From positions 1 to 64,000 of the forward strand of contig JANYLK010000225.1 in the NCBI GenBank assembly GCA_025357875.1: 64,000 bases of DNA. The letters are read 5' to 3'. This document shows, piece by piece, positions 1 through 64,000 of this stretch (within the stretch, counting starts at the first letter, position 1; every line of letters begins with the position of its first letter). This DNA is from Granulicella sp. (lineage in GTDB: Bacteria > Acidobacteriota > Terriglobia > Terriglobales > Acidobacteriaceae). The notes beneath the pieces are model-generated. The model saw only the letters and a list, made by a program, of their open reading frames with translations, was not told where the DNA came from and did no database searches. A program made the position numbers and the translations under genes.

Positions 1-1494
1 GCCAAGGCGCTCGCCGACGCCGGGTTGGCGGTGACCGAGATCGGCGACTACACCGGCTTTCCCGAGATGCTCGACGGCCGCGTGAAGACGCTGCACCCGC
101 GCGTCCACGGCGGTTTGCTCTACATTCGCGGCAACGCCGAACACGAAGCAGCTGTGGCCGCTCATGAGATTCAGCCGATCGACATGGTGGTGGTCAATCT
201 CTACGCGTTTGAGAAGACTGCGAATAAGCCTGGAGTGGCGTTTTCCGATGTGATTGAGAACATCGATATTGGCGGGCCGTCGATGGTTCGCTCGGCGGCG
301 AAGAACTTCGAGGACGTGGCGATTGTGACGTCGGTGGCTGACTACGCGGCGATTGCGGAAGAGATGTCGGCGAATGGAGGCGCGCTAGGACGGGTGACGC
401 GCTGGCGGCTCGCAAAGGCTGCTTTCGCGGTGACGGCGGCGTACGATGCTGGGATCGCGACGACCCTCGAAAGTATCGTCGAGCCCGTCGAACATGGTGC
501 TGCGGCGGTTTTTGAGGCTGAAGCGATGCCGCCGGCGATCCGTGTGATCGATCCGCTGAAGACTGTGCTGCGTTACGGTGAGAATCCGCACCAGAAAGCG
601 GCCCTATACGTTGACGGAAGTGGGCGTGGAGTCGCTTCGGCGAAGCAGTTGCAGGGCAAGGAGCTGAGCTACAACAACATAGTTGATCTGGATGCGTGCT
701 GGGAGTTAGTCGGCGAATTCGACGCAGCGCAGGACGCCGCCGTTGCCATCATCAAACACACCAATCCGTGCGGCGCGGCGACTGGAGCGACGGTGCTGGA
801 AGCGTATCGCCGGGCGCTGGAGGCCGATCCAGTGTCGGCGTTCGGGGCCGTGATTGGCATCAACCGCGAGGTAGACGCTGAGGCTGCGGAAGAGATCGCG
901 AAGCTATTTGTGGAGGCGATTATTGCGCCCGCGTTTACCCCCGAGGCGGTGTCGCGATTCGCGTCGAAGAAGAATTTGCGGCTGCTGGAGATTGCCCGTG
1001 GCCATTCTGATTCGGGCAAGCCGGCACGGACGCTGAAGCAGGTGTCGGGCGGCTTTTTGATGCAGTATGCCGACCGTGAGGCGATTACCGGAGCAGAGTT
1101 GCGGGTGGTCACGGCGCGTACTCCGACGGCGGAGGAGATGCGGGCTCTGCGGTTTGCGTGGAGCATCTGCAAACATGTGAAGTCGAATGCGATCGTGTAT
1201 GCGCGCTTCAACGAGGGCCACGGTCAGACCGTCGGGATTGGTGCAGGGCAGATGAGCCGGGTGGATGCGGCGCGCTTTGGAGCGATGAAGGCGGTGCTTC
1301 CGCTGGCTGGGACGGTGGCTGCCTCGGACGCGTTTTTTCCATTCGCAGACGGGCTGGAAACGGTTGCTGCAGCGGGCGCGACGGCCATTATTCAGCCGGG
1401 CGGTTCGGTGCGCGATGCCGAGGTAATCGAAGCGGCGAACCGGCTTGGAGTCGCCATGGTTTTCACGGGAATCCGCCATTTCCGCCATGGCTAG
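1..1494 (+). CDS. purH: Bifunctional AICAR transformylase/IMP cyclohydrolase (5' end outside window)
   Basis: PurH performs the last two steps of IMP synthesis: formylation of AICAR by 10-formyl-THF, then ring closure. The frame is open from base 1, so the start lies upstream; 497 residues are visible and about 25-30 are missing against the usual 520-530. The N-terminal MGS-like cyclohydrolase domain shows the [14 protein letters not shown] motif near residue 25-40. The transformylase domain shows KHTNPCGAA near residue 251, the active-site Lys-His region typical of the family. No lesion is visible. The next gene starts 143 bases downstream and is unrelated, so this may be the last gene of its transcript. 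Confidence 0.96.
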
Positions 1495-1637
1495 GGCCGC
1501 GCAACACGTCCGCTGTATGCAGGTCTGAGGATATAATTGCGCCATATAACTGGGGATGCGTTTGAATAGCATCCAAATGAAGTATCGCGTCGTCTAAATA
1601 GTGTTTGCGCCCTTGATCCCGCCGGATAGGAACTCCT

Positions 1638-3806
1638 GTGCCCATGACCTTGCTTCTTCGTGTTTCGCGGATCCATCCTTCCCGGCTCATTCCTGTTGCC
1701 GCGTTACTCCTTGTGTCTACCACTGTGGCATTGGCCCAGAATGCTGGCTTGAAAAAGAGGCCGGTCGCCGCATCGCCCGTGATCGCACGTCAAAGCAAGC
1801 CGGACGTAGATCGCTCCAGCGCCTACTACCACTACGGCCTAGCCCACTTGTACGAGGAGATGGCGGTAAACGCGGGCAGGCCAGACTATGCCACCCAGGC
1901 GGTGGAGCAATATAAGCTTGCGCTCGATGCTGATCCGAATTCGGTACTGCTTCAGGACGGCCTGGCCGATCTCTACTTCAAGATCGGGCGCATCAAGGAC
2001 GCCGTAACCGCAGCCCAGGATCAGGTAAAACACACCCCGGACGACGTAAGGGCGCACACCTTGCTTGGGCAGGTCTATCTGCGTTCGTTGGGAGACACGC
2101 AGGGCACGCAATCGATCGAGATGCTGCGGCTTGCGATTGCCGAGTATGAGACGATCGCGCGTCTGAAGCCGGATGATCTTGAAACTAAACTACTGTTGGG
2201 ACAGCTTTATGGGCTGAACCATGATTCCGCCAGAGCGGAGGCAACGTTTAAAGAGGCTCAAAAGATTGATGGAGACTCCGAGGACGTCGTGCTGAACATG
2301 GCGCGACTGTACGTGCAGAACGGCGAGTCGCAGCGAGCCGTGGACACACTTTCTGCGGTGCCGATCGCGGACCGTTCCGCGCGTCTCGAGTTCGAGTTAG
2401 GTGCAAGTCTGGACCAGTTAAAGAAGTCGAAGGAGGCTGCCGAAGCCTATCGCAGGTCTCTCGCTCTCGAACCTGACAATCCGGATGCACGGCGTGCTCT
2501 GGCGAATTCCTTGCTTGCGGACGATCAGTTGGACCAGGCGCTGACGGTGCTCAATGCACTGGTTGCGGCGGATCCTACGGATGCACAATCAGAGATTCAT
2601 ATATCGGAGATACAACGCCGGCAAGGGAACTACACCCAGGCTCTTGCCACTCTCGAAAAGGCAAAGTCGCAAGTTCAGGATTCGCTCGAACTGAACTTCA
2701 ACGAAGCGCTGATCTACGACGCACTGGGTAAGTACGATCAGGCGATTGGTGTGCTAACTACGCTACTTGAATCATCGTCGCATCCGGATGGTAAGTATTC
2801 GGATCAGGAGAAACAGAACCGCGCGATCTTCCTCAACCGTCTCGGCATCATCTACCGGGAACAGGCCAAGACGGCCGAAGCAGTTGCGGCCTACAAGCAT
2901 TTAGCCGAGCTTGGCGGCGACTGCAGCGGAGGCTCGGCCCCGGACCAGCAGTCACGCACCTGCTACGCACGAGATGGATTTCAGGGCGAAGTGGATGCAT
3001 ATCGCGACGCGCACCAGTGGAAAGAGGCAACGTCCGTCGCCATGGCGGCTGCGAAGGCTCTTCCTAAAGACCATGGTGTGCAGTTGATGTATGCGCAGCA
3101 GCTTGCAGACGCGGGGCAGGTTGAACAAGCACTAGCACTGGCAAAGTCGCAATTGACAGGTGCGGTTGGCGACCGCGATGTAGAAGAGGAACTCGCCCAG
3201 GTTTATATTCGTCTGAAGCGGTTTAAAGAGGCGAACGATCAACTCGACAAAGCGAGTTTGCTAGCCGCCAAGCCGGAGGAGAAGCTCTACTTATTCTTTC
3301 TTCGCGGAGAACTACTGGACCGCGAAAAGATGTACGACCAGGCCGAAGCGCAGTTTCGCCAGGCGTTGGCTATCGATCCGCAGAACGCCGCGGTGTTGAA
3401 CTATCTCGGTTACATGCTGGCGGATCAGGGAATGAGGCTGCCTGAAGCGTTGAAGCTGATTCGCCAGGCGGTTGCGTTGGAGCCACAGAACGGCGCGTAT
3501 CTCGACTCGCTCGGTTGGGCCTATTACAAGACCGGCCAATACACGCAGGCTGAAGAGAGTTTGCATAAAGCCATCGAGCGGATGAATACCGATCCTACGG
3601 TCCATGATCATCTTGGCGAGGTTTACGAAAAGACCGGCAAGTTGAAGATGGCGGTGTTGCAGTGGGAGCGTTCGATGACGGAGTACGCGGGAATGCTTCC
3701 TGCTGACGCCGAGCCCGAGGATGTGCAGAAGGTTCAGCACAAGCTGGAAAATGCGCGCGTCAAGCTGGCCAAGGTGACGCCGGAATCAAATAAGGGCGCT
3801 CACTAG
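1638..3806 (+). CDS. Exported tetratricopeptide-repeat protein
   Basis: A 722-residue protein with an N-terminal signal peptide (hydrophobic stretch about residues 18-31, likely cut after ALA in ALAQ) followed by many TPR units to the C-terminus. A clear TPR run lies near residues 560-690 (DPQNAAVLNYLGYMLADQG and the following LDSLGWAYYKTGQYTQAEE). TPR proteins are scaffolds in complex assembly, so a periplasmic or outer-membrane-associated role is inferred and no enzyme domain is seen. Start: GTG at 1638 has AGGAA 5 bases upstream; ATG at 1644 is an equally plausible start. The partner is unknown. Confidence 0.85.
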   Translation: MPMTLLLRVSRIHPSRLIPVAALLLVSTTVALAQNAGLKKRPVAASPVIARQSKPDVDRSSAYYHYGLAHLYEEMAVNAGRPDYATQAVEQYKLALDADPNSVLLQDGLADLYFKIGRIKDAVTAAQDQVKHTPDDVRAHTLLGQVYLRSLGDTQGTQSIEMLRLAIAEYETIARLKPDDLETKLLLGQLYGLNHDSARAEATFKEAQKIDGDSEDVVLNMARLYVQNGESQRAVDTLSAVPIADRSARLEFELGASLDQLKKSKEAAEAYRRSLALEPDNPDARRALANSLLADDQLDQALTVLNALVAADPTDAQSEIHISEIQRRQGNYTQALATLEKAKSQVQDSLELNFNEALIYDALGKYDQAIGVLTTLLESSSHPDGKYSDQEKQNRAIFLNRLGIIYREQAKTAEAVAAYKHLAELGGDCSGGSAPDQQSRTCYARDGFQGEVDAYRDAHQWKEATSVAMAAAKALPKDHGVQLMYAQQLADAGQVEQALALAKSQLTGAVGDRDVEEELAQVYIRLKRFKEANDQLDKASLLAAKPEEKLYLFFLRGELLDREKMYDQAEAQFRQALAIDPQNAAVLNYLGYMLADQGMRLPEALKLIRQAVALEPQNGAYLDSLGWAYYKTGQYTQAEESLHKAIERMNTDPTVHDHLGEVYEKTGKLKMAVLQWERSMTEYAGMLPADAEPEDVQKVQHKLENARVKLAKVTPESNKGAH

Positions 3807-3812
3807 TCGTCG

Positions 3813-3838
3813 ACGCGGCCAACTGAAATTAGCCGCGT
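3813..3838 (+). terminator. Possible stem-loop terminator after the TPR gene
   Basis: ACGCGGC at 3813-3819 pairs perfectly with GCCGCGT at 3832-3838 across a 12-base loop, 7 bases after the TPR gene stop. No T-run follows, so an intrinsic terminator is only a possibility; it could also be a chance hairpin. Confidence 0.3.
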
Positions 3839-3843
3839 TAGTT

Positions 3844-3855
3844 ACACTTAAGTGT
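3844..3855. promoter_or_regulatory. Perfect 12-bp palindrome at the dGTPase gene start
   Basis: ACACTTAAGTGT is a perfect palindrome whose last bases overlap the GTG start codon at 3854. Its place at the translation start would suit an operator or mRNA-level control, but no known regulator is matched. Function is inference only. Confidence 0.3.
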
Positions 3856-5014
3856 GTCCTTTATTTCACAAGTAAACTCTGACCTGCGTCTGTGTGCTGT
3901 TTTGGCAGACAGCGATGATGTGCTGCGGTCGCGGGTGTATCCCGCGCCGGAGCGACTTTCGCGAACTGCCTTTCAACGCGACCGGGAACGCATAGTTCAG
4001 GCGCGGTCTTTTCGCCGCCTCGCTGGCAAGACACAGGTATTTACAAGCCGAGCGTCCGACCATTTTCGCAGCCGGCTGACTCACACGATCGAAGTGATGC
4101 AGATTGCGCGTTGCGTCGCCGAGTCGCTCGGACTCAATCAGGACTTGGCGGAGACGTTGGCACTCGTGCACGACATCGGTCACCCACCTTTCGGTCATGC
4201 CGGCGAACGGGCGCTCGATGAATGTCTCAAGCGTCACGGCCTGCGCTTCGATCACAACCTGCACGCTTTGCGTATCGTAGAACATTTCGAGCAACGATAC
4301 GCCGCGCATCGCGGACTGAATCTCACGCTCGGTGTTCGCGAAGGCATCATCAAACATTCGCGTGACTACAGCGCCGACCAGTACCCCGACCTCTCCTGCT
4401 ACATGCTGGGGAAGCGGCCTCCGCTGGAGGCACAGATCATCGACCTCGCCGACGAAATTGCTTATCTGACAGCGGACCTAGACGACGGGGTCGAGTCGGG
4501 CCTGCTCGACATTGAACACATCCGCGGAAATGTCGACATCTTGGCGCACTCGTATGCGCAGGTGGAGCGAGAGCATCCTGGTATTGAAGCGAAGTTCCTG
4601 TTCAACGAGGCGTTGCAACTGATGCAGAACGTGCTGACCGACGATCTGATTGCGACCACGATCAAGAACACGCGTGCAATCGGCGCTACCAGCCTGAAGG
4701 AGGTGCGTGATCATCCGGAACGGCTGGCCACGTTTTCCACGCTTGCTGAGGCGCACCGCTTGCAGGAGAAGCGGTACCTATACGACACGTTGTATACGTG
4801 CGATGAGCTTTCGCTGGAGCACGATAAGGCCGGCCAAGTGGTGACGGCGCTGTTCAATTTCTGGATCAACGAGCCACAGGAACTGCCATCGGGCTATGTC
4901 GAGGAGATCGAGATGGAAGGGCTGGCGCGCGTTGTCGCCGACTATATCGCCGGCATGACCGACACATTTATTTTGCTGCAATATGCGCAGATCAAGCGTG
5001 CCGTGCGCCGCTGA
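3854..5014 (+). CDS. dgt: Deoxyguanosinetriphosphate triphosphohydrolase-like HD protein
   Basis: A 386-residue HD-superfamily phosphohydrolase of the dGTPase-like family, which splits dNTPs to deoxynucleoside plus triphosphate and trims nucleotide pools. Seen in sequence: the family N-terminal signature RDRERIVQARSFRRLAGKTQ (residues about 43-62), a metal-ligand His in LTHTIEV (about 76), and the HD motif VHDIGHPPFGH (about 105-115). Start: the frame's first start is GTG 3854, with no convincing Shine-Dalgarno and overlapping a palindrome; GTG 3920 is an alternative that keeps all the conserved motifs. The gene stands between a TPR protein and a small exported protein, so context adds little. 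Confidence 0.9.
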   Translation: MSFISQVNSDLRLCAVLADSDDVLRSRVYPAPERLSRTAFQRDRERIVQARSFRRLAGKTQVFTSRASDHFRSRLTHTIEVMQIARCVAESLGLNQDLAETLALVHDIGHPPFGHAGERALDECLKRHGLRFDHNLHALRIVEHFEQRYAAHRGLNLTLGVREGIIKHSRDYSADQYPDLSCYMLGKRPPLEAQIIDLADEIAYLTADLDDGVESGLLDIEHIRGNVDILAHSYAQVEREHPGIEAKFLFNEALQLMQNVLTDDLIATTIKNTRAIGATSLKEVRDHPERLATFSTLAEAHRLQEKRYLYDTLYTCDELSLEHDKAGQVVTALFNFWINEPQELPSGYVEEIEMEGLARVVADYIAGMTDTFILLQYAQIKRAVRR

Positions 5015-5077
5015 TCCGGTGGGCTTAGTCAGAAGGCTGTTCCCGTGCATCTAAGCTTAAACACAAGGAGTAGCCCT

Positions 5078-5752
5078 ATGAACCAGGCATCCCTACGCTC
5101 TTCGGCGAAGCTGATCATCCTTCTGGCGTTGCCCATGGCGGCCATCGCGCAGACGCCCCAGCAGGCTGGGACGCTTACCATTGCCGGACAGCCAGACCAA
5201 GCGACGGTTGTCCGCATCAACGGCAGATCCTACGTAGAAGTCGAGTCACTCGCTCGCATCGCGCATGGATCGGTACGGGTTCAGGGCAACCAGACGATTT
5301 TGACGCTGCCGGGTTTGACGAGCGCGACGGCGTCTTCTGCAACACCGGTGAAGACTCCGCAACTTTCCAGCGGTTATCTGAGCGCCGAAATCGAAGCGCT
5401 GAGCCAGATCCGCGAATGGCGTGCGGCCCTCGCAGGCGCAGTTCAGAACAACTATCCCGTAACCGAGGGTTGGGTAGGCGGCCTGCGCCGGACAGCCGAG
5501 GCCAAACTTCAACTCGCGACTGCGGCGGCAACCACCGAGCCCGATCAAAGAGCAGTCGAGTTGCTGAGAAACATCTTCAGCGCGATGCAGCAGATCAGCG
5601 AGCAGTTTCTGTTGATGCACACCAAGGCGAATTACACACCGCCAGATTCGTTTGACAACAATGCGCTGGACCAGAAAGTTCTCAGTTGCCAAGCCGCGCT
5701 TGTGTCGATGGCGGCGACAAAGCAGTTTCAGGATGAGCCTTCCTGTCACTGA
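5078..5752 (+). CDS. Small exported protein with copper-amine-oxidase-N-like domain
   Basis: A 224-residue protein. The ATG at 5078 is chosen because AAGGAG (5065-5070) sits 7 bases upstream; the same frame is open from a GTG at 5045 but that has no good ribosome site. Residues 1-25 form a signal peptide ending AIAQ. Residues about 38-75 (VRINGRSYVEVESLARI followed by a beta-rich segment) resemble the short fold at the N-terminus of copper amine oxidases, common in envelope proteins. The rest is helical and unrecognised. It likely acts in the periplasm; function is unknown. Confidence 0.75.
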   Translation: MNQASLRSSAKLIILLALPMAAIAQTPQQAGTLTIAGQPDQATVVRINGRSYVEVESLARIAHGSVRVQGNQTILTLPGLTSATASSATPVKTPQLSSGYLSAEIEALSQIREWRAALAGAVQNNYPVTEGWVGGLRRTAEAKLQLATAAATTEPDQRAVELLRNIFSAMQQISEQFLLMHTKANYTPPDSFDNNALDQKVLSCQAALVSMAATKQFQDEPSCH

Positions 5753-5793
5753 GCGAGCGCTCACGGCATAGTTAGCAGCGCATTGAAGTGGAT

Positions 5794-5869
5794 TGGCGTC
5801 CCCAACAGGGTTCGAACCTGTGTTGCCGCCGGGAACAGGCGGAGTCCTGGGCCACTAGACGATAGGGAC
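5794..5869 (-). tRNA. tRNA-Glu (TTC) with abnormal anticodon loop
   Basis: A 76-nt cloverleaf folds on the minus strand, with CCA encoded (5794-5796). The acceptor stem GTCCCTA pairs with TGGGGAC (one G-U), the D arm reads GTC/GAC, the anticodon stem is CCGCC/GGCGG, and the T arm is ACAGG-TTCGAAC-CCTGT. The body closely follows the usual bacterial tRNA-Glu layout as I remember it, and the anticodon read is TTC (plus-strand 5833-5835). The anticodon loop is TGTTCCC: position 33 is G and position 37 is C, whereas U33 and purine-37 are nearly universal. It may be a divergent functional tRNA, a tRNA pseudogene or a sequence error. Confidence 0.75.
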
Positions 5870-5986
5870 GCGTGAAGGAGCGACAAGCAAGCTAAATTTT
5901 GCCCTCTATCTGTGCTCGTTTCATTCCAATCTTACAACAGCTAAGAACGAAATCGGTGCTGGCTTTGGAAGCTTCGAATCGATCCA

Positions 5987-7471
5987 CTACATCGCAAGCA
6001 GGATACGCAGGTCACGCAGATTGTGGCCGGTTGGGCCGGTGATGAAGGTTGCTCCGACAGCGCGTAGCCAGGTGGATGAGTCAAACGCTTGTAGCGCCTG
6101 CTCCGCGCTGGCACGTCGCGTACGCGGCTGCGTTGAAGCGGAGTGCGCGGCGGAGCCGTACGGATCGTCACCATCGAGCGTATGTTCGTCAATGATTGCG
6201 CCGGCGGCGTCGCTGTTGCCGTCGATGCCGTCCGATCCAGCCGAGAGGACGGCGAGGGTGCCATCCTCTAAGCGGAGTTGTCTCGCAAGGTAGAGTGCGA
6301 AGTGCTGATTACGACCTCCGACGTAAGTGGCTTGGTCATTCGTAGCCGAGCAAGGGCTACGATTTGAGAATGTATGGGGAACCTGAACCGTTACCTCACC
6401 GGCCGAGATCAGGCAAACCTTTGGATATTCACGGCGCAGCTGACGCAAACGGCCGAGAAGATAGTCTGCGGCTTCGGCGTAGTTCCAGTCATCGCAGATG
6501 TTGTCGATGATGGTGTGGAATCCCATTTGAGCCGCATGGAATTGGGCGGTGCGGGCAAGCTCATCGCTATCTAGCAGCTTCCAGCTTGGCGAGATGAGTT
6601 CGCCATGTTTGGGTGTCTCGGGGAGATTGTGAGAGCGGAAGAAGAGGCGTACGGACTGTGGAAATTGCTCCGGTAATTTGTAATGGGCAAGAATCTCGCG
6701 GCATTGCGCGACCGTTGTTGGATCGGGAATCGTAGGGCCCGAGGCAAGTGCGTCAAGATGCGCCGGCGGCACGTCGGAGACCAGCAGTGAGACTTTGTTG
6801 GCTAAGCCCGCGGCCAGACCAAGACGTCCTCCTTTGATTGCGGAGAAGTGTTTACGCACGCAATTGATCTCAACGATCGATGCGCCACAGTGAACCAATG
6901 AACGGTGGAATGCGATCGTGTCTTCGAGCGAAATTGCAAAATCCAGTGGAAGCTCCATCATCGCTGAAGCTCCGCCGCTGATGAGAAAGACGCAGAGGGT
7001 GTCGTCCCGCGACGCGTCTCTAAGTTCGCGGAGCATTGAGAGCGCTGCGGCTGCTCCGGCGAACGACGCGTCATTTGGAACCGGATGGCCACCGCGGAAA
7101 TACTGGATCGCCGTATTTAGGCCTTGGGGGCGTTCGGATGCGATCAGGACCCCTTGCAGATCGCACGAGGAGGGAAGCGGCAGCCGCGACAGCAGTGAAG
7201 TCAGCATCGCTGCCGCAGCTTTGCCGGCGGAGACGATTCGCACGCGCTTCAGACGATTGAGCGCGACGATGTCGTGGCCGTCAAGAATCAAGCGAGTGTT
7301 GCCTGCGTCGGTGGCGATACTTACTATGCGGTCCAGCGACCGATCGATACTGCAGTCTGCGAGCGCGTGTTCAAAGATACTGCGCGCTATTTCTTTTAAA
7401 GTCGACCGAGGCGCCTCACGCTGTTCACGCACTGTGCTTCTCCTTGAAACAAAGTCTAGCTTGCTCGCCAT
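5987..7471 (-). CDS. Glycerate 2-kinase (DUF4147/MOFRL family)
   Basis: A 494-residue glycerate kinase of the MOFRL type (GckA/TtuD family), making 2-phosphoglycerate from D-glycerate. Seen: a conserved N-terminal Lys region (SAGKAAAAM, about residue 82), FRGGHPVPND (about 126), LISGGASAMMELP (about 160), VRKHFSAIKGG (about 202), VLSAGSDGIDGNSDAAGA (about 405) and the C-terminal GPTGHNLRDL. The length and both domains are normal and I see no lesion. It is the last gene of a minus-strand run after D-tartrate dehydratase and a dicarboxylate symporter, both broken, 13 bases after the symporter remnant. TtuD-type genes belong to tartrate/glycerate use, which fits. ATG 7471 has AGGA 11 bases upstream. 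Confidence 0.9.
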   Translation of the reverse strand: MASKLDFVSRRSTVREQREAPRSTLKEIARSIFEHALADCSIDRSLDRIVSIATDAGNTRLILDGHDIVALNRLKRVRIVSAGKAAAAMLTSLLSRLPLPSSCDLQGVLIASERPQGLNTAIQYFRGGHPVPNDASFAGAAAALSMLRELRDASRDDTLCVFLISGGASAMMELPLDFAISLEDTIAFHRSLVHCGASIVEINCVRKHFSAIKGGRLGLAAGLANKVSLLVSDVPPAHLDALASGPTIPDPTTVAQCREILAHYKLPEQFPQSVRLFFRSHNLPETPKHGELISPSWKLLDSDELARTAQFHAAQMGFHTIIDNICDDWNYAEAADYLLGRLRQLRREYPKVCLISAGEVTVQVPHTFSNRSPCSATNDQATYVGGRNQHFALYLARQLRLEDGTLAVLSAGSDGIDGNSDAAGAIIDEHTLDGDDPYGSAAHSASTQPRTRRASAEQALQAFDSSTWLRAVGATFITGPTGHNLRDLRILLAM

Positions 7472-7484
7472 CGAAGGCGTGTTC

Positions 7485-8707
7485 CTATTTTGCGATCACG
7501 ATGGTGGCGACACAGCTGCCGATCACGTTAACGACGGCCCTTGGCGATATTCGTCAGGCGCTCGACTCCAAGCAGAAGCACCAAACCGGTGACGGGGATG
7601 TGATGCATCGAGGCGAGTGTTGCGGCCCGCCACGCCGGCCGATCCCTTCGACGTGATTACCAAAACAACCATCAGCGTAATCTGCTCGTGCAGGCTCAGA
7701 TGCGTATTTGTTGCCTGCGCGATGAAGATCGCACCCATGCTCAGATAAATTGCTGTGCCGTCCGCGTTGAAGGTGTAGCCCGCGGGCATCACCATTCCGA
7801 CGACTGGCTCGGCGCATCCGAGTCGCTCCAGCTTCAGCATCAGCGGCGCCAGTACAGCCTCTGACGAGGACGTGCCAACAGTGATCAGGATCTCATCGCG
7901 TATATAAACGAGTAGGCGGATCAAACTGAAACCCGCTATTTTAGCGATGACGCCGAGGACGATCGCGACGAAAAAAATGGATACGATCCAGACCTCGGCC
8001 GTGAAGCGCGCGAGTTGCAGCAGACTTGCGGCGCCGTACTGCCCGACGGTGTAGGCCATCGCACCCAGTGCCGCGATGGGTGCCAAATACATCACCATCC
8101 GCACGATGCCGAACATGCCTTTGAGTAACAAATCCAAAAGATCGATCAGCGGTTTGGCGGTCACCCGAATAGGAGTCAGTGCAAGCCCGAACAAGACGCC
8201 CAGCAAAATAATTTGTAGGATGTTGCCGGTGACGAATGGATCGCCGATGCTGGATGGAATCATGCTGAGTAGAAATGGGACGCCGCCGCCCTATTGTGCG
8301 GTTGTCGCGTAAGCCGTGATGGAAGTGGGGTCAAGCTTCGAGGAGTCAATGTTCATGCCGCTTCCGGGATGCAGCACGTTGGCTGCAATCAGCCCAATTA
8401 ACAGTGCGAATGTAGAGACGACCTCAAAGTAGATGAGGGCCTTCGCACCCACGCGGCCAACCTCGCGGATGACTCCCATGCGCGCGATACCAACGACAAC
8501 CGTGGCAAAGATGATCGGCGCGAGCGTCATGCGGATCAATTTGACGAAGGCGTCACCCAGCGGTTTTAGCATGACTGCGTCATGCGGAAATAGGACGCCA
8601 ATCGCAACGCCCAGCACGATTCTGATCATCACCTGAAGCCACAAAGGGCCCAGCAAAGGACGTTTGCGGGGCGCGCGGTTTTGATCGATCGATTCTTCCG
8701 CGACCAT
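7485..8707 (-). pseudogene. Broken Na+/H+-dicarboxylate symporter (DctA/GltP family)
   Basis: Translation in the three minus frames reconstructs one DAACS-family transporter. The N-terminal part (8707 to 8294) runs from TM1 through the PIIFATVVVGIARM region and ends at an in-frame TAG (plus 8291-8293); the same frame continues directly with GGGVPFLLSMIPSS and the rest of the transporter (TSSSEAVLAPLM, GYTFNADGTAIY). Near 7625-7632, after SKGSAGVAG, the frame shifts and several codons are missing; the protein resumes as ATLASMHHIPVTGLVLLLG. A second shift near 7536-7543 leads into AVVNVIGSCVATIVIAK and a stop. One nonsense plus two frame lesions make a functional symporter unlikely. It would have imported tartrate or a related dicarboxylate. 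Confidence 0.88.
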
Positions 8708-8709
8708 AG

Positions 8710-9865
8710 TTACTCCGCGAGTTGCCGCATTACTCTAATCAGATCGGATTTGCCTTCAAAGCCCATCCCCGGCAGCTCTGGCATGGTGACGTAACCGTTC
8801 TCGATGCGTACGCCATCGGGAAATCCGCCGAACGGCTGAAAGAGATCGGGATAGCTCTCGTTACCGCCAAGGCCAAGGCCGGCGGCGATGTTCAACGACA
8901 TCTGGTGGCCACCGTGCGGGATGCAGCGGCGTGGCGACCAACCTGCCGCGCGAATGATTTCGAGCGTGCGCAGATACTCGCACAAGCCGTATGAGAGCGC
9001 ACAATCGAACTGTAGCCAGTCGCGGTCTGCACGCATGCCGCCATGGCGGAGCAGATTGCGCGCGTCCTGATGGCTAAAGATATTTTCGCCAGTGGCCATA
9101 GGTGCGGGATAGAATTCTGCCAGCGCGGATTGCAGCGCGAAATTGAGCGGGTCACCCGCCTCTTCATACCAGAACAGCGGATACTTACGCAGCATTTTGG
9201 CGCAGGCGATTGCGGTCTCCAGATCAAAGCGGCCATTTGCATCAACGGCGAGTTGGGCGTTGTTGCCAATCTCCGCAAGAACTGCTTCGATCCGCAGGCG
9301 ATCGTCGGCAAGCTTTACACCTCCGATCTTCATCTTGACCACGGTGTATCCACGGTCGAGGTAGCTTCGTATCTCAGCGCGCAATGCTTCGAGATTCTTG
9401 CCAGGGTAGTAGTAGGCAGCGTAGACGAAGACGCGGGTCGGCGACGCATCCATACCGCTCGGCAAGCAGCCGGAGGAGCGGTTTGCCCGCGATCTTCGCG
9501 ACCGCATCCCACACCGCCATGTCGATGGTTCCGGCGGCGACGGAGCGTTCGCCATGGCCGCCTGGTTTCTCATTGTGCATCAGCGTGCGCCAGGCGCGGT
9601 CGGGATCGAGATTGTCGTCTGATTCATTTAGCAGTGAAGTGGGATCGGCCTCGCGCAGACGTGGAGCGAAACGCTCGCGGATTAGCCCTCCCTGCCCGTA
9701 GCGTCCGTTGGAGTTGAAGCCGTAGCCGACGACCGTCTTGCCTTCGCGTATGACATCCGTCACCACCGCGACCAGTGAGCACGTCATCCTGGAGAAGTCG
9801 ATGTACGCATTCGCAATCGGGGAGGCGATGGGCAGGGCTACTTCGCGGATGTCGACGATACGTAT
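8710..9865 (-). pseudogene. Broken D-tartrate dehydratase (enolase superfamily)
   Basis: Across two frames this matches the mandelate-racemase/enolase subgroup of D-tartrate dehydratase (tartrate to oxaloacetate plus water). Seen: YGFNSNGRYGQGG, the catalytic Lys region VVKMKIGG, metal ligands in VDANGRF, YEEAGDP and ATGENIFS, and the catalytic His in PHGGHQMS. The first part runs to about 9445 and the second resumes from there in another frame (shift near ADPR/VFVYAA, consistent with loss of one base). The expected start codon reads ATA (9863-9865), although AAGGAA lies 9 bases upstream, so initiation also looks lost. It sits 2 bases from the symporter pseudogene, in one former operon. Confidence 0.88.
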
Positions 9866-10122
9866 GGCAGCCTGTTCCTTTGGCGTTTGAATTCCCTTAC
9901 GACCATAACCCAAAACGACTGCATGACAAATGGGGCGCCGAGTTGGCGGTGTCTGCAAGCGGGTGATCAGCAGCTTTGACACTCCTGTCTGCGCGTGGCA
10001 GGATGTATTGAAACCAAGGCAGTTCGAGGGGGTCAAACTTGCGTTATCTGCGGTCGGGGCCAGCCGCTTTACTTTGCATCGGTCATGGGCATCTTGGGCA
10101 GCGCGCAAGGCGGGGCCTGGCC

Positions 10123-13100
10123 ATGCGAAGGCAGCTGCAGCAATGGGCGTGGGCTTTCATTTGCGTGATTCTCGTCTCAGCTACGTCCGCTTCATCGCAG
10201 CCGAATGCAGCCAGCGACCTCATCCAAGGAAGAGATCTGGTCGCTCACCTGAGTACGCCTGCATTTCCGGATCAGGCTAAGGACATAGCTCTGTTTTCGC
10301 GGCTTGGCTTGGAACGGTCCGCGACGGTTCTGACGGCCGTGTTGACGAATGCCAGTGCATCGACAGCAACATCTGAAGACTGGGCGGAGATGCATCGCGC
10401 TCTTGATGCTCTGATCGAATTGAACGTAGGCCAGCAGCAGTTTTTTAAGGCCAGCATCTATGCCAATTTGCAGGATTCCACGTATCGCCACGATGAGGGC
10501 GATTACGTTGCGGCACTGGCGGCTGCGCGTCAGGCACTCGATCTGCAGCAGCGTTCCGGAGAAATTGCGACGCTGTCGATTCCTTGGAAAGATGTCGGTG
10601 AGGATCTGCTCCACCTTGGTCGGATCGACGAAGCTGCCTCTGCGCTGTATCAGTCTCGCAAGTTACTCCAGGACCCAACCGCTCCCATGGCTGGCGACCT
10701 CTGGGGAGAGATTATTTCACTCGAGTTGGCCCGCGGCAATGCTGCCATCGCCCACACTGAATCGGCGGCTTTCCTTGCGGCTGCTACGCCAATCACACCG
10801 GCGGATTTCCGCGCCGAAGCTCTTCTGGCTGCTTCCCACATCGATATGGATGATCACCGCTACGACGATGCGATCGCGCACGTTCGCGGTGCGTTGTCGG
10901 CGATCAAGGGCCAGCCGAGTCCCGTGTTGGTTGCATATCAGGCCATCAATACATTGATGACGCTTGGCCTGGAAGCGATGCAGACCATGCCGTTTGAGCG
11001 GGCGATCGCACTGTGTGATCGTCTGGAAAAGGACTTTCCCGGACTGCCCATTTCCATTTCCGGGTTCGCGCGCGAGGTAGGGAATCATCGCCGGCGCCTT
11101 GCAGGTCAATTCGATGTCGTTCTGCGTGAGGATTCGGCGGAACTCGAACGCGCACGCACCGCCAACGATCTCACGGGACAGGTTGAAGCGCTGCTTCACA
11201 CTGCGCTTGACTATGCCTACCTGCGCGAGTCGACCCAGCAGATGACGGCGTTGCAACAGGGCGCGGACATTCTGCATTCCGCTGGTGGCCGTGATATTAC
11301 TGCGCTGCTTCGCTTTCGCGTGCTCAACTCCCTGGCTGCTGCGCAGCTTGGCCGAGGCGATTTCGGTTCGGCTCGCGCCACGTATACCGAGGTGATTGCG
11401 GGCATAGAGGTAATTTCATCGGCGCAGATGCGATCGCAGCTTGGCAATCTGTATGCTGATGCGCAACTCGGCATGGCGGGTGCAATGCAACGCGCGGGCG
11501 ATTTCCAGGGCGCGCGCGATCTGCTTCGGAAATCGCTCGAACCTGCGCCTAATTCGCTGGGCCATTTCACGCGCTCCTCCGTTCTGCTGCAGCAAGCTAC
11601 ATTGGGACAAGCCGCTAAGCAGCATCCCGATGAGGTTGTTCTCCTTTATCTCGAAGCGATCAAGGCGCTCCATCATGACAAGGATATAAACGCTGAGGTG
11701 TGCGCACGCTTAGAACTGGTCAAGTACCTTGCAACAGATGCGCAGCCTGTCCCAGGCCAATTTTCTTCTCCCGTGCAGGCCGCAGGATCGACCGACAGCA
11801 TGGCCCGCGATCAGCTTGCTCTGGCGCGCTCTGCGTCCGCGTCGGTCGGACTCGCCGATGCGGGCTGGCGCGTTCAATTCCTGCAAGGCATCCTCGATGA
11901 GAACGCTGGAGACCATGCAGCGGCAATCAAATCCTACTCCGCTGCGGTTGACGCTCTTGATCACATTCGCGCCGGTTTATCAGAGCAGGAAGAGCGTCAG
12001 TCATTTATTGACAGTGTCTCGGTGCAGGAGCTTTATCGCCGTCAGATTCAACTGCTAACTGATTTGGGCAATCGCGAGCAGGCGTGGGAGTTTCTTGAAC
12101 GTGACAAAGCGCGTAGCTTCCTGGAGACGCTCCACGGCCGGAGATTTGCAACTTCGGCCGCAGCGACGACTGCTTCCGCCACGAAGAGCGCCGCCAAGGA
12201 TTCTACCGGCGAACTCAAGCGGCTGGAGGGACAGATTCTTGCTGCGCGTCTCACCCTCGCTCCGGAAAACGAGTCCACCCTGCGCAACTCTGGCCGTCTG
12301 CCGGATGCGGTCCGCGCAAATCTCATCTCGCTGGAGGGAAACTATGCGCTGGCTCGGCAACAGCAGACGCTGGCTGCTTCTCGCGCGACTCAGCCGCTAG
12401 CGCTGCATCCTGTGACGCTCGCAGCCACGCAGGCCCGTCTGCCAGCCCGTACAGCGCTTATCGAATACTCCATCCTGGAACATGAACTTGCTGCGTTCGT
12501 CATAACGCACACTTCTGTGACGGAATTGCATTGGCCTGCAGATACCGCCGCGCTCCCAGTCCAACTCAGCAAGCTTAGCGCATTGTTAGCCTCGCGTCGA
12601 TCGTCAGAGGATGAGTTAAACGCGCAGCTATCTGCAGCGTCGACGATTCTCCTCGGTCCGGTTATGCGCGCCCTTCCGGTCGATATCGAGACGCTACTAA
12701 TCGTACCAACGCAGTCGCTTTCGCTGATCCCATTTCAAGCTCTCCCGATTCCTGAGAAGGGTCCGGTCCGCGGTTTCACGAGCGAGGACGCGTCCTCCGG
12801 TGGGGACGACCTGGCGACTCGCACTTTGTTGATTGATCGTTACGCAGTGGCCTATCTGCCGTCCGCTTCCACACTGCAATTTCTGCGCCCTGCGACTTCG
12901 AGCGCCTCGCCAGACCTTTTCCTCGGTGCGATTGGCAATCTTTCTGTTGAGGGCTGGCCCGCGCTACCGGGAACATTGGACGAGACGTCTGCGATCCAGA
13001 AGCTTTACCGTCACGCCACCCGGGTCACGGGGTCTGATTTCACACATCAGGTCGCGGTTAAAGCGCTGCTTGAACATCAGGAGGTCCACTTCGCGACGCA

Positions 13101-13500
13101 TGGACTCTTCGAAGAACAGGCTCCTTTGTTCAGTTCCCTGATCACCGCACCCTCCCCCGGTCAGCCGTCACGTCTATCGCTCTATGAAGTCATGGACCTC
13201 AACCTCAAGGCTCGTCTGGTGATTCTCAGTGCATGCGAGACAGACCGAGGTCAACTTATCGGGGGAGATGAAATTTCCAGCCTCACGCGCACTTTCCTGC
13301 AGGCAGGCGCAGACAATGTCGTTAGCAGCCTGTGGAATGTCAGCGATCAATCGACCGCGTTACTGATGCAATCGCTGCACGCTCATCTGCGCGCAGGCGA
13401 GCCGACGGCCCTCGCTCTCCGACATGCCGAGCTTCAGGTCCGCCGTAAATTCCCGCAGCCGTTTTTCTGGGCGGCCTTTGTCGATACAGGCGCGCGTTAG
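10123..13500 (+). CDS. Exported TPR-CHAT (caspase-like) protein
   Basis: A 1125-residue protein. ATG 10123 is chosen because it opens a signal peptide (RRQLQQ, then a hydrophobic core, then SATSASSQ); the frame is open from 10039 but the upstream residues look non-coding. Residues about 40-640 are helical and TPR-like, and about 640-760 are helical and charged. The C-terminal CHAT domain (about 820-1120) shows the presumed catalytic dyad: His993 in FATHG and Cys1038 in ILSACETD, followed by SLWNVSD and the family's closing PFFWAAFV. CHAT domains are caspase-fold peptidases (separase, Craspase type). Most are cytosolic, so the signal peptide places this one unusually outside the cytoplasm. It faces a CHASE2 operon 18 bases away. 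The substrate is unknown. Confidence 0.88.
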   Translation: MRRQLQQWAWAFICVILVSATSASSQPNAASDLIQGRDLVAHLSTPAFPDQAKDIALFSRLGLERSATVLTAVLTNASASTATSEDWAEMHRALDALIELNVGQQQFFKASIYANLQDSTYRHDEGDYVAALAAARQALDLQQRSGEIATLSIPWKDVGEDLLHLGRIDEAASALYQSRKLLQDPTAPMAGDLWGEIISLELARGNAAIAHTESAAFLAAATPITPADFRAEALLAASHIDMDDHRYDDAIAHVRGALSAIKGQPSPVLVAYQAINTLMTLGLEAMQTMPFERAIALCDRLEKDFPGLPISISGFAREVGNHRRRLAGQFDVVLREDSAELERARTANDLTGQVEALLHTALDYAYLRESTQQMTALQQGADILHSAGGRDITALLRFRVLNSLAAAQLGRGDFGSARATYTEVIAGIEVISSAQMRSQLGNLYADAQLGMAGAMQRAGDFQGARDLLRKSLEPAPNSLGHFTRSSVLLQQATLGQAAKQHPDEVVLLYLEAIKALHHDKDINAEVCARLELVKYLATDAQPVPGQFSSPVQAAGSTDSMARDQLALARSASASVGLADAGWRVQFLQGILDENAGDHAAAIKSYSAAVDALDHIRAGLSEQEERQSFIDSVSVQELYRRQIQLLTDLGNREQAWEFLERDKARSFLETLHGRRFATSAAATTASATKSAAKDSTGELKRLEGQILAARLTLAPENESTLRNSGRLPDAVRANLISLEGNYALARQQQTLAASRATQPLALHPVTLAATQARLPARTALIEYSILEHELAAFVITHTSVTELHWPADTAALPVQLSKLSALLASRRSSEDELNAQLSAASTILLGPVMRALPVDIETLLIVPTQSLSLIPFQALPIPEKGPVRGFTSEDASSGGDDLATRTLLIDRYAVAYLPSASTLQFLRPATSSASPDLFLGAIGNLSVEGWPALPGTLDETSAIQKLYRHATRVTGSDFTHQVAVKALLEHQEVHFATHGLFEEQAPLFSSLITAPSPGQPSRLSLYEVMDLNLKARLVILSACETDRGQLIGGDEISSLTRTFLQAGADNVVSSLWNVSDQSTALLMQSLHAHLRAGEPTALALRHAELQVRRKFPQPFFWAAFVDTGAR

Positions 13501-13518
13501 GCCTCAATCGCACTGCGC

Positions 13519-14730
13519 TTAGGCGTGGGGTGCAGGCATTGGAGTCGAATCTTTCGGCGTGGATGCAATTGTCTTTAAAACAGTCACCCTCTGATAGAAC
13601 CCGGCGTAAAGCGCGGCCTTGGAATATAGTTCCGCAACGATTACCGCGATTACCAGCGGAACCATCGAACCCCACGCCGCAAGCCGGTGGAAGAGGATCC
13701 AATTGGAAGCCAGTGACAGCAACGGTATCAGCGCGAGCGATACCAGGAAGGCATGCCGGAACTTCAACCAGTGGTATACCGCCAGTGTTGTGAGCCCTCC
13801 TATGATCATCATCAGGCCCGTCATCCAGCGGCTCGCGGAACTGATGGATGTATGATCGATTTCCGCCGCAACCGATTGCGCTACGATCTCGCAGCCATTC
13901 AGCAGTCCACGGGGCGTTGCATACTGATCGCGGGCGACGTGATAAGTTCCGCCCAGCACGACCACCTGCCCCCGAAATGGCGCCATTTTCTCCCATGTAT
14001 CCGACTTGGCGTTATCGATCAGGTCATGAGTTTTAATGGGCGCAAACCTGTATCTGAAATCGAGGAAGTGCGTCTCCGTCCCGTGCTTGGCCGCATCTTT
14101 CTCTACGTGGCCCAGAATTCGGGCCGCCGCAAACCCGGGCGCGTCGACCATGCCGCCCGACTCCAGCGGATACATCTGCTGATAGCCGCGCACGACTCCG
14201 CGTTCGTCCTGCGGCGCAACCGCCAGCGCGGCTACCGAACCGGCGGGTAACGCACTACCGCCAAGCGGCGGATACAGAACAAACTTGCCGTCATCCTTTT
14301 GCTCTGCGGCAACGTTCCACACGATGGGAACAGAGGGAATCGCCATGCTGCTGAAGGTTGGGTCCGACGTGTCGATGTCAACGACAATGGCGCTTGGATG
14401 ACCCTTTGCCACAGCAGCCAGAATTGCAGCAAGAACTTTCGAATCCAGCGGACTGCGCCTTTGAAAAAGGTCTTTGTAGTCGTCGTCGTTGATTGTTATT
14501 AGGCGCACGGAATGAGCCGGCACGGGCCGCTGGATTGATATCGCGGCGTCGAGCGAGTTGTTCGCCCACGTCTCCGGCAGATTGCGCATTTGAAATACGA
14601 GCACCATGACGGCGATGATGAGCAACGCCGGCCGCGATTGCGATACGTGGTGCAGAAAAGGAAGCTTACGGTCTTCAAGATAGCCTTCCAGTCGGCCAAT
14701 TTCACGGTCGAGGATGTCGTCCGCTGTCAT
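13519..14730 (-). CDS. CHASE2-domain membrane protein without output domain
   Basis: A 403-residue protein with a short cytoplasmic N-terminus, TM1 at about residues 34-48, an extracytoplasmic CHASE2-type sensor region at about 55-300 (VRLITINDDDYKDLF, PSAIVVDIDTSDP, VVVLGGTYHVARDQYATP), then three membrane segments at about 305-378 and a tail of about 25 residues. CHASE2 usually feeds a kinase, cyclase or GGDEF output; none is present, so signalling would need a partner. ATG 14730 overlaps the upstream gene's stop as TAATG, which implies translational coupling. It converges on the TPR-CHAT gene 18 bases away. I infer a shared envelope-sensing role. Confidence 0.82.
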   Translation of the reverse strand: MTADDILDREIGRLEGYLEDRKLPFLHHVSQSRPALLIIAVMVLVFQMRNLPETWANNSLDAAISIQRPVPAHSVRLITINDDDYKDLFQRRSPLDSKVLAAILAAVAKGHPSAIVVDIDTSDPTFSSMAIPSVPIVWNVAAEQKDDGKFVLYPPLGGSALPAGSVAALAVAPQDERGVVRGYQQMYPLESGGMVDAPGFAAARILGHVEKDAAKHGTETHFLDFRYRFAPIKTHDLIDNAKSDTWEKMAPFRGQVVVLGGTYHVARDQYATPRGLLNGCEIVAQSVAAEIDHTSISSASRWMTGLMMIIGGLTTLAVYHWLKFRHAFLVSLALIPLLSLASNWILFHRLAAWGSMVPLVIAVIVAELYSKAALYAGFYQRVTVLKTIASTPKDSTPMPAPHA

Positions 14731-15581
14731 TACGGCTGGCTCTGGGAGAGTAGAAATGCACGCAGTAAAACATGCTCGTCCGATCGCGCGCTCGGCCCGG
14801 TCCAGGTTGCGCTGCGAGCCTTCATTGCCTCGAAAGCTTCGTGCGTGGCCTGATATTGCGACTTCGGTGTTACGAGGAGGATCAGGTGCGTAACTTGCTC
14901 CTGATTTGGGTACAGAATTGAGATTTCATACACTCCAGGCGGTCCCAACTGCAACGGTTTCCAGGTTCCCTCTGAGCCCAGTACCCCGCTCAGCGAAGTC
15001 AACGATAAGCGCTCCCCGCTCCGTGACACGGAGACGCTATACCGGCCAGCTCGGATCCGTTCTGGTGCCGGAGGTAACACAACTCCTTGAACCGGGTCGA
15101 AAGCAACAACCGCCTCTGTTTCCTCCACGGTCACCAACCCGCGTGTCATCGTGAGGGCATAGCGGCTGCCGACGGCTGGAGGCTTGCTGAGCAGCACCGA
15201 CAACGCCGCTTGCACAATGCCCCTAATCTGGTTCTTGCCAGGGGAAGAAGCGGAAGGGACGCCACCAACGATAATCGTCGTTTGACAAGGATTTGTGGGC
15301 GTTTCGTCGCAAGTAACATGGGTCCGAGACATATCTTCATCTCGCACGATCGTGATGGCATCGCCTGGCTTGTTTGATTGGGCTGTAATTTTTGCTCCGG
15401 CACTCAATCCCTGGCCGGCTGCGACCGGGGAGGTTGTCCCCTCCAGATGCCACGCCCCCTTAGCGTCCAATACATGGGCAGCTGTTTGCGCCTGTTGGCC
15501 ATGTAGTGCTGTGGCCGCCGCGGCGACCGAACACAAAACGCAAATGATCCACTGGATTCGAGCGCGAGGCATGTCAGTCAA
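14730..15581 (-). CDS. Secreted protein of unknown function, partner of CHASE2 protein
   Basis: A 283-residue protein with an N-terminal signal peptide (IIC VLCSVAAAATALHGQ, about residues 11-29). No family is recognised with certainty. Residues about 35-110 contain a beta-rich stretch (LSAGAKITAQSNKPGDAITI) that could be a FecR- or SH3-like fold, and the C-terminal half is beta-rich (VYEISILYPNQEQVTHLILLV) and ends in a helix. It is the first gene of a two-gene operon with the CHASE2 protein (1-base overlap, TAATG) and likely works in the periplasm with it and perhaps with the exported CHAT protein. Confidence 0.72.
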   Translation of the reverse strand: MTDMPRARIQWIICVLCSVAAAATALHGQQAQTAAHVLDAKGAWHLEGTTSPVAAGQGLSAGAKITAQSNKPGDAITIVRDEDMSRTHVTCDETPTNPCQTTIIVGGVPSASSPGKNQIRGIVQAALSVLLSKPPAVGSRYALTMTRGLVTVEETEAVVAFDPVQGVVLPPAPERIRAGRYSVSVSRSGERLSLTSLSGVLGSEGTWKPLQLGPPGVYEISILYPNQEQVTHLILLVTPKSQYQATHEAFEAMKARSATWTGPSARSDEHVLLRAFLLSQSQP

Positions 15582-15670
15582 CCTATCACACCATCATTCC
15601 GCTCGGCATCAGGAAAATTTTGGGGCGAAATAAAATTAGCCACACTTCCGAGAACCCAATCGTTGCGGCG

Positions 15671-16440
15671 TCACGAAAAAGCCATTTTGCGTACAACATC
15701 CCGTACGATTGTCCATGCTTGGGACTGTTGGTCGACGATGTCGAGGTGATCCGCTGATGGGAACATGGTTACGATTGCTGGATCGCCCATCCGTCTCGAC
15801 ATCTCTGCCCAGCGGAATGGAAGTTCCGGTGGAATCTGGATGTCATCCGTGCCCTGAATCAGAATCTGCGGGGCGTTGAATTGTAAGAGATCGCCTGGAT
15901 TGCCAGCTTCATACCGGTCGTTGAGGTCCGGCGGCGGTCCGCCCATCAGCGCATAAACTTCCGGCTTATCGTGAGCAAACGTAGAGTATCCGGACAGATC
16001 AATCGTCAACCGGAGACCGCCCGCCCCCGCAAGCGCAATCGCTCCAAGCAGCGGTATGTGCGGCTGCGGATCGAGCACCGGGCTGTGCGGAGGAATGTGA
16101 TGGCTGTCGGCGAGCCAGAATGCCAGGTGACCACCCGCTGAATGGCCCATAGCAATCCACTCGAGACAGGTCCAAAGGATGCTTTGTGGCGAGGGTCTTG
16201 ACGACATCGAAGCCCGCCGCGGCGTTCTGAAATGTTGCCGGCCAGACTCCGGCGGTATCACCGCCACGCCTGTATTCGCCTGACCAGCAGGCTATTCCTT
16301 CCTGCTTCAGGGCAGCACACAGATGGCCGACATAGCCGAGGTTCGTACTCGAATTTCCACCAACCACCGTGCAAGAGGACGACCAGCTGAAGCAAGTGGG
16401 TTTTAGCAGTGGCCAGCATGGCGGCAGGATTCACAGTGCA
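15671..16440 (-). pseudogene. Frameshifted alpha/beta hydrolase
   Basis: Three minus-frame pieces join into one alpha/beta-hydrolase fold enzyme. The first holds the oxyanion strand VVLLHGGWWKFEYEPR (up to about 16340). The second holds YVGHLCAALKQEGIACWSGE and runs to about 16157, where an extra base shifts the frame. The third holds the nucleophile elbow AMGHSAGGH, the acid region (LIQGTDDIQIPP) and the catalytic His (SADHLD). Two frame breaks (about 16333-16342 and 16157) prevent a full-length product. It resembles dienelactone-hydrolase or esterase-like members, but the substrate cannot be told. The start is uncertain because the N-terminus is poorly conserved. Confidence 0.78.
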
Positions 16441-16970
16441 GTGATGCAAAATCGCGGGTGTTGAGGGTGTGGCGGCAGCCTCTGGCGCAGACCAGAAGGT
16501 CTTGGGACCCCCGACTATTAGCGCACGGTTTGGGACCCGCAATCCGCGCAAGTACCAACCGGCAAAACATCGAGTCCCGCCCAGGCAGGTGCGTTAGCAC
16601 TGTGCTATCGGGACCGTCAGATCCGCTACATGCTATTCCTGTTGCAAGACGTCAGGTGCAAATCGGAGCGTTACACCCATACGCTGACGATGCCGATTCT
16701 GGACATGACGACATCGACACTACTACCAGAGTCTGTCTATCCGATCCGCGTGACTGCGGACCGCTATATGTGCAATGGCGAAACATCTGGGCAGTGAAAC
16801 ACTATAGCAACGCGTCCGGAACTTTCATCAAGACTACGTTCGGTAACTACACCTGTTCTTTTATGAGCGTCGCCAACGAAGAACAGCCACAGACGCGATG
16901 CCACGCTCCACCACTTATTATTTGTCGACTCACCGCAAACGGGTGTCGGTGCCGGGCTACTGGAAGGTAT
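16441..16970. other. Intergenic stretch, no gene seen
   Basis: About 530 bases between the broken hydrolase and tRNA-Pro. The frames that are open here show no recognisable domain. The plus-strand frame that continues through 16970-17054 encodes the familiar false peptide that arises from reading antisense to a tRNA. I see no convincing promoter, repeat or small gene. Confidence 0.5.
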
Positions 16971-17047
<77 letters not shown>

Positions 17048-17421
17048 AATATAGTACTAGGTGGATGCCGGTTAGTTTGAATGTGATCCGGGGGCCGCGG
17101 GAGGGCTCGCTGAATCACAGTGCCGACTCAAGAAGTTTACCAGATATTTGTGGAGTGATGTGCGAGGGTTGCCGGCAGGTATGGACAGACATGAAGGTAT
17201 GGGCACGCGGGTCGAACATTGCGGCGGAAAGGAGTCCCGGATATACTTCAGTAGATGAACCTATACCGAGACGGCGCGAGTTGTTGTTGTATTACAACGT
17301 CGGGCGGTCTTTGTTTACTGTAGCGATTTCATCCCTACCGAACCTCCAAATTGTCTTTTTTTAGCTCATAGCGGTTTCGACCCGCATCTTTTACTCGGTC
17401 GCGACGGAGATATCAATCTCA
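17048..17421. other. Spacer upstream of the cys operon
   Basis: A 374-base spacer with no gene. It must hold the cysDNH promoter. The only structure I note is the inverted repeat GTTGTA-T-TACAAC (17286-17298), which could be an operator. No known sulfur riboswitch (SAM type) is recognisable. Confidence 0.4.
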
Positions 17422-18366
17422 ATGGCACTGCTGGCATCTGTGGAATCCGAGACATACGAGGTTCACCCTGTGCGGCTGAATCATCTGCAGGCGCTCGAAG
17501 CAGAGAGCATCTCGATACTTCGTGAGGCGGTGGCAGAATTTGCGCGGCCGGTGATGTTGTACTCGATTGGCAAGGACTCATCTGTAATGCTTCGGCTGGC
17601 GCAGAAAGCGTTCTATCCGGGGAAGATTCCGTTTCCACTGCTGCACGTGGATACGAGTTACAAGTTTCCGGAGATGATCCGGTTTCGCGACGAGTACACG
17701 CGAGAGATTGGCGCCGACCTGATCGTTCATCGCAATGAGACAGCGATTGCGGCGGGCGCGAATCCCTATACGCTGGGCACGCAAAACTGCTGTGGTCTGC
17801 TGAAGACGCGCAGTCTGCTGGACGCGCTCGAGGAAGGTGGTTTCGACGCGGCGTTCGGTGGCGCGCGGCGGGACGAAGAAAAGAGCCGAGCCAAGGAGCG
17901 TGTGTATTCTTTCCGCGACTCGGCAGGCCAGTGGGACCCCAAGAACCAGCGACCTGAATTGTGGAGCCTGTATAACTCGCGCCTGCGCAAGGGCGAGAGC
18001 ATCCGGGTGTTTCCGCTTTCGAACTGGACGGAGCTGGACATCTGGCTCTATCTGTACGCGGAGAAGATTCCGATTGTGCCGCTCTACTTTGCGAAGGAGC
18101 GGCAGATCACAATTCGGGGTGGTGCGCTGACGCTTGTTCACGAGGGTATGAAGCTGTTTCCTGGTGAGAAGGTGGAGCAGATCAAAGTGCGGATGCGGTC
18201 TCTGGGATGCGCTCCCTGCACGGGCGCGATGCGCAGCGATGCGGACACGCTGCCGAAGATTATTGAGGAACTTATTACGTTCCGCCGCAGCGAGCGCGAG
18301 AACCGCGCTATCGATCATGATGAAGAAGGTTCGATGGAAGTCAAGAAGCGGGAGGGCTACTTCTAA
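17422..18366 (+). CDS. cysD: Sulfate adenylyltransferase subunit 2
   Basis: CysD is the catalytic PP-loop ATPase subunit of ATP sulfurylase, which turns sulfate and ATP into APS and pyrophosphate with the GTPase CysN. The 314-residue length is normal. Seen: the PP-loop [14 protein letters not shown] (about residues 48-61), [13 protein letters not shown] (about 73-85), [15 protein letters not shown] (about 148-163) and [15 protein letters not shown] (about 196-211). ATG 17422 has GGAG 12 bases upstream, a loose spacing. Its stop overlaps the cysN start (TAATG), so the two subunits are translationally coupled. Confidence 0.96.
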
Positions 18367-20036
18367 TGAGCACACATGTAGTCACTCCGCTTGAGGATAC
18401 GGTTCCGGTTCGATCGTTTGAGGATTTTCTCGAAGCGCATCTCGGTCAGGAGATGCTGCGATTTACGACGGCTGGAAGCGTGGATGACGGCAAGTCGACT
18501 CTGATTGGGAGGCTGCTGCACGACACCAAGAGCGTTTACGAGGACCAACTTGCGGCGGTGATGAAGAGCCGTGTCAACCGTGCTTCCGGTGGTCACGTCG
18601 ATTTTTCGTTACTGACAGACGGGCTGAAAGCAGAGCGCGAGCAAGGCATCACGATTGACGTGGCGTACCGCTATTTTTCGACGGCGCGGCGGAAGTTTAT
18701 TATCGCGGACACTCCGGGGCACGAGCAGTACACGCGGAACATGGCGACGGGTGCGTCCACCGCGGATGTGGCGATCATTCTGATAGACGCGAAGGCCTTT
18801 GCGAAGGCGGGTGGATTGTTGCCACAATCGCGTCGGCATACGTACATCGCGTCGCTGCTTGGTATTCCGCATGTGGTTGCTGCGGTGAACAAGATGGATT
18901 TGGTGGAGTATTCGCAGGAGAGCTTCGACGCAATTCGGCATGATTTTGAGGCGCTGTGTGCGCAGCTTGGATTGGCGGATGTAGAGATGATTCCAGTGAG
19001 TGCGCTTGAGGGTGACAACGTGGTAACGCCAAGCGCTGCGATGCCCTGGTACCACGGACCCACGCTGCTCAAATACCTGGAGACGGTTCCTTTGGTTAGG
19101 GCCGAGACGACTGGGCCGATGCGGTTTCCAGTGCAGCTTGTGTTGCGGCCAGATGCAAACTTTCGCGGGTTTGCGGGACAAGTTGCGCGAGGGACATTGA
19201 GGGCTGGCGATGCAGTGATGGCGCTGCCTTCGCGGAAGGAGACGACGGTGCGCCGCATTGTCACATACGACGGTGACCACGCAGCTGCGTCGTATCCGCA
19301 GAGCATCACGGTGGAGTTGGAGGACGAGATAGACCTTAGCCGTGGGGAAATGCTGGTGGCGGCCGAGGCGGCAGGCGAGATGCTACCTGATGTGAGTAAT
19401 AGTTTCCGCGCGATGGTGGTCTGGATGAATGAGGATCCGCTTGTGATTGGGCGGACCTACATTGCAAAGCATACGACGCGTACAGTGCGCGCGACTGTGC
19501 GTGCAATTCGATACCGTGTTGACGTGAACAGTCTTGAAGAGTTGGCGTCAGATTCGATTGCGATGAACGAGATTGCGGAGGTGGAATTTGAGACCAACCT
19601 ACCGCTTTTCTTTGACAGCTATCGCGCGTGCCGCTGGACGGGATCTTTGATACTAATTGACGCGCTCAGCAACGCAACGGTGGGTGCGGCGATGATCGTT
19701 GCTCCTGTTACGGAATCGGCTGAAACGTCTGGGGCTGATCGGTCCAGGCCGTCGTTGGTTCTGCTGCGCGGACGTCAAGGGCTTGCTTTACTAGTTCGGG
19801 ATGCTCTAGTGGCGCGGGGAGAGCGGGCTGTCATGATTGATGATTCGCTGATACCGGATTCCGCGGTTGCTGCGGTCGTGCGGGCACTCGATCTTGCAGG
19901 CGTGATTGCGATTTCATCACGTGATCTTCGGCACTCGGAAGTCGTAGAGATCGGGGGTTTTGCATCGGGTGCGGTGAGGGTTGAAGATGGGTCAGATGAA
20001 ATGGCAATTCTTAATTCATTTGCGGTGAGCTTATGA
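18366..20036 (+). CDS. cysN: Sulfate adenylyltransferase subunit 1 with relic APS-kinase-like tail
   Basis: CysN is the GTPase regulatory subunit of ATP sulfurylase. The GTP-binding motifs are intact: VDDGKSTLIGRLLHDTK (about residues 36-53), DTPGHEQYTRNM (about 115-126) and NKMD (about 174), followed by EF-Tu-like beta domains to about residue 450. Residues about 455-556 form an extra domain that follows APS kinase (CysC) pattern (a strand, GRQGLALLVRDALVARG, then IDDSL, then DLAGVIAIS) but has GRQGLAL where the P-loop GxxGxGKS/T should be, and it is shorter. It is therefore read as a CysNC fusion whose kinase part has decayed or been repurposed. The last 4 bases overlap cysH (ATGA). Confidence 0.94.
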   Translation: MSTHVVTPLEDTVPVRSFEDFLEAHLGQEMLRFTTAGSVDDGKSTLIGRLLHDTKSVYEDQLAAVMKSRVNRASGGHVDFSLLTDGLKAEREQGITIDVAYRYFSTARRKFIIADTPGHEQYTRNMATGASTADVAIILIDAKAFAKAGGLLPQSRRHTYIASLLGIPHVVAAVNKMDLVEYSQESFDAIRHDFEALCAQLGLADVEMIPVSALEGDNVVTPSAAMPWYHGPTLLKYLETVPLVRAETTGPMRFPVQLVLRPDANFRGFAGQVARGTLRAGDAVMALPSRKETTVRRIVTYDGDHAAASYPQSITVELEDEIDLSRGEMLVAAEAAGEMLPDVSNSFRAMVVWMNEDPLVIGRTYIAKHTTRTVRATVRAIRYRVDVNSLEELASDSIAMNEIAEVEFETNLPLFFDSYRACRWTGSLILIDALSNATVGAAMIVAPVTESAETSGADRSRPSLVLLRGRQGLALLVRDALVARGERAVMIDDSLIPDSAVAAVVRALDLAGVIAISSRDLRHSEVVEIGGFASGAVRVEDGSDEMAILNSFAVSL

Positions 20037-20728
20037 ACGGGACTGAAACAGCCACAAATTACGAGGCATTGACTGCTGAGGTGCTGATTGAACAGGTGGT
20101 GCACGAGGCCGCCAGGGCTACGGTCTGCCTTACCAATAGTTTCCAGACAGAAGACATGGTTGTACTTCACATGTTGCGCCAGCATCTGCCGAATGTGCCT
20201 GTGATCTTCCTTGAAACGGGGTACCACTTCAAGGAGTTGATCGCGTATCGCGACAAGATGACTGCGGAGTGGGGGTTGAATTTAGTCAACGCTATACCGC
20301 TTACAACTTTGGCGGAGCACGAGGCTGAATTCGGCTTGCTGCACATCGTGCAACCAATGGAGTGCTGCAGAATCCGCAAGGTCGAGCCGTTGATGCGGTC
20401 ACTGGAGCCGTTCGACTGGTGGTTTACTGGGCTGCGGAGGGAGCAGTCGCCCACGCGGGCGGGTCTGCGCAAAGTTGAAGATCACAAGACTCCTACCGGC
20501 AGGCAAATGAAAAAAGTAAGTGTGCTGGCGGACTGGACGATGGCCCAGGTGGACGAGTACGCGGTGGCACACGGTATCCCGAAGCTGGAGCTATATACGC
20601 GCGGATATACCAGCATTGGCTGCGAGCCCTGCACAGCGATTCCAGATGCTGGTGCAGATGTGCGCAGCGGTCGTTGGGGCGGCAAAAAGCTGGAATGCGG
20701 CATCCATACATTTTCAGAGAAGGTATAG
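20033..20728 (+). CDS. cysH: Adenylylsulfate (APS) reductase, [4Fe-4S] type
   Basis: A 231-residue member of the PAPS/APS reductase family, reducing activated sulfate to sulfite with thioredoxin. The PP-loop-like region NSFQTEDMV lies near residue 35 and FLETGYHF near 63. Four cysteines of the iron-sulfur type are present: Cys111-Cys112 (MECCRIRK) and Cys197-Cys200 (GCEPC), plus the catalytic Cys222 in ECGIH. The CC...CxxC set marks assimilatory APS reductases, as opposed to cluster-free PAPS reductases. That makes an APS kinase unnecessary for this route and agrees with the missing P-loop in the CysN tail. It is translationally coupled to cysN. Sulfite reductase genes are not in the window. 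Confidence 0.94.
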   Translation: MNGTETATNYEALTAEVLIEQVVHEAARATVCLTNSFQTEDMVVLHMLRQHLPNVPVIFLETGYHFKELIAYRDKMTAEWGLNLVNAIPLTTLAEHEAEFGLLHIVQPMECCRIRKVEPLMRSLEPFDWWFTGLRREQSPTRAGLRKVEDHKTPTGRQMKKVSVLADWTMAQVDEYAVAHGIPKLELYTRGYTSIGCEPCTAIPDAGADVRSGRWGGKKLECGIHTFSEKV

Positions 20729-20751
20729 ACTCCTCTCGCAGGGACTAGGCG

Positions 20752-21870
20752 ATGGTGGATCGACAGCGAATCGTGCGGCAGTGGAATCGGGGTCTGGCCA
20801 GAGTGCTGGTGACCCTGGTGCGGGCTGAGGGCTCGTCGTATCGTCGTCCGGGTGCGCATTTACTGATTGGCATGGATGGTGAGTATGCCGGTACGGTCAG
20901 CGGAGGCTGCCTTGAGGCGGAGGTAGTGCGAAAAGCTGCGTGGATGGTGCGCGACGGGGCGATCGTCGAGCGCTATTCGACGTTGTTTGACGACACTGCT
21001 GAGATACCGTTCGGGCTCGGATGCGGTGGTGTTGTGGACCTGCTGCTGGAGCCGGCTGACACTGCCGAATGCCGTGCATTGGTGGAAGCGATGGAGGCGT
21101 CGTTAGGCGGAGAGAAGTCGATTGTTGCGACATGGCTTCCTGTGAGCGGAAAGCGACTGCGCCGTGTTGTTCTAGATGCCAATGGTGATGTGGTGTTTCG
21201 CAGTGAGGCATTGCATTCCGTTGATCTCGATGCAGTCGTGAATTTTTCGGTGACTTCTTTTCGTGACGATTCGGAACTTTACGTCGAATCGCTTTCTGCG
21301 CCGCCGCGACTGTTCGTGCTGGGGGCAGGTGATGATGCGAAGCCTGTGGTAACGATGGCGGCGCTTCTCGGATGGCGCGTGACGGTGGTTGATGGGCGAG
21401 CGCAACTTGCCCGGCCGGAGCGGTTCCCTAAGGCAGAACGCGTTGTCTCGACCTCGGATATCGCAGAGCTTGGCGTGACCGCAATTGATGCGGTAGTCAT
21501 CATGACGCACAGCTACGAGCAGGATCGCGCACTGTTGGCAGGACTGCTCGGTGGCAGTGATGTTCCAGGGTATGTTGGTCTACTGGGAGCGTCACACCGC
21601 AGCAGTTTGTTGGTAAGCGAGGCTGCGGCGACGATTGGTTGTGGTGTGGCCGAATGTTGCGAGCGCGTTTGGGCACCTGTCGGACTGGACCTTGGCGGCG
21701 ATGGCGCGGAGGCGATTGCGCTGGCGATAATCGCTGAAGTTCAGGCTTGGTTGCAGGGCAAGCTGGGTGCTTCACGTAGACTGACCGCGGAACTGGTACA
21801 GAAGCAGGTTCAGAAGGGTGGGGCTTCAAAGTATCTGCAGACGCAATGTGCACTGGATGCAGCGAAGTGA
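20752..21870 (+). CDS. xdhC: XdhC/CoxI-family molybdoenzyme maturation factor
   Basis: A 372-residue XdhC/CoxI protein; the family binds molybdenum cofactor and inserts it, often after sulfuration, into xanthine-dehydrogenase-type enzymes. Seen: the N-terminal domain with AEGSSYRRPGAHLLI (about residues 25-39), TVSGGCLEAEVV (about 48-59) and FGLGCGGVVDLLLEP (about 86-100), then a Rossmann domain with LFVLGAGDDAKPV (about 188-200), the VIMTHSYEQDRALL region and GLLGASHRSS. It lies 23 bases after cysH on the same strand, so it may be read through from the sulfur operon, and it overlaps mocA. The enzyme it serves is encoded convergently downstream. Confidence 0.92.
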   Translation: MVDRQRIVRQWNRGLARVLVTLVRAEGSSYRRPGAHLLIGMDGEYAGTVSGGCLEAEVVRKAAWMVRDGAIVERYSTLFDDTAEIPFGLGCGGVVDLLLEPADTAECRALVEAMEASLGGEKSIVATWLPVSGKRLRRVVLDANGDVVFRSEALHSVDLDAVVNFSVTSFRDDSELYVESLSAPPRLFVLGAGDDAKPVVTMAALLGWRVTVVDGRAQLARPERFPKAERVVSTSDIAELGVTAIDAVVIMTHSYEQDRALLAGLLGGSDVPGYVGLLGASHRSSLLVSEAAATIGCGVAECCERVWAPVGLDLGGDGAEAIALAIIAEVQAWLQGKLGASRRLTAELVQKQVQKGGASKYLQTQCALDAAK

Positions 21871-22430
21871 TTGCGGCGGTGGTTTTGGCGGCGGGCGGGT
21901 CGACGCGGCTTGGCGAACCGAAACAGCTGATCATGGTTGGGGGCGATGCGTTGCTGGCGCGGGCGGTGCGTATTGCGCGCAAAGCTGGTTGTTCGCCAGT
22001 GGTCGTTGTGCTCGGCGCAGAATACGTGCGAGTGATGGTGGAGTGCGACCTCGGCGATGCAATTCTAGTGATCAATGACAAGTGGATGGAAGGGATGGCA
22101 ACATCGATCCGGCTTGGTGTGCAGACGCTGGGCATTGTCGCTAAAGACGCTGAGGGCGTGATGCTGATGACATGCGATCAGCCCGCTGTGACGGTTGAGC
22201 ACCTGCAACTATTGCTACGGAGGCAAGAGATCAACGCCTCGCGCTATGCTGGCAAAAAAGGCGTTCCAGCTTATTTTCCCAAGAAATATTTTGCCGCATT
22301 GACGGTGCTGGCAGGAGACTCTGGCGCGCGGGATATTCTGGCTCAGGCCAGGTTTGAAGACCTCGCGCACGGAGAACTCGACATCGACACCGTAGAAGAC
22401 GTTTCGCGGGCGCGAGAGTTATTCGGCTAG
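21846..22430 (+). CDS. mocA: Molybdenum cofactor nucleotidyltransferase (MocA-like)
   Basis: A 194-residue NTP-transferase of the MobA/MocA class; MocA adds CMP to molybdopterin to give the MCD cofactor used by many xanthine-dehydrogenase-family enzymes. Seen: the nucleotide-binding start VVLAAGGSTRLGEPKQLI (about residues 11-28), NDKWMEGMATSI and the metal-site region MTCDQPAV, then GDSGARDIL. Start: ATG 21846 overlaps xdhC by 25 bases; GTG 21867 gives a GTGA overlap with the xdhC stop and an N-terminus more like the family, so either is possible. Its stop overlaps that of the convergent FAD-subunit gene by 4 bases. Confidence 0.9.
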   Translation: MCTGCSEVIAAVVLAAGGSTRLGEPKQLIMVGGDALLARAVRIARKAGCSPVVVVLGAEYVRVMVECDLGDAILVINDKWMEGMATSIRLGVQTLGIVAKDAEGVMLMTCDQPAVTVEHLQLLLRRQEINASRYAGKKGVPAYFPKKYFAALTVLAGDSGARDILAQARFEDLAHGELDIDTVEDVSRARELFG

Positions 22431-23290
22431 CCCGACAGCGTGCGGAGGAATTCTTCGAGCAGGCTGGCGGCTACGGCGGCGCGGTATTTTGCGGTGGAAC
22501 GGATGTCGTCGATGGGGCGAACTTCAGTGGCCAGGGCCGCCCGGGCAGCCGCTATTGTGCTGGGTGTACTGGGTTGATTGAGGATGGACTGCTCGGTGGC
22601 GGTGCAGCGGATGGGAGTTTCATGGAGGCTAGCCGCACCGATTCTTATGTCGCGGACGACCCCATTATCGAGCAGCGCTAGACACGCGAGCGCGACCTTT
22701 GAGATTGCCTGGGCATTGCGGGTGCCGACTTTGCGGGTGTAGGTTATGTAACCGCCGAAGTTGCGTTTTATTTTAATGCTGTAGAGAAGCTCGTCAGGAC
22801 GGAGGACGGTTTTCTTATAGCCCAAGTGAAAGTCGCGGTAGGGAATAGTCCGCGTGCCGGTGGCTGAGACCAGGGTGACGGTGGCGTCGTAGGCGAGGAG
22901 CGCGGGGGGCGAGTCGGCGGCCGGCGAGGCGTTGACGATGTTACCGCCGAGGGTGCCGCGGTTCTGGTTAGCGATGCTGCCGGTCCAACTTGCGGCTTGG
23001 TTGAGTAGAGGTAAGTCGGTGGCAATGACTGCGTGGCGGCGGATGTCGGTGAAGGTGGTGCCGGAGCCGATGGTGATGGCATCGGGGGTGGCGTCGATGA
23101 AGCGGAGTTCCGTGAGGTGCTTAATTGAGAGAAAATTCTTTTGGGCGAGGCGATTGGCGCTGAGGGCGACCATTAGTTCGGTGCCGCCGGCGATCGGTGT
23201 GTAGAGGCTGGAATCGCACGCGAGGATTTCCAGCGTCGCGTTGAGTGTGGGTGGGGCGATGAGGGTGAAGTCGGCAACGTTGGAGCGCAT
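22427..23290 (-). CDS. Xanthine dehydrogenase family, FAD-binding subunit
   Basis: A 287-residue medium subunit of a three-subunit molybdenum hydroxylase (XDH/CO-dehydrogenase family); it passes electrons from the iron-sulfur subunit to FAD and its acceptor. Seen: the FAD loop PIAGGTELMVAL (about residues 32-43), the second flavin motif NQNRGTLGGNIVNASPAADS (about 108-127) and the C-terminal CO_deh_flav_C-like domain from about 175. The ATG overlaps the stop of the iron-sulfur subunit gene upstream by one base. Transcript order is large subunit, iron-sulfur subunit, FAD subunit. Confidence 0.94.
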   Translation of the reverse strand: MRSNVADFTLIAPPTLNATLEILACDSSLYTPIAGGTELMVALSANRLAQKNFLSIKHLTELRFIDATPDAITIGSGTTFTDIRRHAVIATDLPLLNQAASWTGSIANQNRGTLGGNIVNASPAADSPPALLAYDATVTLVSATGTRTIPYRDFHLGYKKTVLRPDELLYSIKIKRNFGGYITYTRKVGTRNAQAISKVALACLALLDNGVVRDIRIGAASLHETPIRCTATEQSILNQPSTPSTIAAARAALATEVRPIDDIRSTAKYRAAVAASLLEEFLRTLSG

Positions 23291-23784
23291 TATTCTGCTA
23301 CTCCCGTGGTTAAATTCTGTCGGCCGGCCTGTTGGACGGCGTCAAAGATGCGCATGTAGCCGGTGCAGCGGCAAAGATTTCCGGCGAGGCCTTCCTGAAT
23401 TTGTAACAGCGTTGGTTGCGGATATTTATCGAGAAGGTAGTGGGTGGCGAGGATCATACCGGGTGTGCAGATGCCGCACTGGGCTCCGCCTTTCTCAAGG
23501 AAGCTTTGCTGGATAGGATGGAGTTTTTCGTTTTTTTCTACGAGATGCGCGACACCTTCGATGGTCATGATGTGGGTGCCTTCGGCCTGGAGGATCGGGA
23601 CGAGGCAGGAATTGACCAGCTCGCCGTTCATCAGGATGGAGCAGGAGCCGCACTCGCCTTCGCCGCAACCTTCCTTTGCGCCGGTGAGGTGGAGGTCCTC
23701 GCGGAGGACGTCGAGCAGGCGCTTCATGGGCGGGGCGGCTACGGACTTCTCCTCGCCGTTGATTTTGAAGTGAACTGTGGTCAT
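23290..23784 (-). CDS. Xanthine dehydrogenase family, [2Fe-2S] subunit
   Basis: A 164-residue small subunit with two [2Fe-2S] clusters, the electron relay of the enzyme. The plant-ferredoxin-type cluster is bound by CGEGECGSC (about residues 40-48) with a further Cys at NSCLVP (about 60). The second cluster sits in the helical domain with CGICTPGM (about 99-106) and NLCRCTG (about 136-142). All eight Cys are present. It overlaps the large subunit gene by 4 bases and the FAD subunit gene by 1 base, a tightly coupled operon. Confidence 0.95.
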   Translation of the reverse strand: MTTVHFKINGEEKSVAAPPMKRLLDVLREDLHLTGAKEGCGEGECGSCSILMNGELVNSCLVPILQAEGTHIMTIEGVAHLVEKNEKLHPIQQSFLEKGGAQCGICTPGMILATHYLLDKYPQPTLLQIQEGLAGNLCRCTGYMRIFDAVQQAGRQNLTTGVAE

Positions 23785-26237
23785 GCGTTAGCCTCGACTC
23801 TTGTGTCGTGATCAATGGCTGGTTTAAAATCTTCGGTGCCGCCGACTTCATTTGAGCCAACAGGGGTGCAGGACATGCGTTCGAAGATGTCTTCGGGGAG
23901 GAGGGGGATCTCGGTGAAAGCGATACCGGTTGCATGTTCGATGGCATTGAGGATGGCGGGGGCAGGGCCGTCCATGGGGAGTTCGCCGATGCCTTTGGCG
24001 CCCTGAGGCCCGTGGATGCTCGGCGTTTCTTCGAAGTGGACATGAATGGGCGGCAGGTCGGCGCTTGTGGGCATGATGTAGTTGGTCATCTGATTGTTGC
24101 GCATGAGGCCGTCAACATAGACGCATTTCTCGTACAGCGCGTAGCCGATGCCCTGAGCTACTCCGCCCTCGATCTGGCCCTTGGCGAGAATGGGGTGGAT
24201 GACTTTGCCGACGTCTTGGAGGGCGTGGAAGTTTTTTACCTCGGCGATATAGGTAAGGGTGTCGACCGTGACTTCGGCGACGTAGACGGCCCAGGCGTAG
24301 GTAGGGTAGGCGTCGCCTTTGTACTGGTCGTCGTCCCAAAAGATGTTGTTAGGGGCTTCATAGCGGGCTTCGGCTGTGAGGGAGCCATGCGCGGCGAGGT
24401 AGGCGACAGCCGTGGTGCGGAATTGGTCTGCCGTGGTGCGGAATTGGTCTGCCGTGTAATTGGATGGCTCATCGAGAGGAGAAGCAGATCCCTCCGCTGC
24501 GCTGCGGGATGACAACAATGGGGCGCTATGGGGCGGCAAGCCGAGGGTTGCAAGAACGGATTCGGAGGCGCGTTCGACGAGCTTACCGACGATCATAGCG
24601 GTACGACTGGCAACTGTTGGGCCAGAGTTGGGGACGATGGCTGTGTCAGGTTGAGCGACGAGGACTTCGTCGTAGGGGATGCGGAGTGTTTGCGCGCACA
24701 CCTGGCTGAGGATGGTGTTTGTGCCCTGGCCGAATTCGGTGGAGGAAACGAGGATGCACGGGCGGCCTTCCGGCGTGATCTTGATTTTGACGAGGGAGTT
24801 GAGGCGACGCTCGCCGGAACCGGTGAATCCGGAGCCGTGCATAAATGCCGCGAAGCCAATGCCGCGCTTGATTGTCGAGGTGAGATTAGTGCGGTCGAAC
24901 TCGGCGCGCTTAGCGTGGTAGTTTGATTCGTGGAGGGCACGGGTGAGCAGACCTTGCATATCGACTGGGTCGGTGAGGTGCTGGCCGGTGGCGGTGTGGT
25001 CGCCGGTGGCGAGGAAGTTACGCCGGCGTAGTTCTTCGGGGGTAAGGCCGACGGCTTTGGCGATCTTGTCCATGTGGCGTTCGAGGGCGAAGAGGGATTG
25101 TGGTGCCCCGAAACCACGGAATGCTCCATGGGGCGCAATGTTGGTGGCCATCGCCTTGGCTCGGACGGTAAGGTGTGGCCAGTGGTAAGGGCCGGGCGCG
25201 TGGATGGTAGCTCGGGAGAGGACAACAGCTGAGAGCGTGGCGTAGGCGCCGCCGTCGATGGCAACTTCGATCTCGCCGGCGAGAAGTTTGCCATCGCGCG
25301 AGACTGCGGTACGGTGGCGGGTGCGCGATGGATGTCGCTTTGTAGTGGCGATCAGGTCTTCGGCGCGATCGTAGCAGATTTTGACGGGGTGGCCAGACTT
25401 CATCGCGAGGAGGGCTGCATGGGAGCCGATGACGCTGGGAAAGTCTTCCTTGCCGCCAAAAGCTCCGCCGGTCTCGGTCTGGATGACGCGGCACTTTTCG
25501 GCGGGTAGGTTGAAGACGAGTTCGAGCGCGTGGACGAGGTAGTAAGGACACTGCATGGAGCCGGAGACGGTGATGGAATCGAGGCTGCCGTTGGGGGCCC
25601 GGAAGGCTTCAGCGATGACGCCGTTGTTCTCGATGTAGAGATGCTCCTGCGCGCCTGTGCGGTACTCTCCTTCGACGATGAAGTCGGCTGATTGAAAGGC
25701 GGCTTGGAGCGCGGAGTCGGCGAGCGGGTCATCGCCCTTCTGCATTAGAAATGTCTTGAAAGTGTTGGGACTGCCGCCATGGCCTCTGTGGTCCCAAACT
25801 ACTTTGCTGGTGTCGCCCGCGGCGCCTGTTTCGGAATCTTCGATGGTGAAGACGCCAGGAAAGTCTTCATAGGTGACGTGGACGGCTTCGACTGCTGCGT
25901 GGAGGACGTTCTTGTCGGGGTGGGCGAGGAGGAGGATGGGTTCCGCGGGGTGGTTGATGTTTTCGGAGGCGAGGCACGGATGATCTTTGGTGAGATGGAT
26001 GATTGTGTTTTCGCCGGGGATATCGGCTGCGGTGACAATGGTGAACTGAGACCAGTCGATGGCGGGATCGTAAGCGATGGACGTGATGCAACCGCGCGCG
26101 ATGGTGGAGCGGACGGTGGCTCCGTACCACATGCCGGGGAGAGTGATGTCGTCCACATACTGAGCACGGCCCGTGACTTTGGCTAAGCCTTCCTTGCGGA
26201 TGGGCGATGTACCGACGATGGGGCCGGGCTCAGGCAT
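23781..26237 (-). CDS. Xanthine dehydrogenase family, molybdopterin-binding large subunit
   Basis: An 818-residue catalytic subunit. The frame is open to 26396, but MPEPGPIVGTSPIRKEGLAK at 26237 is the natural start, although with no strong Shine-Dalgarno. Seen: the N-terminal Ald_Xan_dh fold with TGRAQYVDD, the molybdenum-site loops TGGAFGGKEDFPS and GAFRGFGAPQ, the FGQGTNT loop and the C-terminal GIGELPMDGPAPA with the catalytic Glu. Residues about 565-605 hold an unusual in-frame insert: a piece of a dispersed repeat (plus 24474-24513) followed by a duplicated 7-residue unit (ADQFRTT twice). The frame stays open, so activity may persist. The purine-like substrate is inferred from family only. 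Confidence 0.93.
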   Translation of the reverse strand: MPEPGPIVGTSPIRKEGLAKVTGRAQYVDDITLPGMWYGATVRSTIARGCITSIAYDPAIDWSQFTIVTAADIPGENTIIHLTKDHPCLASENINHPAEPILLLAHPDKNVLHAAVEAVHVTYEDFPGVFTIEDSETGAAGDTSKVVWDHRGHGGSPNTFKTFLMQKGDDPLADSALQAAFQSADFIVEGEYRTGAQEHLYIENNGVIAEAFRAPNGSLDSITVSGSMQCPYYLVHALELVFNLPAEKCRVIQTETGGAFGGKEDFPSVIGSHAALLAMKSGHPVKICYDRAEDLIATTKRHPSRTRHRTAVSRDGKLLAGEIEVAIDGGAYATLSAVVLSRATIHAPGPYHWPHLTVRAKAMATNIAPHGAFRGFGAPQSLFALERHMDKIAKAVGLTPEELRRRNFLATGDHTATGQHLTDPVDMQGLLTRALHESNYHAKRAEFDRTNLTSTIKRGIGFAAFMHGSGFTGSGERRLNSLVKIKITPEGRPCILVSSTEFGQGTNTILSQVCAQTLRIPYDEVLVAQPDTAIVPNSGPTVASRTAMIVGKLVERASESVLATLGLPPHSAPLLSSRSAAEGSASPLDEPSNYTADQFRTTADQFRTTAVAYLAAHGSLTAEARYEAPNNIFWDDDQYKGDAYPTYAWAVYVAEVTVDTLTYIAEVKNFHALQDVGKVIHPILAKGQIEGGVAQGIGYALYEKCVYVDGLMRNNQMTNYIMPTSADLPPIHVHFEETPSIHGPQGAKGIGELPMDGPAPAILNAIEHATGIAFTEIPLLPEDIFERMSCTPVGSNEVGGTEDFKPAIDHDTRVEANA
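24409..24456. repeat. 21-bp tandem repeat inside the molybdoenzyme gene
   Basis: Two perfect 21-base copies (24409-24429 and 24430-24450, each starting GCCGTGGTGCGG) plus 6 bases of a third. The unit is a multiple of three and duplicates seven residues (ADQFRTT) in the large subunit without breaking the frame. Confidence 0.85.
24474..24513 (-). repeat. Dispersed-repeat fragment inside the molybdoenzyme gene
   Basis: Read on the minus strand the segment contains GTCATCCCGCAGCGCAGCGG then AGGGATCTGC, the form of a short interspersed element common between genes in acidobacteria and related soil bacteria (from memory, not searched). Here it is inside a coding frame, contributing SSRSAAEGSASP to the protein. 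It lies immediately upstream, in coding sense, of the 21-bp tandem repeat. Confidence 0.5.
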
Positions 26238-26383
26238 AGAGGTTATACGGTTCGGGTATCCGACAAGAATAGAACGAAATGGAGCGGATTGGAATAGACG
26301 CGTGGGCGACTGCGAGAAAGCTGATTCGCGAGGCGCGCCGTGCGGCTTCAACTTTGGGAAGGAGCATCGTAAAATATTGAGAG

Positions 26384-26602
26384 ATGCCATTTCCAATTAA
26401 AATTTGCGCAATGTGTGAAGAAGAGTTTGAACTGAAGCCAGACAAGCCCGGTTTTGCAAACCGTTGCCCGAATTGCAGTGTGCCGGATGCTGACGAACCA
26501 GTCAGCAAAGGGCGCATGGACGCGGATGAGTTGAAGAGTTCGCGTGAGGCGAATGCGGCTCGGCGGGCGGCGATCAAAGACATGCTGTACAGCGGCAAAT
26601 AG
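26384..26602 (+). CDS. Small zinc-ribbon protein
   Basis: A 72-residue protein with a CxxC pair near residue 8-11 (CAMC) and a second near 27-30 (CPNC), which together suit one zinc ribbon, followed by a charged helical tail (SREANAARRAAIKDML). No named family is certain; similar small proteins occur as conserved hypotheticals. It is divergent from the molybdoenzyme operon, with about 146 bases between the starts. A role in nucleic acid or protein binding is only a guess. Confidence 0.7.
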   Translation: MPFPIKICAMCEEEFELKPDKPGFANRCPNCSVPDADEPVSKGRMDADELKSSREANAARRAAIKDMLYSGK

Positions 26603-26701
26603 AAGACGTCTGCATCGTTGCTCGAGGCGATGTTTTGACGAGGCTGTGGAGGAACTGCTGCCCTTCGTAAAAGCTTGTTCATCGAAATAAATGGTGGGCA
26701 C

Positions 26702-27964
26702 CTACTTTTTCTTAATTGATTTGGTCTCCTTTGCGACTGGCTTTGTAGGTGGTTCTCCTTCCTTGTTGGCGGCTTTTTCGGGGGTTTCGTCGTGCCGCTG
26801 AGTGTGGTGGAGAGGAGCTTGATCAGTGCGCTCCCAATGGGCGGCCCAACCGGTGCCGACGGCGAATGCTCCGTTGTTGCCGAGGGTGATGCCATTGAAT
26901 GCGGATTGCGCCTTGGCGGAGTAGATTGCGGGTTGGAGAAATCCGGCGGTGGTTTTGTTCTGCGCGTTGTTCAAGGCGATCAAGCCAGCCCAGGGCGGGG
27001 CGACGGCAGAGGTGCCTACGATGACCAGGGTCTGTCCGTCGACGCAGACCGTATAGCCGGTGGCGGGATCGGCATCGTCGGGCACGCCGGGCACGCCGCG
27101 ACCCACGAAGGATCCGGCTGTTGGGACGCTTGAACTTGACTGCCAGGTGGGACGCGCGAAGACGGAGCTGACGCCTCCACCGGTGGCACCTTCGCTATTG
27201 GCGGCCTCGTTCCAAACGATTTCGGAGGTAATGGCGGAGCCAAAGCCGATGAGCTTAGTGCCACCGCAGGCAAGCACGTGTGGGCTGGAGGAGGGAAAGT
27301 CAACGTGATTTGCACCGTCCGTCACGTCATCAATCGAGCCGTTCTCTCCCGCGGCGACGGTGATGGTGATGCCCAGCGCTGCCGCGGACTGACCAGGCTT
27401 GGTCGAGCGCGGTCATCGACTGCTGGGCCCACCTCGATTCCGGGGCACCCCAACTGATGGAAATAACCCCGGGCTTGCTGGCAGGGTCATGGACAGCAGT
27501 GGAGATGGCGTCGATGTGTCCCTGATCCGTGTTGGGTGCGAAGTAGACGACGATGTTCGCGCCGGACACCATCCCGCACACGGTAGGTTGAGCCGTCGAG
27601 GGTGGCTTGTCTAAGCGAGACGCAAAAGGCCCTTCTGCATGGCGGCGACCGTGCTCGTAAGGAGTACCGTTTGGCGCTGAGTCGACGAGTCGGCAATGGT
27701 GAGGCCGAACTCTTTGGCGAACTTGCGGACCTGGGCAATATCGGCGCTTGAGGCTGTATAGGTTGCGTTGTATTGCGTACGCGTGACGCGGTTTCTGCCC
27801 AGCAAACTTGGGTTGAGCCGAGTCTTGCGGCGCAGGATGACAGACACCGTTAACTTGCCGGTAGCGTCTTTTGCAGCGTGAGCACTGAACGATGGTTTTT
27901 CGCTGCTGGCGAGCAACTGGCGAGGTTGGGTAGCGAAGTTGAGGACCCTCTTGCTGGAAGCCAT
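26702..27964 (-). pseudogene. Wrecked S53 (kumamolisin/sedolisin) peptidase gene
   Basis: Pieces in several minus frames rebuild a sedolisin. From ATG 27964 (GAGGGAA upstream) comes the activation prodomain (TRTQYNATYTASSADIAQVR), which shifts frame near 27628 into a piece ending YRVRDG. A deletion follows: the linker and the start of the catalytic domain, including the catalytic Glu/Asp segment, are gone, and the sequence resumes at SGANIVVYFAPNTDQGHIDA. An extra base near 27385 shifts into ALGITITVAAGENGSID and then the Ser region VGTSAVAPPWAGL. After GTGW near 26845 the calcium-site segment is lost and the frame shifts again. At least four lesions; no active peptidase can be made. Confidence 0.9.
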
Positions 27965-28116
27965 GGATTCCCTCGTTGTTTGAAAATTATTTTGAGAGGG
28001 TGTTACACGTCCTATGCTTGCCGCGGAAGCGAGATGCACGAATGAGATGCGTAGCTGCCAAGCCGGATATTTTCGGGAAGACGAAGCGTGGCTTAGACTG
28101 GCTTTACTTTATATAG

Positions 28117-29001
28117 GTGCCAGAAATGGCTGAAAATATGGAATTGGCTCCCCGTTTTAAAACGATCGACGCGCATCACCATCTCTGGCGGTATACGCCG
28201 ACGGAGTACGAGTGGATTGATAAGGATATGGCAGCTTTACGGCGTGATTTCCTTCCAGCGGATTTGATCGCGGAGATGGCAGCCGCGGGTATCCATGGAA
28301 CGATTGCGGTGCAGGCGCGGCAGACAATGGAAGAGACGCACTGGCTACTCGACCTGGCAGATGGGACCGATGCTATTCGGGGCGTTGTGGGTTGGGCAAA
28401 CATTGCCGGCGAGGAATTTCCCGACGTCATGAAGGAGTTCGACGGCCGCGCGAAACTCAAGGGCCTCCGCCATGTGGTTCAGGACGAGAAGGACGAGCAT
28501 TACATCCTGCGCGAGGATTTTAATTCTGGGATCAGGACGCTCCTGGGCAGCGGGCTGGTCTATGAGATTTTAATCTACGAGAGGCATTTGGCGGATACGA
28601 TTCACTTTGTCGATCAGCATCCCGAACAGCTGTTTGTGCTGGATCACGTTGCAAAGCCGCTAATCGCGGGCGGTTTTATCGAGCCTTGGGCTGCGCGTAT
28701 CAGGGAGCTCGGGCAGCGAGAGAATGTATGGTGCAAGCTGTCGGGAATGGTGACAGAGGCGGATTGGCGGTCTTTAGGGAAGGCGGCTTGGTCGCCCGAG
28801 AAGCTGAAACCATATCTGGATGTTGCGGTGGAGGCGTTTGGCCCGTCGCGGCTGATGGCAGGGTCGGACTGGCCAGTGTGTTTGCTGGCAAGTGGGTACA
28901 CGCAGTGGTTTGGTGTGCTGCACGATTATTTTGCGAGCTTCAGCGAGGCTGAATGGACATCAGTATTTGGGGGGGCGGCAATTGAAGTCTACGGGCTTTA
29001 A
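28117..29001 (+). CDS. Amidohydrolase 2 family protein (fuconolactonase-like)
   Basis: A 294-residue TIM-barrel metal hydrolase of the amidohydrolase-2 family, in the group with L-fuconolactonase and related sugar lactonases. Seen: the strand-1 motif IDAHHHLWRY (about residues 18-27), LKGLRHVVQDE (about 108-118), the strand with FVLDHVAKP (about 172-180), KLSGMVTEADW (about 208-218) and the catalytic Asp in MAGSDWPVC (about 248-256). A lactone-type substrate is inferred from family. The first start is GTG 28117; ATG 28126 and ATG 28138 in the same frame are also possible. No sugar operon surrounds it. Confidence 0.88.
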   Translation: MPEMAENMELAPRFKTIDAHHHLWRYTPTEYEWIDKDMAALRRDFLPADLIAEMAAAGIHGTIAVQARQTMEETHWLLDLADGTDAIRGVVGWANIAGEEFPDVMKEFDGRAKLKGLRHVVQDEKDEHYILREDFNSGIRTLLGSGLVYEILIYERHLADTIHFVDQHPEQLFVLDHVAKPLIAGGFIEPWAARIRELGQRENVWCKLSGMVTEADWRSLGKAAWSPEKLKPYLDVAVEAFGPSRLMAGSDWPVCLLASGYTQWFGVLHDYFASFSEAEWTSVFGGAAIEVYGL

Positions 29002-29010
29002 TCGTGCTCT

Positions 29011-29038
29011 TTGACTACAGCGGCTGTGCTTCTAGAAT
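29011..29038 (+). promoter_or_regulatory. Candidate sigma-70-type promoter for yacG-pgpA
   Basis: TTGACT (29011-29016) and TAGAAT (29033-29038) are separated by 16 bases and each match the consensus at 5 of 6 positions. Transcription would begin near 29045, only about two bases before the yacG ATG, implying a nearly leaderless message. It may be a chance match. Confidence 0.4.
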
Positions 29039-29046
29039 GGTAAGAG

Positions 29047-29268
29047 ATGGCAAAACTGAAGACATTACGCTGCCCGGCTTGCAAGAAAACCGTTCTGCCG
29101 AAGGGCGAGGATTTTCCGTTCTGCTCGGACCGCTGCAGGCTGATTGACTTGGGCAAATGGGCTAGCGGCGGGTACGTCATTAGCTCGCCTATCCACGACC
29201 CGGAACTGATGGATGAGCTTGAGGGCTTGCGGAATCGCAGCAGGTCCGGTTCTGGGGACGGAGAATAA
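29047..29268 (+). CDS. yacG: DNA gyrase inhibitor YacG (zinc-binding)
   Basis: A 73-residue YacG/DUF329 protein. It carries the family's four-cysteine zinc site: CPACKK near residue 9-12 and CSDRC near 26-30, with FCSDRCRLIDLGKWASGGY typical of the family. In Escherichia coli YacG binds GyrB and restrains gyrase. The stop codon (29266-29268) is directly followed by the GTG start of pgpA, indicating a two-gene operon. Confidence 0.93.
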   Translation: MAKLKTLRCPACKKTVLPKGEDFPFCSDRCRLIDLGKWASGGYVISSPIHDPELMDELEGLRNRSRSGSGDGE

Positions 29269-29784
29269 GTGGCCCGACAAACTGAGAAGTTGAATGGCGG
29301 GCGGACCAGCGGAGTGAAGACACGGTGGGCCTGGGTGGTCGGGACTTGGTTTGGGACAGGGTTGCTGAAGCCGGGGCCAGGGACGTATGGGTCGATTGCG
29401 GCGGTGCTGCTCTGGTATGGCGCGGCGCATGAATTTCACCCTGCTGCGGCATGGCTCGCTGTTGGGACTGCGTTGGCGGCGCTATTTGCTACGCTGATTG
29501 GAATCCCCGCGGCGACGATTATGGCGCGAGAGGCTGGGCGTGAAGATCCGGGATTTGTAGTGGTCGATGAGGTTGCTGGGCAGTGGATCGCTCTGATTGG
29601 GATGCGTCCGGACTGGCGGCACGCGGTGTTGGCCCTCGTGTTGTTCAGGCTGTTTGATATCTGGAAGCCGTGGCCGATTCGGCGGCTGGAGGGGTTGCCA
29701 GAGGGAACTGGGATCATGTTGGACGATGTGGCGGCGGGTGTGCTGGCGCTGGTCGTAGGGCTGGCGCTGGCGCGGCGGGTTTAG
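29269..29784 (+). CDS. pgpA: Phosphatidylglycerophosphatase A
   Basis: A 171-residue membrane enzyme that removes phosphate from phosphatidylglycerophosphate to make phosphatidylglycerol. Seen: the N-terminal GLLKPGPGTYGSIAA (about residues 29-43), the acidic VVVDEVAGQWIA (about 86-97) and the catalytic-region FDIWKPWPIRRLE followed by LDDVAAG, all of the PgpA family, with about four membrane spans. The GTG start abuts the yacG stop. A second phospholipid gene, plsY, lies 2.5 kb downstream. Confidence 0.93.
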   Translation: MARQTEKLNGGRTSGVKTRWAWVVGTWFGTGLLKPGPGTYGSIAAVLLWYGAAHEFHPAAAWLAVGTALAALFATLIGIPAATIMAREAGREDPGFVVVDEVAGQWIALIGMRPDWRHAVLALVLFRLFDIWKPWPIRRLEGLPEGTGIMLDDVAAGVLALVVGLALARRV

Positions 29785-29823
29785 TTTGCGCTTGCAGTCG
29801 CGCAAGGCTAGGCTGAGGAGAAT

Positions 29824-30897
29824 ATGAGTTCTTTGCTACAAGGATCGAAGACGGATGCTCCTCAGTTGGTTTCGTTGAGCCCTAGAGCGGCGATGCCTGG
29901 GGGTGAAGTTGAACTGAGCGGCACTGGGTTGCAGGGGCTGGGTGCGGGAATATTGCCTCAGGTGACTGTGGGTGACACACCCGTGCACCTTACGCTGAGC
30001 CGGCCAGGACGCGCGGTAATTCGGATTCCAGAGGGGACAATTTCAGGAGACGTAGTGCTTGCGCGCGCGGGTGGTGTGAGCAACGCGCTGGAGTTACGAG
30101 TTGCTGTGCCAATGGCTGAGAGCCTGCACCCTGTTTCAAATCCGACGGTGGACGCGGATGGCAGTGTTTACTCAACATTTTCTGGCGGCCGTGGGCAGAG
30201 TGTGCCTGTTTCGATCTTCTCGATCGCACGAGATTTCCAGGTGCGGCCATTCGTCCGCGACCTACTCAATGCAACGGGGCTGGCGTTCGACGCTGCTGGC
30301 TATCTATACGTGAGTTCGCGGGCGGAGGGTACTGTCTACCGAGTCTCGCCCGAGGGTGCAATTTCAACCTATGCGGAAGGCATGGGGATTGCGACGGGGA
30401 TTGCCTTCGACCGCGATGGAAATTTGTTTGTTGGCGACCGGTCAGGGACGATTTTCAAGGTGGGACCGGACCGGACGCTTGGCGACACTGACGTGGCCGA
30501 CCATGAGATATTTGTGTACGCGACGCTCGAACCGAGCATAGCGGCGTACCACTTGGCGTTCAACGACGACGGCACACTGTTTGTGACGGGGCCGACGACC
30601 TCGAGCAACCAGTCGATTTATGCGATTGATCGCGATGGCCAAAAGACTGTATTTTACCGGGGACTGGGACGCGCGCAGGGGATGGCGTTTGACGTAGATG
30701 GGAATTTATACGTGGCAGCTTGCCTTCATGGGCAGCGCGGGATTGTGCGCATTACCCCGGCGCGGGAGGCTTCGCTTGCGGTGTCTGGGAATGATCTGGT
30801 TGGATTGACATTTCTTGAGGATGGATGCGCGGCGCTGGCTACCAGGAATGCGCTGTACCATGTGGCTTTGGATATCGAAGGAAGAAGGCTGGTTTAG
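29824..30897 (+). CDS. IPT/NHL-type beta-propeller protein
   Basis: A 357-residue protein. Residues about 12-92 look like an IPT/TIG immunoglobulin-like domain (LVSLSPRAAMPGGEVELSG). Residues about 105-350 form NHL/SMP-30-like blades (repeats of the type GLAFDAAGYLYVSSR, GIAFDRDGNLFVGDR and GMAFDVDGNLYVA). No signal peptide is obvious from ATG 29824, so it may be cytosolic. Blade repeats bind ligands or proteins, and no catalytic motif is recognised. It sits between pgpA and cinA on the same strand with short gaps. Confidence 0.8.
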   Translation: MSSLLQGSKTDAPQLVSLSPRAAMPGGEVELSGTGLQGLGAGILPQVTVGDTPVHLTLSRPGRAVIRIPEGTISGDVVLARAGGVSNALELRVAVPMAESLHPVSNPTVDADGSVYSTFSGGRGQSVPVSIFSIARDFQVRPFVRDLLNATGLAFDAAGYLYVSSRAEGTVYRVSPEGAISTYAEGMGIATGIAFDRDGNLFVGDRSGTIFKVGPDRTLGDTDVADHEIFVYATLEPSIAAYHLAFNDDGTLFVTGPTTSSNQSIYAIDRDGQKTVFYRGLGRAQGMAFDVDGNLYVAACLHGQRGIVRITPAREASLAVSGNDLVGLTFLEDGCAALATRNALYHVALDIEGRRLV

Positions 30898-30914
30898 GTC
30901 GCGTCCTAAAAATC

Positions 30915-32186
30915 ATGATTGCTGAGATTATTGCTGCCGGGTCGGAGATGCTCACGCCGTTTCGGCAGGACACGAACTCGCTGTATCTGACGGAACGGCT
31001 GAACGAGCTGGGCGTGTCGGTGGCGTTCAAAACGATTGTTGGCGACAATATCGAACACCTGACAAGCGCGGCGAAGATTGCGATCTCGCGTGCAGATGTG
31101 GTGATTTTTTCTGGTGGTCTAGGGCCGACCGAGGACGATCTGACCCGTGAGGCCGTAGGTGCAGCGCTCGGGCTGGGGCTGCGGCGCGACACGGAAATCC
31201 TGACCCGGATGTACAAGCGGTTTGCGTCGCGACGGATGGCGATGCCGCAGAACAACGCAAAGCAAGCCGATGTGTTGGACGGCGCTGAGGTACTGGAAAA
31301 CGCAAATGGCAGCGCGCCCGGGCAGTACATCGACACCGTGGTAGGACGGCACCGTAAGATCGTGATTCTGCTGCCTGGGCCTCCGAAGGAGCTCAAGCCG
31401 ATGTACGAGGCGGAGTGCCGGCCGCGGCTGGCGGCAACTCTGCCCGAACGGCATATGGCCAAGCGTATATTGCGCATGGCTCTAATTCCGGAGTCGCAGG
31501 TAGACGCGAGGACAGCCCCGATCTACAAGCTGTACACCGATGTAGAGACGACGATTCTGGCGGGTTCCGGCGAGATACAGCTGCATTTTGTCTGTGCGAA
31601 GGCGAGCGCCTCGGAGGCGCAATCGAGGGTAGACGAGCTGGCTGGGAAGATCGAAGCCGAGATGGGCGAGGCAATCTTTTCGTCTCACGGCGAGTCGCTG
31701 GAGGAAGTGGTGCTGCTGATGCTCGGGCTGCGGCACATGACACTGGCAGCTGCGGAGAGCTGCACGGGCGGCCTTTTGGCTGAAAGACTCACGGCGGTTC
31801 CGGGTAGTTCACGGTATTTCCTTGGCGGCGCGGTAGTGTATGCGGACCAGCTGAAGACGACGTTCGCAGAGGTACCCGAGGAGTTGATTCGCACCGAGGG
31901 ACCAGTGAGCGAGGCAGTGGCGCGAGCGATGGCGGAGGGGATTCGGCGGCGGACGGGCGCTGCGGTCGGAGTAGGGATTACAGGGATCGCCGGTCCAGGC
32001 GGGGGCGCTTCAGGACCAGATGTGGAGAAGCCGATTGGGCTGGTGTATGTGGCAATCTCATTTGCGGCCGAAGGGACCGCAAAGGTAACCGAACTAAACC
32101 TGACTGGTGACAGGGAGCGGATTCGTCTCTGGGCGAGTCAGAATGCGCTGGAATTGCTCCGGCGGAGCTTACTTGAGCGGGCGTAA
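30915..32186 (+). CDS. cinA: CinA-family protein (NMN deamidase / competence-damage protein)
   Basis: A 423-residue CinA with both domains: an N-terminal MoCF-like domain (AEIIAAGSEML near residue 3; FSGGLGPTEDDLTREAV near 75; LLPGPPKELKPM near 153) and a C-terminal PncC-type NMN amidohydrolase domain (AAESCTGGLLAERLT near 280; GITGIAGPGGG near 355). It recycles NMN in pyridine nucleotide metabolism and is linked to competence in some bacteria. The frame is open from 30825 but ATG 30915 starts exactly at the conserved N-terminus. Confidence 0.93.
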   Translation: MIAEIIAAGSEMLTPFRQDTNSLYLTERLNELGVSVAFKTIVGDNIEHLTSAAKIAISRADVVIFSGGLGPTEDDLTREAVGAALGLGLRRDTEILTRMYKRFASRRMAMPQNNAKQADVLDGAEVLENANGSAPGQYIDTVVGRHRKIVILLPGPPKELKPMYEAECRPRLAATLPERHMAKRILRMALIPESQVDARTAPIYKLYTDVETTILAGSGEIQLHFVCAKASASEAQSRVDELAGKIEAEMGEAIFSSHGESLEEVVLLMLGLRHMTLAAAESCTGGLLAERLTAVPGSSRYFLGGAVVYADQLKTTFAEVPEELIRTEGPVSEAVARAMAEGIRRRTGAAVGVGITGIAGPGGGASGPDVEKPIGLVYVAISFAAEGTAKVTELNLTGDRERIRLWASQNALELLRRSLLERA

Positions 32187-32273
32187 TCTGCGGCTGCAGG
32201 TTTGTCCCAAGGATCCGGCGGCGGACTTGGTAGACTCTAGGTTTGAAGAAAGAAGCAGGTATGCGCGTCGCCC

Positions 32274-32909
32274 ATGAACCCCTGGATCCTTTCTATATCG
32301 CTTGCTTACCTGCTTGGGTCGATTCCATTTGGATATCTGCTGGTGCGAATCGTCCGCAATGAGGACATCCGGGAACAAGGAAGCGGAAACATTGGCGCCA
32401 CTAACGTGGCCCGATCTGGAGCAAAAGGATTGGGCCTGGCAACGTTGCTGCTGGACATGGGTAAGGCGTACCTGGCGGTGATTATCGCGCGGCGTGTGGG
32501 GGCCGGGAACTATGACCTGGCGGTCACCGCTGCGGTGGTGGCGGTAATTGGACATGTGTATCCGGTGTGGCTCGGATTTCGTGGCGGCAAGGGTGTTGCC
32601 AGTGCGCTGGGCGTGTTCCTGGCATTGACGTGGCCGGCGGGGGTAGCGATTCTCTTAATATTTGCGGCGGTATTTTCGTTGACGCGGTATGTTTCGCTAG
32701 CTTCAATTGTAGGGTTGGCGACATTTCCGTTGTTTGGGTTCCACTTCGTTGCTCAAAGGACGCCGATGGTCATATTCGGATTTTTGTTTATTCCGTTACT
32801 TATCGTACTCAAGCATCACGGGAATATCCGGAGGTTGCTGAGTGGGACGGAGAGTCGGTTCGGGTCGAAGTCGGGGCCTGGAACGGCGGCAGGGAAGGCG
32901 GGGGCATGA
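32274..32909 (+). CDS. plsY: Glycerol-3-phosphate acyltransferase PlsY
   Basis: A 211-residue membrane acyltransferase that uses acyl-phosphate to acylate glycerol-3-phosphate, the first step of phospholipid synthesis. Seen: YLLGSIPFGYLL (about residues 12-23), GSGNIGATNVAR (about 38-49), HVYPVWLGFRGGKGVA (about 92-107, a catalytic motif) and about five membrane spans. Its stop overlaps the gpsA start by ATGA, so the enzyme that makes glycerol-3-phosphate and the one that uses it are translationally coupled. Confidence 0.95.
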   Translation: MNPWILSISLAYLLGSIPFGYLLVRIVRNEDIREQGSGNIGATNVARSGAKGLGLATLLLDMGKAYLAVIIARRVGAGNYDLAVTAAVVAVIGHVYPVWLGFRGGKGVASALGVFLALTWPAGVAILLIFAAVFSLTRYVSLASIVGLATFPLFGFHFVAQRTPMVIFGFLFIPLLIVLKHHGNIRRLLSGTESRFGSKSGPGTAAGKAGA

Positions 32910-33898
32910 GTCGGATTGCAGTAGTAGGTGCCGGAGCGTGGGGAACGGCGCTGGCGATCTCTTTGGCGCGACGTGGCGGGCACTCGATTGCGCTGTGGTC
33001 ATATTCCGCAGAGTTGGCGGAAGAGATGACGGAGACAGGTGTGAACCTGCCGTTTTTGCCGGGATACACAGTGCCTGCGGATGTGATGGTAACGTCGGAT
33101 CTGGCTGCTGCAATCCTAGAATCGGAGATTGTGCTTTGCGTAACTCCTTCGGAGCATATGCGGCGTGTTGTCGGGCAGATTGCGCCAATGCTGACGCGGA
33201 ATCAGATTATCGTAAGCGCGACCAAGGGGCTGGAGGAGAAAAGCTTATTGCGAATGTCGCAGGTGATTGCGTCGCTGACCGATAACCAGTGCGGAGTATT
33301 GAGCGGACCGTCATTTGCTGCGGAGGTGGCGGCCGGTATCCCGACGGCGATTGTGGCCGCGGCATCGGCTCCCGGAGTGGCATTGATTATCCAGAAGGAA
33401 TTCAGCTCGTCGTCGCTGCGGCTTTACACGAACGATGATGTGGCGGGCGTGGAGTTGGGTGGATCGCTGAAGAACGTGATTGCGATGGCGGCAGGAGTTG
33501 TGAATGGGCTGGACCTCGGATATAACGCCGGTGCGGCATTGATCACCCGTGGGATTGCCGAAATTACGCGCTTGGCGGTGGCGTGCGGTGGGCGAAGGCA
33601 GACGCTTGCGGGGCTGTCAGGCCTGGGCGACTTGGTGTTGACGTGTACTGGATCGCTCTCGAGAAACCGGACGGTGGGCATTGAGTTGGGCAAAGGCAGG
33701 GATCTGTCGGAGGTTCTTGCCGACTTGAATGGGAAGGTAGCAGAAGGGGTTCGTTGCACGGCTGCAGCGCTTGGATTGGCAGCGCGCTACGAAGTCGAGA
33801 TGCCGATCACTGAGCAGATGGACGCAATTCTGCACCGCGGCAAGAGCCCGAAAGAGGCGATTCGTGAACTGATGGCGCGACCCGGTCGGGACGAGTAG
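32906..33898 (+). CDS. gpsA: NAD(P)+ glycerol-3-phosphate dehydrogenase
   Basis: A 330-residue GpsA that reduces dihydroxyacetone phosphate to sn-glycerol-3-phosphate for lipid synthesis. Seen: the nucleotide-binding VVGAGAWGTALA (residues 6-17), SATKGLE (about 108-114), LSGPSFAAEVA (about 133-143), the catalytic Lys region GGSLKNVIAMAAGV (about 187-200) and AGLSGLGDLVLTC (about 235-247). The frame is open from 32567, but ATG 32906, overlapping the plsY stop, is the fit for the family. Confidence 0.96.
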   Translation: MSRIAVVGAGAWGTALAISLARRGGHSIALWSYSAELAEEMTETGVNLPFLPGYTVPADVMVTSDLAAAILESEIVLCVTPSEHMRRVVGQIAPMLTRNQIIVSATKGLEEKSLLRMSQVIASLTDNQCGVLSGPSFAAEVAAGIPTAIVAAASAPGVALIIQKEFSSSSLRLYTNDDVAGVELGGSLKNVIAMAAGVVNGLDLGYNAGAALITRGIAEITRLAVACGGRRQTLAGLSGLGDLVLTCTGSLSRNRTVGIELGKGRDLSEVLADLNGKVAEGVRCTAAALGLAARYEVEMPITEQMDAILHRGKSPKEAIRELMARPGRDE

Positions 33899-33946
33899 CT
33901 GATGTGTAGGCGAAATAATTTATCGGGTTGGTAAACTAAACACGGC

Positions 33947-34969
33947 ATGGCATTCTCTCTCTTTGGCAAGCGCAGATCCAATTCCGAAACAGAAGATGAC
34001 AACAAGAATCTGAACGACTCCGGAAGCGCGTCTTCGAATCAAGATGCGCCGGAGAGGCGGGGATTCTTTGACCGCATGAAGCAGGCGGTTACGCGGACGC
34101 GCGACTCGTTCTCGGAGTCGATCGGATCAGTCTTGGCGCTGACACGCGAGGTTGACGAGACTTCGCTGGCAGAGTTGGAGACGGTACTGCTTGCTGCAGA
34201 CATCGGCGGGGCAACGGCGAGGACGATTATTGAGAATCTGCAGCAGCGCGGGCTTCGGCAAGGAATTGAAGGTGGGGAAGAGCTAAAGCGGCTGCTGAAG
34301 ATCGAGCTGAAGGCGGTGCTCGACCGTGTTGCAACTGTCAATGCTTTGCCCGCGAGTGCCCCGGAAGTCGTGATGATGGTAGGCGTGAACGGGACGGGCA
34401 AGACGACCACCACCGGCAAGCTGGCAGCCTTCTATCGTGGGCAGGGTCGGACGGTTTTGCTGTGTGCGGCGGATACATTTCGCGCGGCTGCGATAGAGCA
34501 GCTTGAGGTGTGGGCTGCCCGGTCGGACGTGCCGATGATCAAGACAAAGACGGGGGGGGATCCTTCAGCTGCACTCTACGACGCTTGTACTGCGGCGAAG
34601 GCGCGAAGCACCGATGTGCTGATCGTCGATACGGCTGGACGGTTGCACACGAAGACTGACTTGATGAAGGAATTGGACAAGATGCGGCGGACTGCTGAGC
34701 GGCTGGTTCCGGGTGCGCCGCACCAGACGCTGCTGGTGATGGATGCGACGACTGGGCAGAACGGTTTACAGCAGGCGAGACTATTTACCGAAGCGGCCCG
34801 CGTGACTGGTATTGTGCTTACTAAGCTGGATGGGACGGCCAAAGGCGGCATCGTGTTGGCGATTGCGACCGAGCTTGGTCTGCCAGTGAAATTTGTTGGC
34901 GTGGGCGAGAAAATGGACGATATTCTGCCATTCGATAGCGGAGCCTTTGTGGATTCGATGGTGAAGTAG
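33947..34969 (+). CDS. ftsY: Signal recognition particle receptor FtsY
   Basis: A 340-residue SRP receptor GTPase that brings ribosome-SRP complexes to the SecYEG translocon. It has an acidic, short A domain (residues about 9-38), the four-helix N domain (about 40-140) and the G domain with MVGVNGTGKTTTTGKLA (about 145-161), AADTFRAAAIEQL (about 175-187), VDTAGRLHTKTDLM (about 229-242), TKLDGTAKGG (about 291-300) and GVGEKMDDILPFD near the end. All GTPase motifs are intact. Confidence 0.97.
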   Translation: MAFSLFGKRRSNSETEDDNKNLNDSGSASSNQDAPERRGFFDRMKQAVTRTRDSFSESIGSVLALTREVDETSLAELETVLLAADIGGATARTIIENLQQRGLRQGIEGGEELKRLLKIELKAVLDRVATVNALPASAPEVVMMVGVNGTGKTTTTGKLAAFYRGQGRTVLLCAADTFRAAAIEQLEVWAARSDVPMIKTKTGGDPSAALYDACTAAKARSTDVLIVDTAGRLHTKTDLMKELDKMRRTAERLVPGAPHQTLLVMDATTGQNGLQQARLFTEAARVTGIVLTKLDGTAKGGIVLAIATELGLPVKFVGVGEKMDDILPFDSGAFVDSMVK

Positions 34970-35000
34970 ACGGGTTCGAGGTACAAGATTCAAGGCGCCG

Positions 35001-35015
35001 GGAGGAAGCTCAACG
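35001..35015 (+). promoter_or_regulatory. Strong Shine-Dalgarno placed before an ACG codon upstream of ribD
   Basis: GGAGGA (35001-35006) lies 6 bases before ACG (35013-35015), in frame with ribD. The ten residues that would be added include D-x-E-Y, which matches the conserved residues that precede the first Met-Ala/Ser-Arg-Ala-Leu in RibD of other bacteria. This suggests that the true start may be ACG, or a mutated ATG. Confidence 0.45.
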
Positions 35016-35042
35016 TATACGCACGAGATTGACGTTGAGTAC

Positions 35043-36173
35043 ATGAGCCGAGCGCTGGAGTTGGCGCTGGCGACGGTGGGTCATGCGTCTCCGAATCCGC
35101 AAGTGGGCTGCGTGATCGTACGCGACTCGGGCATCGTTGGCGAGGGTGCACATCTCTACGACGACCTCGACCATGCGGAAATTGTTGCGTTGAAGCGGGC
35201 TGGCGATCGGGCTCGCGGGGCGACGGCGTACGTCACACTGGAGCCATGCAGTCACCAGGGACGGACAGGGCCTTGTGCGGATGCGCTCATCGCGGCGGGG
35301 GTGCGGCGAGTTGTGACCGCTACCGTCGATCCGAATCCGCAGGTGAGCGGCGCGGGCATTCGGCGTCTGCGGGTTGCCGGCGTTGAGGTTGACGTGGGTG
35401 TGATGCAGCGAGAGGCTCGCGAGATGAATGATGCGTTTGCACAATTCATACGGGCGGGCAGACCGCTAATCACGCTGAAGTCGGGGCTGTCAGCGGATGG
35501 AATGCTGGCGCCGCCTGCCTCCGCGCGTACGAAACAACAGCCGTACTGGCTCACTGGCCCGGAGGCTCGTATCGAAGTGCAGCAGATGCGGCACTGCGCC
35601 GACGCGGTCCTGACGGGCATTGGGACAGTGCTGGCAGATGATCCTGCCCTGACCGATCGTTCTGGGATCGTCGGGTCAGACGGGCGAATGAGACGACGGC
35701 CTTTACTGCGCGTCGTGCTGGATTCGCAACTCAGAACGCCATTGGTTTCGAAGCTTGTTCGTACTGCGAGTGGAGATGTGCTGGTGCTGTGTAGCGCTTC
35801 TGCCAGTCCTGATCGGGTTGGTGCGCTGGAGACAGCGGGGGTGCAGGTCAAAAGGGTTACGTCGAAGGATAGGTGGCTGGATTTGCGCGTGGTGCTGGAT
35901 GTGCTTCGTGAGAGAAAGATTTTGAGTGTGCTGCTGGAGTGCGGCTCTGAGTTGAACGGAGCATTCCTTGCTGATGGGCTGGTAGACAAGGTAGCGCTGT
36001 TTTATTCGGAGAAAGGACTTGGCCATGGCGCGGTGCCGTTCGCAACCGGGCTAGGCTCTCCATTTGCACTTGAGAAGGAGATGCAGCAGGTGACACGGAG
36101 GAAATTCGGAGCCGACACGCACGTGGCCGGGTATCTGCGTGACCCGTGGGGCGACCCCGCAGTCACCCTTTAG
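35043..36173 (+). CDS. ribD: Bifunctional riboflavin biosynthesis deaminase/reductase
   Basis: RibD deaminates and then reduces the pyrimidine intermediate of riboflavin synthesis. It has 376 residues from ATG 35043. The deaminase domain shows the zinc ligands in DHAEIVAL (about residues 42-49) and EPCSHQGRTGPC (about 68-79). The reductase domain (about 142-370) shows TLKSGLSADGML, LTGIGTVLADDP and the LLECGSELNGAFL region. The true start may be about 10 codons upstream (35013), because conserved residues precede this ATG. The riboflavin synthase gene ribE lies 0.4 kb downstream. Confidence 0.94.
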   Translation: MSRALELALATVGHASPNPQVGCVIVRDSGIVGEGAHLYDDLDHAEIVALKRAGDRARGATAYVTLEPCSHQGRTGPCADALIAAGVRRVVTATVDPNPQVSGAGIRRLRVAGVEVDVGVMQREAREMNDAFAQFIRAGRPLITLKSGLSADGMLAPPASARTKQQPYWLTGPEARIEVQQMRHCADAVLTGIGTVLADDPALTDRSGIVGSDGRMRRRPLLRVVLDSQLRTPLVSKLVRTASGDVLVLCSASASPDRVGALETAGVQVKRVTSKDRWLDLRVVLDVLRERKILSVLLECGSELNGAFLADGLVDKVALFYSEKGLGHGAVPFATGLGSPFALEKEMQQVTRRKFGADTHVAGYLRDPWGDPAVTL

Positions 36174-36271
36174 CAAATCAATTATTGCAGCTGTTTTGCT
36201 GATCCGTACGTGTGCGGCAGCCTTGATATGCTTGTGGGATGCACGGAGAAATCGTATGTTGAGGAATCGAG

Positions 36272-36577
36272 ATGACTGATTCGTGGACAGAGATTTCGCG
36301 TCGAGAAATGATGAAGGCAGGAGCGCTTGCGGCTGTCGGGTAGACAATCGGACCGACGCTGTTGAACGTTGGGACTAAGACGCAGAAACCGACGAAAGAC
36401 AGCATTGAGCAGTGGGGAATCTTTGAAGCTTCGTATGTAGGGCAGGAAAATGGTAGTCCGTTCGCCAATATGGAGTTTGGCACAACCTTTATGCAAGGTA
36501 CAAAGTCGATTGCGCTATCTTGCGATCCGCGTGGTGCGGGTATGAGGGTACCCGATGTTGTGGCGGCGATGCGCTAG
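36272..36577 (+). pseudogene. Relic of a Tat-exported DUF5060 protein
   Basis: A frame from ATG 36272 (GAGGA 6 bases upstream) reads a Tat-like signal start (SRREMMKAGALAAVG), then an in-frame TAG (36341-36343), then 78 more residues to a TAG at 36575. The part after the stop resembles DUF5060, a domain at the N-terminus of some secreted glycoside hydrolases (QWGIFEASYVG, SPFANMEFGTTF). The catalytic part that should follow is absent and ribE begins 10 bases later. It is read as a truncated, nonsense-containing remnant. Confidence 0.7.
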
Positions 36578-36586
36578 GCTAGAAGT

Positions 36587-37252
36587 ATGTTTACGGGATT
36601 GATTGAAACGACGGGTGAGGTGATTTCGTTTGTGCCAGGCGCGGGCGCTGCGCGGCTAACGATTGCGGCTCCGCGAATTGCGGGGCGCTTGCGGACGGGC
36701 GACAGCGTGGCGGTAAACGGGGTCTGCCTGACTGCACTGAGGATCGACCTGGATGCGTTTCCTCCACGTTTCACTGCGGATCTGGCAGCGGAGACTATCG
36801 CGCGAACGACGCTCTCGCGGCTTGGGCCTGGGTCGGTGGTGAACCTCGAATCACCAACGCCGGCTGGCTCGCCACTAGGTGGGCATGTGGTGCAGGGGCA
36901 TGTGGATGGAGTGGGGACTCTGATCGGTCTGGACCAAGTGTCGACTGGAGTGGCAGCGAGCGATTGGGTGATGAGGCTCCGAATACCGGAGAAGCTAATT
37001 CGGTACGTGGTGGAGAAAGGGTCAATTGCGGTGGAGGGTATCAGCCTAACAGTTGCAGGCATCGCAGGCGACGAGATATGGATTGCTATTCTGCCACATA
37101 CGTATAGAGCAACCAATTTGCGTTCACTCACTTCGGGGATGGACGTGAACCTCGAAGTAGATGTGATGGCTAAGTATGCAGAAAGCCGCGAGCGGGAGCA
37201 GGCAGGAAAGACCAAACTCACCGTGGAGTATCTACTGGCTAACGGATACTAG
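36587..37252 (+). CDS. ribE: Riboflavin synthase alpha chain
   Basis: A 221-residue lumazine-binding enzyme that dismutates two 6,7-dimethyl-8-ribityllumazine molecules to riboflavin. It has two tandem lumazine-binding beta barrels: the first from MFTGLIETTGEV (residue 1) with VAVNGVCLTA (about 45-54), the second with GGHVVQGHVDGVG (about 100-112) and the repeated VEGISLTVAG motif (about 150-159). The tail is highly charged, as usual. It is close to ribD but separated by a pseudogene. Confidence 0.95.
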   Translation: MFTGLIETTGEVISFVPGAGAARLTIAAPRIAGRLRTGDSVAVNGVCLTALRIDLDAFPPRFTADLAAETIARTTLSRLGPGSVVNLESPTPAGSPLGGHVVQGHVDGVGTLIGLDQVSTGVAASDWVMRLRIPEKLIRYVVEKGSIAVEGISLTVAGIAGDEIWIAILPHTYRATNLRSLTSGMDVNLEVDVMAKYAESREREQAGKTKLTVEYLLANGY

Positions 37253-37379
37253 CAAACGGACAAAATAATTTTCTGTGGTAAGTTGCTTTTTCTCTATTAA
37301 TTACGAGCTTGCTGCACATTTTTTGTTGCAATTTGCATTTGTACGAAAGGTGCGTTAAGGCGAATATAAGGCGAAGACT

Positions 37380-38441
37380 ATGCCTTCCGCCCTCACCATC
37401 CGTTTACAAATCGAAGCTGCTTTGGCCGACAGGATTCCGTCGGCGCTGACGCCGGGCCCACGAATTCTGCGGCCAATGATGCCCACAGGCATCGATTCTG
37501 TGGACGAGCTACTCGGAGGTGGGCTACCGGTAGGCGCGCTGACCGAAATGATCGGAGCAGAGTGTACAGGTCGCACCTCGCTCGCGCTTTCGTTTGCAGC
37601 GCAAATTACGAGAGTGGAGAAGGTTTGCGCATGGGTAGATGTGTCGAACGCGTTGAGTCCGGAATCTGCCGCAGCCTGCGGTGTGGACTTGGCTCGTCTT
37701 CTCTGGGTGCGATGTGGAGTGGCGTCTGCGAAGCAGGGACCGCAACACTCAGAGAGCTTCACGCTTCCTGAGAAGTATAGGGTACCGCCAACGGTGAAGA
37801 AGGGACTGCATGGAGGAGGAATGGGCTCCCATCCACGCGGCGAGGCTAAGGGCATGGACGATGCGGTGAGTGGTTTGCTGCGGCCAGCCGTTATGACGGC
37901 GCGATGCGCGGAGTCGCAGCGCAATGTGCGGGCAGAGAATGAGGTGTTCAAACCTATTGCGCGCGAGCAATTTACTTCTGAACCGATACTGCGCAGCAGC
38001 GGTGCAAGTGGGCATGGTAGGCCGTGGTCGCGCATTGAACAGGCACTAAAGGTAACCGATCTGCTGCTGCAAGCCGGGGGATTTGCCGCGATTGTGTTGG
38101 ATATGGCCAGTATTGCGCCGGAACATGCATTGCGAATACCGTTGGCGACGTGGTTTCGCTATCGTGCGGCTGCGGAGAGAACACAGGCCAGCGTTCTTCT
38201 GCTGACGCAATATGCATGTTCAAAAAGCAGCGCGGGACTGGTGCTGCGGCTTACGAGTAAAGATCCGCTTAATGAAGGGACGACGGTGCTTGCGGGATTT
38301 AATCGCCGGGTCGAAGTATCGCGGCAGCGATTTGCGCAGGTTTCGGCGGGTCCTGAAAAAGTGGTATCCATTCGCAAACCTCCGCAGCGGGCGGGTATCG
38401 CGACGTGGCGCAGCGAGACTGCGTGGGTGGGACGGCGATGA
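37380..38441 (+). CDS. imuA: ImuA-like RecA-fold protein
   Basis: A 353-residue RecA-like protein, the first gene of an ImuA-ImuB-DnaE2 mutagenesis cassette. Seen: the fold start GIDSVDELLGGGLPVGALTE (about residues 38-57), a P-loop-like GAECTGRTSLAL (about 60-71) and a Walker-B-like strand AAIVLDMASIAP (about 237-248). The middle (about 125-205) is low in conservation. It works with ImuB and DnaE2 in translesion synthesis after DNA damage. ATG 37380 follows an AT-rich 127-base spacer that should carry the promoter; I cannot identify a LexA box. The last 4 bases overlap imuB. Confidence 0.82.
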   Translation: MPSALTIRLQIEAALADRIPSALTPGPRILRPMMPTGIDSVDELLGGGLPVGALTEMIGAECTGRTSLALSFAAQITRVEKVCAWVDVSNALSPESAAACGVDLARLLWVRCGVASAKQGPQHSESFTLPEKYRVPPTVKKGLHGGGMGSHPRGEAKGMDDAVSGLLRPAVMTARCAESQRNVRAENEVFKPIAREQFTSEPILRSSGASGHGRPWSRIEQALKVTDLLLQAGGFAAIVLDMASIAPEHALRIPLATWFRYRAAAERTQASVLLLTQYACSKSSAGLVLRLTSKDPLNEGTTVLAGFNRRVEVSRQRFAQVSAGPEKVVSIRKPPQRAGIATWRSETAWVGRR

Positions 38442-39964
38442 ATGGACAGCGAGAACTTTACGTGTGCCTATATGCGAAGGAATTTCCAGCGCAGGCGATG
38501 TTGCGACTGAGACCGGAGATACGAGAGAAGGTAGTTGTTGTGATGGAGGGTGAGCCGCCCTTTCAGACTGTGTGCTCGATGAATGGGAAGGCGCACAGGA
38601 TGGGCGTTGAGTGCGGGATGACGCGGGTCGAGGTGGATATATTTGATTCGGTCACCTTCCTGATGCGTTCGATGCCAGAAGAGGCTGCAGCCAGGACAGC
38701 GCTGCTGGAATGTGCAGGCACGTTTTCTCCGCGTGTTGAGGATCAAAGCGATCGAGGCGAATTTCTCTGCGTGATTGATATTGAGGGGATAGAGAAGTTA
38801 TTTGGGGTGCCGCAAGCAATTGCGCAGAACTTGTTGCAGCGGATGCGGGCGCTTGGCGTGATTGCGTCAGTCGCAGTAAGCAGCAACTTCCACACTGCGA
38901 TCTGCCATGCACGTGCGAGGCCAACACAGACGGCAATCATCGCGCAGGGAAACGAAACTCTAGCTTTGGCTCCGCTCCCAATTGCCGTGCTTGATTTATC
39001 TGAGGAACACACTGCGACATTTACGTCGTGGGGCATTTGCACGCTTGGCGCGCTGGCTGAGCTTCCTGAGAATGAATTGGTGGCCCGATTGGGACAGGAA
39101 GGGAAGCGGCTTCGCCAATTGGCTCGCGGGGAGCTTCCGCATCTATTTGTTTCAATGGAGACGGAGTTCCGCCTGCAAGAGCGTATTGAACTGGATGCCC
39201 CGGTTGAATTGCTAGAGTCGTTGTTGTTCGTGGTCGGCGTAATGTTGGAGCAGCTGATCCTGCGAGCGACGTCGCGGGTTCTGGCGATGGCCTCAGTCAC
39301 GATTGCACTAACTTTGGAAGGTGGTGAATCGCATGTGCGAACGGTGCGGCCCGCACTGCCGAACAATGACCGGCAACTCTGGATCAAACTGATTCATCTC
39401 GATCTGGAGGCGCATCCCCCGCAGGCTGCGATTGTGTCGCTTGTGTTGACTGCTGAATCAGGCAACACGAGTAAAGTGCAACTCGGGCTATTCTCTCCGC
39501 AGCTTCCAGAGCCGATGAGGTTGGATGTGACGCTGGCGCGGATTCGAGCAATTGTTGGCGAGGACTGCGTGGGACGGGCGGTGCTGACGGATACGCATCG
39601 GCTAGACAGCTTCCGTATGGAGCCTTTTACAATTTCATCTCCGCAAACATCGTATTTGATGCTAGCACGGAGTAGTGAGTCGGATAAATCTCCTGCGGCG
39701 GGGCGGCAACTTCGGTCGATAGAAAAAGTTGTGGTCACATTGCGCAGGCTACAGCCGATAGCATTTGAGTTCCGCAATCGACGGTACCAGGTTGAGTGCG
39801 CCTATGGTCCTTGGCTGACATGCGGCGAATGGTGGAATCCAATGCTGTGGAACGAAGAGCAATGGGACCTGATTGCGCGGGCTGACGATGGAGATCTTTT
39901 TTGCTGCTGCCTGGTGCGCGATCTGGTGCAGAGTTCGTGGCAGATGGTGGCGTTGTATGACTGA
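38438..39964 (+). CDS. imuB: ImuB, Y-family polymerase-like protein
   Basis: A 508-residue Y-family DNA-polymerase-like protein. In this family ImuB is usually catalytically inactive and acts as an adaptor linking DnaE2, the beta clamp and ImuA. Seen: the N-terminal Y-family region (LYVCLYAKEFPAQAML; VVVVMEGEPPFQTVCSMN), the VASVAVSSNFHTAICHARA type segment near residue 150 and a helix-hairpin-helix-like LCT LGALAELPENELVARLG segment near 205. ATG 38438 overlaps the imuA stop by ATGA, and the 3' end overlaps dnaE2 by 8 bases. Confidence 0.88.
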   Translation: MNGQRELYVCLYAKEFPAQAMLRLRPEIREKVVVVMEGEPPFQTVCSMNGKAHRMGVECGMTRVEVDIFDSVTFLMRSMPEEAAARTALLECAGTFSPRVEDQSDRGEFLCVIDIEGIEKLFGVPQAIAQNLLQRMRALGVIASVAVSSNFHTAICHARARPTQTAIIAQGNETLALAPLPIAVLDLSEEHTATFTSWGICTLGALAELPENELVARLGQEGKRLRQLARGELPHLFVSMETEFRLQERIELDAPVELLESLLFVVGVMLEQLILRATSRVLAMASVTIALTLEGGESHVRTVRPALPNNDRQLWIKLIHLDLEAHPPQAAIVSLVLTAESGNTSKVQLGLFSPQLPEPMRLDVTLARIRAIVGEDCVGRAVLTDTHRLDSFRMEPFTISSPQTSYLMLARSSESDKSPAAGRQLRSIEKVVVTLRRLQPIAFEFRNRRYQVECAYGPWLTCGEWWNPMLWNEEQWDLIARADDGDLFCCCLVRDLVQSSWQMVALYD

Positions 39965-42900
39965 CCGATATGTGGAGTTGCATGCAGCGAGCGCCTTCAG
40001 CTTTCTCGAAGGCGCGTCCCAACCAGAGGAGCTAATCAAGCGTGCGGCGGTGTTGGAAATGCCTGCGATGGCTCTGCTGGATCGCAATGGGGTATACGGT
40101 TCGGCGCGATTCCATACGAGTGCGAAGCGAAATAACGTGCGTGCCCATGTCGGGGCAGAGGTTGCGATTTCTAATTTCGGTGCGCGACTGGCACCGGCCA
40201 CATGGCTTCCAAATCAGAACCCGGTGGAGCCTGCGCGGCTGCCATTATTGTGTGAGTCACAAATGGGTTATCGCAATCTTTGCCAGATGGTTACGCACTT
40301 CAAGATGCGGGAAAAAGGGAAGTGCGAAGGCACCGCGACCCTGGAGGATTTGCAGCAGTACTCATCTGGGTTGGTATGCCTGACGGGTGGCGACGAGGGA
40401 CCCTTGGCCGCGGCATTAGCGAACGGTGGTGAGGAAGCTGGACGCAAAGTAGTGGAGCGGCTGGTTAGGATCTTCGGAAGAGAGAGCGTATATGTCGAAA
40501 TACAACGCCACCAGGAACGTGAAGAGGAGTGGCGCAATCAAATTGCGTTACAAATCGCACGATCTTTGAAGCTCCCTGTACTCGCGACCAATGGTGTTCG
40601 GTACGCGACTGAATATGAGCACGAGGTTCTCGATCTGTTTACAGCGGTTCGGAATCACACCGATCTGGATCACGCTGGGCGTCTTCTCACGTATAACCGT
40701 CAGCGGCATTTGCGTAACACGCATGATATGACGGCGCTGTTTCGTGATGTGCCTAATGCAGTGGTGAACACGCTGGAGTTGTCTTCACGTTTGCAATTTG
40801 AGTTAGACGATCTAGGTTATAAGTTTCCACGCTACCCAGTTCCCGCAGGCGAGACTATGAACAGTTTTCTGCGCAAGCGGGTAGACGAAGGATTAATGCG
40901 ACGGTATGGGCCGAAGAACGATCGCGGGTTGATGGAACGTGCAAAGAAGCAGGTGGAGCATGAACTAACACTGATTGCACGGCTTGGCTTCGAGGGATAC
41001 TTCCTTATCGTTTGGGACGTCGTGCAGTTCTGCAAGTCACATGACATTCTTGTGCAAGGGAGAGGCAGCGCAGCGAATTCGGCGGTTTGCTATGCACTGG
41101 AAATTACGGCGATCGATCCGGTTGGTATGGAGTTACTCTTCGAGCGGTTCCTGAGTGAGAATCGCGGCGAGTGGCCGGACATCGATCTTGATCTGCCGTC
41201 TGAAGGCAAGCGCGAACAGGCGATTCAATACATTTATCAGAGATATGGTGAGCTTGGCGCGGCAATGACGGCGAATGTGATCAGCTATCGTGGTAAGTCC
41301 GCTGCGCGCGAGGTAGGCAAAGCGCTGGGTTTTGATCCTGACTCACTGGCTCGACTGTCAGGGTTAGTAAGCCAGTGGGAGTGGCGCGGTAAGACGGATA
41401 CGATGGCGCACTCGTTCCATCACGCTGGATTCGACCTAGAGCATCCGCGCATTGCCAAATATCTTGAGCTTTGCATGCGGATTCAGGACTTGCCGCGGCA
41501 CCTTGGGCAGCACTCTAGCGGCATGGTGATCTGCCAAGGCCAATTGAATTGTGTAGTGCCGCTGGAGCGCGCATCCATGCTGGGGCGCACAGTGGTGCAG
41601 TGGGACAAGGAAGACTGCGCCGACATGGGCATCATCAAGGTTGATCTTCTTGGCCTTGGCATGATGGCTGTGCTCAAGGATTGCATCGAACTGATCCCTC
41701 AGCATTACGGAGAGCGAATTGATCTGGCCCAACTGCCAGAGGACGAGGAAGTCTACAAAGTGCTGCAGCGGGCAGATACCGTAGGCATGTTTCAGGTGGA
41801 AAGCCGCGCACAGATGGCGTCTCTACCACAGAATTTTCCGACTAAGTTTTACGACCTTGTGGTGCAGGTTGCGATCATCCGCCCCGGGCCGATTGTCGGG
41901 AAGATGATGCACCCTTACATGCGGCGTCGACAGAAGAAGGAGGAGGTGACCTATCCGCATCCTTCGCTAATTCCGGTGTTAAAACGCACGCTCGGCGTGC
42001 CGTTGTTTCAGGAGCAACTGCTGCGCATTGCAATGACTGTAGCGAATTTTTCTGGCGCTGAGGCGGAGGAACTGCGCAAAGCTGTGGGGATGCGGCGCTC
42101 ATGGGAGCGAATGAAGAATCTGGAAGCAAAGCTCAGGGCCGGCATGGCGGTGAACGGGCTCGATGCAAAGACCCAGGACACGATTGTGGAGAACATCAGT
42201 TCGTTTGCGCTGTATGGATTTCCTGAATCGCACGCTGCTAGTTTTGCGCTAATTGCCTACGCCTCTGCGTACATAAAGGTGAAATATCTCGCTGCGTTTA
42301 CATGCGCCATTTTAAATAATCAGCCGATGGGATTTTATATGCCTGCGGTACTGGTGAAAGATGCACAGCGCCACGGCCTACGAATTAGGCCCATTGATGT
42401 GCAGATGTCGGACTGGGCTTGCACAATTGAACACGAGGGCGATGGCTCGCTTTCGATGCGTATGGGGTTGGGTTATGCGAAGGGACTACGCAAACAGGCT
42501 GGAAATGCGGTGGTCGAATCGCGCAAATGCTCTGGTCCCTTTCGCTCGGTAGAAGATCTTGCGATGCGTGTGTCGATGCTTAGCCGCAAGGAGCTTACAT
42601 TGCTGGCGCGGGTTGGAGCCCTGAACGTGCTTGATGGAGTCGAGCACCGCAGAGATGCGCTGTGGCAAGTGGAACGCGCAGGCAAGATGGAAGGTCCGTT
42701 GCTGAGCCAGAACAGAGAATGCCTACAGGATGTTACTGCGACGTTCCCATTGCGACGGATGAACACCGAAGAGAGACTGGTAGCTGACTACGCTGGAACT
42801 GGGCTTACTGTCGGGAGACACCCAATGCATTACCGGCGGCAAGAATTGCGACGGCAAGGCGTTCTATCCGCTGAAGAGTTGAAGCGCTGCAAAGATGGCG

Positions 42901-43145
42901 AGTTTGTGTCCGCGGCCGGATGCGTGATTGCGCGACAGCGTCCCGGTACAGCTAAGGGTTTTATATTCCTCTCAATGGAAGACGAGACAGGAATCGCGAA
43001 TGTCATTGTCACTCCAGATCTATACGAACAGGAGCGGATGACGGTGGTTAGCGCTAAATTCTTGTGGGTTGAGGGATTATTGCAGAATCAGGATGGCGTG
43101 ATTCACGTGAAGGCGCGGCGGCTGTCAGCACTAGGCGCAGTATAG
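39957..43145 (+). CDS. dnaE2: Error-prone DNA polymerase III alpha subunit DnaE2
   Basis: A 1062-residue C-family polymerase of the DnaE2 type, the translesion polymerase of the ImuA-ImuB-DnaE2 mutasome. It has an N-terminal PHP domain (YVELHAASAFSFLEGAS, residues about 5-21), the palm with GRGSAANSAVCYAL (about 366-379) and the catalytic acidic motif WPDIDLDLPSEGKRE (about 405-419), PRHLGQHSSGMV near 515, the KVDLLGLGMMAVLKD region near 562 and a C-terminal OB fold. ATG 39957 overlaps imuB by 8 bases. Compared with DnaE1 it is shorter, as the family should be. Confidence 0.95.
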   Translation: MTDRYVELHAASAFSFLEGASQPEELIKRAAVLEMPAMALLDRNGVYGSARFHTSAKRNNVRAHVGAEVAISNFGARLAPATWLPNQNPVEPARLPLLCESQMGYRNLCQMVTHFKMREKGKCEGTATLEDLQQYSSGLVCLTGGDEGPLAAALANGGEEAGRKVVERLVRIFGRESVYVEIQRHQEREEEWRNQIALQIARSLKLPVLATNGVRYATEYEHEVLDLFTAVRNHTDLDHAGRLLTYNRQRHLRNTHDMTALFRDVPNAVVNTLELSSRLQFELDDLGYKFPRYPVPAGETMNSFLRKRVDEGLMRRYGPKNDRGLMERAKKQVEHELTLIARLGFEGYFLIVWDVVQFCKSHDILVQGRGSAANSAVCYALEITAIDPVGMELLFERFLSENRGEWPDIDLDLPSEGKREQAIQYIYQRYGELGAAMTANVISYRGKSAAREVGKALGFDPDSLARLSGLVSQWEWRGKTDTMAHSFHHAGFDLEHPRIAKYLELCMRIQDLPRHLGQHSSGMVICQGQLNCVVPLERASMLGRTVVQWDKEDCADMGIIKVDLLGLGMMAVLKDCIELIPQHYGERIDLAQLPEDEEVYKVLQRADTVGMFQVESRAQMASLPQNFPTKFYDLVVQVAIIRPGPIVGKMMHPYMRRRQKKEEVTYPHPSLIPVLKRTLGVPLFQEQLLRIAMTVANFSGAEAEELRKAVGMRRSWERMKNLEAKLRAGMAVNGLDAKTQDTIVENISSFALYGFPESHAASFALIAYASAYIKVKYLAAFTCAILNNQPMGFYMPAVLVKDAQRHGLRIRPIDVQMSDWACTIEHEGDGSLSMRMGLGYAKGLRKQAGNAVVESRKCSGPFRSVEDLAMRVSMLSRKELTLLARVGALNVLDGVEHRRDALWQVERAGKMEGPLLSQNRECLQDVTATFPLRRMNTEERLVADYAGTGLTVGRHPMHYRRQELRRQGVLSAEELKRCKDGEFVSAAGCVIARQRPGTAKGFIFLSMEDETGIANVIVTPDLYEQERMTVVSAKFLWVEGLLQNQDGVIHVKARRLSALGAV

Positions 43146-43253
43146 TGACCACCCAACCGCACGACTTCGCTGCCAAACCCGCAATGTCGGAAAGACGTCG
43201 CCTCACACCTGGAATGCAGCCCCTTGAGAAACGATAGGTGAAAGGTCCTCGAC

Positions 43254-44246
43254 TTACTTCTTGTTCGTCGCAAAGACGCTTTTAATACGAAAGATCAACT
43301 TAAGCCTTGCTGCTAACGTAGGTTTAGTCGTTTTTCCAGTGTTCGAGGTTGTGTGGGCAAATGGGGAAGTGCTCTCAGGTGGGTTGAGCTTTAACTCAGG
43401 AGCCGTCGTACCGGCGACTGAAGTAGTACTGCCCTCGGCCGTTCGGTCTCGAGCAACGTCTGTCCGCGAGCCGCTTGTAGGAAGAGCATTGTGAAACTTT
43501 GATGGGAGTGAAACGGTATCGACCCACTGAACGATCAGAGAGATTCGCCGATTGGATGGATCAAGCGGATTAGCCGGGACGCGCAGCATCTGGTCCGCAT
43601 ACCCTCTCACCTGCGAGATCTGATTTGGGCCCACACCACCCTGTCGCAGGAGTCGCCGGGCCGAATTAGCGCGGTCCGAAGATAGCTCCCAATTCGTATA
43701 TCCAGTAATGGTCGAGTAGTTTTGCGCATCTGTGTGCCCTTCAATAAGCAATCGGTTCGGCAGAGCTTTGAGCTGGGCAGAGAGCAGGTTGAGCAGTGCG
43801 ACGCCGTTCTCACTTAGTTTAGGGCTTCCACTCTCAAAAAATGTTCCGCCTTTATCCTCGATTAATTCGATCTTGAGTCCTTCACCGGTAACGGTAATAT
43901 CGATCTGCTTGGATAGCTTGGTCAGATCAGCCTGCTTTAGGATCGCCTTCTCGATCTCCTCCTTCAGTTTTTCAACATTCTGCTTGTCGATTGAGATGCT
44001 TTCTCCGGAGCCCAGATTCAGAGTGCCCGTCTGCTTTCCGTTACTGCTTGGATCGTTAAAATACCCAGCTACAGCTTTCTTAATCTGCGGCGAAGTATTT
44101 AAGAGCCAAAGGACAATGAACAGCGACATCATTGCCGTCACGAAGTCTGCATACGCCACCTTCCATGCGCCTCCGTGGTGGCCGCCATGCGAGACCTTTC
44201 TCTTGATGACGATGATCGGTCGAGCATTTTTTGCGTCGAGTGCCAT
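43254..44246 (-). CDS. motB: Flagellar motor stator protein MotB
   Basis: A 330-residue MotB. It has a basic N-terminus, one membrane segment (about residues 32-50) holding Asp34 in AYADFVTAMM, the proton-carrying residue, and a C-terminal OmpA/peptidoglycan-binding domain (about 150-275) with LLIEGHTDAQN and SSDRANSARRLL. A Ser/Thr-rich tail of about 60 residues follows. It is translated 14 bases after motA, and together they form the stator that drives rotation. It is the last gene of the motility operon and converges on dnaE2. Confidence 0.95.
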   Translation of the reverse strand: MALDAKNARPIIVIKRKVSHGGHHGGAWKVAYADFVTAMMSLFIVLWLLNTSPQIKKAVAGYFNDPSSNGKQTGTLNLGSGESISIDKQNVEKLKEEIEKAILKQADLTKLSKQIDITVTGEGLKIELIEDKGGTFFESGSPKLSENGVALLNLLSAQLKALPNRLLIEGHTDAQNYSTITGYTNWELSSDRANSARRLLRQGGVGPNQISQVRGYADQMLRVPANPLDPSNRRISLIVQWVDTVSLPSKFHNALPTSGSRTDVARDRTAEGSTTSVAGTTAPELKLNPPESTSPFAHTTSNTGKTTKPTLAARLKLIFRIKSVFATNKK

Positions 44247-44260
44247 GGCGAAGCCTTCTC

Positions 44261-45178
44261 CTATGCTTCACTGACGCCAGCCGGCTGGGCTTGAGATGCA
44301 GACATGGCTGGTGGCACTTCAGATGCTGCGGGACGTTTGCAGGCGATCTCCATCTCGTCGAAGGTGGGGCGCACATGCTCCGGAATTGCTCGCCGCCCCA
44401 TCTCAATGGCAAGTACGGGGGCCAAGCCTTTTAGGAAGGCAAGAATGACGACTCGGATCACGTGTAGGTAGGAGTTCTGCGAGTCGGCCACTTTGGTCAT
44501 GCTGGATGCCAGCGGGCCGACCAAACCATAGGACAATAAAATACCAAGGAACGTACCAACGAGAGCTGCTGCCACTTTCTTGCCTATCTCCTCGGGCGGG
44601 CCCCCCAGCGAACCCATGGTAATGACCACTCCGAGCACTGCCGCGACGATGCCCAATCCGGGCAGTGCATCGGCGACCGTCGTCAATGCGTCGACCGGCA
44701 TCATCACCTCGTGATGCGCGACATCCATATCAAGTTCCATCATCTGATCCATATCAAACGGTTCCACACCGCCGGTGATCGCAGTACGCAGCGTATCGCA
44801 GAGAAAGGCTCTTGCGTGATGGTCTTTCAAAAAGTCGGGATACTTCTTGAATATCTCGCTTTCAACAGGCTTCTCGACATCATCTTCTATTCCGATCAGA
44901 CCTTTCTTACGGACCTTGTTGAATAAGTCAAACAACATCTTCAGGGTGTCCAGGTATCGGGACTTGCCTAACATGGACGGATGGAGTACTACGAGTATGC
45001 CTGCGATCATGGCCTTAAGAATATGGAGCGGATTTGCGATGAGCATTGTCCCGATGGCCGCGCCGACGATCGTTATCAACTCCGACGGTTGGATTAGCAC
45101 AAGAAGGTGCCCCTTCTCCATCAGAAAGCCGGCAATTACGGCTCCGAAGACAACGATTATTCCAATGATTGGAAGCAT
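44261..45178 (-). CDS. motA: Flagellar motor stator protein MotA
   Basis: A 305-residue MotA with four membrane segments: IIGIIVVFGAVIAGFLM (about residues 3-19), a second at about 34-55, and two in the C-terminal half (LGIVAAVLGVVITMG about 175-190; ALVGTFLGILLSYGLVGPLA about 206-225). The cytoplasmic loop and the Pro residues that face MotB are where expected. Length is typical. Its start overlaps the stop of the GGDEF gene upstream by one base, so expression is coupled. Confidence 0.95.
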   Translation of the reverse strand: MLPIIGIIVVFGAVIAGFLMEKGHLLVLIQPSELITIVGAAIGTMLIANPLHILKAMIAGILVVLHPSMLGKSRYLDTLKMLFDLFNKVRKKGLIGIEDDVEKPVESEIFKKYPDFLKDHHARAFLCDTLRTAITGGVEPFDMDQMMELDMDVAHHEVMMPVDALTTVADALPGLGIVAAVLGVVITMGSLGGPPEEIGKKVAAALVGTFLGILLSYGLVGPLASSMTKVADSQNSYLHVIRVVILAFLKGLAPVLAIEMGRRAIPEHVRPTFDEMEIACKRPAASEVPPAMSASQAQPAGVSEA

Positions 45179-46167
45179 TAGCCTTCCCGTGATTCAGTTG
45201 CATGGTTGCCACCCGCATACGCGCTAGATTGCATAGCTCGCCGGGCGCGATTTAGCAGAGACTGAAGAGTCTCTCCCCCAGTCGCCTGGCTTGTTCCTAT
45301 GCTTACTGTTAACCCGACACGATCGCCCCACCAGCGAAAGTCAGCCGTCCGCGCTAATCCGGCGAGGCGCTGCGCATGTGCAAGCAGAAGCTCTGCCGTG
45401 CGTTCATGCGCCAACACTAAATATTCATTGTTGCCCCAGCGCCCGATAATCTCACCAGGTTTCATCTGACGCAATAGAGTGTGCTCGACCGTCCGCAGCA
45501 TCGCCTCGCATGCGTCACGGCCATGCGTTTTGCGCAGGGCCGCCGCCTGGTCGACAACGACCCAAAGCAGCCCGAACGGAATTCGGCCCGCTCTCCACTG
45601 ATGGTGGGACGCTTCAAGCCTGTCTTCCATGTCGGCCTGGCTGCGCTCGACCTCCGCGCTTTCTCCGCCTTCGCCGTGGGGCAACGCATCCAAATGTTCT
45701 ACCGGATAGAACAGCAGAACAGTACCGGTAAGTTTCCCCAGCGAGTCTCGCAGGCAAACTCTGCGAAGCATTCCCGGAACAGAATGGCCGAGTTTATGAC
45801 TCATCAATACTAAGGTGGGACACTGGAGACTGTCATTGTTCCCCACTTCGCACTCGACGCCAGCATTAGATATGCCGGTGGGGATCGCACAGGCTAGGTC
45901 CACTCCAGCGCGGCAATTGGTATTCACCGAACCACTGTATCGGAACCCGGCAACGCCTGTGCCTGTCCGTGCCAGATGCTCATGGTCGACGCGATACAAA
46001 CTGTCGGGGCATCGCTGAGAAATCATATCCTGCGCGAGGTAGCCCGTCAGAGTTACAGCCGCACTATTCCAAAACAATACATTCGAACAATCATCGAGAA
46101 TCGCCACACCGCCATCGATGAGGTCAAGGGTTGCCTCCAGCATCTCCGCACAATCTTTCATTTGCAT
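45178..46167 (-). CDS. PAS and degenerate GGDEF protein upstream of motAB
   Basis: A 329-residue soluble protein. Residues about 10-155 form a PAS-like domain (GGVAILDDCSNVLFWNSAA; GKLTGTVLLFYPVEHLD). Residues about 190-322 have the fold of a GGDEF domain (GDRVGLTVSIGTS near the end), but the signature reads RWGNNEYL (GNNEY at 245-249) in place of RWGGDEF, which should abolish cyclic-di-GMP synthesis. It may instead bind a nucleotide or protein. It is the first gene before motA (1-base overlap), and an exact sigma-28 -10 element lies 29 bases upstream of its start. Confidence 0.85.
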   Translation of the reverse strand: MQMKDCAEMLEATLDLIDGGVAILDDCSNVLFWNSAAVTLTGYLAQDMISQRCPDSLYRVDHEHLARTGTGVAGFRYSGSVNTNCRAGVDLACAIPTGISNAGVECEVGNNDSLQCPTLVLMSHKLGHSVPGMLRRVCLRDSLGKLTGTVLLFYPVEHLDALPHGEGGESAEVERSQADMEDRLEASHHQWRAGRIPFGLLWVVVDQAAALRKTHGRDACEAMLRTVEHTLLRQMKPGEIIGRWGNNEYLVLAHERTAELLLAHAQRLAGLARTADFRWWGDRVGLTVSIGTSQATGGETLQSLLNRARRAMQSSAYAGGNHATESREG

Positions 46168-46195
46168 GACCTCGAAATTCAGCTTTCCTAATTCG

Positions 46196-46203
46196 TTATC
46201 GGC
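46196..46203 (-). promoter_or_regulatory. Sigma-28 (FliA) -10 element before GGDEF-motA-motB
   Basis: GCCGATAA, the exact flagellar sigma-28 -10 consensus, on the minus strand 29 bases before the start at 46167. The -35 region is a poor match, so the call rests on the -10 and on location. Confidence 0.5.
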
Positions 46204-46310
46204 GGATGACCAAAAGGTCGTCGGAATTTGCAGTAAGGCTAGTTTTTGGAACTAAACATGAAAGCGCGGTTAATCGTCAAATCGCCGATCCGTAGGACGT
46301 TGTAAAGCGG

Positions 46311-46844
46311 CTAGGCCCTAAACAGGCTCGATTCTTCGCGGTACAGTGTGAGAAAAAGTGTATGAGAATTAAATCGATATGCCCTAGAAAAGTTCACTGA
46401 AGGCTTGCTGACGTGAACTTTATAGCTACGCCCAGCGATGACGGTAGGCGGGGACAGGGCGCACTCGGAAGATAGTTCCGGAACACCGTTTTTCCAGCCT
46501 CCGGCAAGCATATTGCAGAGTTCACCCAAGGCGTCGTTGGTTGAGTCGTCCTCTGCGTCGATTGGGATGCCACCGAGCATGGCTGAGGCAATTGACCGTG
46601 CAGCGCAGGTCGTTGTCCTAATCTGGCAGGAACCGCGCATCGCTCCCGAGAAACCCACCACTGCTGTCCTTTCATCACACTCTGCTTGAATTTCGCCATC
46701 GGCTGCGGACTCAATAACCTTGATCTCAAATCCAAACATCAGATTGAAAATTTCTGTTACGGTTGCATCGGCACGATCGAGATTGTGGGAAGAGAGAAAT
46801 TCATCCGCTCGGTATGCCTTCGGTTTAACGCTGGTGATCGACAT
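46311..46844 (-). CDS. cheX: CheX-like chemotaxis phosphatase
   Basis: A 177-residue CheX/CheC-family protein. ATG 46844 is preferred since GAGGAAAG lies 7 bases upstream. Residues about 20-165 carry the fold, with the catalytic-type E-x-x-N motif in ELCNMLAGGWKN (about 105-116), which in the family dephosphorylates CheY-P. It is encoded next to a CheY, as expected of a phosphatase. The C-terminal tail (FNSHTLFLTLYREESSLF) is typical of the family. Confidence 0.85.
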   Translation of the reverse strand: MSITSVKPKAYRADEFLSSHNLDRADATVTEIFNLMFGFEIKVIESAADGEIQAECDERTAVVGFSGAMRGSCQIRTTTCAARSIASAMLGGIPIDAEDDSTNDALGELCNMLAGGWKNGVPELSSECALSPPTVIAGRSYKVHVSKPSVNFSRAYRFNSHTLFLTLYREESSLFRA

Positions 46845-46945
46845 ATTAAGTCTTTCCTCACTTAACAAATTCGCTTAAAGTAATGCGTTACTGGACTATC
46901 GCGCTACGATTGCCTAACCCTGAGCCGCAGGTGAGGACTGATAAA

Positions 46946-47323
46946 TCACGAGGCGAGCAGAGGCTTAACGTTGTTTTTAATGTGCTCGACGGTGAAAGGT
47001 TTCCGGATGTAGCCCCGGGCCCCCGCAAGGATTGCCTGGCGTACCTGTGGCTCGCTGTTCTCGGTCGTAACCATAACGATGGGAACCCCGACGGCAAGTT
47101 TCTCATCTTTGATCTGCTGTAATAACTGGAGTCCTGACATGATGGGCATATTGATGTCGCACATGATGAGCGCGACCTGATTCGTGCGGAGTAATGCGAG
47201 TGCCTCATTCCCGTCGCACGCTTCCAATACCGATTCAAACTCTACGTCCGCCATTTTTAGGACTCGCAGGACGACTTTGCGCATCATGGCCGAATCATCC
47301 ACTACTAAAACTGTTCCCTTCAT
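46946..47323 (-). CDS. cheY: CheY-type response regulator
   Basis: A 125-residue single-domain receiver. It has the acidic pocket Asp9-Asp10 (VVDDS), phosphorylation site Asp56 (ALIMCDINMP), switch Thr in VMVTTENS and Lys in YIRKPF. No output domain, so it fits the flagellar-switch regulator. ATG 47323 has GAGGA upstream. The gene lies between cheB and cheX on the minus strand. Confidence 0.95.
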   Translation of the reverse strand: MKGTVLVVDDSAMMRKVVLRVLKMADVEFESVLEACDGNEALALLRTNQVALIMCDINMPIMSGLQLLQQIKDEKLAVGVPIVMVTTENSEPQVRQAILAGARGYIRKPFTVEHIKNNVKPLLAS

Positions 47324-47370
47324 ACTCGTCCTCTGCTTTCTCCATCTTGAGACTTCGGTGAATAGTATCG

Positions 47371-47386
47371 AACGATCTAGATCGTT
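47371..47386. promoter_or_regulatory. Perfect 16-bp palindrome between cheB and cheY
   Basis: AACGATCTAGATCGTT is a perfect palindrome that overlaps the cheB stop codon (47385-47387) and lies about 50 bases before the cheY start. It may be an operator, an mRNA hairpin or part of a processing site. No known site is matched. Confidence 0.45.
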
Positions 47387-48461
47387 ATCGCTGTCCAATT
47401 CGATTCTGGCTAACTATCCGTGTGAGAGTGCCGGCTATATCGTTCAGCGAGGCCACGGTTCCAACTGCGTCGAGGCGCTTGGCTTCGCGGGGCATTCCGT
47501 AGACAACACAGCTTGCCTCGTCCTGCGCGATGGTCGCGGCACCGGCGCGCTTAAGGGTGAGCATTCCTTTCGCGCCGTCGGTTCCCATACCGGTGAGCAG
47601 TACTCCCACGCCGTGACTACCCGCCGCTTGTGCCACCGAAGCAAACATTACATCTACTGATGGCCGCTGGTAGCAGACCTGCGGACCCTGTTGCAACTCG
47701 ACAGCATATCCGGTTGTCGTGCGGCGAAGTAGCATGTGATAGTCGCCGGGTGCGACTAGTGCAAGACCACGGTGAAGGACATCGCCGTCGACCGCCTCTC
47801 GAACGTCCATGCCGCACAGTTTATTCAATCGATTTGCGAAGGCAAGAGAGAAGCCAGCCGGTATGTGTTGTGTAATCACCATAGGAGGCATATCAGCGGA
47901 AAGCTGCAGAAGGATCTCCTGAATTGCGACGGTTCCGCCGGTCGAGGCACCAATCGCAATAACGGTTCGGCGACCTCCCAAGGGTCTTGCGTCCTGGAGG
48001 TCAGTCCTCTGTTCCTGAGCTTCTGCCCGCAACAGATTGCGTGCCACGCGCGGCTGGGCACCGGCTGCTCCTCGAATGCTGGCCGCCAAGGCTCGTCGTA
48101 GATCGCCAACTGAGTAAGGGCCGGCTGGTTTGGCCAGAACATCTACGGCCCCGCAGCGTAGCGCTTCAAGCGTGGAGGCACAACACGCTTGCCCCAGCGA
48201 GCTGATAATAATGGTGGGGATCGGATGGTGATTCATCATCTGCTTCATGAACGTGAGGCCGTTCATGCGCGGCATTTCAATATCAAGCGTCAGCACATCC
48301 GGTTTGAGTAAGAGGATCTTGTCGCGCGCGACGTAAGGATCGGGAGCGGTTCCGACGACTTCCATGTCAGGCTCGGCTGCAATCGCCTCGCTAAGTATCT
48401 TCCTTACAATCGCAGAATCATCAACGATCAAAACCCTGATCTTGGGTTTGTCAGTGGACAT
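47385..48461 (-). CDS. cheB: Chemotaxis response regulator/methylesterase CheB
   Basis: A 358-residue CheB: a receiver domain with Asp60 (VLTLDIEMP) and a C-terminal methylesterase with catalytic Ser173 (GASTGG), His199 (ITQHIPAGFS) and Asp295 (GMGTDGAKG). It removes methyl groups from chemoreceptors in adaptation and opposes CheR. ATG 48461 has GGAG 8 bases upstream and overlaps the cheD 3' end by 11 bases. Confidence 0.95.
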   Translation of the reverse strand: MSTDKPKIRVLIVDDSAIVRKILSEAIAAEPDMEVVGTAPDPYVARDKILLLKPDVLTLDIEMPRMNGLTFMKQMMNHHPIPTIIISSLGQACCASTLEALRCGAVDVLAKPAGPYSVGDLRRALAASIRGAAGAQPRVARNLLRAEAQEQRTDLQDARPLGGRRTVIAIGASTGGTVAIQEILLQLSADMPPMVITQHIPAGFSLAFANRLNKLCGMDVREAVDGDVLHRGLALVAPGDYHMLLRRTTTGYAVELQQGPQVCYQRPSVDVMFASVAQAAGSHGVGVLLTGMGTDGAKGMLTLKRAGAATIAQDEASCVVYGMPREAKRLDAVGTVASLNDIAGTLTRIVSQNRIGQR

Positions 48462-48975
48462 CGCTGGCTCCAATCGTTTTTGAATTGGCCAACATCTCAT
48501 GTTCGGGTCCGCCTGAAGTGCTTAGCTGCACTCGTCCACAGTCAACATCTATTTTCATCGTCCGCGAACTCATCCCGCCGATCTCTTCCTTACTCACCAC
48601 GACGCCAACCTTGCAGAAGACTTTCCTCATGGCAATCTGGTTTCGGTGGCCGATATTAAATGTCCCGTTAAAATCGAGCATTTGGGCTCCGCCGGCTACC
48701 ATGACAATCAACCTCGACCCTTGAGCGCCTAGTTGACGGGAGCTTTGAAGCAGTAGCGGTATTCCAGTGTCCGCGAAAAGGAAGGGCCGCCTCGAAGCAG
48801 TATCAAAATTAAGACTGGAATTGGGCAACATGAAGTGAAGTAGCCCGGCTACTCTCGCTTTGGGATCGTAAAGTGCCACCCCGATGCAGGATCCGAGCGT
48901 GTGGGTCACGAGAACATCGCCTGGATACCGGCTGACTCTACAGTCGCCGACACCCACGATTAGTAGTGCCATCAT
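48451..48975 (-). CDS. cheD: Chemoreceptor glutamine deamidase CheD
   Basis: A 174-residue CheD, which deamidates glutamines of receptors. The catalytic Cys lies in THTLGSCIGVALYDP (about residues 25-40), and His in LLHFMLP (about 46-53). The frame is open to 49176, but the start at ATG 48975 (ATGA overlap with cheR) gives the normal length; ATG 48972 is equivalent. It lies between cheR and cheB with overlaps. Confidence 0.92.
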   Translation of the reverse strand: MMALLIVGVGDCRVSRYPGDVLVTHTLGSCIGVALYDPKARVAGLLHFMLPNSSLNFDTASRRPFLFADTGIPLLLQSSRQLGAQGSRLIVMVAGGAQMLDFNGTFNIGHRNQIAMRKVFCKVGVVVSKEEIGGMSSRTMKIDVDCGRVQLSTSGGPEHEMLANSKTIGASDVH

Positions 48976-49847
48976 CCACGTCCGTTCTGCGCACGGCGTG
49001 CATACTCTGGCTTTCTGTAAGTAGCAGGAGAAATGTAGTCGAGATCGTGCGTGATATTGTTGAGGCTCTCGGAGTGACCGATAAAGAAATATCCACCGTC
49101 CTCCAAATGAAGCGACAGGCGTTTTACGAGGCTTTGCTGGGTGGACCTGTCGAAGTAGATCATAATGTTGCGGCAAAAGATCACAGAGCAGCGGTAGCCC
49201 TCAGGAAGTTTTGCCATCAGGTTGAGGTGCTCGAAGCCGATCATGGAGCGAATGTCGTCCCTGAAACGAAAAGAGTTTGCACCGTTGGCCCGCTCCGGGA
49301 CCAGATAGCGTTGCAGCAGGGCAATCGGGATTCCGTCAATGCGATCGGCTTCATATACTCCGCGCTTTGCTTTCTCCAGGACGCGAGTGGAGATATCTGT
49401 TGCCATGATCCTCACCTTTGCCGCAGCCTCCTGAAACGATTCTTCGAGTAGCGACATAGCGATGGAGTACGGTTCTTCGCCGCTCGAGCACGCAGCACTC
49501 CAGATGTGAATACGTGAGAGCGTACGGAGGGTCGGAAAAATGCATTTGCGAAGATACTCAAAATGCTTAGGTTCTCGGAAGAAGCTGGTGTGATTGGTGG
49601 TGAGGCGATCCACCATGGCAGCCAGTGCCGCTCCACTGCGATCGGCTTTCACGTATTCGTAGTAATGCTGAAAAGATTCAAGGCTGAGTTGACGCATTAT
49701 CTTGCCCAAACGGGCAGCAACAAGCCCTCGCTTGCTGTCTCCAAGATCGAGCCCAAAGTGGTCATGGGCGAGCCTGCTGATGTTTTCATACTCGCGGTCA
49801 CTCAGAGCCGGCAGGGAGCCCGTGAGACGCACTCGGGAACAATCCAC
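48972..49847 (-). CDS. cheR: Chemoreceptor methyltransferase CheR
   Basis: A 291-residue SAM-dependent CheR that methylates receptor glutamates. It has an N-terminal helical domain (residues about 15-75) and a methyltransferase domain with TTNHTSFFREPKHF (about 80-93), the SAM-binding IWSAACSSGEEPYSIA (about 112-127), IMATDIS and VIFCRNIMIYFD (about 220-231). It begins with GTG (49847) that shares a G with the cheA stop (TAGTG), and GGGAGG in the cheA end serves as its ribosome site. Confidence 0.94.
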   Translation of the reverse strand: MDCSRVRLTGSLPALSDREYENISRLAHDHFGLDLGDSKRGLVAARLGKIMRQLSLESFQHYYEYVKADRSGAALAAMVDRLTTNHTSFFREPKHFEYLRKCIFPTLRTLSRIHIWSAACSSGEEPYSIAMSLLEESFQEAAAKVRIMATDISTRVLEKAKRGVYEADRIDGIPIALLQRYLVPERANGANSFRFRDDIRSMIGFEHLNLMAKLPEGYRCSVIFCRNIMIYFDRSTQQSLVKRLSLHLEDGGYFFIGHSESLNNITHDLDYISPATYRKPEYARRAQNGRG

Positions 49848-51931
49848 TAGATCCTCCCTCTGTAGATACCGTCGATGTCAAGAATGAGCCCCACGCGCCC
49901 ATCCCCCAGGATGGCGCATCCAGCTACTTCGGCGAGATCCTTGAATCTCCGGCCGAGGCTCTTGATGACCACCTCCTGCTTGCCGATGAGTTCGTCGACG
50001 AACAGGCAGAAGGATCTGCCTTCACTCTCGGCCACGATAAGCGTGCCTTCGGTGAGGTTATCGGTGCGAGGTTCGATCCTAAACCGCCGATGCAGCCGGA
50101 CGATGGGCAGTAGCCTGCCGCGCACCAGGGCCATCTCGGCTTTTCCCCGAACCGTCGACAACATATCCTGCGTAGGACGGAACATCTCGCTGACTGAGAA
50201 GAGCGGGACGATGTAGCGCTGCTGGCCCACCATCACCACGAGCCCCTCAATAATGGCGAGCGTCAGTGGAAGCTTGATATAAAAAGTAGTACCCTGACCC
50301 GCTTTTGACTCAATTTCGATGCGTCCGCGTAGTTTCTGAACATGTCTGCGAACCACGTCCATACCAACGCCACGACCGGAGATGTCGGTGACTTTCTCTG
50401 CGGTTGAGAAGCCCGCTTCAAAGATGAGCATGAAGATCTCGTTATCGGCAAGCTGCACGCCAGGCGCGACGAGACCATTCTGACGTGCCTTTGCGAGGAT
50501 TTTCGCGCGACCTAGACCACGGCCGTCATCCGTGATGGCGACGACGATCTGGCCCGACTGATGGTAGGCCGAGACACGGATGCGCGCCGTTGGGTTCTTG
50601 CCCAGCGCAATCCGTTCCTCAGACGATTCAATGCCATGATCGATCGAATTGCGAACCATATGCAGCAAAGGGTCGGAGAGCTGCTCAGCAATGGATTTGT
50701 CCAGTTCCGTTTCCTCTCCGGAAGACTCGAAAACGATCTGTTTGTCCGCGCGGCGGGCAAGATCACGGACAACGCGCGCAGTCTTCTGAAACTGTAGACC
50801 GATCGGTACCATCCGCATGCCCGTGGTGATGCGCTGAACGTCGGCAGAAATGCGAGCAAGCTGACTGAGATTGCGCTGAAGCGTGGTGTCCCTGGCTGAT
50901 TTCAGGATGGAGCTGTGCTGGATCAGTGTCTGTGCAATGACCATCTCGCCGACCATGTCCATCAGCTTGTCGAGCTTGACTGTGTCGATGCGAACCGACG
51001 AAGAATCTCCTACGCGACGTTCCTGGAGTCTGCGTTCGGCGGGTGCGTCCTCTCCTGTGCCAGGGACTTGATCATCGCAAGGCGTGGGTCCAAGCAATGG
51101 AACAGGCGTTGACAGCGGCGCATCAGCCGGAAGAAACAAAATCGGCGCGGGAAGTGGTTTGACCTCGGTAGCGGTACCGTGTGTCGCCCTGCGTATTCGA
51201 TCTAACAACGCACGGTTGACCCAAGTGGGCTGAGGTGTCTTCCCGGCTAACTTATCGGTGATAGCAGCTAGTTCGTGGCGGACAATATCCGTACTTTCGA
51301 GCACAACATCCACTAGGCTGGGACTTACGGAGAGCCGACAGGTGCGGGCGAGGTCGAGCAAATTCTCGACTTCGTGGGTCACGGATTGAATTTCGGCAAA
51401 CTCGAGAAAGCTGGCCAAGCCTTTGATGGTATGGAACCCGCGGAAGATAGCGTTCAGCGTCTCCGTCGCGGAATTATCTTTCTCGAGGATAAGCATCTGG
51501 CTTTCTATGGCAACCAGATGTTCCGCTGCTTCTGTGATGAACTCACGAATCAATTCCTCGTCAGCTGCGAGCGTGTCGTTCCTCGAGGCTTCTAATCGAA
51601 ACTTGTCAGACGGTTGAGCATAGGACGATGACGATAATGGGACCGACGGTTCGGCAGGATCGTCGAGCAGGTTACGTACTTCGACCAGACCTGAACTAAC
51701 TATTCGTGTTAGGTCTGGGACAGGTAGATTTGGCGCTAATTTGAGGCTATCGGCAATCCGACGCGCAACGGCTGCGACTCGCGGATGTCCAAGTTCTGCC
51801 GCTGAGCTGCAAAGATGCTCGAAGTCCACGGAATTCAGGGTGGCGACCCCGTCAAGGATCAGCCGGGTTGAGAGTTCATCAATCCGATCAGTAATAGCGG
51901 TTTGAGCAACATTTTCCGCTAGTTTCAACAT
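49847..51931 (-). CDS. cheA: Chemotaxis histidine kinase CheA
   Basis: A 694-residue CheA. An extra helical N-terminal region (about residues 5-90) precedes the Hpt domain with phosphorylated His167 (FRGFHTIKG). A linker of about 80 residues is followed by dimerisation (about 310-375), the ATPase with VRNSIDHGIE (about 410-420), DDGRGLG and GRGVGMDVV, and a C-terminal CheW-like domain (about 540-690). A separate P2 (CheY-binding) domain is not obvious. It phosphorylates CheY and CheB. It is the second gene of the operon, 68 bases after cheW. Confidence 0.94.
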   Translation of the reverse strand: MLKLAENVAQTAITDRIDELSTRLILDGVATLNSVDFEHLCSSAAELGHPRVAAVARRIADSLKLAPNLPVPDLTRIVSSGLVEVRNLLDDPAEPSVPLSSSSYAQPSDKFRLEASRNDTLAADEELIREFITEAAEHLVAIESQMLILEKDNSATETLNAIFRGFHTIKGLASFLEFAEIQSVTHEVENLLDLARTCRLSVSPSLVDVVLESTDIVRHELAAITDKLAGKTPQPTWVNRALLDRIRRATHGTATEVKPLPAPILFLPADAPLSTPVPLLGPTPCDDQVPGTGEDAPAERRLQERRVGDSSSVRIDTVKLDKLMDMVGEMVIAQTLIQHSSILKSARDTTLQRNLSQLARISADVQRITTGMRMVPIGLQFQKTARVVRDLARRADKQIVFESSGEETELDKSIAEQLSDPLLHMVRNSIDHGIESSEERIALGKNPTARIRVSAYHQSGQIVVAITDDGRGLGRAKILAKARQNGLVAPGVQLADNEIFMLIFEAGFSTAEKVTDISGRGVGMDVVRRHVQKLRGRIEIESKAGQGTTFYIKLPLTLAIIEGLVVMVGQQRYIVPLFSVSEMFRPTQDMLSTVRGKAEMALVRGRLLPIVRLHRRFRIEPRTDNLTEGTLIVAESEGRSFCLFVDELIGKQEVVIKSLGRRFKDLAEVAGCAILGDGRVGLILDIDGIYRGRI

Positions 51932-51999
51932 AAGACCTCGAAAATCAGATTTGGTGTTCCCTGCAGTGAATCCAGCAGGGGAAGCGAGGCACGCGCTTG

Positions 52000-52521
52000 T
52001 TACTGAATCAGCGTGGGCAATACCCCGAAGTCATTGCTACTGAGAACCTGATCAATATCGAGTAGGATCTTCACGCTGTCCTTGATCTTGGCCATCCCTG
52101 TGAGATAGGGCGTCACTACACCAGGGCCAAAATCAGGAGTGTCTTCAATGTCGGACGCCGTGAGATTGAGAACTTCGACCACTCCATCGACGATCATGCC
52201 AATCAATAACTCCTCATTATCCTCATGGGTGCGCATCACGATGATGCAGGTACGCGGGGTGTACTCCTCCGACTCCATTCCAAACTTCAGGCGCAGGTCA
52301 ATAACGGGGATCACCTTACCCCGCAGATTGATGACCCCCTTGACATGTGGCGGAACCTGCGGAATCGCAGTGATGTCCTGAAGTCCCATGATCTCCCGCA
52401 CCTTCAGTACCTCGGTTCCGAATTCTTCCACGCCGAGACGGAAAATCAGATATTTTCCCGCTCGCTTGCTGAAGTCAAGTGGCATGGTGGGGGATGCCTG
52501 GGGAAGCTGCGTTGCCTGCAT
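52000..52521 (-). CDS. cheW: Chemotaxis coupling protein CheW
   Basis: A 173-residue CheW that links receptors to CheA. The CheW fold covers residues about 22-165 (YLIFRLGVEEFGTEVLKVRE; VKGVINLRGKVIPVIDLRLK; IGMIVDGVVEVLNL). ATG 52521 with AAGGA 5 bases upstream is chosen, as the frame is open to 52767 without sense there. It is the first gene of the che operon; an exact sigma-28 -10 lies 57 bases upstream on the same strand. Confidence 0.94.
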   Translation of the reverse strand: MQATQLPQASPTMPLDFSKRAGKYLIFRLGVEEFGTEVLKVREIMGLQDITAIPQVPPHVKGVINLRGKVIPVIDLRLKFGMESEEYTPRTCIIVMRTHEDNEELLIGMIVDGVVEVLNLTASDIEDTPDFGPGVVTPYLTGMAKIKDSVKILLDIDQVLSSNDFGVLPTLIQ

Positions 52522-52577
52522 AGTGTCCTTTGAGTACGGCGCACATCGCCGATGTGCAAGTCCGGCGCACAGAACGC

Positions 52578-52585
52578 TTATCGGC
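52578..52585 (-). promoter_or_regulatory. Sigma-28 -10 element before the cheW operon
   Basis: GCCGATAA on the minus strand, 57 bases before the cheW ATG. The region 11 bases upstream of it reads TCATGTCT, which matches the -35 consensus TAAAGTTT at 5 of 8 places. Confidence 0.6.
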
Positions 52586-52701
52586 AACAACTTGGAAGAC
52601 ATGACAATGTCAGATGAGTGTCCCTGGGTGACTCGGAGAGGGTTTAGCTCGGATCTGACTGACTCTCTCGGCCCAGACCGCTTGATGAAGTGAGGCTTTC
52701 C

Positions 52702-52709
52702 GCCGATAA
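52702..52709 (+). promoter_or_regulatory. Sigma-28 -10 element before the chemoreceptor gene
   Basis: GCCGATAA on the plus strand about 120 bases before the MCP start. The -35 match is poor (TGATGAAG). It is divergent from the cheW element, so one spacer could serve both transcripts. Confidence 0.5.
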
Positions 52710-52828
52710 CGGAGGTACGGAGGAGTCTTAGACTGCGGCGCCTCTTTGACTTCAGCTCGGAATCCAAATGCCTATCGACTTGCTCATTGCACTTGAAGTG
52801 CTTCGCGGCGGAAAGTCAGGATCAAAAA

Positions 52829-54337
52829 ATGTCATCCATAACGATTGAAAAAAAGCTCTTCTTCGGGGCCGGAACACTTTTGCTCTTGGCATTCGCCCTG
52901 GGTATTACGGCGTTTCTGGGCTTGTCAAGCGTAAGTGATCGCTTGCATGCCATTGTCGAAGTAACAGTAAGACGGCAGACATTGGCACATTCCATGGATC
53001 GTGATATCTCTTTCGCAATGGGAGCGACCAAGGGAATCTTGATGCGTGGCCTGCAGAATGACCCCGCCGGAATTGAAAGAAATATCCAGGATTTCACTAC
53101 CTACGTTGGTAGCCTTGAAAACAGCCTCAGCGTTATGCAAAGCTTTGATCAGCAATCATCAACGATTCTTGCCTTGCGTGACATGCAGGCCGCTGTCAAT
53201 ACGGTCAAACAGTCCAACTACAACTTATCGAAAGCTGCATTTGCAGGAAATATGACCATAGCGCTTTCCTTGTACAACAAGGAGATAAAGCCGCTGGAAA
53301 CGCGCCAAAAAGAGGATGCCACTCTCATCCTCGAAGTGCAGAATGCCGATCTCAAACAGGCGGAACAGGTTGCAGAGAATTCTGTCGCCGACTGCCGTTG
53401 GATTACTGGCACGCTGCTCCTTCTCGTATGCTTTGTGGGTATTGTGTTGATCTTCGCGATCCGTAAAATCAACCGGGTACTTCGCAACACAGTGGCCGAA
53501 GTTACCGAGGTGTCGGTCCAGATTGCCTCTGCTGCGGGTCAAGTCGCGGCATCCAGCCAGTCGTTGGCTCGAACTGCTTCAGAACAGGCGGCAACGATTG
53601 AAGAGACGTCGAGCGCCAGTGTCGAGATCAATTCAATGGCCCGTCGCAACACCGAAAATTCACATTCGGCTGCCGAAGCCGTGGCTCGCTCGCAGGAGGG
53701 ATTCGAGAAGGCTAACGCTTCCCTCGGCGAGATGGTTGGTGCCATGGAAGGCATCAACGCATCCAGTCAGAAGATCTCGAAGATCATTAAAGTAATCGAT
53801 GAGATTGCTTTTCAGACCAACATCCTTGCACTCAATGCAGCTGTAGAGGCAGCACGTGCCGGAGAAGCGGGCATGGGCTTCGCCGTCGTCGCGGATGAAG
53901 TGCGCAACCTTGCACAGCGTTGCGCTCAGGCGGCCAAGGACACTGCCGACCTGATTGAGGATTCGATCCAGAGATCCGACGGCGGGAGGATCAAGGTGAA
54001 CCGGGTTGCAGTTTCGCTCCACACGATCACGGCTGAGGCTTCTAAGGTCAAGGTGTTAGTCGAAGAGATCAATTTGGGCAGCGTGGAACAGACAAAGGGG
54101 ATCGACCAGATGGGTCGCGCGATCACGCAGATGGAGCAGGTTACCCAGACCAGCGCGGCCAACGCAGAAGAGGGCGCGGCAGCCGCCGAGGAGTTGAGTG
54201 CTCAGGCAAAGGCCATGCAGAATGTTGTGGAGGCCTTAAGAACAATGGTCGATGGTGGCAGGACTAATCATATCAACGCAAAGAATCGTTCAGGCACCTT
54301 ACTGCGCAAATGGGAGCCCGCGAAGGCGACGACGTAA
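52829..54337 (+). CDS. Methyl-accepting chemotaxis protein
   Basis: A 502-residue chemoreceptor. It has a membrane segment at about residues 10-30, a four-helix-bundle ligand region outside the cell (about 31-190), a second membrane segment (about 198-218) and a cytoplasmic signalling coiled coil. The hairpin tip [20 protein letters not shown] (about 328-347) and [17 protein letters not shown] (about 351-367) are intact. A HAMP domain is not evident. ATG 52829 is chosen by CAGGA upstream. It is divergent from cheW, so its partner kinase is likely the CheA here. Confidence 0.93.
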
Positions 54338-54459
54338 GCAGCTGCGATAGCGTCTGTTCATGCATCCTCGGTTGTTTGCGCTATGAACATCCTTGGATTG
54401 AGCCCTTCGAAGGAGCGGTTCTTTTGGGTCCGCGATTACAATCGTGAGGGAGAACGTCA

Positions 54460-55551
54460 ATGCCCTCCCTTCTGCGAACCATTTTCAACGACGAGCCGGG
54501 CAGCACCAAGACAAAGATTGTTGCGATCTACGCCATGCTGGTCGCAGCCAACCTTGGGGCATGGTGTTGGGCGCTGCTCGCGTTTCATCGGTATCCGGTA
54601 CTTCTGGGCACGGCGTTTCTCGCGTACAGTTTCGGGTTGCGTCATGCCGTCGACGCAGATCACATCGCGGCAATCGACAATGTCACTCGCAAACTGATGC
54701 AGCAGGGCAAGCGGCCGGTTGCGGTAGGGCTGATGTTTTCTCTCGGCCATTCCACCATCGTAATTGTAGGGTCCATAGCCATCGCGGCGACGGCTCTTGC
54801 GCTGCAGCATCGCATCGATGCGGTGAGGGAAATTGGTGGGGTTATCGGGACACTGGTGTCCAGCGCCTTCTTGTTCGCCATTGCGGTCGCCAATATGATT
54901 GTTCTTTCCTCGGTGTATCGCACATTCACAAGGGTCCGCCGCGGAGGCACATACGTAGAGGAGGATTTTGACCTTCTGCTTGGTAATCGCGGATTTCTTA
55001 CCCGCATGTTTCGCCCGGTCTTCGGAATGATCCGATGCAGTTGGCATATGTATCCTCTAGGCGTCTTATTCGGTCTTGGATTTGATACGGCGACCGAGAT
55101 CGGGCTGCTTGGAATCTCCGCTGCGGAAGCCTCCAAGGGTCTTTCGCTGTGGTCGATTCTGGTGTTTCCGGTACTCTTCGCCGCGGGTATGTCGCTCATC
55201 GATACGACCGACAATATTCTGATGTTGGGCGCCTATGGCTGGGCTTATGTGAAGCCCATTCGCAAGCTTTACTACAACATCACAATCACGTCCGTGTCGG
55301 TTGTGGTCGCCTTTGCGGTTGGCGGAATCGAGGCGCTCGGGTTGTGGTCGGGGCGGCTGCACCCCAAAGGTGCGTTCTGGAATCTGATCAACACTCTGAA
55401 CGGCAACTTCGGCCTGTTGGGCTATGGCATCATCGGGCTGTTTGCCTTGAGCTGGATCGTGTCCATCGCAATCTACAAGTGGCGCCGTTTTGACTCACTA
55501 GAACCGGAACAACTCGAATCTTCTCAGGGTATGGCCCCCCGGGGGTGGTAG
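54460..55551 (+). CDS. Nickel/cobalt permease (NiCoT/HoxN family)
   Basis: A 363-residue NiCoT transporter with about eight membrane segments. The family signature RHAVDADHIAAIDN (about residues 67-80, HX4DH motif) is intact, and LGFDTATEIGLL (about 205-216) and AGMSLIDTTDNILM (about 246-259) are the other metal-linked motifs. It imports Ni2+ or Co2+ for enzymes such as urease, hydrogenase or B12 synthesis; none of those genes is in the window. No cobalamin riboswitch or NikR site is recognisable in the short leader. Confidence 0.94.
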   Translation: MPSLLRTIFNDEPGSTKTKIVAIYAMLVAANLGAWCWALLAFHRYPVLLGTAFLAYSFGLRHAVDADHIAAIDNVTRKLMQQGKRPVAVGLMFSLGHSTIVIVGSIAIAATALALQHRIDAVREIGGVIGTLVSSAFLFAIAVANMIVLSSVYRTFTRVRRGGTYVEEDFDLLLGNRGFLTRMFRPVFGMIRCSWHMYPLGVLFGLGFDTATEIGLLGISAAEASKGLSLWSILVFPVLFAAGMSLIDTTDNILMLGAYGWAYVKPIRKLYYNITITSVSVVVAFAVGGIEALGLWSGRLHPKGAFWNLINTLNGNFGLLGYGIIGLFALSWIVSIAIYKWRRFDSLEPEQLESSQGMAPRGW

Positions 55552-56088
55552 AGCTAAAAAGCTTCGAATCAACAATTTGCAAAATAACGATCCCGCAAAT
55601 ATTTCATTCCATTGGTCTTATGGCTAAAAATAAGAAAACAAATGAGTTAGATGATCAAACTGTATTGCAACACTCTATGCTGTGGAGCCGCCGACTATAC
55701 TTTTTCTTGTGTTTGTTTCCAACTAACTTAAGTATACGGGTTTGACCCAAACTGTTACGCCAACTATTTTTGGCGATTATGGGCGCGTGGTTGTTGAGGA
55801 TTCGAGGATTTGCACAGTTTTGGGGGCTTGACAGTTTTGGACCGGCATATGGCCGGTCATGCATGGATATGGCCCGGGAGAGAACGGCGGAGATTCTGGA
55901 CTCGATGAAACTGAGTCCAGAATGACGGTTTTGGGGTGCGAGGGCCTTGGGGGATTTGGGGGGCGGTGGTGCGTTGCGCGATCGCGCCACCTTGCCGGCT
56001 GAAACTGCTGCGGGCTAGGTGTCCGGCGAAGGGTGCTTGACCAGGCGAAGAGACTAACCCCGCGATAGGCACGATGTAGCCGTACCGA
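55552..56088. other. Intergenic spacer, partly AT-rich, with hairpins
   Basis: 537 bases with no convincing gene. From about 55555 to 55760 it is markedly richer in A and T than all neighbours. An open frame from 55545 to 55745 (with a Met near 55620 followed by a Lys/Asn-rich run) lacks a ribosome site and homology. Two inverted repeats follow: GACCGGC (55840-55846) with GCCGGTC (55852-55858), and the longer one at 55894-55922. Confidence 0.5.
55894..55922. repeat. 10-bp perfect inverted repeat (REP-like hairpin)
   Basis: TTCTGGACTC (55894-55903) and GAGTCCAGAA (55913-55922) form a perfect 10-bp stem with a 9-base loop. It resembles short dispersed repeats whose complement reads CGTCATTCTGGACTC. 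It could act as a terminator or mobile REP-like unit. Confidence 0.6.
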
Positions 56089-57339
56089 TCATGGGGCACC
56101 CGGCTCTGGGATGCTGGACGATGGACTGCCCACTGACGGAGGCTGCCGAAGTGCAGTCGCAATTAGGGCTGCTAGCAAGAATGCGGCCGAGGTAATGCAG
56201 AGTGCGTAGCTCAGACCTGCGTGTTGCGAGACGCTGCCGATCAGATACGGTGCTGCAGCGCTGACAATGCGGCCAGCGTTGTAGGCAAAGCCCATCGCTG
56301 AGCCCCGCAATGACGTCGGGAAAAGTTCGCTGGCTATCACGCTGAAGCCGCTGAAGTATCCGGTTCCAAAGAATCCCACCAGCGGGCCGATGAGCAGGAG
56401 CGCAAACGGGTTTCGCACAAATGCGAAAATCGGTACCAGCATCGCGGCAATCAGAAGATAGCCGATGTACGTGTATTTCCTGCTGAAGCGATCGGCAATA
56501 TATCCGAAGACGATGTAGCCGAGGAATGTTCCCACCTGCATCACGATGGTCCATTCAGAAGTGCCTACGATACTGAGACCGCGGCCGCCTGCCGCGACGG
56601 GCATCGAAAGAAAGCGAGGCACCCACGTGAACAATCCCCACCACGCGAAGAGGGCCGCAGCGTTCATGCCGGCGCACACAAGCATGCTACGTCCCATGGT
56701 ACCGCGAAAGAGTTGGCCTACAGGCACTTGTGATTTCCGCTCCCGCTGCCACGCCTCTGGCTCGCGCACTCCGCGCTGCAACCAGAGAGCAATCAAGGCG
56801 GGAGCGACGCCCACAAAGAAGACTGCCCGCCATCCGAAGTGAGGCATGACCAGTGCGACGACCAGCGCACCCAGCGCATAGCCGACCGCCCATGAGCTCT
56901 GCACGAACGCGAGAGCCTTTCCGCGGTGGCGCGCCGGCCACGTCTCCGCTACCAGCGCGGCACCCGATGCCCACTCCCCGCCCATGCCAAGTCCCAGCAA
57001 GATCCGGCAGAGCATGAACTGCGCGGCGGTATGGGTTAACCCGCAAAGCCCCGTCGCCACCGAATATACAAGCACGCTGATGGTGAGCGCGCGAACGCGG
57101 CCGTACCGGTCGGCAAACCAGCCAAAGCCAATGCCTCCGACAGCCGCTGCGATGAGCGTAACCGACATCATCGCACCGCTCATCGCGGCGGAAAGATGCA
57201 TCTCGCGCTGCACCTGCCCCAGCACAAGCGCATAGAGCATTACATCCATGCTGTCGAGCATCCATCCCAGCGAAGCGGCGGCAAGTGTGCGCTTCTCGTT
57301 GCGCGAGGACTCGGTTAGCCAACCGTAGATTCCGTTCAA
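56089..57339 (-). CDS. Major facilitator superfamily transporter
   Basis: A 416-residue MFS permease with twelve predicted membrane segments. It has the loop 2-3 motif WFADRYGRVRA (about residues 71-81) and ADRFSRKYTYIG (loop 8-9). The sequence style (GWMLDSMDVMLYAL; RHRGKALAFVQSSWAVG) is close to metabolite/H+ symporters of organic acids. Start: the frame is open to 57456 but TTG 57339 with GGAG just upstream fits the family N-terminus. It is divergent from hydantoinase genes, so it may import their substrate. Confidence 0.86.
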   Translation of the reverse strand: MNGIYGWLTESSRNEKRTLAAASLGWMLDSMDVMLYALVLGQVQREMHLSAAMSGAMMSVTLIAAAVGGIGFGWFADRYGRVRALTISVLVYSVATGLCGLTHTAAQFMLCRILLGLGMGGEWASGAALVAETWPARHRGKALAFVQSSWAVGYALGALVVALVMPHFGWRAVFFVGVAPALIALWLQRGVREPEAWQRERKSQVPVGQLFRGTMGRSMLVCAGMNAAALFAWWGLFTWVPRFLSMPVAAGGRGLSIVGTSEWTIVMQVGTFLGYIVFGYIADRFSRKYTYIGYLLIAAMLVPIFAFVRNPFALLLIGPLVGFFGTGYFSGFSVIASELFPTSLRGSAMGFAYNAGRIVSAAAPYLIGSVSQHAGLSYALCITSAAFLLAALIATALRQPPSVGSPSSSIPEPGAP

Positions 57340-57421
57340 ATCGACTCCGCCTGGTATACAGTTCGAAAATGCGGCAGCACTTCGGACTTGCCGTGATCTT
57401 ACGATACGGGAGCAGACTAAT

Positions 57422-59410
57422 TTGCGCGTAGCGGTGGATACCGGCGGCACGTTCACAGATTGCGTCTATCTTGCGGACGGCCAACTGAAAGTACTGAAAG
57501 TTTTTTCGACTCCTGCTGATCCGTCGCAGGCGGTTCTTAATGCTCTCGCACAGATTGGGGCTGGAGCCGTCCTCAACGTCAGGCACGGCACGACGATTGG
57601 CACCAACGCAATGCTGGAGCGCAAGGGGGCACTCGTTGCGTTTGTGACGACAGCGGGCTTCGAGGATACGATCGCTATTGGGCGCCAGACACGCGCCAAA
57701 CTCTACGACTGGTTTGCCCCAGTACCGGTGTGCCTCGTTCCGCGGGAATTGCGGTTCGGAGTACCGGAGCGTGTGAGCGCCCAAGGCGAAATGCTTTGTT
57801 CTCCCACAGAAGAAGAGCTTGATGCGCTTGTCGATGCGGTGCGTGTCAGCGGAGCCGAGGCAGTTGCCATCTCGCTCCTCTTTTCATTTGCAAACCCTGA
57901 GACGGAATTGCGCGTGGAATCCGCTCTGCAACGCTTAGGCATCCCAGTCTCTACCTCGCATCGCATTCTGCCGGAGTTTCGCGAATACGAGCGCGCGTCA
58001 ACCATCGTCGCCAACGCCTATCTGGCGCCAAAAATGCAGACCTATCTTTTGCATCTGGAAGATTGCGTAGCCACGCAATACGCGGGCGGCCGGGTCGACG
58101 TGATGCAGTCCTCAGGCGGCATCATCTCTGCTCGCCTCGCAGCTCGCGAGCCGGTTCGTACGATCCTCTCGGGGCCCGCCGGTGGGGTTATTGGCACTTG
58201 CCAGGTCGCGCGCTGGGCCGGGTTCGACCGCATCGTCGGATTCGATATGGGTGGCACCTCAACCGATGTTTTTCTCGTCGATGCAACGCAAGACGCACAA
58301 CTGACAAGCGAGTCCGCAGTCGCGGGAATTCCCGTCAGCGTCCCCATGCTGGACATTCACACTGCCGGTGCCGGTGGCGGTTCGATCGCCCGCTTCGATG
58401 CTGGCGGCATGCTGCGCGTCGGACCCGAGTCGGCAGGTTCGGATCCGGGCCCAATCTGCTTTGGCCGTGGAACCATGCCCACTGTCACCGATGCCAATCT
58501 GCTGCTGGGTCGCCTGGATGCAGAGAGTTTTATCGGCGGAGGCGTCAACCTTGATCGACAACGCACCGAGAGACTTATGCAGGAACAGAAGGGTCGGCTG
58601 GCGACTGCGGAGGAGTTCGCCGCAGGCATTCTGCGCGTCGTCGAAACGCAGATGGAGAAGGCCATCCGAGTAATCTCCGTTGAGCGTGGCCACGACCCAC
58701 GTCAATTCACGCTGGTTGCTTTCGGCGGTGGCGGGCCCTTGCACGCGTGTTCTTTAGCTCGTGCGCTGCGTATCCCCAGGGTGCTGATTCCGGCGATGCC
58801 TGGAGCGCTTTCCGCAGTAGGAATTCTCCTCGCCGACGCAGTCCGCGATTATTCGCGCACCGTGATGCTGCCGGGTGACGCGCTGGAGAGGGTCGCGGTC
58901 ATCTTTAAAGATTTAGACCAGCGCGGCATTTCAGAATTTGCAGCGGAAGGTCTGCAAGGCACGGCGCTGCATACAATCGACGTGCGCTATCGCCGGCAGG
59001 GATACGAACTGAATGTCCCCTATGACGTGCAAGCTCCTGCGAAATCCGTCGTAGCGTTTCATCAGATGCACCAACAACGCTACGGCTTTTGTGACGAAGC
59101 CCGACCGGTGGAGATAGTCAACTTGCGGTTGCGGATGATCGCTGCCGGCGAGTCCTATTCACCAATTCAGCAGGAGCTTGTGGTGGGAGATGGAAGCGGC
59201 GCCTTTTACGCTACGCGGTTGGTTTACTTTGATGGTGAATTCGTCTCCGCGCGTTTGTACCGACGGGACGGGCTCGCACCCGGGCATACGATTTGTGGGC
59301 CAGCGCTGATTACCGAGTACACCTCGGCCACAGTCTTGCCGCCCGATTGCCGCGCGCGGGTCGACAACTTCGGAAATCTTGTCATCACATTCACCGAGGA
59401 TAGCAAATGA
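57422..59410 (+). CDS. hyuA: Hydantoinase/oxoprolinase subunit A
   Basis: A 662-residue HyuA-type subunit of an ATP-dependent hydantoinase or 5-oxoprolinase. The N-terminal ATP-binding start VAVDTGGTFTDCVYL (residues 3-17), HGTTIGTNAMLERKGA (about 59-74), LSGPAGGVIGTCQ (about 244-256), GFDMGGTSTDVFL (about 270-282) and the C-terminal GGGGPLHACSLAR (about 434-446) are seen. It begins at TTG 57422 with GGGAG 9 bases upstream and overlaps hyuB by ATGA. Substrate is hydantoin, N-methylhydantoin or oxoproline-like; the sequence does not tell which. Confidence 0.92.
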   Translation: MRVAVDTGGTFTDCVYLADGQLKVLKVFSTPADPSQAVLNALAQIGAGAVLNVRHGTTIGTNAMLERKGALVAFVTTAGFEDTIAIGRQTRAKLYDWFAPVPVCLVPRELRFGVPERVSAQGEMLCSPTEEELDALVDAVRVSGAEAVAISLLFSFANPETELRVESALQRLGIPVSTSHRILPEFREYERASTIVANAYLAPKMQTYLLHLEDCVATQYAGGRVDVMQSSGGIISARLAAREPVRTILSGPAGGVIGTCQVARWAGFDRIVGFDMGGTSTDVFLVDATQDAQLTSESAVAGIPVSVPMLDIHTAGAGGGSIARFDAGGMLRVGPESAGSDPGPICFGRGTMPTVTDANLLLGRLDAESFIGGGVNLDRQRTERLMQEQKGRLATAEEFAAGILRVVETQMEKAIRVISVERGHDPRQFTLVAFGGGGPLHACSLARALRIPRVLIPAMPGALSAVGILLADAVRDYSRTVMLPGDALERVAVIFKDLDQRGISEFAAEGLQGTALHTIDVRYRRQGYELNVPYDVQAPAKSVVAFHQMHQQRYGFCDEARPVEIVNLRLRMIAAGESYSPIQQELVVGDGSGAFYATRLVYFDGEFVSARLYRRDGLAPGHTICGPALITEYTSATVLPPDCRARVDNFGNLVITFTEDSK

Positions 59411-61002
59411 CTCTTCACACTACCGACCCAATCGAGCTCGCAGTCTTTCAGAGCGCAGTACATTCCATTGCAGAGGAGATGGGCGCAGCATTACGGCGCA
59501 CGGCACTCTCCCCGAACATCAAGGAGCGGCGCGACTACTCCTGCGCAATCTTCGATGGTCAAGGAAGGGTGATTGCAATGGGCGATCACATGCCGGTGCA
59601 CCTTGGCTCCATGCCCATGTCGGTGCAGGCGGCAATCGGTGCAATCGAATTTGAGCCTGGCGATATTGCGATCCTCAACGATCCATACGCCGGAGGAACT
59701 CATCTTCCGGACATCACAATGGTGCTGCCTGTCTTTATGGCGGACACTTCTGAAAAGAAGCCAGCGTTCTACGTCTCTAATCGCGCGCACCACGCGGATG
59801 TCGGCGGAACCTTCGCCGGGTCGATGGGACCGGCCACGGAAATATTTCAGGAGGGCATTCGAATTCCTCCCGTACGGATTGTGCGTGGAGGCAAAGTCGA
59901 TCGAGAGATGCTCAACCTGATTCTGCTGAACGTGCGCACACCTGCAGAGCGAGAGGGCGATCTGGAATCGCAAATTGGCGCATGCCGCGTAGGCGAGCAA
60001 CGTATCCTGCAACTCGCGGAGAAGTACGGTGAGCAAGCTATTCGCGGCCTCATCGATGCGCTGCTCGACTATTCGGAGCGCCTGGTGCGTGCCGAATTAC
60101 GCAAGGTGCCCGCAGGCAGTTTCAGCGCAGAAGACTGGCTGGATGACGATGGCGTAACCGATAAACCGTGCAGGATCGCAGTGCGTTTGGAATTCGATCC
60201 TGCAAGCGCATCTGTCGTCGTAGATTGTACCGACTCATCCCCGCAGGTTGCTGGGAGCATTAACGCCGTCCGTGCCATTACGCTCTCCGCCTGCTTCTAT
60301 ATGTTGCGTTGTTTACTGGGGGACGATGCACCTGCGACTGCCGGCATTCTGCGGCCACTCACACTCATCACGCCGACCGGCAGCATCGTCGACGCCCTGC
60401 CGCCCGCACCGGTCGCTGGCGGAAATGTCGAAACTTCGCAACGTATTGTCGACGTCTTACTGCGCGCGCTGGCACTGGCACTCCCACAGCGTGTACCGGC
60501 GGCAAGCGCAGGTACGATGAGCAACCTGACCATTGGCGGCAAGGATCCACGCACCGGCGAGCCCTTCACCTACTACGAGACGGCTGCCGGGGGGATGGGC
60601 GCGCGTCCCGGGCTAGACGGCATCTCCGGCGTGCAGACGCACATGACAAATTCCCTGAACACTCCAATCGAGGCCCTGGAATATGCCTACCCATTTCGAG
60701 TGCGGCGATACGCATATCGAGAGGGATCAGGCGGGGCCGGTCAGTTTCACGGAGGCGATGGATTGATTCGCGAGGTCGAACTGCTGGCCGATGCGCAGGT
60801 TACTTTGCTGGCGGATCGAAGGAAGTTCAAGCCCTACGGATTACTCGGAGGCGAGGACGGCGCGCCTGGCCGCGCATCATTTGCATTGTCAGGCGGCATG
60901 GCACAGACAGAGTTGCCCGGAAAATGTAGCCGTCAGTTTCCGAAGGGAACCATACTCCGCCTAGAAACGCCCGGTGGCGGCGGATGGGGCAATCTGCAAT
61001 AG
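59407..61002 (+). CDS. hyuB: Hydantoinase/oxoprolinase subunit B
   Basis: A 531-residue HyuB subunit, partner of HyuA. Seen: RTALSPNIKERRDYSCAIFD (about residues 36-55), HMPVHLGSMP (about 64-73), NDPYAGGTHLPDIT (about 96-109) and the C-terminal glycine-rich GGAGQFHGGDG and PGGGGWG. Length is normal and no lesion is seen. Coupled to hyuA by a 4-base overlap. It converges on the GH13 pseudogene 11 bases away. Confidence 0.93.
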   Translation: MTLHTTDPIELAVFQSAVHSIAEEMGAALRRTALSPNIKERRDYSCAIFDGQGRVIAMGDHMPVHLGSMPMSVQAAIGAIEFEPGDIAILNDPYAGGTHLPDITMVLPVFMADTSEKKPAFYVSNRAHHADVGGTFAGSMGPATEIFQEGIRIPPVRIVRGGKVDREMLNLILLNVRTPAEREGDLESQIGACRVGEQRILQLAEKYGEQAIRGLIDALLDYSERLVRAELRKVPAGSFSAEDWLDDDGVTDKPCRIAVRLEFDPASASVVVDCTDSSPQVAGSINAVRAITLSACFYMLRCLLGDDAPATAGILRPLTLITPTGSIVDALPPAPVAGGNVETSQRIVDVLLRALALALPQRVPAASAGTMSNLTIGGKDPRTGEPFTYYETAAGGMGARPGLDGISGVQTHMTNSLNTPIEALEYAYPFRVRRYAYREGSGGAGQFHGGDGLIREVELLADAQVTLLADRRKFKPYGLLGGEDGAPGRASFALSGGMAQTELPGKCSRQFPKGTILRLETPGGGGWGNLQ

Positions 61003-61013
61003 GTGTGAGCGAA

Positions 61014-61843
61014 CTACCGGCAGTGGGCGATGAGGACCTCGTCGGACTTGAGACTCAGGGTGATCTGATTGACCGTCATCGTTTTGACCGCAATTTTCCG
61101 AACCAAGATCGATGTACAACGAAGCGCACCCTTGCATCAATGTCTTCGCAATCGGGAGGGGGATGGTAGTTTGAGGACCCCGCTGGACAGCAACAAGCAT
61201 AAGTTCTTTGCCGCTCCGCCTGGCGGTGTCCGAGTCGCATGTAGGCGAATGAGTTAGTCGACGCTTGCAAGGTTTGTTCCGTTCCACAGGCCAAGGCGGG
61301 ATGTGCGTGGTGTAATCCGGTCAACTGTGCCACCCAGTCATGCATCTCACGCTCTTCTGCGGTGCGGCCGGCGTCGGTAAAGACGATGCGTTTATGTCCG
61401 AAGAAGCCGCGGGGAAGGTCGAGGCGGGTGTCGTGATCATCGCCGCCGCGCATTGCCAATTCATCCCCGGAATAAAGACTTGGGAAGGCCGCGGGTAGTC
61501 AACAGAACGGCCAAGGCGAGGCGCATGGCGGCAGAGGACTTTACATCGCTGCGAAAACGAGGCGGACAACCATAGAGTTGCCCAGTGTCCACTATCGGAG
61601 ATCTCGGTGCGATCGAGGCGCAGAGCCTTGTGGCTTAGGGTCAAATGAGTGCCATTGAGCCCTTCGCCACGGACCAACCAACATCGGCTTCGGCATTCCA
61701 GCCCACCGATTCGGCGGATCGATTTTTGTGATCTGCAGGAGTTCGCTAGTGGGGAAAGCTTGTCCGCCATATGCCGCCGAGGCAAAGAATATTACGCAGA
61801 GAGCAAGCGCGAAGGCCAACGCAGGATGTCGAGAATGGGTCAC
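61014..61843 (-). pseudogene. Decayed GH13 cyclomaltodextrinase-type gene with internal deletion
   Basis: From ATG 61843 a signal peptide and the N-terminal domain of secreted GH13 cyclomaltodextrinases (ITKIDPPNRWAGMPKPML, then RGEGLNGTHLTLSHKALR in another frame) run to about 61560. The catalytic barrel is missing: the sequence jumps to its very end (MRLALAVLLTTRGLP, then GDELAMRGGDDHDTRLDLP in another frame). The C-terminal domain follows through further shifts (SGKELMLVAVQRG near 61230; TVNQITLSLKSDEVLIA near 61060), ending at TAG 61014-61016. With a deleted active site and several frame shifts, it is plainly nonfunctional. Confidence 0.9.
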
Positions 61844-61928
61844 GTTGCGCTCCGACTAAAACGATCAGCTTTAAGAAGACAGCGGCACTGCACTTTGAAT
61901 GCAGCGCCGCTCAGGGATACAAGCCAGG

Positions 61929-62072
61929 CTAGAAGGTGATGCGATACACGAACTCCAACTCACGGGCGGAGCGGAAGCGTGTGCCGTTGATTGTGACCGC
62001 CGGCGACTGATCGATGTTGGTGTTCGACGAATTGCCAAACTGTACGATGTCCAGCACCGCCTCGCTGAGCCG
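61929..62072 (-). pseudogene. C-terminal fragment of an outer-membrane protein
   Basis: A minus-frame peptide of about 45 residues ends NGTRFRSARELEFVYRITF and a stop at 61929-61931. The alternating pattern and terminal Phe are those of an outer-membrane beta barrel, and it resembles the end of large TonB-dependent receptors. Nothing before it continues the protein. It lies just upstream (minus sense) of the GH13 relic, so it may be the remnant of its transport partner. Confidence 0.45.
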
Positions 62073-62108
62073 GGTTTTGTGCCACGCACGATGACGCATC
62101 TCGGAGCG

Positions 62109-62360
62109 CACAACATAGACGGCATGGAGGACTCCCGCGCTACCTGCGACGGATTACTTGCGCTTGCGCCGAACATTCGGCCGCTTGTGCTCACGCGCGC
62201 CAGCTATGCGGGAGGACAACGTTACGTGGCGACCTGGACGGGCGACAATCTCTCAACCTGGAACCATCTACGCCAGCCAACGCCGCAACTACTGAATTTT
62301 GGCCTCAGCGCATTTTCTCTTTCAGATGCGGGTTTTGGCGGTTTCGGCGGTTCGCCTTCA
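62109..62360 (+). pseudogene. Internal fragment of a GH31 alpha-glucosidase
   Basis: 84 residues in one frame match the central part of GH31 glycosidases: GMEDSRATCDGL, RPLVLTRASYAGGQRY and the acid/base region ATWTGDNLSTWNHLR, then GGFGGSPS. Sequence before and after does not continue the enzyme, so it is an isolated piece of a larger gene. Its strand is opposite to the GH13 relic. Confidence 0.75.
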
Positions 62361-62488
62361 TTGGTTGGTCTAAGCCCATCGCAAGTCACAGCTGATGACC
62401 ATATTGTGAAGCCAGAGCGGATCACAATGGGCGCGATGGTCAGCGTTCCATACAGAGATGCTGCGCAGGGGCCCCGCCAAATCCAGCG

Positions 62489-64000
62489 TCAAGGACAGAA
62501 CACCGCGACCACCGTTCCGGTACCGGCGTGGCCTGGTGAAGGCCCGTACGCAGAGTTGGTCTTGACCACGATGATGCCCGGTGCGTTCCCAGATATCGCG
62601 CTCCCTGACTTGCTTACCGAGCTCGAAGCGATCACCCCCATGTAGGAGGGCAAACTGGCCGGTGGCCCCGAACTATTGCCGGGGTCGCTGCTCCAAACGC
62701 CGCCACAACTTTGCGGAGCTGTCTCAGCAAAGCCCTTGAACGCGTTTGGTGCCGGTCCGCCACCAAGAGAGTTGAGGTTCGCCCATTGCGCGCCCCAGAA
62801 CTCAACCGCAGTGCCCGGCGCCGCGTTGAGGTTGCCGACGATCATCGACCCCTTCGCCAAAAACGCGAAGAGAATTACCGGCTCAGTAGCGGACGATGGC
62901 AGGTAGAACCCATCACCCGCGAAGTTAGCGGCCACGCTATTAGGCCCCAGCGGCTGATTGACAGTGGCGATCGTGCACGTCGCTGTACCAGTCGCGTCCG
63001 TGGTGCCCGTGCATGTCTGCGCCCCAAGACCGGAGCCCAGCGTAATGGCGACCGCTCGACCGGCGATCGGTGTCACGCCATCCTCCTTCAGTACTGCGCT
63101 GAATGTGACCGGATGGCCATTCGCAATTACAGTTGGACTGCTTGCAGTAAATGCCAGCGTGTCCTGCTCTTTCGTGACCGTAAAGGTTGTTGACGCAGGA
63201 GCCGGAACATAGAACGGGTCCCCCGCGAAACTGGCGGCCAGGGTCAGAGGCCCGGCCGGCTGATTCGGCGTAAGCGTGCAGGTCGCATTCCCCGATCCGT
63301 CCGTAAGAGCGGAGCACGTCGGAGCCCCGACGCCCGAGCCCAGCACGAACGTCACTGTCTTACTCGGCAGCACGGAACCGTCAGTGGTTAGCTGCGCCTG
63401 AACTTGCGTCGCATCGTTATAGTCGGCGGTTGTAGAACTCAAAGCGGTGAATGCGAGTGCGGCCTCTTCGTGGGTAACAGTAAATCCCGTGGACGTGCTG
63501 CTTCCCGCATAGGAGGAGTCTGAAGCGAACGTAACCGTCAGCGTCTGCGGGCCGGCTGGCTGGTTCGGCGTTAGCGAGCAGGTCGCTATCCCCGAGCCAT
63601 TCGTTACCGCCGAACAGGTTGGCGCGCTTCCGCCGGAGCCGAGCACAAAGGTCACCGTCTTGCCTGCGAGCGGACTCCCACCAGCAGTCAACACAGCCTG
63701 CACCGTCACCGCGTCGTTATAGTCCGACGTGGTGGCACTGGCACCAGTAAACGCGATCGATGAGGCCGGTTCGACGTTCACATCGAAATTGACCGACGGT
63801 ATTCCGTTCGTCACAACCACCAGCTGGCTCGCGCCCTGTTCCATGCCGGACGGCACATCGAAGTTGGTCGAAATCGTTGAAATATCGCCTACAGCCTCGA
63901 CGCCCATCCGGCTGTGGCCGTGGGTGCGCGCATAGAAAACATGCCCGCTTCCATTGTTCGTGATCCGCACCAGTGGATAGTTGGTGGCCGTCTGAGCATC
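62489..64000 (-). CDS. Secreted Ig-like repeat protein (5' end outside window)
   Basis: The frame is open from the window edge (64000), so the start lies outside; 503 residues are seen. Residues about 1-75 hold a segment with HVFYARTHGHS and NFDVPSGMEQGASQLV, seen in some acidobacterial secreted proteins. Three Ig-like repeats of about 100 residues follow (about 81-375), then a C-terminal domain with VEFWGAQWANLNSL, PSYMGVIASSSVSKSG and HAGTGTVVA, ending in VFCP. Such proteins are cell-surface or secreted; no enzyme motif is seen. Adhesion or scaffolding is a guess. Confidence 0.82.
   Translation of the reverse strand, partial: DAQTATNYPLVRITNNGSGHVFYARTHGHSRMGVEAVGDISTISTNFDVPSGMEQGASQLVVVTNGIPSVNFDVNVEPASSIAFTGASATTSDYNDAVTVQAVLTAGGSPLAGKTVTFVLGSGGSAPTCSAVTNGSGIATCSLTPNQPAGPQTLTVTFASDSSYAGSSTSTGFTVTHEEAALAFTALSSTTADYNDATQVQAQLTTDGSVLPSKTVTFVLGSGVGAPTCSALTDGSGNATCTLTPNQPAGPLTLAASFAGDPFYVPAPASTTFTVTKEQDTLAFTASSPTVIANGHPVTFSAVLKEDGVTPIAGRAVAITLGSGLGAQTCTGTTDATGTATCTIATVNQPLGPNSVAANFAGDGFYLPSSATEPVILFAFLAKGSMIVGNLNAAPGTAVEFWGAQWANLNSLGGGPAPNAFKGFAETAPQSCGGVWSSDPGNSSGPPASLPSYMGVIASSSVSKSGSAISGNAPGIIVVKTNSAYGPSPGHAGTGTVVAVFCP
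62876..63760 (-). repeat. Three 100-residue Ig-like tandem repeats
   Basis: Three coding repeats of about 300 bases each. Shared landmarks are TVTFVLGSG (or AITLGSG), APTCSA (or QTCTG), GSG-ATC, NQPAGP (or NQPLGP) and the closing TFTVT. The first two are more alike (NQPAGP, TVTFVLGSG in both) than the third. Each has two Cys that could form a disulfide, as in Big_3-type domains. Confidence 0.85.

Follow-up and report, generated by a model that had tools for sequence, protein, structure and literature searches.

Recurrent neighbourhood of a clan CD protease gene and an output-less CHASE2/predicted secreted protein pair in Acidobacteriota: a candidate envelope unit

A 64,000-nucleotide stretch of Granulicella sp. 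DNA (the window) carries a gene for a TPR-CHAT protein with a signal-like N-terminus, which converges on an overlapping gene pair encoding a CHASE2 membrane protein without an output domain and a predicted secreted protein (gene 3). The same grouping is found in distant relatives, and the three genes therefore probably constitute one working unit. We tentatively propose, with slightly less than even confidence, that the CHASE2/gene 3 pair is a membrane platform controlling a periplasmic TPR-CHAT protease in a conserved three-part envelope unit. The ligand of CHASE2 was still termed unknown in the portion available to us of a 2016 paper (PMC5192318), and a three-gene unit with a testable protease dyad and a receptor devoid of other output offers a simple system in which to seek both ligand and effect. 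If the model is true, caspase-family signalling would be located outside the inner membrane.

Results

The ORF list and Pfam searches confirmed the coordinates at which the original prediction had placed the three genes, as well as the 18 bases it had counted between the convergent stops (Table 1). The CHAT ORF begins at TTG 10039 when opened from its first start and is taken here from the ATG at 10123; gene 3 more probably starts at ATG 15572 than at TTG 15581, and its stop codon shares bases with the CHASE2 start codon in the sequence TAATG. Across positions 9900-15900, sites resembling promoters or terminators showed no excess over shuffled sequence. In the source genome, one CHAT and one CHASE2 exceed their Pfam cut-offs, both of them in this unit, and a second CHAT match falls below its cut-off. 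The distribution of CHASE2 is patchy, with any CHASE2 found in 1 of 20 other genus members searched.

Table 1. Features of the three-gene unit in the Granulicella window
Feature	Position	Strand	Basis and remarks
TPR-CHAT protein, 1125 aa	10123..13500	+	ORF list, Pfam, hydrophobicity rule; dyad His993/Cys1038
N-terminal signal-like region of CHAT protein	10123..10197	+	hydrophobic core residues 11-21; simple hydrophobicity rule, cleavage site not placed
CHAT (clan CD peptidase) domain	12628..13491	+	Pfam, residues 836-1123
18 bases between convergent stops	13501..13518	.	ORF coordinates, sequence
Output-less CHASE2 membrane protein, 403 aa	13519..14730	-	Pfam, tree, AF2 model
Gene 3, predicted secreted, beta-rich	14730..15581	-	283 aa from TTG 15581 or 280 aa from ATG 15572

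The CHAT domain of the first protein (PF12770) scores 188.3 bits against a cut-off of 24 (E 2.8e-55) and is accompanied by a TPR_2 match over cut-off, the remaining TPR models falling below theirs. The protease dyad is intact, as had been predicted: His993 (HFATHG) and Cys1038 (LSAC) are invariant in a four-row CHAT alignment (A9). No PDB sequence matched the protein at E<=0.01. Two arginines precede the hydrophobic stretch at its N-terminus, so that the predicted signal peptide stands as a signal-like region by a crude hydrophobicity rule (not SignalP) that is also positive for 22 of 51 other ORFs of at least 300 aa in 20 sampled loci, whereas export and extracytoplasmic proteolysis remain predictions. 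The notion that an exported CHAT protein is unusual did not hold, since 17 of the 20 sampled CHATs of the class bear an N-terminal hydrophobic signal by the same rule. In a tree built with 19 of these 20 (one partial sequence was left out), the CHATs of the window and of loci L054 and L055 share a common ancestor, forming one clade (100/100) separate from the sampled proteins; among these three, a signal is observed in the window alone.

The second protein scores 66 bits for CHASE2 (PF05226), where the cut-off is 26.3, shows no further Pfam domain at E<=1 and ends 21 residues after the CHASE2 model, in agreement with the predicted lack of an output domain. Its AF2 model (mean pLDDT 70.6) has helices at the N-terminus, an alpha/beta part, and three helices at the C-terminus; no PDB structure matched the fold at E<=0.001, no PDB entry matched the sequence at E<=1, and no match was found among plasmids. 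In a 48-row tree, the eight output-less CHASE2 proteins of the window and seven other acidobacterial loci form a single clade (100/100), indicative of common ancestry. Their C-terminal tails extend 0-25 residues past the CHASE2 model and none carries a fused output, whereas most of the class CHASE2 proteins fetched run at least 140 residues beyond it, and both of those from the window's family that were scanned proved to be guanylate cyclases.

Directly upstream of CHASE2, a gene-3 homologue is present in all seven clade loci that have upstream sequence, and each homologue is matched by a leave-one-out profile (E 3e-17 to 3e-48). Gene 3 itself has no match at E<=1 in Pfam, NCBIfam, PADLOC or PHROGs. 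Cysteines 91 and 99 are invariant across seven rows, and the AF2 model (mean pLDDT 62.6) retrieves Ig-like folds as its best Foldseek matches, at E 7.7e-3 and weaker, with none at E<=0.001. We take its N-terminal half to be FecR-like in appearance, as judged by eye, yet neither gene 3 nor three relatives match FecR in Pfam at E<=1, and the L065 relative has no such match at E<=0.1. Identity with DUF928 was likewise rejected, there being no Pfam match and an hhalign probability of 0.1% (A6 versus A7). Searches with the gene-3 profile added a ninth locus (L161, genome G379), where gene 3 is 47% identical to the window's and its end is overlapped by the start of a window-like CHASE2 that is cut by the contig end. 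Genome G374 holds a weak gene-3 relative without CHASE2. At the edge of a separate contig of G379 (C4) lies a CHAT fragment, with 60% over 119 residues, whose preceding part is missing, and which we left uncounted.

A clan CD protease adjoins the gene 3/CHASE2 pair in five of the eight clade loci, a fraction that is not an unbiased rate, the loci having been retrieved by similarity to the window. The protease is CHAT in the window, L040, L054 and L055; in L065 it is a C14 caspase, which begins with a signal-like stretch and contains the motifs HG and DTCHSG. Protease and pair are convergent in the window, in L055 (9 bases between stops) and in L065 (stops overlapping by 4). The neighbourhood search thus bore out, for acidobacterial loci, the co-occurrence of the three families in other genomes, and the convergent arrangement recurs as well. 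The original prediction of a unit of CHAT, CHASE2 and gene 3 alone proved too narrow, however: the grouping recurs, but L065 has C14 in place of CHAT and L042 has neither within about 8 kb on each side. In L041, the last 34 CHAT residues, 71% identical to the L054 CHAT, remain just upstream of gene 3, at the position that CHAT occupies in L054. L042 and the remnant in L041 indicate that the pair can exist without an adjoining intact protease.

Several of these loci are incompletely assembled. L053 can be read on one side, L054 is truncated by its contig, and the flanks of L054 and L055 are short. The L040 CHAT is split over two frames in the assembly, with a signal on its first piece. As assembled, the L055 CHAT has 660 aa and no signal, with an in-frame stop some 15 codons before its start and the contig ending soon after; it may be broken, or cytosolic.

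A search in all six frames found CHAT in none of 55 other CHASE2 stretches, which were hand-picked from the CHASE2 list rather than drawn at random and excluded L085-L087, where CHAT near CHASE2 was already apparent before fetching. Among these stretches, L104 encodes a CHASE2 protein that itself includes a fused C14 domain. In a comparison by ORFs, 39 of the CHASE2 ORFs have 5 kb on both sides, and L054 and L055 are counted as complete loci in the accompanying Fisher test. Conversely, CHASE2 was found in none of the 20 sampled CHAT loci. A randomly chosen position would have a CHAT no more than 10 kb away with a chance of roughly 0.008, assuming a mean genome of 4.9 Mb and omitting one of 139 CHAT counts; the pairing of CHAT and CHASE2 therefore exceeds chance only in combination with the conserved neighbourhood. 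Three short CHASE2 proteins that do not belong to the clade (L091, L045 and the contig-cut L043) have no CHAT match in their stretches, the contigs measuring 4.9 kb for L043 and 6.8 kb for L045, and absence of an output domain is thus by itself no predictor of CHAT.

A separate layout, in which a TPR-CHAT gene, signal-bearing by the rule, converges on CHASE2 and a secreted DUF928 protein, occurs in the window's family (L085-L087) and on cyanobacterial plasmids (Anabaena, Nostoc and Calothrix). Among ten cyanobacterial plasmid loci read, three show this convergence and five have a CHAT domain fused ahead of CHASE2. No description of the cyanobacterial neighbourhood was found in the literature searched. 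The window shares with it the convergence of a TPR-CHAT gene, exported by rule, on a CHASE2 pair, but the secreted partner is DUF928 there and gene 3, with no profile match, in the window; furthermore, the cyanobacterial CHASE2 proteins often carry the N-terminal CHAT fusion and fall outside the window's CHASE2 clade.

Discussion

In the model that we favour, gene 3 and CHASE2 would be made together, as their overlapping stop and start codons suggest, and would form a receptor or platform in the membrane with a periplasmic sensing part and no cytoplasmic output domain. The TPR-CHAT cysteine protease would leave via Sec, and signalling would take place on the outer side of the inner membrane, where the platform would hold or switch the protease and the output would be cleavage of an envelope protein. 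Contact between the parts, the direction of control, the proteolysis and its location are what we infer here. A broader version, in which a CHASE2 receptor without any cytoplasmic output acts on a separate periplasmic caspase-family protease, and in which CHAT can be exchanged for C14 as the protease and gene 3 for DUF928 as the secreted partner, is one that we hold more loosely still, as roughly a one-in-three prospect.

The long C-terminal extensions of most class CHASE2 proteins and the guanylate cyclases of the window's family are what would be expected if the pair signalled into the cytoplasm through an unlinked partner, such as an orphan kinase or cyclase, and CHAT were not its output but a target or simply a neighbour. 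The serine/threonine kinase gene that faces the pair in L042, at the place of CHAT in the window, and the signal-less L055 CHAT as assembled are consistent with this alternative. We nonetheless consider it unlikely, given the clan CD protease in most clade loci, the CHAT remnant in a sixth and the short tails of a clade in which no member has a fused output.

About equally unlikely is that an exported CHAT matures a secreted or outer-membrane protein, the CHASE2/gene 3 pair serving as anchor or chaperone and not as sensor. A ShlB/FhaC gene precedes CHAT and CHASE2 in L050, and cyanobacterial loci hold genes with filamentous haemagglutinin or ShlB annotations, but inspection by eye revealed neither kind of gene next to the window's unit or in the gene-3 clade loci. 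Least probable is a conflict or programmed-death system in which a surface signal would prompt the protease to kill either the cell or a competitor, as the CHAT-TIR protein adjoining CHASE2 in Calothrix (L152), the depiction of CHASE2-caspases as death receptors in the accessible part of a review (PMC7475262) and the patchy presence of CHASE2 might suggest, because the best PADLOC match reaches only E 0.069 and inspection by eye revealed no mobile element at the unit.

The proposed control of a periplasmic protease by a CHASE2 platform has partial counterparts in described systems. The combination of caspase and CHASE2 is itself already published, as fusions: according to the parts available of PMC2853523 and PMC3501461, the Trichodesmium metacaspase-CHASE2 is a single fused protein whose protease the authors place in the cytoplasm, whereas the window has separate genes, CHAT rather than C14, a protease predicted to lie outside, and gene 3 in addition. 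In the Burkholderia BiofilmReg operon, as far as the available portion of PMC5192318 describes it, a secreted FecR-domain protein adjoins a CHASE2 receptor, much as a secreted protein is predicted to do in the window, but there the CHASE2 receptor is itself a histidine kinase, accompanied by a response regulator, and the operon contains no protease; gene 3, moreover, lacks a Pfam FecR match.

Csx29/Craspase likewise combines TPR with a CHAT protease. Assignment of the window's CHAT to it was ruled out (26.8 bits, where the Csx29 model requires 300), and the window's protein differs in bearing a signal and in that inspection by eye revealed no adjacent gene for a CRISPR effector. HetF, in the accessible part of PMC8406250, resembles the window's protein in joining CHAT with TPR and in being membrane-linked, and differs from it in its N-terminal CHAT (an antibody was raised to the CHAT region at residues 1-555), its one membrane segment and its divisome role in Anabaena.

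A conserved CHASE2 unit with an adjoining protease gene

The three-gene unit in the window, whose host genome is acidobacterial, is real and conserved. It comprises a TPR-CHAT gene, a gene encoding an output-less CHASE2 protein (one with no fused cytoplasmic signalling domain) and a gene for a secreted beta-rich protein, gene 3, which together with CHASE2 is termed the pair. Eighteen bases separate the end of the TPR-CHAT gene from the CHASE2 gene, and the gene 3 stop overlaps the CHASE2 start. The CHAT and CHASE2 of the unit are the sole ones above Pfam cut-offs in the whole genome, the second CHAT match being weak and below its cut-off. All three genes are open, unlike three neighbors that are split, as if by decay or mis-assembly.

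Features of the window and of related loci
Locus	Position	Strand	Feature	Remarks
Window	5794-5869		tRNA-Glu	One flank of the stretch holding the unit and the broken genes
Window	7523-8707		Transporter (by eye)	Split over at least two overlapping or adjoining frames
Window	8710-10108		Enolase-superfamily gene (by eye)	Split likewise (at least two frames)
Window	10123-13500	plus	TPR-CHAT gene	1125 residues; 188 bits for CHAT
Window	13519-14730	minus	CHASE2 gene	66 bits for CHASE2
Window	14730-15581	minus	Gene 3	Upstream of CHASE2; no match to any family in family-model searches
Window	15671-16551		Alpha/beta hydrolase (by eye)	Split likewise (at least two frames)
Window	16971-17047		tRNA-Pro	Other flank of the same stretch
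L041	10531-10632		CHAT remnant	Final 34 residues
L085	6585-8146		Small genes	Between CHAT and the DUF928/CHASE2 pair; first two toxin-antitoxin-like (by eye)
L104 (G195:C3)	8607-14186		1859-residue fusion	CHASE2, guanylate cyclase, C14 caspase domain and TPRs
L152	6769-7872		367-residue CHAT and TIR protein	Directly before output-less CHASE2; Calothrix sp. 336/3 plasmid
L162 (G374:C1)	9603-10424		Weak gene 3 relative, alone	Dehydrogenase-like gene (by eye) next

Searching 399 genomes of the class with the window CHASE2 as query yielded three further genomes, and in the GTDB collection a four-sequence profile matched six contigs, of which three were loci already found. A seven-row profile returned seven matches at E<=1e-15 among 396 phylum genomes; besides the window and G013 there were five weaker matches. 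The locus set thus defined comprises the window, L040 (G253), L041 (G043), L042 (G306), L053, L054, L055 and L065 (G013). The tree of 48 CHASE2 domains places these eight loci in a single clade (support 100/100), with the other 40 rows outside. Four of the five weaker matches were put in the tree, where they fell either beside fused CHASE2 proteins or on their own; the fifth likewise lies outside this clade, whose CHASE2 proteins stop at most 25 residues past the model end.

Homologs of gene 3 were first spotted by eye directly 5' of CHASE2 in ORF lists and then aligned. Against circularity, each of the seven rows was sought with a profile of the other six, and all seven were recovered (E 3e-17 to 3e-48); L053, the sequence of which starts within CHASE2, stands outside this count. 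Cysteines 91 and 99 are invariant across the alignment. The seven-row gene 3 profile produced seven matches in the 399 class genomes, five known and two new. The gene 3 of G379, a new match, is 47% identical to that of the window and overlaps the start of the CHASE2 gene after it, which is cut by the contig end. G374 holds a weak gene 3 relative (63 bits) without CHASE2, its genome giving no match to the CHASE2 profile A4.

Clan CD proteases adjoin the pair in several arrangements. The CHAT gene is convergent in the window and in L055 (9 bases between stops), lies upstream on the same strand in L054, and lies downstream on the same strand in L040, where it is split over two frames in its assembly and a trypsin-like gene precedes gene 3. 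In L065, the gene convergent with the pair encodes a C14 caspase whose start is signal-like, and the stops overlap by 4 bases. L041, sister to L054 in the CHASE2 tree, retains a CHAT remnant 71% identical to the L054 CHAT directly upstream of gene 3, the place that CHAT occupies in L054. Neither CHAT nor C14 was found within about 8 kb on each side in L042, and only the downstream side was visible in L053. The window CHAT groups with those of L054 and L055 in one clade (100/100), separate from 19 sampled CHATs, which argues that the unit was inherited or moved together.

CHAT was absent, in all six frames, from 55 other CHASE2 stretches hand-picked from the CHASE2 list and not chosen for CHAT; one of the 55 has a C14 domain, inside the CHASE2 protein itself. 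CHASE2 was absent from 20 loci picked from the CHAT list. A Fisher test of 4/7 against 0/38 fused CHASE2 ORFs (5 kb on both sides) gave 2e-4, a value that is indicative only because the eight loci came from similarity searches and the flanks of L054 and L055 are short.

Predicted export and control of the protease

An N-terminal hydrophobic signal behind positive charge is present in 17 of the 20 sampled CHATs, and the same rule was positive for 22/51 other ORFs of at least 300 aa in those loci. A signal-bearing CHAT is therefore common in the class and no novelty alone. Two arginines precede the hydrophobic stretch of the window CHAT. According to the positive-inside rule, charge ahead of such a stretch stays inside and the remainder goes outside; the protein beyond the signal would thus lie outside, whether the signal is cut or uncut. 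The L055 CHAT weighs against export: as assembled (660 aa) it has no signal, about 15 codons before its start lies an in-frame stop, and the contig ends shortly beyond.

The likeliest working of the unit, which we put forward tentatively, is that a periplasmic CHAT protease would be under the control of the output-less CHASE2 and the secreted gene 3 product. The L041 remnant is a point in favor of this periplasmic control, and the signal-less L055 CHAT a point against it. What is new is the place and arrangement, the parts and the type of coupling being already known. The literature searched, mostly without subscription papers, gave no description of CHASE2 together with a CHAT domain, which is weak evidence. 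Within that literature, a Trichodesmium protein joining metacaspase and CHASE2 has been reported (PMC2853523, PMC3501461) and taken up again (PMC7475262), and DUF928 is mentioned only in one paper, on WD40 proteins.

Separate DUF928/CHASE2/CHAT loci

L085-L087, from three genomes in the family to which the window belongs, each carry a TPR-CHAT gene with a signal, convergent with DUF928 and CHASE2 genes; CHASE2 is fused to guanylate cyclase in L086 and L087. The order CHASE2, DUF928 and convergent CHAT also occurs in plasmids of Anabaena cylindrica, Nostoc TCL26-01 (where CHAT has a signal only if an earlier start than the annotated one is taken) and Calothrix 336/3. Ten plasmid loci, from 42 records found, were examined: a separate CHAT was recognized in six, and a CHAT domain is fused ahead of CHASE2 in five. 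Neither form was recognized in L144 and L149, the Pfam scan having left out L149 and L151. The plasmid CHASE2 proteins fall outside the window's clade in the CHASE2 tree, so the association between CHASE2 and clan CD proteases occurs in two or more separate lines.

In L152, the output-less CHASE2 is followed by DUF928 and a convergent TPR-CHAT. The TPR-CHATs of L130 and L134, near those of L085-L087 in the tree, are not beside CHASE2 and adjoin an apparent sigma factor and anti-sigma gene (by eye).
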